33,283 nt of DNA from an uncultured Opitutales bacterium (GTDB taxonomy: Bacteria > Verrucomicrobiota > Verrucomicrobiia > Opitutales > Seribacteraceae). Positions 1-33,283 of this stretch are shown piece after piece. The stretch spans positions 1 to 33,283 of the forward strand of contig CAJQKB010000156.1 of assembly GCA_905478775.1 (NCBI GenBank). The letters run 5' to 3'. Every line of letters starts with the position of its first letter. The first letter of the stretch is position 1. The notes under the pieces were generated by a model. It had not been told where the DNA came from. It worked only from the letters and a program-made list of their open reading frames with translations, and made no database searches. Made by a program: the position numbers and the translations under genes.

Positions 1-1593
1 AACCTGGCTTACGGGGCAAAAGTTTTATTCAAGGGAATTGAGGAGACCATTGGTCCGCGGGATCGTATCGCCTTAGTGGGGTCAAATGGTTCCGGTAAAA
101 CCACTCTTTTACGATTGTTAATGGGAGAGGAAACTCCGGACTCCGGTAGTGTGGAGAAACCCGATTATGCCACGGTCGGTTATTTGCCACAGGATGGAAT
201 ATCAGTGACTGGTTGCACATTACGGGAAGAGGCAAGTAAAGCATTTGCGGATGCCAACGCGATCAAGGTTAAACTGGATGAAGCGGAGGTTGAACTCGGG
301 GAAATGGAACCGGATACAGAGAAATTTTATGATTTAATTGATATGATGGGCGCCTGGGAAGAGCAGTTGGCTGCATTCGAGCCTCAAAAAATGAATGCTC
401 GTGTGGACCGAGTTTTTTCCGGGATGGGTTTTTCTCAGGATGATATGAATCGCCAGTTAGAGGAGTTTTCGGGAGGGTGGCAGATGAGGATTGCCTTGGG
501 GAAATTACTGTTGCAGGGGCCATCTCTTTTAATCCTGGACGAACCGACCAATCATTTGGATGTGGTCGCCCAAAATTGGTTGGAGCAATATCTGAGGCAT
601 TATCAGGGTGCAATACTTGTTATTTCTCACGACCGTGCCTTTTTGGAAACGGTCACGGATCGGACAATGGAACTTAAAATGGGCCAGTTGATTAATTATA
701 AGGGGAATTATACTTTTTATATTAAGGAAAGTGCCGCTCGAAAAGAAAGACAGCGAAAAGCCCATGTAACTCAGAAGAAGGAAATTGAGAAGGAGAAAGA
801 ATTTATTAATCGATTTCGTTCGAATATAAAAAAGGCGGCCATGGTACAAAGTCGTATTAAGGCATTGGAGAAGATGGAGATCGTGAAACCGGAAGCGGAT
901 GAGAAAAAAATATATTTCCGATTTCCTCCCTCTCCTCCCGCTAGTCATAAAGTGGTAGAGGTGGAAGATTTAAGTAAATCTTATGCTGAACTGGAAGTTT
1001 TTAGTGGCTTGGATCTTCGAATTGAAAAGGGGGATCGAATCGCAGTGGTGGGGGTCAATGGAGCCGGTAAATCAACTTTAGCCCGAATTCTGGCAGGAGT
1101 TGAACCTTTTCAGGATGGTAAAAGAGATGTGGGGGTGAATACAGTGATTGGGTATTTTGCCCAGCATCAGGCAGAGGAGTTAAACCCGGATAATGAAGTC
1201 CTCGCCGAGGTGGAGGAAGTTTTACATGACAACCCGGATGCCAATCCCCGGGCCGCACTGGGGGCCTTGCTTTTCACTGGGAATGATGTTTTCAAAAAAA
1301 CGTCTGTTTTATCTGGTGGTGAGCGAAACCGGGTGGCATTGGCAAAATTGTTAATGAAGCCCTGTAACTTTTTGATTATGGATGAACCGACCAATCACTT
1401 GGACATTCGTAGTAAAGAGGTACTGCAGGAAGCATTAAATCTTTTTGATGGAACGGCCTTAATCGTGAGTCATGACCGATCCTTTTTGGACAGTGTGGTG
1501 ACAAAAGTATTGGAGGTCTCGCCCAATAAAACTCGTATGCTAACCTGTAATGTCAGTGAATACATGGAACGGTTAAAAACAGAAGAGGTCTGA
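1..1593 (+). CDS. ABC-F family ATP-binding protein, 5' end outside the window
   Basis: Soluble twin-ATPase of the ABC-F class. These proteins act at the ribosome (translation factors or antibiotic protection) and are not transporters. The reading frame is open from base 1 (N-L-A-Y-G...), so the GTG at 76 is an internal codon and only roughly ten N-terminal residues are missing. Counting from base 1: Walker A GSNGSGKT near residue 27, signature FSGGW near 157, Walker B LLILDEPTNHLD near 178. A charged Lys/Glu/Arg-rich inter-domain linker (the ABC-F Xtn region) covers about 235-300. The second domain has GVNGAGKS, LSGGE and FLIMDEPTNHLD. No transmembrane segments are present, and there is no long Uup-type C-terminal coiled coil. 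The subfamily (EttA, YbiT, YheS, Uup) cannot be fixed by eye. A weak 4-bp stem (CAGA/TCTG) followed by TTTTT overlaps the stop codon. Thymidine kinase follows 42 bp later. Confidence 0.95.
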   Translation, partial: NLAYGAKVLFKGIEETIGPRDRIALVGSNGSGKTTLLRLLMGEETPDSGSVEKPDYATVGYLPQDGISVTGCTLREEASKAFADANAIKVKLDEAEVELGEMEPDTEKFYDLIDMMGAWEEQLAAFEPQKMNARVDRVFSGMGFSQDDMNRQLEEFSGGWQMRIALGKLLLQGPSLLILDEPTNHLDVVAQNWLEQYLRHYQGAILVISHDRAFLETVTDRTMELKMGQLINYKGNYTFYIKESAARKERQRKAHVTQKKEIEKEKEFINRFRSNIKKAAMVQSRIKALEKMEIVKPEADEKKIYFRFPPSPPASHKVVEVEDLSKSYAELEVFSGLDLRIEKGDRIAVVGVNGAGKSTLARILAGVEPFQDGKRDVGVNTVIGYFAQHQAEELNPDNEVLAEVEEVLHDNPDANPRAALGALLFTGNDVFKKTSVLSGGERNRVALAKLLMKPCNFLIMDEPTNHLDIRSKEVLQEALNLFDGTALIVSHDRSFLDSVVTKVLEVSPNKTRMLTCNVSEYMERLKTEEV

Positions 1594-1635
1594 TTTTTAG
1601 TTTCCATTAACTGAAGATTTTGCCTGAATCAAAAG

Positions 1636-2229
1636 ATGGCAAAACTATATTTTCATTATTCTTCAATGAATGCAGGTAAATCAACTGCATTACTTCAGGC
1701 GAATCACAACTATTTAGAACGGGGTATGAAGACAATGCTATTTACTGCCAAGTTAGATAATCGAGAGGGGGGTGGAGTAATTAGTTCACGCATTGGAATT
1801 CAGAAAGAAGCCCTTGCATTTGCCAATGAAGACAATCTTTTTGATATGGTGAGAGAGGCTGATTCCGATTCGAAGCTTAATTGCATTCTGGTGGATGAGG
1901 CTCAATTTTTAAGCAAAGAACAGGTCAGGCAATTAATCAGGCTTGTGGACGAGGAGGGAATACCGGTTCTTACTTATGGAATCAGGTCTGATTTTAAGGG
2001 AGAGGTTTTTGAGGGAAGTAAATTCTTACTAGCCTGGTCCGATGTGATGAAAGAAATTAAAACGATCTGTCATTGTGGAAAGAAGGCGACCATGAATGCT
2101 CGTGTGAGTACAGAAGGGGATATGGAAACTGCAGGTGCCCAAATCGAAATTGGTGGGAATGAGCGCTATATCTCACTTTGTCGAAGTTGTTTTAATCGAG
2201 GAGAAACGGGTTCTTTTTCCCCCGTGTAA
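1636..2229 (+). CDS. tdk: Thymidine kinase (type II)
   Basis: Phosphorylates thymidine to dTMP with ATP in pyrimidine salvage. The 197-residue length fits the type II (TK1-like) family. The P-loop SSMNAGKST starts near residue 9, and a Walker B-like VDEAQFL follows near residue 87. Four cysteines for the structural zinc lasso are visible as CHC in the middle (ICHCGKK) and CRSC near the C-terminus. The start is an ATG with no ribosome-binding purine run upstream. It lies 42 bp behind the ABC-F gene in the same direction and converges on the YqaA-like gene with only 14 bp between the stops. The window also has hypoxanthine, adenylosuccinate and dihydrofolate enzymes, but not in the same transcription unit. 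Confidence 0.96.
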   Translation: MAKLYFHYSSMNAGKSTALLQANHNYLERGMKTMLFTAKLDNREGGGVISSRIGIQKEALAFANEDNLFDMVREADSDSKLNCILVDEAQFLSKEQVRQLIRLVDEEGIPVLTYGIRSDFKGEVFEGSKFLLAWSDVMKEIKTICHCGKKATMNARVSTEGDMETAGAQIEIGGNERYISLCRSCFNRGETGSFSPV

Positions 2230-2243
2230 TCTGAGTAGTTTAC

Positions 2244-2846
2244 TTAGTGCTTAATCAGCAGTTTTAAGACCAGAAAACCGCCTACTAACAGTAGGCCAAA
2301 TAAAAATGCTAATTTGTTGAAATGAAGATCAATTTTTTCTTTCATTGGTTCCCCAAATTTTGCGATTAACAGTGCAACTAGGAAAAAACGAGCAGAGCGA
2401 CTTACTGCAGAGGCTAAGGTAAAGGGCAAAAGAGCCATGCCTAAAACTCCGCTGGCAATGGTAAAGATTTTATAAGGGATGGGAGAGAATCCCGCCAAGA
2501 AAACCAAAGGCCAGCCCCACTCTCCGTACCACTCCGCAATTCGAGCAAATTTCTCCTCGGTGAAACCGGGTACATACTCGTAGAAATAGACCTGTATGCC
2601 GTCCCATGCAAAATGTCCAATCCCATATCCTGCCAGTCCCCCAAGAACCGAAGCAACCGAGCAAATCGTGGCAAAATAAAGCGCTTTTCGCAGTGCGCCC
2701 AGGCAGAGTGGTATGAGAAGTATGTCGGGAGGAATGGGAAAGAAACTCGCTTCCGCAAAAGAAAGAACTGCAAGCCAGGCAGCGGAGGACTTCTTTTTCG
2801 CGAGGGAAAGTGTCCAGTCGTAAATTTTTCTGATCGGGTTATTCAA
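2244..2846 (-). CDS. YqaA/DedA-like (VTT domain) inner-membrane protein
   Basis: Polytopic membrane protein of 200 residues. The sequence has the YqaA-type opening (LSFAEASFFPIPPD, residues 28-41) and a later G-x-x-P-x-P-Y-K segment (FSPIPYKIFTIASG), both hallmarks of the SNARE-associated/VTT family. About four or five hydrophobic segments are visible, including a C-terminal helix (FLFGLLLVGGFLVLKLLI). Family members are membrane proteins linked to envelope homeostasis or lipid handling; the substrate here is unknown. The start codon is TTG. No in-frame ATG lies near the expected N-terminus, and the residues match what YqaA proteins look like from their first positions. It is the last gene of the minus-strand unit, 25 bp after hpt. 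Confidence 0.85.
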   Translation of the reverse strand: MNNPIRKIYDWTLSLAKKKSSAAWLAVLSFAEASFFPIPPDILLIPLCLGALRKALYFATICSVASVLGGLAGYGIGHFAWDGIQVYFYEYVPGFTEEKFARIAEWYGEWGWPLVFLAGFSPIPYKIFTIASGVLGMALLPFTLASAVSRSARFFLVALLIAKFGEPMKEKIDLHFNKLAFLFGLLLVGGFLVLKLLIKH

Positions 2847-2871
2847 ACTATTACTTTCTTGGATTGATTTA

Positions 2872-3408
2872 TTAACTGTAGACGGAAGGTTTTAAAGTAC
2901 CGACGTAGGGAAGTTGCCTGTATCGTCCTGCGTAATCAAGTCCATAACCCACCACAAATTCGTCCGGGATTGAAAAGCCTGACCAATCGGCTTTAAATCC
3001 ATTTTGGCGCCGTTCGGGTTTGTCTAAAAAAACGCAACTACGCACGGAGGCGGGCTGCTTTGAAGTCACTTCATTAAAAACACTCTGTAATGTGTTGCCG
3101 GTATCCAAAATATCATCGACCAATAAAACATGCTTATCCCTGACATCAGATTTGAGGGAGCTTAATATTCGCGGTGCAGTTTCTGGATCAGTTGAATTTC
3201 CGTAACTGGATACCCGTAAGCAATCAAGTCGCAAGGGGATGGCTAAGTTGCGAATTAAATCAGCAGTAAATACAATCGCCCCGTCCAATAGAGTAATAAT
3301 AATAATCTCTCGATTCTGATAATACTGATCAATCTTCTGACCGATTTCCTGAACACGTTTTTCGATCACCTCTTTGGTGAGAAGAATTTGTTTAATATCG
3401 TTTTTCAA
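2872..3408 (-). CDS. hpt: Hypoxanthine(-guanine) phosphoribosyltransferase
   Basis: Transfers phosphoribose from PRPP to hypoxanthine/guanine in purine salvage. The 178-residue length is typical. The PRPP-binding loop VLLVDDILDTGNTL sits near residues 93-106. The flexible-loop and base-binding regions are recognisable (LRVSSYGNS; FLDKPERR; VVGYGLDYAGRYRQLPYVGTL), the last being the characteristic C-terminal signature. The start is a TTG that overlaps the stop of the upstream kinase gene as TTGA, so translation is probably coupled. The neighbours (phosphatase and fructosamine kinase) are not purine genes, so this grouping is likely a housekeeping operon. Confidence 0.93.
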   Translation of the reverse strand: MKNDIKQILLTKEVIEKRVQEIGQKIDQYYQNREIIIITLLDGAIVFTADLIRNLAIPLRLDCLRVSSYGNSTDPETAPRILSSLKSDVRDKHVLLVDDILDTGNTLQSVFNEVTSKQPASVRSCVFLDKPERRQNGFKADWSGFSIPDEFVVGYGLDYAGRYRQLPYVGTLKPSVYS

Positions 3409-4283
3409 GGAATTTGCTTTAGTAATTGATTAATACTGGATTGAGCTGAATTGGCGTATCCGCCTCCGAACAAATTAAAGTGATTGAGCTCGTGGTAAAG
3501 ATTATAAAGGGTCTTTCGTGTCTTAAATCCCTGGTCGAGAGGAAAAGTTTTTTCGTATCCTTTATAAAATGACGAGTCAAAACCACCAAACATATAAGTA
3601 AATGCGAGATCGGTTTCACGATCTCCATAATAACTGGCTGGGTCAAAAATAAAGGGCTCACCTTTTGGGGTATAACTTGCATTCCCTCCCCATAAATCGC
3701 CATGTAGTAACGAGGGGACTGGAGTATAGTTTACAAAGAAAGAATCAATGTTGTTGAGGAGGTGGTTTTTGCCCTCAAACAATCGGCCCTTTTTCTCAGC
3801 TAAGCCAAATTGGTGATGGAGTCGGTAGTCTTTATAAAAAGAAACCCAGTTTGTAGAATAGGGGTTGGGTTGCGGAGTCGCTCCGATGCAATTATCCTGA
3901 CTCCATCCAAAATGCTCTCTGGGAGTACGATGCATTTGGGCGAGTAAAGTGCCCATTTTTTCTTGTCCACTTGCAGAGGGAGCACCTTCGGGGATAAATT
4001 CCAAAACAAGAAAAGAAGATAGCTCGGTCTCTCCCCAAGTTATGACTTGAGGTACTCGAATGGTATGCGTTTCTTCCATTTCGCGCAAGGCTAGTGCTTC
4101 CGCTTTGAAAAACGGTAAAAAAGAGGGTGCATTTTTTTTGAGGAAGAGGGGAGTGGAATCCATGCATTCGACCTTAAAGCACTGATTTATGCACCCACCT
4201 GAAATGGAGCGTGCACTGTTTAATCGAATCGATTTGCCCGCGCTTTCCGCAATGCAATCGAAGATTAAAGGTAAATCGTCCAA
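3405..4283 (-). CDS. Fructosamine/ketosamine 3-kinase-like protein
   Basis: Member of the fructosamine-kinase (FN3K) family, 292 residues. These enzymes phosphorylate the 3-hydroxyl of sugars attached to protein amines (ribulosamine or erythrulosamine in bacteria), making the adduct unstable so the protein is deglycated. Visible motifs: SGGCINQCF near residue 28 (nucleotide loop of this kinase fold), catalytic LLHGDLWGGN near 191, FDPASYYGDRETDLA near 213 (metal-binding D and family signature), and LYNLYHELNHFNLFGGGY near the C-terminus. The start is TTG at 4283; an in-frame TAA lies four codons upstream and no ATG is available. It begins 10 bp after the LMW phosphatase stop and overlaps hpt by 4 bp. 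Confidence 0.9.
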   Translation of the reverse strand: MDDLPLIFDCIAESAGKSIRLNSARSISGGCINQCFKVECMDSTPLFLKKNAPSFLPFFKAEALALREMEETHTIRVPQVITWGETELSSFLVLEFIPEGAPSASGQEKMGTLLAQMHRTPREHFGWSQDNCIGATPQPNPYSTNWVSFYKDYRLHHQFGLAEKKGRLFEGKNHLLNNIDSFFVNYTPVPSLLHGDLWGGNASYTPKGEPFIFDPASYYGDRETDLAFTYMFGGFDSSFYKGYEKTFPLDQGFKTRKTLYNLYHELNHFNLFGGGYANSAQSSINQLLKQIP

Positions 4284-4293
4284 AAGTATAAAA

Positions 4294-4770
4294 TTACTTT
4301 TCGGATGCGAATTCTTCTTCCAATTCGTTCAGAAGGTTCACGCATCCCTCTTCCAGGAGATTGAGCACATTTTCAAATCCTGATTCTCCTCCATAATAAG
4401 GGTCAGGGATTTCGGTTACATCTGGTCGGACATAATCGCAAAATGGTTTTATCTTGGATTGAAATGTCGGATCAGGAGAAAGCTTTGAAAGTTCTGAATA
4501 ATTAAAATGATCCATTGTTAGCAACAGATCTGCCTCTTCAAAGTCTTGATTAATGGCTATTCGAGCGGTTCCCCCGATAGGCAACTTTCTTGATTTTGCA
4601 GCTTTCTGCATTCTTGGATCGGGCGGATTTCCTTGATGCTGATTAATCGTACCGGCTGAATCGCAGGTAATTTTATCTTCTAGTGACCGTTCTTTGACTA
4701 GTTTATTAAATGTGGCCTCGGCCGCGGGTGATCGGCAAATATTGCCCCAACAAACGAATAAAATATGCAT
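4294..4770 (-). CDS. Low-molecular-weight phosphotyrosine-type phosphatase
   Basis: Small cytosolic phosphatase, 158 residues. The catalytic P-loop CWGNICRS begins at Cys7 and fits the C-x5-R-[ST] signature. The general acid is in PDPYYGG near residue 120, also family-typical. Family enzymes act on phosphotyrosine, and some remove the 5-phosphate from protein-bound ribulosamine-5-phosphate. Its position directly upstream of the fructosamine-kinase-like gene (10 bp) makes the second role attractive here. It is the first gene of the four-gene minus-strand unit and has a normal ATG. It diverges from the epimerase gene across a 99-bp region holding a dyad and the opposite-strand promoter. Confidence 0.93.
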   Translation of the reverse strand: MHILFVCWGNICRSPAAEATFNKLVKERSLEDKITCDSAGTINQHQGNPPDPRMQKAAKSRKLPIGGTARIAINQDFEEADLLLTMDHFNYSELSKLSPDPTFQSKIKPFCDYVRPDVTEIPDPYYGGESGFENVLNLLEEGCVNLLNELEEEFASEK

Positions 4771-4802
4771 GGGTTGCTTCTAACCGTAAAACGAGTCCCA
4801 GT

Positions 4803-4836
4803 TCAAGCAAGATCGTTTGTGCGATCTCAATCTTGA
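4803..4836. promoter_or_regulatory. Nested inverted repeat overlapping the -35 box
   Basis: Perfect 6-bp arms AGATCG (4810-4815) and CGATCT (4822-4827) flank a 6-base centre. Outer arms TCAAG (4803-4807) and CTTGA (4832-4836) extend the symmetry with unequal spacers. The right outer arm overlaps the TTGACT -35 box of the plus-strand promoter. It lies between two divergent genes, so it could be a repressor operator serving either direction. No regulator can be named from the sequence. Confidence 0.4.
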
Positions 4837-4862
4837 CTTTTATGGTAAAATATAGGTATAAA
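4833..4862 (+). promoter_or_regulatory. Sigma-70-type promoter, probably giving a leaderless mRNA
   Basis: TTGACT (4833-4838), an 18-bp spacer, and TATAAA (4857-4862). Counting 7-8 bases beyond the -10 box puts the transcription start at about 4869-4870, the A of the epimerase ATG at 4870. The mRNA would then have no 5' leader, which fits the lack of any Shine-Dalgarno sequence there. Confidence 0.6.
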
Positions 4863-4869
4863 ATAACTG

Positions 4870-5736
4870 ATGAGCAACACCATTACCATATTAGGGTGCG
4901 GATATTTGGGCACTGCCCTTGCCGAACATTGTATTGGAAAAGGTTTTACTGTTTCTGCCCTTACCCGCAATGCAGAAACTGCAAAGAAACTTCATTCGAT
5001 CGGAGTCTCTCAAGTGGTAGAGGCACAACTCCAAGATAATGACTGGCACCGTAAATTAGACCCGAACCAAGACTTTGTCGTAAATTGCGTGGGTGCATCT
5101 TCTCCCGACAATCAGGGCTATATTACATCTTATATTGAAGGTCAGGATTCTGTAATGAAATGGCTAGAGAACGGATCTGTAGGTAGCTACGTTTTTACCA
5201 GTAGTATTTCAGTATATCCACAAACTGAAAAAAGATTTGTCGATGAAACCGCATCCTGTGCAGGAGTGAAGGAAAAAGGGGGATTGTTATTGGCAGCAGA
5301 GCAAAAATGCTTCCCGCCAGTTTTATCAATTAAAAGAAGTTTTATACTACGATTGGCTGGATTATACGGTCCCGGTCGCCATTTGTTGATTGATAAGGTT
5401 AAAAATGGCCAGGAATTTCAAGGGAATGCGGATCGTATTTTAAATCTTATTCATCGAGATGATGCGGTGAAAGCTATTCTAAATTGCTTAGAGGCAGATC
5501 AGACTAATATCGGTCGTATCTACAATGTGTCAGACGGAAGCCACTCAACAAGAGGACAAATCGTAACATGGCTTGCCGAAAAATTGAATGTCACGGTACC
5601 GACCTTTCAGGAAAATGATGAAGAGGGTACATCGAACCGAAAAGTTTCGAATAACCGGATCTTAGATGAACTATCCTGGTCTCCACAATTCTCTAGTTTT
5701 CAAACGGGATACGATTCAATCTTAGGTTCCGCCTAA
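4870..5736 (+). CDS. NAD(P)-dependent epimerase/dehydratase-like SDR protein
   Basis: Extended short-chain dehydrogenase fold, 288 residues. The N-terminal dinucleotide motif is ILGCGYLGTALA (residues 7-18). The middle contains VNCVGASSPD and TSSISVYPQ, followed by a LAGLYGPGR segment near residue 166 and NLIHRDDAV near 194. These are standard in the family and resemble the YeeZ-type branch. The usual YxxxK catalytic pair is not clear, which is common in atypical members, so the substrate is unknown. It leads a unit with ybaB (23 bp) and recR. Its ATG coincides with the predicted transcription start. Confidence 0.85.
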   Translation: MSNTITILGCGYLGTALAEHCIGKGFTVSALTRNAETAKKLHSIGVSQVVEAQLQDNDWHRKLDPNQDFVVNCVGASSPDNQGYITSYIEGQDSVMKWLENGSVGSYVFTSSISVYPQTEKRFVDETASCAGVKEKGGLLLAAEQKCFPPVLSIKRSFILRLAGLYGPGRHLLIDKVKNGQEFQGNADRILNLIHRDDAVKAILNCLEADQTNIGRIYNVSDGSHSTRGQIVTWLAEKLNVTVPTFQENDEEGTSNRKVSNNRILDELSWSPQFSSFQTGYDSILGSA

Positions 5737-5759
5737 GCAAAATATAAATTTAAAACATT

Positions 5760-6068
5760 ATGGTTGGTGTCGGAAAATTACTTAAACAGGCTCAAAAAAT
5801 GCAACAGAAAATGGAGGAGGCACAAGCCCTTCTTTCTGAAGAAATTATTGAAGTCTCAGGTGGAGGCGGTGCAGTATCGATCAAGATTTCAGGACAAGGT
5901 GAATTCAAGGGATTACAATTAGATCCAGATTTTTTGAAAGAAGATCCTGAATTTATTTCTGAAGCGGTATTGCAAACTATTCAGGATGCCTCTGAGAAGG
6001 CGAAAAAGAAGAGTGATGATGCGATGAGCGGATTGACTGGTGGCATGCAAATGCCCGGCCTTTTCTAA
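5760..6068 (+). CDS. ybaB: YbaB/EbfC nucleoid-associated protein
   Basis: Small DNA-binding protein of 102 residues that binds DNA as a dimer. The family pattern is clear: an N-terminal helix VGVGKLLKQAQKMQQKMEEAQ, then ISGQGEFKGLQLDPDFL, and a C-terminal AKKKSDDAMSGLTGGMQMPGLF ending. It sits 12 bp upstream of recR, the conserved ybaB-recR pairing. In many bacteria dnaX precedes ybaB; here the epimerase gene takes that place. The ATG start has no Shine-Dalgarno sequence. Confidence 0.95.
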   Translation: MVGVGKLLKQAQKMQQKMEEAQALLSEEIIEVSGGGGAVSIKISGQGEFKGLQLDPDFLKEDPEFISEAVLQTIQDASEKAKKKSDDAMSGLTGGMQMPGLF

Positions 6069-6080
6069 TCCAATATCCTT

Positions 6081-6683
6081 GTGACCCCTGGTTACGACCA
6101 GTTAGTTCGTTTATTTAAAAGCTTACCAGGACTAGGGTTCAGGTCGGCAGAAAGAATTGTGCTCCATTTATTAGTGGAGAAGCCCGAAAAGTTAAATCAG
6201 TTTATCGAACAACTCCATGATTCCGCAGGTTTAATTGGACCTTGTGGCAGTTGTGGGAATTTAGCTGAGGGTGATCATTGTTCAATTTGTTTAGATGAGA
6301 ATCGGGATACCGATTCAATTTGCGTGATCGAACGGGTGCCAGACCTTTTTGCCGTTGAAAGATCGAGTGCGTATCGAGGTTTATATCATGTTTTACAGGG
6401 CAAGCTTTCTCCGCTCCGCGGGATTGGTCCTGAACAACTTAATTTATCAAGCCTTGATAAACGACTGAAAGAGGGAAGCGTGAAAGAAGTAATTTTAGCT
6501 TTGGGTAATGATTTAGAAAGTGAGGCAACTTGTCATTATATCCAAGAAGAAATTGTGGGAGAGCAGAATATTAAAGTGAGTCGTATTGGGTTTGGTCTTC
6601 CTAGCGGAGGCGGTGTTACATTTGCGGATGAAATGACATTAAAGAATGCACTTGAAAGTCGACGTGCTTTAGATTTTTCTTGA
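6081..6683 (+). CDS. recR: Recombination mediator protein RecR
   Basis: Works with RecO/RecF to load RecA on gapped DNA. Length is 200 residues, normal for RecR. The N-terminal helix-hairpin-helix is FKSLPGLGFRSAERIVLHLL. A four-cysteine zinc finger follows (CGSCG...CSIC, residues 53-69). The Toprim domain begins at SICVIERVPDLFAVE and includes YRGLYHVLQGKLSPLRGIGP. Two Toprim positions differ from the common form: VIERV where VVEEP is usual, and LESEAT where LEGEAT is usual. The start is GTG (MTPGYDQL). It converges on the large secreted-protein gene with only 5 bp between the stops and no visible terminator. Confidence 0.95.
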   Translation: MTPGYDQLVRLFKSLPGLGFRSAERIVLHLLVEKPEKLNQFIEQLHDSAGLIGPCGSCGNLAEGDHCSICLDENRDTDSICVIERVPDLFAVERSSAYRGLYHVLQGKLSPLRGIGPEQLNLSSLDKRLKEGSVKEVILALGNDLESEATCHYIQEEIVGEQNIKVSRIGFGLPSGGGVTFADEMTLKNALESRRALDFS

Positions 6684-6688
6684 AAATT

Positions 6689-9600
6689 CTAAAATAAACT
6701 ATCCAGGATTGAAACTTCTTGGTTTTTATCAAACGGGCTCCATATTTCATCTTTATACCTAAAAAATCTTGGTGAAGGTAAGGATTCGAAGTCGAAATAA
6801 ATCCAATTCTCATCTGTAGCGGACCAACTTTGCTGCTTGGTAAATGAATCTGAATTGAGCCATAACCATTTTAATTGTGGAGACCATAACCAAATGGAAC
6901 CATCGGATTGTGTTTCAGGGAATATCCAGCCTAAATTGTAGTGATAGCACCAACCATTATCCGATTGGTAAAAGTATCCGAGCCAATCATTAGCATACCA
7001 ACTGGGAGAAATGATTGTTACTTGGAGTGACTCGATCAAATTAGTAGGCGATGTGATAAATGAAGCGGTAAAAGTTAGATTCTCAGTAACTGTAATGGTT
7101 AAGGATGTACTATTTGAATCTTCTATTCCACTCCCGCTCCATTTTTCGAAATAATTTCCTGACTGTGCAGAGGCAGTGAGTGTAATGCTTTCTCCGAAAC
7201 TATAATTTCCTTCTCCAGTTACATTTCCTTCTCCACTGGTTACAATAGTCACGGAATGGGTATTGGGGGTGAAGGAAGCTTTAATGACTGTATCGGAATT
7301 AACTGTGATAGTAGTCTCGGTCAAGGAACGGTCTGTGAAAGTTCCATTTCCCTCCCAACCAGCAAAGCTATATCCAATGTCGGGAGTGGCCACAATGGAT
7401 ACAGTCGAACCATAGAGTTGAGAGGTATTCACATCGTTAATCGTTCCTCCAATACCTGCAGTTAGGTCAAGAGAATATGATATTTTCTCAAAGGTGGCCG
7501 TGATATTTAAATCCTGATTTATTGTCAGCGGGAGGCTAGTATTATATGAATTTCCCATTCCGGTTCCGCTCCATTTTATAAAATAATAACCCATTGCCGG
7601 AGTAGCGTTTAGGGATATCGTATCTCCATGACTATACATTCCATTACCTTGAGCGACTCCCTGTCCCTGTACGGAAACTGAAACTTCGTAAATACTTCTT
7701 GTAAAGGATGCAGTAATATTTGCGTCATTGAGCAAGGTAATGTTGGTCGAATTTGAAAACTGATTTTCAAATATCCCATTACCATTCCATTTCTCAAATG
7801 TATAGCCGGTATTTGGAGTGGCAACTATTGGGATAATACTACCATAATTGTAAGTGGAATTGAGATCGTTTACATCACCTCCTATTCCCGCGCTTACTGA
7901 GATAGAGGGGCGGGTAAGAGCAAAATTTGCAGTAAGATTCAAATCTTCAGTGATGGTAAGTGTTGTGCTGGTTGAATTTAAATCTGCTACTGTTCCGCCT
8001 GTCCAATTTACGAAAGTATAACCCGAGCTCGGTGTGGCTGAAATTGTAACAGTTTGATTTACAGAATAGATGTTTGTTCCAGTCAATTCCGAGGCAGAAA
8101 ATTCAGGGTTTGCATTTAATTGAAGTGCAAAATTACCATCTGGAATTTCAGCGAAATTTGCCTTTACCGATTGGTTTCCAGAAATTGTCAGGGTAGTGGT
8201 GGATGAATTAAGTTCTTCGATCCCATTTCCTTCCCAACCCGAAAAATAATAGCCGGGATCTGGTGTTGCATTGAGAGAAATCAAGCTGTTGTAAGGGAGA
8301 GAACTTCCCGGAGGGGAAGAGGAGACGACACCACCTGTAGTTGCTGTAATATTCAAGTCATAGTTCAATGGGGAAAAGTGAGCTTGTATTGATTGATTCC
8401 TATCCACTCGTATGGAAGTGGTGGAGGCAGTGGTGTCGGTGATGCCTGCGCCTGATTGTGTCCAATTAGAAAAAGCATAGCCAGTATTTGCAATCGCAAT
8501 AAGGCTGACGTTCGAGTCATAAGAATAGGTACCATTCACATCGTTGATACTGCCTCCCTCACCAGCCAGTGCCGATAGTGAAAATTGGAGTGGGGAAAAG
8601 GTTGCAGTAACTGATTGAGCCTGAGTCATTTGAATCGTAGTCGTCATTGACGCTGCATCAAAAACTGAAGCCCCGGACCAACCGGAAAATAAATATCCAA
8701 GGCTCGGAGTTGCTGTTATTATACTGTCTTCTCCGTGAGAAATATTTCCGGAACCTGTTGCTGTTCCACCTATGGTTGCATTGACGGTTAATGGGTAGGA
8801 ATTTAATCCAAAATTTGCGGACAGATTTACATTGGAATTAATCTGAAAAGTAAGCGGATTCTCACTTCCCCCAATTGATCCGCTCCAATAGTCAAAGTAA
8901 TAACCGTTTCCCGTATTTGAAGTGACCGACAGTGTGACTGTATCTCCGTGACTATAGGTTCCTGTTCCGTTCACTGAACCGGCAATGCTCGGTTCAAGAG
9001 CAACATTTACCAAGTACGAGTTTAGGGTGAAGTTAGCAGTGACAGTGCGAGCCAGGGTCATATTGACCGTGGTTGTGGCAGATGAACTGTCAGTAATTCC
9101 GGTTCCAGACCAGCCGGTAAAAGAATAGCCAGTGCTTGGCGTTGCAGTTATCGTTTTCAAAGTACCATGAGGAATATTTCCGGATCCGGTAGCCGTTCCA
9201 CCTGTTCCCGCGTTTACTACTAAGTTATGGGCAAGTAACCCAAAATTTGCGGTTAAAGTTAAATCAGACGTAACTTGTAGAACTAATGGATTACTCGAAC
9301 CCGTTTGCCCATTGCTCCAATATGCAAAATTATAACCGTCTCCGGTATTTGAAGTAACATTTAGGGTTGCAGTTGCTCCCGGGTTGTAGATACCTGTTCC
9401 ACTTACTTCGCCTGCTCCATTTGGTTCGATTATCACACTAATGGTAAAGCTTGGCCAGGCACCCGAACGTTTATTATTTCTTTGAAATTGAGGCCAAGAG
9501 TTATCCGCTAATCCTGCCCCCACATTTACCGCGTATACTTTCTTGTCATAGCATCCAAAAAATAAATTCCCACCTGAGTCCAGGGCAAGGGATGAATCCA

Positions 9601-10654
9601 CCAATCCACCAATGGAGAGAGGAGAGGATGAGTTATTGGTATCCCATGATTTGGTTCCGTCTGAATTAAAAGCAAAAAGATGGTTTTCCCCAAATCCGGT
9701 ATATCCGATGACATAAACCTTACCGTTGGAATCGACGACTGGGGAACTGTAGAATACATCTCCCGAGAAAACTTCCCAATTAGAAATACCTGTGACTTGA
9801 TCCACTGCACGAAGATATCCGTCGCGGGAAACAAAAAAGACTTCATTGTTTTGACCGAGAACAGGAGATGCATCCACCCGGTCATTGGTGCCAACCTTCC
9901 AGTTTAGTACGGCTGCACTGACTCCGTCCGCAATCGAATAACAATATCCATTGCCACTTCCGAAATAAAGGTTACCTGAAAGATCTATAGCGGGGGATGA
10001 GAGAATTGATTTGTTTGTGTCCGCAACATCATCCACCTCGTATGTCCATTTCGTACTTCCATCCTGATTAAGGGCGTGAAAGGTACCATTTTCATCCCCG
10101 AAATAGATGGTTCCGTCCTGTCCGATCGCGGCTGAGGAGGTGATTGCATTTCCTATATAAGTTTCCCATGCCAAAGAACCGTTTGATTCTAAAGCGTAGA
10201 AAAATTCATCTTTGGATCCAAAATAAATTCTTCCCTCTACCCCTATAGCTGGTGAGGCAATAATACTACTACTCGTATTAAAGTCCCATAATTTAGAACC
10301 GTCCATTGGATTGATTGCATAGAGTTGATTATCCCAGGATCCAAAATAAATGGTTCCGTCTGACCCGATTGCAGGGGTTGAATCAACCCAGTCCCCGGTC
10401 GTGAAAGTCCACTTGGCCGAACCATCCGAATTAATCGCGTGGAGTTTATTATCGTTCGATCCAATGTATACTGTCCCATCCGTGGCAATGGTTGGAGATG
10501 AGAAAATAGTCCCCCCCGTCGAGTAAGGAGTTGTCCAATGCGCCGTTGGGTTTGCAACTCCCACAGACGCAAGCACCGTAGCTAAGAGCATGGCAATGAA
10601 AAACCTAGCTTGGCAGTGACAGGGAAAGATGAGAGGCATGCCTTTAGTTAGCAT
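6689..10654 (-). CDS. Secreted PQQ-type propeller / InlB B-repeat protein with aromatic C-terminal domain
   Basis: About 1321 residues from the ATG at 10654. An in-frame ATG at 10639 is also possible; a start at 10759 would run 80 bp into the kinase gene. Residues 1-34 form a signal peptide (hydrophobic FFIAMLLATVLASVGVA). Residues about 40-395 hold eight blades of the form SSPxIxxDGTxYxGSxDxxLxAxxxDGxxxW, an eight-bladed PQQ/quinoprotein-like propeller. Residues about 402-1200 are 11 tandem 70-73-residue InlB B-type repeats (GYxFxxWSG...xxxxANF). A final block of about 90 residues is very rich in Trp/Tyr/Phe (GWCYHYNLGWIF; GSIWLWSPQLKWLWL). There are no transmembrane helices and few cysteines. 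It is probably a cell-surface or adhesive protein; the ligand is unknown. It lies 25 bp downstream of the histidine kinase and may be co-transcribed. Confidence 0.88.
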   Translation of the reverse strand: MLTKGMPLIFPCHCQARFFIAMLLATVLASVGVANPTAHWTTPYSTGGTIFSSPTIATDGTVYIGSNDNKLHAINSDGSAKWTFTTGDWVDSTPAIGSDGTIYFGSWDNQLYAINPMDGSKLWDFNTSSSIIASPAIGVEGRIYFGSKDEFFYALESNGSLAWETYIGNAITSSAAIGQDGTIYFGDENGTFHALNQDGSTKWTYEVDDVADTNKSILSSPAIDLSGNLYFGSGNGYCYSIADGVSAAVLNWKVGTNDRVDASPVLGQNNEVFFVSRDGYLRAVDQVTGISNWEVFSGDVFYSSPVVDSNGKVYVIGYTGFGENHLFAFNSDGTKSWDTNNSSSPLSIGGLVDSSLALDSGGNLFFGCYDKKVYAVNVGAGLADNSWPQFQRNNKRSGAWPSFTISVIIEPNGAGEVSGTGIYNPGATATLNVTSNTGDGYNFAYWSNGQTGSSNPLVLQVTSDLTLTANFGLLAHNLVVNAGTGGTATGSGNIPHGTLKTITATPSTGYSFTGWSGTGITDSSSATTTVNMTLARTVTANFTLNSYLVNVALEPSIAGSVNGTGTYSHGDTVTLSVTSNTGNGYYFDYWSGSIGGSENPLTFQINSNVNLSANFGLNSYPLTVNATIGGTATGSGNISHGEDSIITATPSLGYLFSGWSGASVFDAASMTTTIQMTQAQSVTATFSPLQFSLSALAGEGGSINDVNGTYSYDSNVSLIAIANTGYAFSNWTQSGAGITDTTASTTSIRVDRNQSIQAHFSPLNYDLNITATTGGVVSSSPPGSSLPYNSLISLNATPDPGYYFSGWEGNGIEELNSSTTTLTISGNQSVKANFAEIPDGNFALQLNANPEFSASELTGTNIYSVNQTVTISATPSSGYTFVNWTGGTVADLNSTSTTLTITEDLNLTANFALTRPSISVSAGIGGDVNDLNSTYNYGSIIPIVATPNTGYTFEKWNGNGIFENQFSNSTNITLLNDANITASFTRSIYEVSVSVQGQGVAQGNGMYSHGDTISLNATPAMGYYFIKWSGTGMGNSYNTSLPLTINQDLNITATFEKISYSLDLTAGIGGTINDVNTSQLYGSTVSIVATPDIGYSFAGWEGNGTFTDRSLTETTITVNSDTVIKASFTPNTHSVTIVTSGEGNVTGEGNYSFGESITLTASAQSGNYFEKWSGSGIEDSNSTSLTITVTENLTFTASFITSPTNLIESLQVTIISPSWYANDWLGYFYQSDNGWCYHYNLGWIFPETQSDGSIWLWSPQLKWLWLNSDSFTKQQSWSATDENWIYFDFESLPSPRFFRYKDEIWSPFDKNQEVSILDSLF
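7050..9450 (-). repeat. Eleven tandem InlB B-type protein repeats (coding)
   Basis: Eleven units of about 70-73 codons recur between roughly 9450 and 7050, each ending in [TS]AxF and carrying a G-Y-x-F-x-x-W-[ST] core. They are diverged at DNA level, so the array is old. Units 1 and 3 share NTGxGYxFxYWS and the ANFGL ending. Units 2 and 4 share GGTATGSGNI and a xHG turn. This indicates an ancestral two-unit duplication. Units 5, 8 and 10 share a GGxxNDxN opening. Confidence 0.85.
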
Positions 10655-10679
10655 AATTTGGTTAAATAATACAAATTTA

Positions 10680-12023
10680 TTAAAGGTCTTCTTTGGGTTG
10701 AATTTCCACACAGAAAGTGGATCCTTTACTGGTACTTGATTTAAGAAAGATTCCCCCATTCATTTGTTCTGCTAATTGCTTACAAATTGCAAGTCCGAGC
10801 CCGCTTCCATGTTCCTTGTTGCTTCGGGTGGGAGAGAATAAATCATCCTTGATGTGCTCGGGGACGCCCGGTCCATTATCGGCCACGAGAAACGAGATTC
10901 TGCCTTCCGTTTTTTCAAGCTGTAGAAAGACTTTTGTATTACTATCTGATTCCAAAGCATTCTGGACCAGGTTTTGTAGAATAGGGAGAAGGAGATTGGC
11001 CTGTAAATTGTTAATATTAACCTTGTCCCATTGGCTTGAGATTATGCTTACATAAGTACCCTTACCTTTCAGGTTAAACTTTTTTGCAGTCATACAAAGA
11101 AGCTCATGGGCTTGGAAAGAATAGCTTTCTTCATCCAGTTCATATTCTTTGAGGCAATTCATGGTCTCATGAACCAGGTTTTCAATCTGTTTTGTGGTTG
11201 ATTGCAATGCCTGGTCGGCAATTTTTGAGTCAGCTTTATCTCCGCCCAATTCCAAGTTCTTTAGTCCCATGAGTGGACTTTTAATTGCATGCATCAAGTG
11301 GGCGGTGATTGCGCCCAGTCCGGCAGTTTTACAAGCCATGACAAGCCTTTGATTGGTATGCTTTAGATCCTCGGTTTTGGCGAGCAATTGAGTTTCAGCT
11401 TTCTGTAGTCGTTTAAAAAATAGGTTGAATACAAAAAGTAAAAGAATGGATCCAAATAGAAAAACGATTAGGCCTTGTTTCATTACCTGTGACTTGATTG
11501 CATTCCGTTCGGGAATGATATCCGTCTTTGGATCCACGATCAGTTCGAGGAATCCAATTTCAGCCTGTTCTCCAATGGGGAAAACAATGGATAATGCATC
11601 CCTTTGGAAATTGGTTATTTTTCGTGCCTCTCTACCTTTTTCCAAAGAAAAAAACCTCTTTTTTGTTTTCTCTATATTGGTTGATAAGTCGAGGAGTCTA
11701 CCCTCATTATCATAAGCATACACACTGCGGACATCAGGAATTTCCAGAGATCTCATTGCCAGAATTCTAAGCCCCTCGATGTCGTCGTAAACCAATTGGT
11801 CCAGACCAAGATTAATGTAATCTAGGTTTTCTTCGAGGATTTCCTTTTCTATATCCTCAAAGAGGTTGTTAATTGCAGGTAAAAGGACATTCGCAGTTCG
11901 TTCGATTGCTAGATTGTAGAATTGATTGAGGGCAAAATATTGGAGGACAAAAGTAAGTAATCCAAAAAGAAATAAGATTGCTCCAATGATAAGCCGTCCC
12001 TCTTTGGACTTTTTTGCACACAT
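10680..12023 (-). CDS. Membrane sensor histidine kinase
   Basis: Two-component sensor of about 447 residues from the ATG at 12023; a TTG at 12086 would overlap the upstream gene. TM1 is at about 10-32 (LIIGAILFLFGLLTFVLQYF). An extracytoplasmic sensor of about 150 residues follows, then TM2 near 185-205 (LIVFLFGSILLLFVFNLFF) and a short coiled linker. The H-box is HLMHAIKSPL with His245 as phospho-acceptor. The residue after His is Ala rather than the usual Glu/Asp, and Ser replaces the usual Asn/Thr. The ATPase domain is complete: NLVQNALES (N box), VADNGPGVP (G1), GSGLGLAICKQL (G2), SKGSTFCV. Its likely partner is the sigma-54 regulator at 14612-16030. It lies 32 bp after the barrel gene and 25 bp before the propeller gene. 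Confidence 0.92.
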   Translation of the reverse strand: MCAKKSKEGRLIIGAILFLFGLLTFVLQYFALNQFYNLAIERTANVLLPAINNLFEDIEKEILEENLDYINLGLDQLVYDDIEGLRILAMRSLEIPDVRSVYAYDNEGRLLDLSTNIEKTKKRFFSLEKGREARKITNFQRDALSIVFPIGEQAEIGFLELIVDPKTDIIPERNAIKSQVMKQGLIVFLFGSILLLFVFNLFFKRLQKAETQLLAKTEDLKHTNQRLVMACKTAGLGAITAHLMHAIKSPLMGLKNLELGGDKADSKIADQALQSTTKQIENLVHETMNCLKEYELDEESYSFQAHELLCMTAKKFNLKGKGTYVSIISSQWDKVNINNLQANLLLPILQNLVQNALESDSNTKVFLQLEKTEGRISFLVADNGPGVPEHIKDDLFSPTRSNKEHGSGLGLAICKQLAEQMNGGIFLKSSTSKGSTFCVEIQPKEDL

Positions 12024-12055
12024 CAATGATTGGTTGTTTTCAGTATTCAATTTAC

Positions 12056-13450
12056 CTAATTTTCCCACTTTACACCCAATGCCCAAAAGTTGGTATAATA
12101 TTCATAATCTCTTGCATTCGATTGATCCTCCTCATAACGCCACTTGAAATAAGTTTCCCAGTCCGATGATATTTTACGAGTCACCAGTAAATCGACTCCG
12201 TAACTCTGTCTTTCAAATTGAGCGCCAGGTGAAACGGTTCTAATGTCGTATAAATAATTAGCCCAACCTAATTCCGTGACTGATTTCCATTTCTTGCCTT
12301 TAATTTCGTGAGATAGCTTTGTGCTTATTTTACTGTAATCATAATAGGCACCAGCATTATCAGATAATTGGCTGTATTTGAATTCTGCACCCAGTGTGTC
12401 TAGCCATGGGTTGTTCGACAGCCTTTTCCATGATCCAGAAACGCCTGTTTTTTCGGTTGTGAGATTTCCCCCTGATAAATTTGTGCCCTCTCCATCCTTT
12501 CTGCTCCGTTCAACATAACGAATGGTATGATGGGAAATCTTTGCATGTAATGTGGTTTGCTCGCTTTGCTTCGCGGTTAGGTCTATCTGAATTTTCTGAT
12601 CCGAATTATTTTCCGAAGGATTGTCATACCGATCGATTCCGAAAGCAGTCTCGGCAGATAATTTTATTTTGGGAGTAAGTTGGTAGCCGAAATGAGGAAT
12701 TATTTCCGATTTATTTGATTGAACCTGCATTGAGAACGGGAGGCCCAGGTCAGAAAAATCAAAAGCCTGATCGTAGTAAGTGTGCCGGAGCTTTGCACCC
12801 CATGAACTGGGCGAGCTCGTAGGTCTGTAGGAATGCTCGGCCTGAAGGAGAAGAATACCGGTTAGCTTGTGGTCGTCCACTTCCAGGAATCTTTTTCCTT
12901 CCCCGTAAAAATAAAAATAACTTAAGTAATCAGGGTTCGCCTGTCTGAGTAAAAAACTCTCTGTTTCAAATTCCATGTATGTGCTTGATTCCCGAATATA
13001 GGGTCCATACATGGGGTTATCTGAAACCCCGAAACCAACTGATGCAGAAACGGACGGCAACCAGCTTTTGGATTCAGCGAGTTCAATAAAATCATTTTCC
13101 TCCCATTCAGTATCTGGGAGTTCAATTTCATTGATCGAGCCAAAGAGAAGAAATTCAAGTTCCTCATCTGTCATTATACTCTCCCTTTTAGTCGGAGCAT
13201 TTTGCGTGGGAGGCGAGGGCGATGTGGGGGGCTCTGCTGAAACAACTTGTATAGGAGTTTCGGTAATTTTGTTGGGAACTGGACTTGTATCAAAACCACC
13301 AAGATTGATGATCTCCAGGTTTCCCAAGTTTGAAACAAAGGAAGAAGGTTCTTTTATGGTTTGAGCAAATGCATGCTCGGAAAGTACTCCCGAAGTATGT
13401 AAAAGAAATACACTTAGCAAAGTAAGAAACTTATAATTTACCGTGATCAA
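12056..13450 (-). CDS. Putative outer-membrane beta-barrel protein
   Basis: 464 residues, not assigned to a named family. A signal peptide is visible (FLTLLSVFLLHTSGVLSEHAFAQ). Then come a Pro/Thr/Ser-rich linker near residues 75-95, an acidic patch (TDEELEFLL...DTEWEENDF), and a long C-terminal part with alternating polar/aromatic strands (for example WGAKLRHTYYD, YFKWRYEED, YTNFWALGVKW), typical of a porin-like barrel of perhaps 14-16 strands. The chain ends WEN, not with the classical terminal Phe. The start is TTG at 13450 with no alternative ATG in frame before the signal peptide. A TTGGCA-17-TAATAT promoter ends just upstream. Because it precedes the kinase, it may belong to the same sensing system. 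Confidence 0.7.
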   Translation of the reverse strand: MITVNYKFLTLLSVFLLHTSGVLSEHAFAQTIKEPSSFVSNLGNLEIINLGGFDTSPVPNKITETPIQVVSAEPPTSPSPPTQNAPTKRESIMTDEELEFLLFGSINEIELPDTEWEENDFIELAESKSWLPSVSASVGFGVSDNPMYGPYIRESSTYMEFETESFLLRQANPDYLSYFYFYGEGKRFLEVDDHKLTGILLLQAEHSYRPTSSPSSWGAKLRHTYYDQAFDFSDLGLPFSMQVQSNKSEIIPHFGYQLTPKIKLSAETAFGIDRYDNPSENNSDQKIQIDLTAKQSEQTTLHAKISHHTIRYVERSRKDGEGTNLSGGNLTTEKTGVSGSWKRLSNNPWLDTLGAEFKYSQLSDNAGAYYDYSKISTKLSHEIKGKKWKSVTELGWANYLYDIRTVSPGAQFERQSYGVDLLVTRKISSDWETYFKWRYEEDQSNARDYEYYTNFWALGVKWEN

Positions 13451-13456
13451 GAGACC

Positions 13457-13485
13457 ATATTAAAAAGTTGTTTTAGTTTTGCCAA
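13457..13485 (-). promoter_or_regulatory. Sigma-70-type promoter for the barrel-kinase unit
   Basis: On the minus strand TTGGCA (13485-13480), a 17-bp spacer and TAATAT (13462-13457). The predicted start site is about 13450, at or next to the TTG start codon. The -35 box shares bases with the T-tract of the preceding terminator, so the two transcription units are packed back to back. Confidence 0.5.
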
Positions 13486-13520
13486 AGAAAAAGGAAGGAG
13501 CGAAAAAATCGCTCCTTCCT
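13480..13520 (-). terminator. Intrinsic terminator of the Lys/Glu-rich protein gene
   Basis: Perfect 11-bp stem: AGGAAGGAGCG (13492-13502) pairs with CGCTCCTTCCT (13510-13520) around a 7-base loop. Read on the minus strand it is followed by TTTTTCTTT (13491-13483). It lies 32 bp after the stop at 13553, so the gene upstream is most likely a single-gene transcript. It is the clearest intrinsic terminator in the window. Confidence 0.9.
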
Positions 13521-13552
13521 ATCAGTTTTAATTGGCTTTAAAATCGAAAAAA

Positions 13553-14410
13553 TTACAGATCGGAAGTTCGGGTTGCTTCGGTTTCGACGAGTTCTCTAAT
13601 TTCTTCCTTAATTTCTTTGGATTGTGTTTTGATCTCCTCGTGCTTTGCTTTGTTGGTCTCTTTAAATTCAGCAATTAATTCCTCTTTTTCCTCTTTTGTG
13701 GCTTCCTTAAGTTGCTCGTGTAATTCTTTACGGGCGGAGTGTAGTTCTTTGTGTTTTTCTTTAAGGGCTTCCACTTTTACTTTTAACTCAGCGTTGAGTT
13801 CGGGTCTTTCGGGTTTTTCAGGACGTGCCGATTCGATACTTTCGCGAATCGCTTCATGTGCTTGTTTGATCGCATCGAATTGATCTTTGTTATCGGCTTT
13901 AAATGCTTCAATTGCCTCTCTCATTTCCTCCTTGGAGGCACTTTGACCGAGTTCGGCAAGTTTGCCTTTCATTGATTCGTGAAGTTTCTTCTGATCGGCT
14001 TTAATTTCGGCAAGGCTATCTTTTACTGCATCACTTAACTCCGGTTTTACTGGACGTTTTGGACGTTTAAATTCGCCCTTCTTCTCCATTTCCCCGCGCA
14101 AAGCACCTAGTTTCTTCTTTGCCTCTTCCTGAGAAAGCTTACCTTCTTTAACGGACTGCTGGATTTTATCAGCAAACTCCTTGGGGGAGCGTTTTTCATC
14201 ATCAGATAAAACTTCAGGTTTTTCGATGTTTGCGACTGCTGCTTCCATTTTTTCTTTGGCTTCTTCTTTGGTTATTTTACCGGCATCTAAAGCTTGCTTA
14301 ATTTCTTCAGCCACTTCTTTTGGTGGGAGAGGTCGAAGTGGTTTGGGTTGAGCAAAAACAAAACTTGCTCCGAGTCCGGCAATAAGTAGATAGGCGATTG
14401 ATTGTTTCAT
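13553..14410 (-). CDS. Secreted Lys/Glu-rich helical protein, likely output of the sigma-54 regulator
   Basis: 285 residues, no recognised family. A signal peptide is clear (KQSIAYLLIAGLGASFVFAQ). The N-terminal third has two copies of a short helix-turn motif, GKITKEEAKEKM and GKLSQEEAKKKL, each preceded by a Pro-rich stretch and an EE/DK-IKQ helix. The rest is almost entirely charged helix (Glu, Lys, Ala) with heptad-like spacing, broken only by short Pro segments (RPKRPVKPEL; RPEKPERPEL). It has no cysteine and no transmembrane segment after the signal, suggesting an extended helical periplasmic protein. It is preceded by a sigma-54-like promoter with paired palindromes and followed by a strong terminator. 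By context it may be an envelope chaperone, but sequence homology to ZraP, CpxP or Spy is not visible. Confidence 0.85.
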   Translation of the reverse strand: MKQSIAYLLIAGLGASFVFAQPKPLRPLPPKEVAEEIKQALDAGKITKEEAKEKMEAAVANIEKPEVLSDDEKRSPKEFADKIQQSVKEGKLSQEEAKKKLGALRGEMEKKGEFKRPKRPVKPELSDAVKDSLAEIKADQKKLHESMKGKLAELGQSASKEEMREAIEAFKADNKDQFDAIKQAHEAIRESIESARPEKPERPELNAELKVKVEALKEKHKELHSARKELHEQLKEATKEEKEELIAEFKETNKAKHEEIKTQSKEIKEEIRELVETEATRTSDL

Positions 14411-14457
14411 GATTTATATGGTTTTTGTATATTGATGTTTAAATATTGGAATCATTT

Positions 14458-14475
14458 TAACATTTTTAGTGCCAA
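14458..14475 (-). promoter_or_regulatory. Sigma-54-like (-24/-12) promoter
   Basis: On the minus strand TTGGCACTAAAAATGTT: the -24 element TGGCAC (14474-14469) is perfect. The -12 element is ATGTT in place of TTGCA, keeping G at -13 at the correct 10-base spacing from the GG. Transcription would start at about 14448, giving a leader of about 38 bases before the ATG at 14410. The encoded regulator just upstream is of the sigma-54 activator class, which supports the call. A short dyad AACCT-GGC-AGGTT (14474-14486) abuts the -24 box. Confidence 0.65.
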
Positions 14476-14558
14476 CCTGGCAGGTTTGTTTAAATTATTG
14501 ATTGGTAGATGCTTGTGACTAAATTGATTGAGTTTTGGATTTGTCAATGAAGTATTAC

Positions 14559-14574
14559 TGGGAATTATTTCCCA
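14559..14574. promoter_or_regulatory. Palindromic operator/enhancer site 1
   Basis: Perfect inverted repeat TGGGAA-TTAT-TTCCCA, centre 14566.5, about 118 bp upstream of the predicted sigma-54 start site. It shares arm pattern and the identical TTAT centre with the second site 33 bp away. No T-tract follows on either strand, so it is not a terminator. It is probably a binding site for the adjacent response regulator dimer. Confidence 0.65.
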
Positions 14575-14590
14575 ATGGCATGGCCATTTG

Positions 14591-14608
14591 TTGGGGATTA
14601 TTCCCCAA
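14591..14608. promoter_or_regulatory. Palindromic operator/enhancer site 2
   Basis: Perfect inverted repeat TTGGGGA-TTAT-TCCCCAA, centre 14599.5, about 151 bp upstream of the predicted start site and only 4 bases after the regulator's stop codon. Its core differs from site 1 by one symmetrical base pair in each arm. The 33-bp centre spacing is near three helical turns, so both sites would face the same side of DNA. Confidence 0.65.
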
Positions 14609-14611
14609 GGC

Positions 14612-16030
14612 CTATTTACTTTTCTTTTGTAAACGGTAGCGAATGTAATCCCTAGGCACGCCGAGGAATCTGGCCGCTTCAGAAATGTTTCCATTTGCTT
14701 GGGATATTGCTCGTTCGATAAGTCGAATCATCTCCTTCTCCAGATCGAACCCATCCTCTGGAAAGACGAAAGAGGGATTGAGCCAATCATTTTCGTCAAG
14801 CAACGTGTTGTTCTTTAACCCGCTTTGTAGATCGTTGGAAAGTTCGAGATCTTGCCCTTTTTCGGCCATGACCAACGCCCTCTCCAGGTCATGAATCAAT
14901 TCTCTCGTGTTACCTGTCCACTCGTTGTGAAGCATGTAATTTTCACTGGATTTAGATATCGTTGGTGTAGGCAACCTGTATTTTTTGCTTAGAGCGGAAA
15001 GGAAATGTTTAGCCAGGGGAAGAATGTCAGTACCCCTGGTCTTAAGTTCGGGAATATTGATCCGTAGTAGATCCAACCGATGAAATAAGTCCTCTCTGAA
15101 TTCTCGACTCATAATCATCTGCCGTAGGTCTTGGTTGGATGCGGCAATAATTCTTATATTCACTTTTATCTCTTTGGTTCCACCGACTCTACGAATGACC
15201 CCGTTTTCAATCGCCAGCAAAACCTTGGCTTGTGCCGCGAGGGAAAGGCTTGCGATCTCGTCCAAAAAGAGGGTGCCTTGGTCGGCCGCTTCAAAAAGAC
15301 CGATACGGGCATTTTTGGCATCGGTAAATGCTCCTTTTTCATGCCCGAAGAGTTCAGATTCAATCAGGTTCTCCGGAATTGCGGAGCAATTAACTTCGAC
15401 AAAAGAGTTTTCAGACCTGGGACCATGAGCATGAATCCAGCGTGCGTAAGTGGATTTTCCGGAACCGGTTGGACCATCGATGAGTAGGGGAGGGAGGTTT
15501 GCATCGAGCCTTCGGTCTGCATCGAGTATTTTTTTCAGTTTTTCCAAGTCCTGCACAAACGCACCTTCAAAAAACAGATCATTGGTTTTCTTTTTTTCCT
15601 GCTCCCGGTTGTGCTGACTGAGGCGAATGTTCTTTCTCCGGTTGTCTGCTTGGGCAAAGACATAGGGCAGTTCATCGAGGTCAAAAGGCTTACTCAGGTA
15701 ATCAGAGGCACCCAATTGAATTGCCTCCACAGCGGAGCGGATCCCGCCTTCACCAGTCATAAGAACCGTCGAAGTATTTTGTGGTACAATTCCCTCTCTG
15801 AGTAGTTCGAGACTGTCGCCATCGGGTAGGTTCAGGTCAAAGAGAGCCGCATCAAAGCTAAGCTCGGGAAGCGCTCTTCTCGCTTCTTCAAGACTTTGGC
15901 AATGGGTCACATCCGCACCACTTTTTTCCAAAAAAGAAGAAATTTGTTTGGCGAGAAGCAAATTATCCTCCAACAGTAGAACTTCTTTGCCTCTAAAAAA
16001 TGTGGATGTATCGTTTGAGAATTTCATCAT
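14612..16030 (-). CDS. Sigma-54-dependent response regulator (NtrC class)
   Basis: About 472 residues from the ATG at 16030 (ATG at 16027 also possible; the frame extends to a TTG at 16084 that adds nothing family-like). The receiver domain (about 15-130) has LLEDN, the phospho-acceptor Asp in LFDLNLP, LMTGEGG and the LSKPF lysine. The AAA+ domain has Walker A DGPTGSGKST, the sigma-54 contact loop as GAFTDA (usual form GAFTGA), Walker B GTLFLDEI, sensor NIRIIAASN and the REDLFHRL region. The C-terminal Fis-type helix-turn-helix is AISQANGNISEAARFLGVPRDYIRYRL. It likely activates the sigma-54-like promoter immediately downstream of itself and is the probable partner of the kinase at 10680-12023. 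Confidence 0.95.
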   Translation of the reverse strand: MMKFSNDTSTFFRGKEVLLLEDNLLLAKQISSFLEKSGADVTHCQSLEEARRALPELSFDAALFDLNLPDGDSLELLREGIVPQNTSTVLMTGEGGIRSAVEAIQLGASDYLSKPFDLDELPYVFAQADNRRKNIRLSQHNREQEKKKTNDLFFEGAFVQDLEKLKKILDADRRLDANLPPLLIDGPTGSGKSTYARWIHAHGPRSENSFVEVNCSAIPENLIESELFGHEKGAFTDAKNARIGLFEAADQGTLFLDEIASLSLAAQAKVLLAIENGVIRRVGGTKEIKVNIRIIAASNQDLRQMIMSREFREDLFHRLDLLRINIPELKTRGTDILPLAKHFLSALSKKYRLPTPTISKSSENYMLHNEWTGNTRELIHDLERALVMAEKGQDLELSNDLQSGLKNNTLLDENDWLNPSFVFPEDGFDLEKEMIRLIERAISQANGNISEAARFLGVPRDYIRYRLQKKSK

Positions 16031-16107
16031 TAAGTAGAATTTAAAAATGAGTCCTCGGTAAAAATAAATAACTTTGCAAACCAATTTTCATCGATCATTG
16101 TAAGTTT

Positions 16108-17334
16108 ATGCCGATAAGGTCTTTACTATGTATGTTTTTTTGGGGGGCGTTTTGTTTTCTTTATGGAGAAACTTCTCTTCAATTACAGCCGCCTGACTGG
16201 GCAAGGCTTGATGCATTTCAGGGAACATTATCGAAGGGTAAATTTAAACAGACCTTACACCAAGTTTACTGCCCCCGCGTAAGCTGGTATCAAGATTGGA
16301 TCAAATTGAATGAAAAAGAGGTTTTGATTCGAAAAAAAAGGGGCCAGGATAGTTGGTATGCACTTTCCTTCTCTGATGAAAATCAAACTATTTCAAAGAA
16401 TTCTGACTTACTTTCCGCCGATAAGAAAAATACCTTAAATGGAGTCCGTATTGCTTTAGACCCTGGGCACATTGGTGGGCAATATTCAGAAATGGAAGGA
16501 AGACATTTTGCACTGAATGGAAGCTTTCCAGTCAAGGAAGGAGACCTTGCATTATCTGTGGCAGTTAGGCTTAAGGAAAAACTGAGTGACCTGGGGGCAA
16601 CAGTAAAATTAATTAGGGAGAAAAATGAACCTGTTACCGTACTTCGACCAAATGATTTTGCCGATGAGGCTGAGATTTGGGTAAGGCAAAGGGAATTACT
16701 TTTGAAAAAAATGTTCAATGCAGAGGAGAGAGCTAAATTGGTGAGGAAACGTAGGGAAGTTCTCTTTTATCGAATCTCAGAGATTCATGCCCGTGCAAAA
16801 TTAGTAAACGAAGTCATCCGACCAGACTTGGTAATTTGTTTACATCTAAATGCCGCACCTTGGCCCGATCCTGAACAGTTTGAATTAGTAAAAAGGAATG
16901 ACTTTCATGTACTTGTAAATGGATGTTTTATGGGGGGCGAATTATCGGATGACAACCAAAGATTTGAAATGGTTTTTCGTTTAGTTAATCGTTGGAATGA
17001 AGCAGAAAAAGAAATTGCTGAGCATTTATCTCATGCGTTTATCCACAAGACAAATCTATCAATATTTAATTATAAAGGGCCTAATGCATTAAAGGTGGGA
17101 GATGTGCCTGGGGTATGGGCACGAAATCTTCTTGCGAACCGAAGTTATCATTGTCCAGTTGTTTTTTTGGAGCCATATGTGGCTAATTCCAGTGATGCTT
17201 ATGAGCGCATAATGTTAGGGAATTACAAGGGGAAGAAAAAAATGAACGGAGAATGGAAAGAAAGCTTGGTAGAGGAATATGCAGACAGCGTACTGGTAGG
17301 AATTAAGAATAGTTTACTTCCTGACCGAAAATAG
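16108..17334 (+). CDS. N-acetylmuramoyl-L-alanine amidase (Amidase_3 type)
   Basis: Zinc hydrolase that cleaves the amide between N-acetylmuramic acid and the peptide stem of peptidoglycan. 408 residues with a signal peptide (SLLCMFFWGAFCFLYGE). The catalytic domain begins near residue 112 with IALDPGHIGG (zinc His), then EGDLALSVAVRLKEKL (zinc Glu), LVICLHLNA (second zinc His) and VVFLEPYVANS (catalytic Glu). Between these there is a long insertion, residues about 180-250, rich in Lys/Arg/Glu helix (ERAKLVRKRREVL), longer than in compact AmiC domains. About 90 residues precede the domain and resemble no known module. The ATG lacks a Shine-Dalgarno sequence. It is divergent from the sigma-54 regulator gene. 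Confidence 0.88.
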   Translation: MPIRSLLCMFFWGAFCFLYGETSLQLQPPDWARLDAFQGTLSKGKFKQTLHQVYCPRVSWYQDWIKLNEKEVLIRKKRGQDSWYALSFSDENQTISKNSDLLSADKKNTLNGVRIALDPGHIGGQYSEMEGRHFALNGSFPVKEGDLALSVAVRLKEKLSDLGATVKLIREKNEPVTVLRPNDFADEAEIWVRQRELLLKKMFNAEERAKLVRKRREVLFYRISEIHARAKLVNEVIRPDLVICLHLNAAPWPDPEQFELVKRNDFHVLVNGCFMGGELSDDNQRFEMVFRLVNRWNEAEKEIAEHLSHAFIHKTNLSIFNYKGPNALKVGDVPGVWARNLLANRSYHCPVVFLEPYVANSSDAYERIMLGNYKGKKKMNGEWKESLVEEYADSVLVGIKNSLLPDRK

Positions 17335-17342
17335 TTTCGGTC
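17323..17342. terminator. Stem-loop at a convergent gene junction, stop codon in the loop
   Basis: Perfect 8-bp stem GACCGAAA (17323-17330) with TTTCGGTC (17335-17342) and a 4-base loop ATAG. The loop contains the TAG stop codon of the amidase gene. No good T-tract follows on either strand, so it may act as a bidirectional stem that protects 3' ends rather than a classical terminator. Confidence 0.4.
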
Positions 17343-17348
17343 TCACCA

Positions 17349-17879
17349 TTATTTATCCAACGAATCGAGCACCATTTTCTTCATGTTTGAGACCTGTGCT
17401 TCCACGGTCTCTTTTGGCCCGGTCATTTTAATAAATATGGCCCCGTTTTTTCCTGAAATAATTGCGGCGAGAAGGGCATAATTTGGTTTTGGTGTTTTGG
17501 GACCAAATGCCCGACCGCTCAAAAAGGTTCCATGTGCTTGAGCATAGGTGACTTGGGTATCTCCAATAGTAGTGTTCTTGATCTCTATTCCCTTGGCCTC
17601 TTCGAATTGGGACATCCATCGGTCTACATTCGCTTTTACTCCACCCGCTCCACCGCCTCCAAAGTAAAAGAAAGCGACCTCCGCCTCTTTTTCCTTCTCT
17701 CCCGGGACTTTAAATTGTGCTTTTCGCATTTTTGAAGTGGGGACAGAGGATACCCAATTCGAGGGGGAAGAGAAAGAGTATCCCGCGACCTCAACAGTTT
17801 CAGCCTGAATCAAGTGGGCAGACAATGAGAGTAGGAAAAAGAGGCTGAAAGCAGAATGGATTGTATTGGAGATTTTCAT
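17349..17879 (-). CDS. Secreted conserved-looking hypothetical protein
   Basis: 176 residues, function unknown. A signal peptide is visible (AFSLFFLLSLSAHLIQAE). The mature part starts VEVAGYSFSSPSNWVSSVP and contains a Gly-rich FYFGGGGAGG turn, a VDRWMSQFE helix, and a C-terminal IFIKMTGPKETVEAQVSNMKKMVLDSL. The arrangement (short strand start, Trp-containing SNW, central strands, final helix with TGP) looks like a small PsbP/DUF1795-like alpha/beta domain, but this is only a resemblance. It follows the methyltransferase gene by 50 bp on the same strand and converges on the amidase. Confidence 0.75.
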   Translation of the reverse strand: MKISNTIHSAFSLFFLLSLSAHLIQAETVEVAGYSFSSPSNWVSSVPTSKMRKAQFKVPGEKEKEAEVAFFYFGGGGAGGVKANVDRWMSQFEEAKGIEIKNTTIGDTQVTYAQAHGTFLSGRAFGPKTPKPNYALLAAIISGKNGAIFIKMTGPKETVEAQVSNMKKMVLDSLDK

Positions 17880-17929
17880 GATCGGTAAGGGTGGAACTGT
17901 TATCTTAAGGTTTACTGGAAAAAAGGAGT

Positions 17930-18685
17930 TTACTTTTCAGCACTAGGCTTTTCAAAAACGATAAAGTGTTGTTGCGGTAAAAAATCGAGCGTTTCTTTCC
18001 ACACATACCCGACCTCAGAGATTTCTTTTCTCGCTTGTTTTTCCGACATTTTATGGAGTAATTTGATCGGGACACCCGGATCTTCTTGCCGATACTCGAT
18101 TAAAATGAGACGGCCCTTTTGCTTCAATGACCGAAAGATAGACTGGGCCATTTCTCGGGGATAGGAAAATTCGTGATATGCATCCACAATGAGGGCGCAA
18201 TCAATTGAATTGGGTTCGAGGGTGGTATTTTTGATGGAGCTTTGTACAGTCAGGATATTGTCAAAACCACCTTTTCCTTTTTTCGCTCTTATAATCCCCA
18301 GCATTTGGGGAGAGATATCAACCGCGTGAACTTTACCTTGGGGGACAAGCGGGGAGATTCGAAATGAAAAGTATCCTGAGCCAGCACCGATGTCGGCAAC
18401 ATGATCGGTTGCAGATAACTTCATATTTTTGATCAGCAGGTCAGTTCGTTCTTCTTGCTCTCTTTTGGGGCGTTCTAACCAACCAGCACCGAGGTGCCCC
18501 ATTACCTGTGAAATCTCTCTGCCAAAATAATACTTACCGATTCCATCCTTCGTTCGTTCGCCTTTTAGATAATAGCTTTCCTTACTATTAGATTCCTTTA
18601 CATCCTCAGACCATAATGGGGGACTGCAAAATAGAACGGCAACTTGAAGTAACAGTGATAATTTAAAAGTAATGGATAAATGCAT
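17930..18685 (-). CDS. SAM-dependent methyltransferase with an N-terminal signal-like segment
   Basis: 251 residues from the ATG at 18685; the frame also reaches a TTG at 18721 that would bury the signal-like segment. Class I methyltransferase core: VADIGAGSGYFSFRISPLV (motif I, SAM-binding), VHAVDISPQML (post-I acidic), IDCALIVDAYHEF (motif II) and LKQKGRLILIEYR (motif III). The start (MHLSITFKLSLLLQVAVLFCSPPLWSE) reads as a signal peptide or anchor, and a region YYFGREISQVMGHLGAGWLERP precedes the core. The latter is a pattern I associate with a planctomycete/verrucomicrobial subfamily. The substrate is unknown. An exported SAM enzyme is odd because SAM is cytoplasmic. Confidence 0.82.
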   Translation of the reverse strand: MHLSITFKLSLLLQVAVLFCSPPLWSEDVKESNSKESYYLKGERTKDGIGKYYFGREISQVMGHLGAGWLERPKREQEERTDLLIKNMKLSATDHVADIGAGSGYFSFRISPLVPQGKVHAVDISPQMLGIIRAKKGKGGFDNILTVQSSIKNTTLEPNSIDCALIVDAYHEFSYPREMAQSIFRSLKQKGRLILIEYRQEDPGVPIKLLHKMSEKQARKEISEVGYVWKETLDFLPQQHFIVFEKPSAEK

Positions 18686-18728
18686 TAACTCAATTTGTTC
18701 TTCTTTTTGAGGTGATTGCAAATCAATA

Positions 18729-18757
18729 TTGTACTTCTTGTCACATCTCGGTATAAA
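18729..18757 (+). promoter_or_regulatory. Sigma-70-type promoter of ispH
   Basis: TTGTAC (18729-18734), 17-bp spacer, TATAAA (18752-18757). The -35 is poor (3 of 6) but the -10 is good. The start site would be about 18764, leaving a leader of only about 7 bases before the ispH ATG. Confidence 0.5.
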
Positions 18758-18770
18758 AGATTTACGAGAT

Positions 18771-19640
18771 ATGAAAGTGATAAGAGCAAATAGTGCGGGA
18801 TTTTGTTGGGGAGTGGAGAGGGCAATCCAGGTTGCCCGCGAGGAGGCACGTGGTGGAGAAAGGACAGTCTACACCGATGGTCCTCTTATTCATAATAGCC
18901 AAATGATGACTGCTTTGGGGCGTGAAGATATCCGAGAAGTTGGCGATTATCAAAGTGCTTCTCAACTAGATCTACCACAAGATAATGAAAAAGAGTCAGT
19001 GGTGGTGGTAAGAGCACATGGGATTTCCCCCAAAAGACGAAAGTATTTACAAAATCTCGGTCTACCTTTTCGAGACGGAACTTGCCCTGATGTTGGAATA
19101 ATTGCCGGTAAAATAAAGTCTCATGCCGAACGGGGTTATGATGTGGTTATTTTTGGAGACCCTGAACATCCTGAAGTATCTGGTTTGCTTGGGTATGCGA
19201 ATGAACGTGGTCATGTCATCACAAATGAGGAAGACTTACACAAATTACCCACTTTTAATTCTGGAGTGGTTATGGTTTCTCAATCAACTATGTTTACTCA
19301 CGAGTTCAAAGATTTATCGTTACAATTATCCGAAAAATATCCAGCCCTTGTTATATTAGACACAATTTGTGGTGCGACGAAAGAGAGGCAGTCAGACCTG
19401 GTGGAACTTGTAAATGATGGAGCGGATGTCATCGTTGTTATCGGGGGAAAGCATTCTGCGAATACGAGGAAGTTGGCCAAGTTAGCAGCGAGTTATGATA
19501 AGCCTACTTTCCATATTGAAACGGCGGACGATATTGAAAAAGAAACCTTTCAATCTTTTAAATGTGCGGGAGTGACTGCCGGTGCATCAACCCCGGAGTT
19601 TATTATTCGTTCAGTATGTGAAAAACTGAAAACTTTTTAA
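18771..19640 (+). CDS. ispH: 4-hydroxy-3-methylbut-2-enyl diphosphate reductase
   Basis: Last step of the MEP isoprenoid pathway: reductive dehydroxylation of HMBPP to IPP/DMAPP using a [4Fe-4S] cluster. 289 residues from the ATG at 18771; the in-frame TTG 42 bases upstream sits in the promoter and is rejected. The three cluster cysteines are visible in GFCWGVERA, GTCPDVG and TICGATKERQ. Substrate-contacting residues appear in GPLIHN, VRAHG, GDPEHPEV, VSQSTM, GGKHSANT and AGASTPE. It is 13 bp upstream of purB and probably co-transcribed. Confidence 0.96.
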   Translation: MKVIRANSAGFCWGVERAIQVAREEARGGERTVYTDGPLIHNSQMMTALGREDIREVGDYQSASQLDLPQDNEKESVVVVRAHGISPKRRKYLQNLGLPFRDGTCPDVGIIAGKIKSHAERGYDVVIFGDPEHPEVSGLLGYANERGHVITNEEDLHKLPTFNSGVVMVSQSTMFTHEFKDLSLQLSEKYPALVILDTICGATKERQSDLVELVNDGADVIVVIGGKHSANTRKLAKLAASYDKPTFHIETADDIEKETFQSFKCAGVTAGASTPEFIIRSVCEKLKTF

Positions 19641-19653
19641 TCGCCCCCTTTTT

Positions 19654-21078
19654 ATGCCAACTGAAATATCTAATGTTCTCGCCGAGCGATATGCCTCGAA
19701 TCCAATGAAAAACCTCTGGTCTGCAACCGGAAAAATAATTCTAGAAAGAGAATTTTGGATTGCAGTGATGAAAGCCCAAAAAGAACTGGGTGTAGAGATT
19801 GAACAGGAGGCAATTGATGCATCAGTCTCCGCAAAAGCCTCGGTTGATTTAGAATCAATTCAAGAACGAGAAAAAGTAACCAAGCATGATGTGAAGGCAC
19901 GGTTGGAAGAATTTGCACATAAAACTGGTCATCAACATGCTCACAAGGGAATGACCAGTCGAGACCTAACAGAAAATGTGGAGCAGCTCCAAATTCATCG
20001 ATCCCTGAGTCTGATTCTAGATAAAGGAGTTGCTGCCCTGTTAGCGTTGGCTCGAAAAGCCGAGCAATATAAAGACATTCCACTTACCGCCCGTTCTCAC
20101 AATGTACCGGCCCAAGTCACCACCTTGGGGAAAAGGATGGCCAACTGGGGGGAGGAATTGGAACGTGTGTTGGAAGCACTTTCCAGTCTATGCGTTACCT
20201 ATCCTTATCGTGGATTGAAAGGTGCAGTGGGTACCCGTTTAGATCAAGTTACCCTGCTGGGTGATACTGAAAAAGCAGAGCAACTAGACCGCAAGGTAAT
20301 GGAGCACCTGGGAGCCACCGCAAATTGGGAGAATGTTGGACAGGTCTACCCGAGGAGTCTTGATTTTGAAGTGGTCTCGATACTGGTTCGTTTAGCCGCC
20401 GCACCCTCTAGTTTTGCGAAGACCCTTCGGATCATGGCTGGTCATGAACTACTGGGGGAAGGATTTGCAAAAGGACAGACCGGATCCTCGGCTATGCCCC
20501 ATAAAATGAACAGCCGAAGTTGTGAGAGAATTAATGGATTTCATGCCATATTGAATGGTCACTTAACTATGGTATCGAACCTCTCTGGCGATCAATGGAA
20601 TGAGGGCGACGTTTCCTGCTCAGTAGTTCGAAGAGTTGCTTTGCCAGATGCCTTTTTTGCGATTGATGGGTTACTGGATACCTTCTTAACAGTCCTTACT
20701 CAGATGGAGGTCTTCCCCGCAATGATAAAATCCGAGGCCTCCCATTATTTACCCTTTTTATTATCCACGACATTCATGATGGAGGCAGTTAAGGCAGGGG
20801 CAGGTCGGGAAGATGCACACGCTGCAATTAAGGAACATGCAGTGGCCACCGTAAAAGATCTTCGGACGGGTAAGGCGAAAGAAAATGACTTAGCAAAACG
20901 CTTAGCAAAAGACAAAAGGGTTGGTTTGAATGCCACCATCATAAAATCTCTCATTCAGGAGGGACAAAAGCGAATTGGTGCCGCGAATTCCCAAGTTGAT
21001 TCTTTTGTGGCTAGTGCTGGTTCCTGGGCGAAAAGATATCCAACCGCGCAAGAGTATACTCCGCCTTCCATACTCTAG
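19654..21078 (+). CDS. purB: Adenylosuccinate lyase
   Basis: Fumarase/aspartase superfamily enzyme acting twice in purine synthesis (SAICAR to AICAR, adenylosuccinate to AMP). 474 residues. Visible signatures: TKHDVKARLEEF near residue 73, GHQHAHKGMTSRDLTEN near 89, the catalytic loop GSSAMPHKMNSRSCERI near 280, and ARSHNVPAQ near 147. The ATG lies 13 bp after ispH with no Shine-Dalgarno sequence, so it is probably the second gene of that unit. The 111 bp after it, before the phosphofructokinase gene, hold no gene. Confidence 0.95.
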   Translation: MPTEISNVLAERYASNPMKNLWSATGKIILEREFWIAVMKAQKELGVEIEQEAIDASVSAKASVDLESIQEREKVTKHDVKARLEEFAHKTGHQHAHKGMTSRDLTENVEQLQIHRSLSLILDKGVAALLALARKAEQYKDIPLTARSHNVPAQVTTLGKRMANWGEELERVLEALSSLCVTYPYRGLKGAVGTRLDQVTLLGDTEKAEQLDRKVMEHLGATANWENVGQVYPRSLDFEVVSILVRLAAAPSSFAKTLRIMAGHELLGEGFAKGQTGSSAMPHKMNSRSCERINGFHAILNGHLTMVSNLSGDQWNEGDVSCSVVRRVALPDAFFAIDGLLDTFLTVLTQMEVFPAMIKSEASHYLPFLLSTTFMMEAVKAGAGREDAHAAIKEHAVATVKDLRTGKAKENDLAKRLAKDKRVGLNATIIKSLIQEGQKRIGAANSQVDSFVASAGSWAKRYPTAQEYTPPSIL

Positions 21079-21189
21079 AATTTTCTCACTGTAATCGATG
21101 CCATTGGTAATTCAAAATATTTTGCGATTGCCATTTTGATCGTTCCTCTGTGGAGTAGTCGCTTTTTCGTTATTTGACTCTTTAATATT

Positions 21190-22452
21190 ATGGCAGATGA
21201 ATTAGTTGGAAATTGTTTGGTCGCTCAATCAGGGGGACCAACCGCCGTTATCAATGCGAGTGTTGCTGGTGTAGTAACAGAAGCCCTCAATAACCCGTGT
21301 ATTGAAGAAATATATGGTGGAATGAATGGTGTACTTGGAATTCTAAAAGAAGACTTAATTGATCTTGCAGAAGAATCCCAACAAAACATTCGCGGACTTC
21401 GTTATACTCCCGCATCTGCTTTGGGCACTTGCCGTTTTAAACTAAAACGTGACTCCGATTATGAACGTGTGCTCGAGGTCTTTGAAGCTCACAATATTCG
21501 ATACTTTTTTTATGCCGGTGGCAACGACTCCCAAGACACTGCTGATAAGATTTCAAAGCTTGCTCAAGAGAAAAATTACGAACTCCGTGTTATCGGAGTG
21601 CCCAAGACAATTGATAATGATTTGGTAACCACTGACCATTGCCCAGGCTACGGTAGTGTGGTAAAATACATCTGTACTGTGATTCGTGAGATGGCCTTGG
21701 ACCATGAGGCAATGGGGCAACACGATTTAGTTTCGATCGTAGAAGTAATGGGCAGAAATGCGGGATGGATTGCTGCGGGTGCTACTCTTGCAAAAAGAAA
21801 AGAGAATCCTGATGACGCGCCTCATCTCATTTACCTGCCAGAATTACCGTTCTCCAAAGAACAATTCGTGGATGATGTCCAACGAGTACTCAAGAGGAAT
21901 AAATACTGCCTCGTAGTAGTGGGGGAAGGTTTACTAGATCATGACGGAAATTATGTGGCGAACAGCACCAGTGCACAGGATGCATTTGGGCACCAACAAC
22001 TTGGTGGGATTGGAGATTTCTTAGCGGGATTAGTGGAAGAGAACCTGGCTGTAAAAGCTCGTTCTTCCAAACTGGGAACGGGGCAAAGAGCAGCGGCACA
22101 TTGTTCATCTCAAGCAGATAATGACGAAGCATTTATGGCCGGTCAGGCTGCAGTGAAAGCAGCCATCAACGGAGAAACCGATAAAATGGTCATACTTGTT
22201 CGTGCAGAAGGTGAAGCCTACAGTTGTGAAACCAGTCTTGCTCCACTTTCTGAGATTGCCAACGGAGTAAAAGAAATTCCTGCCGATTGGATTTCCGAAG
22301 ATCGCGTCAGTATGACGGCAAAATTCATTAAGTATTGCCAACCTTTAATTCAAGGTGAAGTTGAAGTACCTTATGAAAATGGAGTCCCTTCTTTTGTCAG
22401 GTTGTCTAAGAAGCGGATTAGAAAAGTATTGGATTCCCATTCTTTCGAGTAA
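21190..22452 (+). CDS. pfp: Pyrophosphate-type 6-phosphofructokinase
   Basis: Converts fructose-6-phosphate to fructose-1,6-bisphosphate, probably with PPi and reversibly. 420 residues. The N-terminal SGGPTAVINAS is the phosphate-donor loop. The donor-specificity positions read GGNDS (Asp at the position that is Gly in ATP enzymes) and PKTIDND (Lys in place of the ATP-type Gly). Both are diagnostic of PPi use; Asn replaces the first Asp of the usual GGDD. The substrate motif EVMGRNAGWIA is present. No dedicated promoter stands out in the 111-bp upstream gap, although TTTGACT and TAATAT occur close to the ATG at non-standard spacing. Confidence 0.92.
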   Translation: MADELVGNCLVAQSGGPTAVINASVAGVVTEALNNPCIEEIYGGMNGVLGILKEDLIDLAEESQQNIRGLRYTPASALGTCRFKLKRDSDYERVLEVFEAHNIRYFFYAGGNDSQDTADKISKLAQEKNYELRVIGVPKTIDNDLVTTDHCPGYGSVVKYICTVIREMALDHEAMGQHDLVSIVEVMGRNAGWIAAGATLAKRKENPDDAPHLIYLPELPFSKEQFVDDVQRVLKRNKYCLVVVGEGLLDHDGNYVANSTSAQDAFGHQQLGGIGDFLAGLVEENLAVKARSSKLGTGQRAAAHCSSQADNDEAFMAGQAAVKAAINGETDKMVILVRAEGEAYSCETSLAPLSEIANGVKEIPADWISEDRVSMTAKFIKYCQPLIQGEVEVPYENGVPSFVRLSKKRIRKVLDSHSFE

Positions 22453-22461
22453 TTTCGAAAG
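22442..22461. terminator. Stem-loop at the pfp stop codon
   Basis: Perfect 7-bp stem CTTTCGA (22442-22448) with TCGAAAG (22455-22461) around GTAATT; the loop contains the pfp TAA stop. On the plus strand a TTGGTTTTTAAA stretch follows about 8 bases later. It sits between convergent genes, like the stem-loop at 17323-17342, and is a weak terminator candidate. Confidence 0.35.
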
Positions 22462-22478
22462 GTAACTTGGTTTTTAAA

Positions 22479-23987
22479 TTATTCCATACCTTGCAGGGCA
22501 ACTTGTAATGTTTGGATAATTTCTTCCGGTTCCTCCATTCCGACTGAAAGTCGGCACAAATACGGTGAAATTCCTGCTTTTTTGAGTGTGTTCAATCCTT
22601 GATCGGATTGGATCAACTTGTAGTGTGCCAAGTATACATAGGGACAGCACAGGGTGAACTCGGTTCCAAAACTAGGACTCTTAAGCATGCGAAGTTGATT
22701 ATAAAAACTTTCAAAGCACCCAGTAACCTCAAAACTTACCACGCAACCGGGCCTTTCATCACCGGCAATTTTTCGAAAGTAACCTGCTGAATCATTTTGG
22801 TATGCCCAAAATACTTTCTTGATTCCTGGATGTGATTCTAAGAAATGAACCACCTGGAGGAGGGTATTATTGGTTTTTTGAACAAATGTTGGATAATGGG
22901 GGAGTTGTTCACATAAACGTAAAAGATCCCTTTTAAAGGGGGGAGATAAATAATTTTTAGTCGACTCAAATAATTCCCTACCCAATGGGGAGTGGTCAGG
23001 AAAAACTAGACTTCCAATCATTAGGTCACCCTGCCAACTTGCATACTTAGTTAAGCTATTTACTAGTACATCTCCTAAATGTGCCACCTTTGCATTCTTA
23101 GGCGATGCCATGGTAGGATCCACAATGAGTAAGGCATTGGATTGGTTACAAAATTCCCTCACTTTCTCTAAATCACATGATTTTAAAAGTGGATTGGTCG
23201 GGTACTCGGTCACAACACCGGCAATCTGATCGCCATACTGGGAAAAGACCTCTTGTAACTGATCGAGATTTCCCAGCTCAGTAATGGTAATTATTTTGCT
23301 TTCTTCTCCTGCAAAAAGTTCCATTGTTTCAATAGTATCCAAATATAACCAACCCAGACGAATCCATATGGTTTTCCCTTTTTCTCGGTAATGTTGAAAG
23401 GCAGTTCGAAAGAGCGAATAAAATGCATTTGCACCCGAGGAAGAAATTAACACCCGTTCTGCCGAAACTCCGGTACCATGAACTTGAGCAATTATTTCAC
23501 GTGCGTATTGATCGGGGCTATCCTGTTCATTAATCTCTTCACGATCTCGAATTAGTCCTTGGTGGAGCAAAATTTCTTCGGCATGCCGAGAGGATAGTGA
23601 TGCTCCAATATGCTGTATAAAAGAACTAATGTTTTCAATCTGGTCGCTTCCTCGCGTTAATTGTAGCCAAGTATAATTCTCCCGTTCTTGAATGGTATAG
23701 TTCTGAACGGCAAACCTGCTCAGTGCTTCTTGGCAATGATGGTAATTTGCAAAGATAAAACTTTTACCGGTGTATTCACTTGAATCTTCTTCTAATTGAA
23801 TGACTCTGCGTATGAAATGATGTTGGATGAATCGGGGATACCCTGATTTCATCTTGGAAAGGGTTTTGGGATTTTTTTCCTCGTAGCCAATAAGATCCTG
23901 TACTTTGGGCAGACTTACACATACGGCGTGATCACGAGAAGGAACGGATTGCCCTAAGGCAAAATCACCTAGCCCAGTTACGGTCAC
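22479..23987 (-). CDS. Cystathionine gamma-synthase-like PLP enzyme with long N-terminal region
   Basis: PLP enzyme of the Cys/Met-metabolism family, 502 residues. The C-terminal two-thirds carry family signatures: SSSGANAFYSLF (phosphate-binding region), TEYPTNPLL, LLIVDPTMASPKNA and NSLTKYASWQGD with the PLP lysine. About 150 residues precede this, longer than typical bacterial MetB (about 390 in total). They contain PSRDHAVCVSLPKVQDLIGYEE and SGYPRF, which from memory resemble the fungal-type cystathionine gamma-synthase (Str2/met-7). It probably joins cysteine to an activated homoserine in methionine synthesis, but donor and reaction are inferred. The GTG start overlaps the stop of the decarboxylase gene as GTGA, so translation is likely coupled. 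Confidence 0.85.
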   Translation of the reverse strand: MTVTGLGDFALGQSVPSRDHAVCVSLPKVQDLIGYEEKNPKTLSKMKSGYPRFIQHHFIRRVIQLEEDSSEYTGKSFIFANYHHCQEALSRFAVQNYTIQERENYTWLQLTRGSDQIENISSFIQHIGASLSSRHAEEILLHQGLIRDREEINEQDSPDQYAREIIAQVHGTGVSAERVLISSSGANAFYSLFRTAFQHYREKGKTIWIRLGWLYLDTIETMELFAGEESKIITITELGNLDQLQEVFSQYGDQIAGVVTEYPTNPLLKSCDLEKVREFCNQSNALLIVDPTMASPKNAKVAHLGDVLVNSLTKYASWQGDLMIGSLVFPDHSPLGRELFESTKNYLSPPFKRDLLRLCEQLPHYPTFVQKTNNTLLQVVHFLESHPGIKKVFWAYQNDSAGYFRKIAGDERPGCVVSFEVTGCFESFYNQLRMLKSPSFGTEFTLCCPYVYLAHYKLIQSDQGLNTLKKAGISPYLCRLSVGMEEPEEIIQTLQVALQGME

Positions 23988-25246
23988 GGAGCTACTTCGT
24001 TTTCGATAATTTGTTCGAAAGTTTGCCTTTTTCTAATTAAGGAAAGGGAACCATCCGATTTTTTTAATACTTCTGCAGCTTCTGGAAAAGAGTTGTAATT
24101 TTTAGCTGACATTGAGGAACAGTATGCACCGACACCCTCAATGATGCACGAGTCTCCAATTTCTCCCTTGGGTAGTAAACGAGGGGCAAGGGACTCGGGC
24201 TCATTGGGGGCCGGTGTGAGGAGGTCTCCTGATTCACAGCAATGCCCGACCACCACCTGTTCAATATTCTCCTTTGGTTTCGCCTGGGAGTCTTCCGGAA
24301 TAATTACAATTGGATGCTGAGCACCATACAAGCTCGGGCGAAGGATTTCTGTCATTCCTGCATTGAGTTTTAAAAATCGATATCCGGAGGGACCAGTGGA
24401 GGTCACATCCTGTACTGTGGTAACGAGACTGCAAGCATGTGCCAATAGATAAGTACCTGGTTCGATCTCGAGTTTTAATTTTCGCCCAGTTTCTTTCTCA
24501 AAATCTTCAAATAATTTTCGCACGGGTGTACCGATTTCCTGAAGGTCGGTCGCCTGTTCACCGGGCATCCTTGCCACTTTATATCCACCCCCCAAATTTA
24601 ATGATTTAACGGTGGGGAATTTACGCACAATGTCTAAGCTCATGCCTGCTACTTTTTGCCACACTTCAGGATCCGAGCCAGATCCAATATGGGTATGGAT
24701 TCGGTTTACTTTCAAATGGTAGTGTTCACAGAGTTTCTTGGCTTCTTCCAAGTCCTCTTTCCATATTCCAAAACTGCTTGAAGGACCGCCCACATTGGTA
24801 CGGTTGGTACCTCCTGACCCCATTCCTGGATTGAAACGCAGTCCAATAGATTCTCCTTTTCCCCAAATTCCAAATTTGTGAATTTGATTCAATGAACAAA
24901 GATTTACATGCACACCATCCTGTACCCAATAACGGAAGTTTTCTGGGAATTCCTGAGTGCTCATAGAAATTGATTCCGTTCCGTAGCCCGCCCGAACAGC
25001 CCGTTCCACTTCAAATTCAGAACTTGCATCTATTCCCAATCCCTCACTATTAAAAATTCGCAAAATAGCACCAGTGGGGGCCGATTTCATTGCGTAGCGA
25101 GGATACAATCCAAAAGCATTGGGGAAATTAAGTACTGACTTTGCATTCGTACGCAGAGTATCTTCGTCGTATACAAAGGTTGGAGTTCCAAAGTCGATAC
25201 GAATTTGTTCAATATTTTCGGGTGTGAGAAATCTAAGTTGTTCCAT
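23984..25246 (-). CDS. lysA: Diaminopimelate decarboxylase-like PLP enzyme
   Basis: Fold-type III PLP decarboxylase, 420 residues; most likely the last lysine-synthesis step (meso-diaminopimelate to lysine). Visible: DFGTPTFVYDEDTL at the start, PLP lysine in YPRYAMKSAP (near residue 53), IHTHIGSGSDPEVW (near 185), SLNLGGGYKV, EIEPGTYLLAHA, the GHCCESGDLL motif with the active-site Cys of the partner subunit, and EGVGAYCSSMS. The CESGD region is followed by an insertion (TPAPNEPESLAPRLLP). The exact substrate within the Orn/DAP/Arg family is inferred from the motifs. It has its own promoter 16-17 bases upstream of the ATG and is translationally linked to the cystathionine gamma-synthase-like gene. 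Confidence 0.85.
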   Translation of the reverse strand: MEQLRFLTPENIEQIRIDFGTPTFVYDEDTLRTNAKSVLNFPNAFGLYPRYAMKSAPTGAILRIFNSEGLGIDASSEFEVERAVRAGYGTESISMSTQEFPENFRYWVQDGVHVNLCSLNQIHKFGIWGKGESIGLRFNPGMGSGGTNRTNVGGPSSSFGIWKEDLEEAKKLCEHYHLKVNRIHTHIGSGSDPEVWQKVAGMSLDIVRKFPTVKSLNLGGGYKVARMPGEQATDLQEIGTPVRKLFEDFEKETGRKLKLEIEPGTYLLAHACSLVTTVQDVTSTGPSGYRFLKLNAGMTEILRPSLYGAQHPIVIIPEDSQAKPKENIEQVVVGHCCESGDLLTPAPNEPESLAPRLLPKGEIGDSCIIEGVGAYCSSMSAKNYNSFPEAAEVLKKSDGSLSLIRKRQTFEQIIENEVAP

Positions 25247-25269
25247 TCGAGTAAGAGATTTAAGTGCTA

Positions 25270-25298
25270 TTTATAAATTAGACTCGTAGTATAGGCAA
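25270..25298 (-). promoter_or_regulatory. Sigma-70-type promoter of the lysA unit
   Basis: On the minus strand TTGCCT (25298-25293), 17-bp spacer, TATAAA (25275-25270). The predicted start is at about 25263, giving a leader of about 16-17 bases before the ATG at 25246. It lies in the 73-bp gap after the dihydrofolate reductase gene, so lysA need not depend on read-through. Confidence 0.6.
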
Positions 25299-25319
25299 GC
25301 ATTCGAGGGACATATCACG

Positions 25320-25793
25320 CTATTTTGTCAAAACTCGAAAAATGAGTTCAGCTGAATCTGTTTGGATTGATTTTCGGGAAATTTCCCGGGTGAAATATTT
25401 TTCCCATGGGGGAAGGTAGACATTTCCTGAATACTCGGCTTTAATTTCGGTAAGGTATAGATAATCAGCAATACCGAGAGCCTCTTCATAAATTTCCCGG
25501 CCGCCACAAATCCATACGACTTGATTAAGTTCTTTTGCAATAGATAATGATTCTTTTAAAGAACCTGCTTTCAGAGCATGAGGGAATTTAATTTTCTGGT
25601 TTCGGCTCAAAGTAATGACTGACCTATCTTGGGCGTGCTCTTCAAAATCGTTGTAGCAATGTCTGCCCATGATTAGAGTTCCCTTTTGTGTGGTTTTTAA
25701 AAAGTATTCCCAATCTTCTCGGATATTCCATGGTAGTTTGCCGTTCTTTCCGATCAGTCTGTTTTGATCACAGGCTACAATTATATTAATCAT
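25320..25793 (-). CDS. folA: Dihydrofolate reductase
   Basis: Reduces dihydrofolate to tetrahydrofolate with NADPH. 157 residues, the standard chromosomal size. The N-terminal INIIVACDQNRLIGKNGKLPW contains the folate-site tryptophan. The active-site acidic residue is in REDWEYF, in the position of the usual L/M-x-D/E-x-x-x-F. NADPH motifs are TLIMGRHCYNDF, VITLSRN and VWICGGREIYEEAL; the C-terminus has YLTEIKAEYSGNVYLPPW. No thymidylate synthase gene is adjacent. It is divergent from the helicase gene across about 93 bp. Confidence 0.95.
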   Translation of the reverse strand: MINIIVACDQNRLIGKNGKLPWNIREDWEYFLKTTQKGTLIMGRHCYNDFEEHAQDRSVITLSRNQKIKFPHALKAGSLKESLSIAKELNQVVWICGGREIYEEALGIADYLYLTEIKAEYSGNVYLPPWEKYFTREISRKSIQTDSAELIFRVLTK

Positions 25794-25886
25794 TCTGATT
25801 AGGGAAGGATCGAGTGGCGGAAAAATAATATCGGGTTTTCATGGATTTATTTTGTGTATGTGTTATGCAATTGGTCTGACAGACAA

Positions 25887-28400
25887 ATGCAAACGAATAG
25901 CAGCAATTTTGGAGAGCGAATTTCTTTGCCAGATTCTTGGCAACGGAAAGCGCTCGGTTATTTGCGGGATGGGAAAGATGTTGTCCTCCATGCTCCCACG
26001 GGAGCAGGCAAGACTTATGTCTTTGAGCAGTTAATTGAATCTGGCTGGAAAGGTCGGGCTGTTTACACAGTTCCAACACGAGCATTAGCAAACGATAAAT
26101 TTAGAGAATGGAAAAAAAGAGGTTGGGAGGTCGGTCTTGCCACGGGAGATTTGCGTTACCAAACCGACTCACGAGTTATTGTAGCCACTTTGGAGACTCA
26201 AAGAAGTGCAATGCTACGAGGGGAGGGGCCCGATTTATTTGTGGTGGATGAATACCAATTACTGGGGGACCCCCAGCGCGGACCCGGCTATGAAATTACT
26301 TTAAGTATGGCACCGCCTAATGTCCGCCTTTTGTTGATGAGCGGAAGTGTCTCAAATCCTGGTGAAGTTGCGGATTGGTTGGAGAGTCATGGCCGTTCAG
26401 TGGAATTGGTTTCAGAATTTGTACGCCCCGTACCACTGGAAGAAGTTTTTGCAGAAGCCTTGTTAAAGCGACCTTTTCGCGGAAGAAAAATCCGGGGTCA
26501 CTGGCCCAAATTAGTAGCGGGTGCACTGAGTGCGGGGATAGGACCCATTCTTTTATTTGCACCACGACGAAAAGCTGCCGAAGAACTAGCGAGGCAATTA
26601 GGGGCGGAGCTTCCCGATACAGATCCATTGGAATTAACTGCCGAACAGAAGAAGATCGCGGGGAAAGAATTAAGCGGTTTACTGAGGAAGAGGATTGCGT
26701 ACCATCACAGTGGCTTGGAGTATCAATCTCGTGCGGGCGTGGTTGAACCTCTCGCCAAGACGGGACAACTTCAAGTTGTGATTGCGACCACTGGTCTTGG
26801 GGCAGGCGTAAACTTTTCAATGCGTTCTGTATTGGTCACCGATCGCGAGTACAGGGTGGACGATGGCCTTCATTTTTTGCGTCCGGATGAATTATTACAG
26901 ATGTTTGGCCGGGCGGGTAGGAGGGGGTTAGATGATCGAGGCTTTGTCATTGTAACTCCCAAGCAAGCACGCTTAAACGATGGGCGTCCCCTTAAGTTGA
27001 AGCGTTCACAAACCTTGGACTGGCCTGCCATTTTACGGGTAATGAACTATGCGTATAAGCGGGGAGAGGATCACTTGGATGCAGCACGAAACTTGGCTCA
27101 TCGCTTGTTCTCCGAAGAAAATGTCCGGCTGGGGCTTCGCGATTCAATTAATAAAATTTCCATGCAAATTGATCAGGTTTTCAATAAGAAAGAACTACCT
27201 GAAGAAGACCAGGGTCGTAATCAGGTCATCGAAATGAGGAATTTTGCTGGATTGTGGGAAAGGCGGGGCGGGCAATGTCAAGCACCCCTTGGAGAAGCAT
27301 TTGCTTTGCATAAAGGAGAATGGGTAAAGGCTCTGACCCTACCGGACACTCTGGGTAAGGTGAAAATGGGAAATCCTTGCCGCTTTGGTGATAAAAAGAA
27401 TCTGACCTACGGAAGAGAAGTTCCTCTTGCAATTGTAGATTCTGAATCGATGGGAAAACGAGTAACTCTTACTAAATCTTTTCGCAAAAATCTGAGGGAA
27501 ACGATCGCGGAAAAATTTCCTCAATTCAAAAAAAAGTTTTCTCGCAAAACTTGGATGAGAAGGGGACTGGAAGATGTATTTCGTGAATTTTTACCCTCCA
27601 TTACTCTCGGGGGGAGTTTAGATGAACTGGTGGATCGCGGAGGAGTACTTCGTGCGCGGTTACGTTATGATTCTGCCACGGTGCTTGGATGGAAGGATGC
27701 TCGTGGGAAAATTTTACTGAATCCACCCTTGCGAACAACAACCCGAATATTCGAGTCGCCCTTTAAGGAAAAAGCACAGGTTGAAGATTGGGAAAATTTA
27801 AGCACTCTTTCCCCCGCTGAAGTCTGGGCGAAGTTAGGACTGATTGATACCAAGGGAGTACCCACACTACGGGGTGAAATTTTTAGTTTCTTTTCTCGCG
27901 GAGAAGGACTCGCCGTTGCCGTTGCATTAGAAGACAGGAGTTATCCAATTGATGAGATGATTAATGACTTGGCCAACTTGCGGGCTGGGCATCGATTTCG
28001 TGCTTATGCCAAGACAGAATCCCGCCTTGCACTTCTTTGTCGTGGTGCCTTTGGTTTTAAAAATTGCCCGGGCTATTTAAAAAATGGATTACCCTGTGAG
28101 TATGGAGAGGGGGCGACCGAAGCCCTACAAAACCGCAAAGAAATCTTATCCACAAAAGATCAATTCTGGGATGATCTGAGCGTCGGGGACTTGGAGCGAA
28201 TTGCGGTCGAGTGGAGAAGCCTTCTTTCACTAATTGTTCATTCCCCAACGCTTGATTTTGATCGTTGGCAATCATTACAGGACGCAGCTCGGATATTGGT
28301 GGGAGTAGATTCGGAATCTGATGAATTACCTAATTTGCCCGAATTGCCAGTTCGACAAAGAGAGCGATTTAAAATCTCCCAGGGTAGGGAGTTCGATTAG
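25887..28400 (+). CDS. Large Ski2-like superfamily 2 helicase
   Basis: 837 residues from the ATG at 25887; the frame reaches a GTG at 25854 without adding recognisable sequence. Motif I is APTGAGKT (near residue 33), Ia PTRALANDK, II VVDEYQ (DEYQ in place of DEAD/DEVH), III SGSVSNP, V VVIATTGLGAGVNF and VI QMFGRAGRRG. QMFGRAGRRG is typical of the Ski2/Mtr4/Brr2 branch. These unwind RNA or DNA using ATP. About 430 residues follow the helicase core and match nothing I know. They include a cysteine cluster, CRGAFGFKNCPGYLKNGLPC (near 725-745), that could bind a metal. Substrate and partner are unknown; no exonuclease or adaptor gene is beside it. Confidence 0.9.
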   Translation: MQTNSSNFGERISLPDSWQRKALGYLRDGKDVVLHAPTGAGKTYVFEQLIESGWKGRAVYTVPTRALANDKFREWKKRGWEVGLATGDLRYQTDSRVIVATLETQRSAMLRGEGPDLFVVDEYQLLGDPQRGPGYEITLSMAPPNVRLLLMSGSVSNPGEVADWLESHGRSVELVSEFVRPVPLEEVFAEALLKRPFRGRKIRGHWPKLVAGALSAGIGPILLFAPRRKAAEELARQLGAELPDTDPLELTAEQKKIAGKELSGLLRKRIAYHHSGLEYQSRAGVVEPLAKTGQLQVVIATTGLGAGVNFSMRSVLVTDREYRVDDGLHFLRPDELLQMFGRAGRRGLDDRGFVIVTPKQARLNDGRPLKLKRSQTLDWPAILRVMNYAYKRGEDHLDAARNLAHRLFSEENVRLGLRDSINKISMQIDQVFNKKELPEEDQGRNQVIEMRNFAGLWERRGGQCQAPLGEAFALHKGEWVKALTLPDTLGKVKMGNPCRFGDKKNLTYGREVPLAIVDSESMGKRVTLTKSFRKNLRETIAEKFPQFKKKFSRKTWMRRGLEDVFREFLPSITLGGSLDELVDRGGVLRARLRYDSATVLGWKDARGKILLNPPLRTTTRIFESPFKEKAQVEDWENLSTLSPAEVWAKLGLIDTKGVPTLRGEIFSFFSRGEGLAVAVALEDRSYPIDEMINDLANLRAGHRFRAYAKTESRLALLCRGAFGFKNCPGYLKNGLPCEYGEGATEALQNRKEILSTKDQFWDDLSVGDLERIAVEWRSLLSLIVHSPTLDFDRWQSLQDAARILVGVDSESDELPNLPELPVRQRERFKISQGREFD

Positions 28401-28409
28401 TTTTCTTTC

Positions 28410-28425
28410 TAGTTTTTTAAAACTA
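28410..28425. terminator. Weak stem-loop after the helicase gene
   Basis: TAGTTTT-TT-AAAACTA, a 7-bp AT-only inverted repeat between convergent genes. The loop is only 2 bases if fully paired and no clear T-tract follows, so terminator function is doubtful. The rest of 28426-28515 shows no gene. Confidence 0.2.
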
Positions 28426-28515
28426 AGAAACTTGTCCCGGACTATTTTGCATGATCTTGTTGCTATCCTGTAACCTGTTCGCGGTGACCAGATATAAGTA
28501 TCGGAACAAAAATGG

Positions 28516-31239
28516 TTAACTAAGTGCGGCTAGTGCGTCTTTTGTTTCATTTAACTTCGCCTCATTTTCGAGTAGTTGGTGTCTCGCACCTTCGATAATG
28601 TGGGGAGGGGCTTTGGAGGTAAAAACTTCGTTTGCTAATTTCCCTTTTACCGAATTTACCACTTTTTCTAACTGGGCAAGCTCTTTCTGTAACCTTGCTT
28701 TTTCAGCGTTGAGATCCACCCCAGTTGTAAGGTCAAGGTAGATTGAACCGAACGGAGAAACTAAGGCAGGCATACCGGCGGGGGCAAGCTCCACTCGATT
28801 AAGGCCAGCTGCACCCACTGTAATAAGGATTGATTGGGTATGGCGTTCGAGCACTTTTGCTTTTTCATCATCGGCAAGAAAAGAAAAGACAACATTGCGA
28901 TTGTTGGACAGTTTTCGGTCGGCTTTAAGAGAGCGCATGGAGGTGACCAGTTCTCGAACATTTTCCATTTCTTCCAATACGCGAGTATCTAACTGAAGAC
29001 CGCCTATCCCAATTTTCTCCAGTAGATCTTTTCCTGATTCTGGACTCACTCCCTGAATCGATTCGCCGTTAGAAAATCCTAGCAGCGTCCATAATTCCTC
29101 GGTAATAAAAGGAGTAACTGGATGGAGAAGTAATAGAATCTGGCGGAGGCAAATGTCTTGAATTGCGAGACAGGTATCTTTCGATTCTTCCTCTTGAACT
29201 CGGGACTTGGAAGCCTCGATATACCAATCACAGAAATCATTCCAAAAGAATCGATAGATCGTTTGTAAAACGGCATTGAATTCATATTCATTATAAAGCT
29301 TTTCCACCTGGTCAATAGTTTCAACCAAGCGAAGCAAAATAGCCTGATCATCGTTGTTTACCCTTTCACAATTCATGCGAAGAACAATCAATTCGAGCAT
29401 TGAATTATCTTCTAATGGAGCAGACATCAGGCGGAATCGGGAAACATTCCATAATTTATTACAGAAGTTCCTTCCCTGTTCGATTCGTTCTTCGGAAAAG
29501 CGAATATCCTGACCTTTTGGAGCGATACTCATTATTCCATGTCTCAATCCATCCGCGCCATACTTTGCAATTAAATCGAGTGGATCCGGAGAATTACCCA
29601 ATGATTTAGACATTTTCCTGCCCTCTCCATCGCGAATAATTCCAGTGAAATAAACATCTTGAAATGGAATTCTGTCAGCGAGTTCCGAATCGGGAATTGC
29701 CTGTTCGGGCTTGTAAGAGCGGCCTTTGAATTCGAGACCGGCCATAATCATCCGGGCGACCCAAAAAAAGATGATGTCAGGTCCTGTGACGAGGGCGGAT
29801 GTGGGGTAAAAATAATCAAGGCCTTTTTTCTCCATCGATTCGTCGTCTGGCCAACCGAGTGTTGCCAAAGGCCAAAGCCACGAGGATGCCCAGGTATCGA
29901 GTACATCATCATCCTGTTCCCAGTTTTCAATATCCGAAGGGGGCTTTTCTGAGATATGCCAATTACTTGAATCGGATCGCATCTTTCCCTTTTTATACCA
30001 AACTGGAATGCGGTGCCCCCACCAAAGCTGGCGGCTGATACACCAATCCTGTATATTATCGAGCCAGTGCAAATAGGTTTTCTCCCATCTTTGCGGGTAA
30101 AATTTGATATGGCCATCCTTCACCGCTTTTTTGGCTTCTTCCACTCGCGGATATTTGAGAAACCATTGCTCAGAAAGGCGTGGTTCAATCGGGACATCGG
30201 CCCGTTCCGAGAAGCCCACATTATTTTGATGTTTTTCTTCCGCGATCAGATTGCCATCCTCTCTCAGTTGAGCAGCAATTAGTTTTCGGGCAGAAAAACG
30301 TTCCTTTCCTGCATAATCGACACCCGCAAGCTCGTTGAGAGTTCCATCCGGGTTCATGATTTCGAGCATCGGCAGGTTGTGCCTCTGTGCGATTTCAAAG
30401 TCGAGCCGATCATGGGCGGGGGTAATTTTTAAAATTCCAGTTCCAAAGTCTTTTTCCACGGCCTCGTCCGCAATGATTGGCATTGCTTGTGAATTAATTG
30501 GCCTCATCACATGTTTGCCTTTTAAATTAACCCACCTCGAATCTTCCGGGTGAATCGCTAAGGCAACATCGCCCACGATTGTTTCGGGACGGGTAGTGGA
30601 TACTTCAACATACGCTCCAGGAGTCTCCAAAATTTGATACCTAATTTTGTAGAGAATACTTTGCTGGGGCTTCATGATCACTTCCTCATCAGAAAGCGCA
30701 GTTAAACTAGCTGGGCACCAATTGACCATTCTCTGCCCGCGGTACACATATCCTTTTTTGTAAAGTTGAACAAAAGCCGAGATGACTGCTTTCGAATAAT
30801 CTTCGTCAAGAGTGTGCACATTTCTCTCCCAGTCACAGGAGCATCCCAGTTTTTTGAGTTGCTCTAAGATAATGCCTCCATGCTTATCCCGCCAAAGTTT
30901 TGCATGGTCAATAAAGTTTTCCCGTCCCAAGTCCGTTCTCGACTTCCCCTCATTACGAAGTGCCTGTTCGACCTTGGTCTGAGTCGCAATTCCGGCGTGG
31001 TCCGTTCCCGGTAACCAAAGGACTGATTTGCCCTGCTGCCTTGCTCGCCTTGCCAAAATATCCTGTATCGTATTGTTGAGAACATGTCCCATTGTCAAAA
31101 CACCCGTTACATTAGGGGGAGGGATTACGATTGAGTAGGCAGGCTTGGTGGCGTCCACATTGCCAGAGAAACACTTTTGTTTAATCCACTTGTTGTAGAG
31201 GCGGTCTTCGACTTCAGTGGGTTGGTATGCTTTGTCCAT
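28516..31239 (-). CDS. valS: Valyl-tRNA synthetase
   Basis: Charges tRNA-Val with valine; class Ia, 907 residues. The N-terminal catalytic motif reads PPNVTGVLTMGHVLNN, so the HIGH signature is TMGH with Thr in place of the first His. WLPGTDHAGIATQ follows. The CP1 editing domain is present (STTRPETIVGDVALA near residue 213). The KMSKS loop is GRKMSKSLGN (near 543). The anticodon-binding domain follows, and a C-terminal coiled coil (LNAEKARLQKELAQLEKVVNSV) is as expected for ValS. The ATG lies 15 bp downstream of an upstream in-register ATG-like triplet but has no Shine-Dalgarno sequence. No T-box-like leader is visible in the 125 bp between it and the rhomboid gene. Confidence 0.97.
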   Translation of the reverse strand: MDKAYQPTEVEDRLYNKWIKQKCFSGNVDATKPAYSIVIPPPNVTGVLTMGHVLNNTIQDILARRARQQGKSVLWLPGTDHAGIATQTKVEQALRNEGKSRTDLGRENFIDHAKLWRDKHGGIILEQLKKLGCSCDWERNVHTLDEDYSKAVISAFVQLYKKGYVYRGQRMVNWCPASLTALSDEEVIMKPQQSILYKIRYQILETPGAYVEVSTTRPETIVGDVALAIHPEDSRWVNLKGKHVMRPINSQAMPIIADEAVEKDFGTGILKITPAHDRLDFEIAQRHNLPMLEIMNPDGTLNELAGVDYAGKERFSARKLIAAQLREDGNLIAEEKHQNNVGFSERADVPIEPRLSEQWFLKYPRVEEAKKAVKDGHIKFYPQRWEKTYLHWLDNIQDWCISRQLWWGHRIPVWYKKGKMRSDSSNWHISEKPPSDIENWEQDDDVLDTWASSWLWPLATLGWPDDESMEKKGLDYFYPTSALVTGPDIIFFWVARMIMAGLEFKGRSYKPEQAIPDSELADRIPFQDVYFTGIIRDGEGRKMSKSLGNSPDPLDLIAKYGADGLRHGIMSIAPKGQDIRFSEERIEQGRNFCNKLWNVSRFRLMSAPLEDNSMLELIVLRMNCERVNNDDQAILLRLVETIDQVEKLYNEYEFNAVLQTIYRFFWNDFCDWYIEASKSRVQEEESKDTCLAIQDICLRQILLLLHPVTPFITEELWTLLGFSNGESIQGVSPESGKDLLEKIGIGGLQLDTRVLEEMENVRELVTSMRSLKADRKLSNNRNVVFSFLADDEKAKVLERHTQSILITVGAAGLNRVELAPAGMPALVSPFGSIYLDLTTGVDLNAEKARLQKELAQLEKVVNSVKGKLANEVFTSKAPPHIIEGARHQLLENEAKLNETKDALAALS

Positions 31240-31364
31240 GATGGTCTAAAATGAGTGGGTTAGTGAAAAATTTTTAGATGATATTGTGGAAATAGGATGC
31301 TATATTTTATATCTGCCGTTGGGGCTCATCTTTCGACATATTGCAATAACTATGAAATAAAATT

Positions 31365-32090
31365 TTACCGATTGCGAGCAAAAGGGCGAGAATATCCCGA
31401 TTGGAATAATTTTACTCCCTTTTTCTTTATTAGTGGGGTTAAGACAATCCCCGCAGCAAATCCTCCAAGGTGGGCGGCCACGGCAACCCCACTGGCCGCT
31501 TTCATTGATTCCGGAAAAGCCAGTATTTGCTGAACGAACCACCAGCCCAAAACCAAAAAGGCAGGTACCTGGACTGTACCCACTAAAATAATAATCCAGT
31601 AAAAGACCCGAATTCTGGCTCGTGGATAAAGTAAAAGATAACTTGCTATCACTCCAGAAATTGCTCCCGACGCCCCTACCATGGGAATGGTGGAATCTGG
31701 ACTGCTTAAGGCTTGGGCAAATGCGGCAAGCAGACCACAGGATAGATAAAATAAAAAATACCAAAGCTTTCCCATCGCTTCTTCCACATTATCGCCATAC
31801 AGGTACAAGAAGAGCATGTTTCCAAGTAGATGGAAAATACCACCGTGACTAAACATAGAGGTGAGCACAGTACTCCATTCCCACGCGATCGTTTCTAAGG
31901 AGAAATTGGATAACTGACTAAAGAACATCGAAGGAATAAAGCCAAAACTAGAAAAGAATACCTGCTTTTCATCGGGTTCAAGCGGGAGTTGCCAGGCAAA
32001 AAATACCCACAGGTTACCGCCAATTAACATCCAGTTGACCCACGGGAACGAGCGGGTCGGGTTATCGTCTTGGTAAGGGAAAAGAAACAC
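31365..32090 (-). CDS. Rhomboid-family intramembrane serine protease
   Basis: 241 residues with about six or seven hydrophobic segments. Catalytic serine is in the GASGAISGV motif (near residue 139), catalytic histidine in VAAHLGGFAAG (near 206), and the oxyanion H/N pair in HLLGNMLFLYLYG (near 90). Rhomboids cleave transmembrane helices of other proteins; the target here is unknown. The start is GTG at 32090 (FLFPYQDDNPTRSFPWVNW, the usual short cytosolic lead before TM1). It is upstream of valS on the same strand with a 125-bp gap. It is divergent from the 81-residue orphan gene. Confidence 0.92.
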   Translation of the reverse strand: MFLFPYQDDNPTRSFPWVNWMLIGGNLWVFFAWQLPLEPDEKQVFFSSFGFIPSMFFSQLSNFSLETIAWEWSTVLTSMFSHGGIFHLLGNMLFLYLYGDNVEEAMGKLWYFLFYLSCGLLAAFAQALSSPDSTIPMVGASGAISGVIASYLLLYPRARIRVFYWIIILVGTVQVPAFLVLGWWFVQQILAFPESMKAASGVAVAAHLGGFAAGIVLTPLIKKKGVKLFQSGYSRPFARNR

Positions 32091-32140
32091 AACTTTTACC
32101 TACCTAATCGAAAAAGGAAAGGCAATCGCGTTGAACCCGC

Positions 32141-32170
32141 TTGCCTGAAAGATGTAAAAATTATTATCAT
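32141..32170 (+). promoter_or_regulatory. Sigma-70-type promoter, near-leaderless
   Basis: TTGCCT (32141-32146), 18-bp spacer, TATCAT (32165-32170). The expected start is at about 32177-32178, one or two bases before the ATG at 32179. Confidence 0.45.
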
Positions 32171-32178
32171 CCTAATCT

Positions 32179-32424
32179 ATGACTAATGAATCACATGAAA
32201 GGCTGGCCGTTTTCAGAAGTGACTCTGGTATCACCCTTTCCTTCGGCCCGAATACCTATTTTATCGATTCTTCCGATCCCTTCCATAATATTGCCCTCAA
32301 AGCACTTGCTCAGGATGATTATGTTCCCTTTTACATTGAAATTGCCAAGAGGGAAGGATTGGGCCCTGAATTTCGGGATACTCTTATGAGAGAGATCGAG
32401 AACTTGGCTGATTCAGAGGATTAA
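32179..32424 (+). CDS. Small hypothetical protein, 81 residues
   Basis: Unrecognised. The sequence is acidic (ends ENLADSED) with no signal or membrane segment. A short beta-like opening (RLAVFRSDSGITLSFGPNTYFIDSSD) is followed by helices (FHNIALKALAQDDYVPFYIEIAKREGLGPEFRDTLMREI). The ordered secondary-structure pattern, an ATG start and a promoter with correct spacing directly upstream favour a real gene. It converges on fxsA with 36 bp between the stops. A second reading frame over the same bases (from 32186) has less protein-like content. Confidence 0.7.
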   Translation: MTNESHERLAVFRSDSGITLSFGPNTYFIDSSDPFHNIALKALAQDDYVPFYIEIAKREGLGPEFRDTLMREIENLADSED

Positions 32425-32460
32425 ATTATTGTAAACAGAACGAGTTGAAAAATCGATCGC

Positions 32461-32904
32461 TCACACATCAATTACATCATCGCGGGAATTTTTAAAGGAG
32501 TCCTTGTCCCCAGGTTTTCCTCCCTTATTGGGCCGGATGGTGGAGAAATTCCCCCCAAAACTTTTCTTCAGGCTGGCCGCAATTCCTTTTCTGAATTTGG
32601 GCACCATTAATGCAAAGCCAAACAAATCAGTTAGAATGCCCGGGGTAATCAATACGATCCCCCCGACCACGATCATTGCCCCCTCAATAAGTTTATCGGT
32701 GGGCGGACGACCACTTTTTAGTTCACTCTGGATTTTGGCTAAAGTGGAAAGGCCCTGTTGCCGGGCGAGTGATGCCCCTAAAATCCCCGTAAAGACAATC
32801 AATCCTATTGTCGGCAGAAATCCAATCCTCGCTCCCACCATGATTAAAAGGTAAAGCTCGGCAACGGGGATAAATATAAAAAGGAATAACAGACGACTAA
32901 ACAT
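32461..32904 (-). CDS. fxsA: FxsA-family membrane protein
   Basis: 147 residues. FxsA proteins are small inner-membrane proteins, named for suppression of F exclusion of phage T7 in E. coli. The family pattern is clear: LFLFIFIPVAELYLLIMVGARIG at the start, GFLPTIGLIVFTGILGASLARQQG, a cytosolic helix with SGRPPTDKLIEGAMIVVGG, and ITPGILTDLFGFALMVP. Three or four hydrophobic helices are visible. The C-terminal tail is charged and likely cytoplasmic. ATG start without a Shine-Dalgarno sequence. Confidence 0.92.
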   Translation of the reverse strand: MFSRLLFLFIFIPVAELYLLIMVGARIGFLPTIGLIVFTGILGASLARQQGLSTLAKIQSELKSGRPPTDKLIEGAMIVVGGIVLITPGILTDLFGFALMVPKFRKGIAASLKKSFGGNFSTIRPNKGGKPGDKDSFKNSRDDVIDV

Positions 32905-32986
32905 AGATTACACATTTTGCGCATCTCTTGAAGATAGACAAGAGAGATAGGTATCGTAGAAGTTAGTTTTACTATTTTCTTTCGAT

Positions 32987-33121
32987 TCATGCAATGAGAA
33001 GGAGTGCGTTGTCATTAAAGCGTACTCTCGATTCCTCACGACTAGTCATCGCGAGGATGTAAACCGGTGGCGATCCACTGAAAGTAAGGGAGCGTACCCG
33101 CCACTCCCAATTCATTTCCAT
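32987..33121 (-). CDS. Candidate small protein gene, 44 residues
   Basis: A minus-strand reading frame from ATG 33121 to TGA 32987, with an alternative GTG at 33145 for 52 residues. The product begins MEMNWEWRVRSLTFSGSPP and ends DNALLLIA; its mixed composition and strand/helix alternation look protein-like. The region is visibly richer in G and C than its flanks. An in-frame TAA lies upstream at about 33155, so it is not a fragment of a longer frame. The same bases have strong inverted repeats, so it may instead be an RNA element or repeat with an incidental frame. Unrecognised family. Confidence 0.35.
   Translation of the reverse strand: MEMNWEWRVRSLTFSGSPPVYILAMTSREESRVRFNDNALLLIA
33001..33108. 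other. Region of consecutive stem-loops with a possible pseudoknot
   Basis: Three potential helices follow one another. GAGTGCG (33002-33008) pairs with CGTACTC (33021-33027), with one G-T pair. TCCTC-A-CGA (33033-33041) pairs with TCG-C-GAGGA (33049-33057), with one mismatch. GTGGCG (33067-33072) pairs with CGCCAC (33099-33104). GGGAG (33088-33092), inside the last loop, can pair with CTCCC (33104-33108), forming an H-type pseudoknot apart from one shared base. It is part of the 326 bases between fxsA and the final partial gene. It could be a non-coding RNA or a structured part of the small gene on the other strand. Confidence 0.35.
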
Positions 33122-33176
33122 TTCCCCACTCTTTCTTTCCTTCACTTTCCAACTTTATAACCCATCGTAAAGTTGT

Positions 33177-33206
33177 TTGACAATTAGCCCACATTGTAAG
33201 TTTAAT
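33177..33206 (+). promoter_or_regulatory. Sigma-70-type promoter of the last gene
   Basis: Perfect TTGACA (33177-33182), 18-bp spacer, TTTAAT (33201-33206). The predicted start is near 33213, about 18 bases before the ATG at 33231. It lies downstream of the structured region, so that region is not in this mRNA's leader if this promoter is used. Confidence 0.55.
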
Positions 33207-33230
33207 TATGCACATTTTCTTTTTATTATT

Positions 33231-33283
33231 ATGAAAACAATACGGGTCTTATACTCTTTCCTCTTTGCTTCATCCCTTTGGTC
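33231..33283 (+). CDS. Start of a secreted-protein gene, cut by the window end
   Basis: ATG at 33231 opens a frame reading MKTIRVLYSFLFASSLW to the end of the window. Lys/Arg followed by a hydrophobic stretch is the beginning of a signal peptide. A promoter with a perfect -35 box sits at the right distance upstream. Nothing can be said about the mature protein. Confidence 0.55.
   Translation, partial: MKTIRVLYSFLFASSLW

Follow-up and report, generated by a model that had tools for sequence, protein, structure and literature searches.

Paired palindromic sites and a sigma-54-like promoter predicted to link an NtrC-class regulator to a secreted Lys/Glu-rich protein in Opitutales

NtrC-class regulators, once phosphorylated, occupy tandem upstream sites, loop to the sigma-54 polymerase and remodel it (reviewed in PMC7408454). 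At E. coli glnA, the tandem activator sites of NtrC lie ~90-140 bp upstream of the sigma-54 start (PMC7408454). The ZraSR system of Escherichia coli has very few targets, namely zraP, zraSR, and mgtA (PMC7657598). For the PEP-CTERM pair PrsK-PrsR, genome comparison revealed a conserved site and a sigma-54 motif before secreted-protein genes (PMC1569441). At the Vibrio qrr enhancers of LuxO, the distance between site and promoter differs from one relative to another by about one helical turn (PMC4740811).

Here, we analysed a window of 33,283 nucleotides (the whole stretch of DNA studied) from a 2.78-Mb genome whose close relatives, where named, belong to uncultured Opitutales (Verrucomicrobiota). 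On our best reading of the comparison, one of its loci would work like ZraSR-ZraP, yet lies outside that family. Both systems combine a sigma-54-dependent NtrC-class regulator and a kinase with a target gene for a secreted protein. However, the window regulator reaches 227 bits against the ZraR NCBIfam cut-off of 760, the kinase 55 bits against the ZraS equivalog cut-off of 479, and the Lys/Glu-rich (K/E) protein predicted as the target has no match to the ZraP/CpxP/Spy-like families (Metal_resist, LTXXQ), Metal_resist being found only below threshold in 3 distant relatives. The window locus also has additional barrel and propeller genes. As at glnA, tandem sites lie upstream of a putative sigma-54 start, but the operator has another sequence, the regulator belongs to another family (295 bits against the NtrC equivalog cut-off of 559), and the target is not the same. 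An NtrC-class regulator and a site with a sigma-54 motif upstream of secreted-protein genes are shared with PrsK-PrsR, whereas the scores fall below the cut-offs (288 bits against 503 for PrsR, 70 against 300 for PrsK) and the many targets of that system contrast with apparently one in the window. The Vibrio qrr/LuxO system likewise shows a site-promoter distance varying by about one helical turn, but its targets are small RNAs instead of a protein gene and the regulators differ.

The regulator gene (14612-16084, minus strand) encodes a receiver (PF00072), an AAA+ domain (PF00158, Sigma54_activat), and a Fis-type HTH (PF02954, HTH_8), all above cut-off. An earlier note on this DNA had placed a sigma-54 activator gene next to the gap discussed below; the domain matches bear this out, and the genome has rpoN. 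The phospho-Asp is invariant, as is the GAFTDA loop that replaces GAFTGA in 14 orthologues; GAFTDA is listed among the natural variants expected to keep activity (PMC4641369). The TTG-started N-terminal 19 residues (16027-16084) are absent in relatives, and translation probably begins at the ATG near 16027. A divergent N-acetylmuramoyl-L-alanine amidase gene (16108-17334) adjoins the regulator in most relatives. The histidine kinase gene (10680-12086, minus strand) is presumed to encode the partner of the regulator from gene order only. A match to rpoN was found in 49 of 57 relatives, including the window genome. Eight genomes gave none, of which three are 90% complete or more, including G016 and G030, in which the enhancer pair is present.

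The predicted target gene (13553-14410, minus strand; ATG at 14410) encodes a secreted, Lys/Glu-rich, all-helical protein, modelled as two hairpins (pLDDT 79, pTM 0.37). The K/E protein hits nothing in Pfam at cut-off and resembles no solved structure in the searches; a known fold was rejected, the best Foldseek E value for this low-pTM model being 1.2. The K/E proteins of the genus end in a nearly invariant hydrophilic tail, VETEATRTSDL (window 13553-13590), perhaps a tag for binding or sorting. Because an intrinsic terminator-like hairpin with a T tail (13492-13520, minus strand) sits after the gene, it is probably transcribed mainly alone. The conserved remainder of the locus, on the same strand, comprises a predicted outer-membrane beta-barrel (12056-13450; 16 strands, pTM 0.68) and, at its end, a 1356-aa protein with a beta-propeller (PQQ/BamB-like) and ~11 InlB B-repeats (6689-10759). 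This gene content suggests, as a guess, an envelope role.

The gap between the regulator and K/E genes contains two 18-bp palindromes with centres 33 bp apart. On the plus strand they read CTGGGAATTATTTCCCAA (14558-14575) and TTGGGGATTATTCCCCAA (14591-14608). On the minus strand, that of the genes, the distal operator, putative enhancer site 1, is TTGGGGAATAATCCCCAA and the proximal operator, putative enhancer site 2, is TTGGGAAATAATTCCCAG; both are kept at a fixed distance in relatives. The earlier note had described two perfect palindromes sharing a TTAT centre. The arms are indeed perfect and the spacing is right, but TTAT, which is not self-complementary, is no spacer: the palindromes recur as the continuous 18-bp consensus TTGGGRAATATTYCCCAA in 26 gaps, so that TTAT belongs to the palindrome itself as its variable centre, within which TA is near-invariant (51/52 sites). 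The window contains one pair of matching inverted repeats lying close together, compared with none in 20 shuffles. Relatives do not keep two other palindromes, AATGGCATGGCCATT, which lies between the sites, and TGCCAACCTGGCA, which overlies the -24 element; these were taken as chance. An Rfam search gave no match.

A TGGCAC -24 element (14469-14474, minus strand) and a -12 element reading ATGT instead of TTGC (14460-14463, minus strand) follow, with the -12 TG at 14462-14461 in register and a predicted +1 near 14448. The earlier note had claimed this -24 element with an in-register G at -13 and had doubted the promoter for its poor -12 match. The coordinates hold, and the -13 G is near-invariant in the family, whose promoters take the form TTGGCAY-N6-TG at a near-constant distance from the sites. 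The -24 GG and -12 T are present in 26/26 orthologous gaps; across 35 family promoters (second K/E copies included), the GG is near-invariant and the TG occurs in 35/35, whereas C at -12 occurs in only 12 and is present in the promoters of other families. The departure from consensus is thus found throughout the clade, which supports reading the weak -12 element as a clade-wide trait and not as the sign of a non-promoter.

From ~25 genomes of the same family, 26 orthologous regulator-K/E gaps were extracted and measured. These gaps keep the two palindromes as well as the -24/-12 element, with near-fixed geometry, whereas the columns in between are not conserved: mean information is 0.14 bit from -85 to -36, against 1.86 for TGGCAC. 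The spacing between sites is 31-33 bp in 24/26 gaps, the exceptions being G019 and G053, each with one site weak or lost. The proximal site lies 90.5-95.5 bp from the -24 element in 30/35 promoters (G053, whose second site is poorly placed, is counted here) and in 3 the distance is shorter by about one helical turn, at 81.5-82.5 bp. G023 was mis-anchored by the automatic scan and fits the geometry when read at TGGCGC, leaving G019 as the last exception. The tandem sites occupy the NtrC-class position, ~100-150 bp ahead of a -24/-12 promoter, and the centres at about -118 (proximal) and -151 (distal) proposed earlier agree with the geometry of the family promoters.

The pair was then traced across genomes. 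The regulator and K/E genes are adjacent in most genomes of the family with both. In searches of 57 genomes, in which reversed-pattern controls were almost empty, strong pairs stand before K/E genes, so that the genome-wide search suggested in the earlier note finds the pair largely specific to them. It precedes duplicated K/E genes in five genomes (G001, G007, G010, G030, G035), and in G031 and G028 it stands before a K/E gene on another contig than the regulator. Across the genomes compared, the pair travels with the K/E gene and not with the regulator. Four genomes of the window genus (G004, G009, G014, G022) have neither a regulator orthologue nor a K/E gene. For G027 and G033, the idea that the regulator was lost and the sites decayed was rejected: in both, the contig breaks off within the K/E gene next to which the regulator would lie. 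In G010, a fragment of the regulator C-terminus (L076, 10014-10193) lies upstream of the sites of the second K/E copy, a remnant of the tandem duplication that copied the regulator end together with the enhancer and the K/E gene. In G021 (L101 / L169; C140:41046), a pair and a promoter arranged as elsewhere lie upstream of a run of Ns, within which falls the start of a gene for a Lys/Glu-rich protein with an EF-hand; this gene may be a second target. In the window genome itself, a pair pattern allowing 2 mismatches found one pair at 33-bp spacing, that of the window, and none at 32 or 43 bp, the three spacings covered; single or weaker sites could still exist. None of 16 other loci with a single site has a matching promoter, and the regulator apparently has one promoter target.

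Beyond the family, a 286-genome sample of the class contains regulator orthologues ~50% identical in 32 other genomes. With a matrix trained almost only on the window family (one site from G053), 8/29 gaps after regulator orthologues score at least 13, compared with 0/1090 control stretches; more than half of the orthologues are followed by no recognisable site. Those gaps in which a second site was found have it at a distance of 30, 33 or 43 bp; in L188 it falls within the 3' end of the regulator gene. The promoter is usually canonical (TGGCAY..TGC), and the gene after it encodes a small secreted protein, in which a conserved A-T-x-E motif is set within a helical-hairpin pattern, often followed by a barrel-like protein. 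In L066 and L070, where longer stretches were read, kinase and propeller genes are also present. The class-level positions show a trend toward helical phasing: R is 0.67, and 0/5000 uniform draws were as high, but with lineages, which are not independent, collapsed, p is 0.07.

Sites, promoter, geometry, and linkage to the target gene are thereby shown at the level of comparative sequence. We consider it probable, at roughly 0.87, that the palindromes are tandem enhancers through which the upstream regulator drives the K/E gene from a sigma-54 promoter. We infer that the kinase would phosphorylate the regulator, which would then bind both palindromes on one face of the DNA, oligomerise, and loop over ~90 bp. 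There it would remodel the sigma-54 RNA polymerase waiting at TGGCAC-N6-TG and switch on the K/E gene, mainly as a single-gene transcript, perhaps in an envelope-related role. The anatomy of the window fits the NtrC-class mechanism in each testable respect except the C at -12.

Another regulator, activator or repressor, might bind the sites in place of the neighbouring protein. Binding by that protein is so far a prediction, and a third conserved element suggests that an additional protein may act at the promoter. We nevertheless regard this alternative as improbable: the linkage between regulator and sites holds class-wide, a pair with sigma-54 geometry is typical of NtrC-class enhancers, and the own-genome searches at three spacings found no other pair. 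Still less credible is an action of the inverted repeats in RNA, as terminator or stability hairpins of the regulator transcript. The palindromes do follow the regulator stop codon directly and can fold as RNA (z -3.05). But there is no T tract after them and the terminator search lists no terminator there, the variable mirrored positions form 16 Watson-Crick pairs against 20.5 expected under independence, and the would-be loop, the palindrome centre, is among the most conserved parts; moreover, the pair is kept where no regulator gene lies upstream (G031, second K/E copies). A chance origin of the palindromes and the -24-like hexamer, for which only the non-consensus -12 element speaks, is refuted by conservation, fixed spacing, and class-level recurrence and has a negligible probability.

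The third element has the family consensus CTTAaG and, in the window, the variant TTTAAA (14489-14494, minus strand). In 20/35 family promoters, its CTTA begins at a distance of exactly 20 bp upstream from the -24 T, and in 23 within 1 bp of that position, whereas random placement (2000 draws) gave 2 on average and never more than 6. An IHF site was rejected as its identity (2/35 match). The element was not seen at the same place in the promoters of other families, and the family that bears it is the one with no conserved C at -12. A broader and rather doubtful proposal is a class-wide envelope-sensing two-component system, in which kinase, barrel, and propeller feed a one-promoter regulator and CTTAaG (~-46) is read by a second factor or by RNA polymerase, compensating for a -12 element with no C.

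Targeted searches of open-access full text, and the closest papers among it, gave no earlier description, and the system, spread across a class of Verrucomicrobia, appears to be undescribed, while the NtrC-class sigma-54 switch type itself is well known. Sigma-54 control has been little studied in this phylum; here, a regulator family that had not been characterised gains a likely operator and a likely target. The locus also marks the secreted helical K/E protein as worth functional study. It offers, moreover, a natural enhancer series, in which one regulator with apparently one target is represented by dozens of diverged promoters with distance shifts of about one helical turn.
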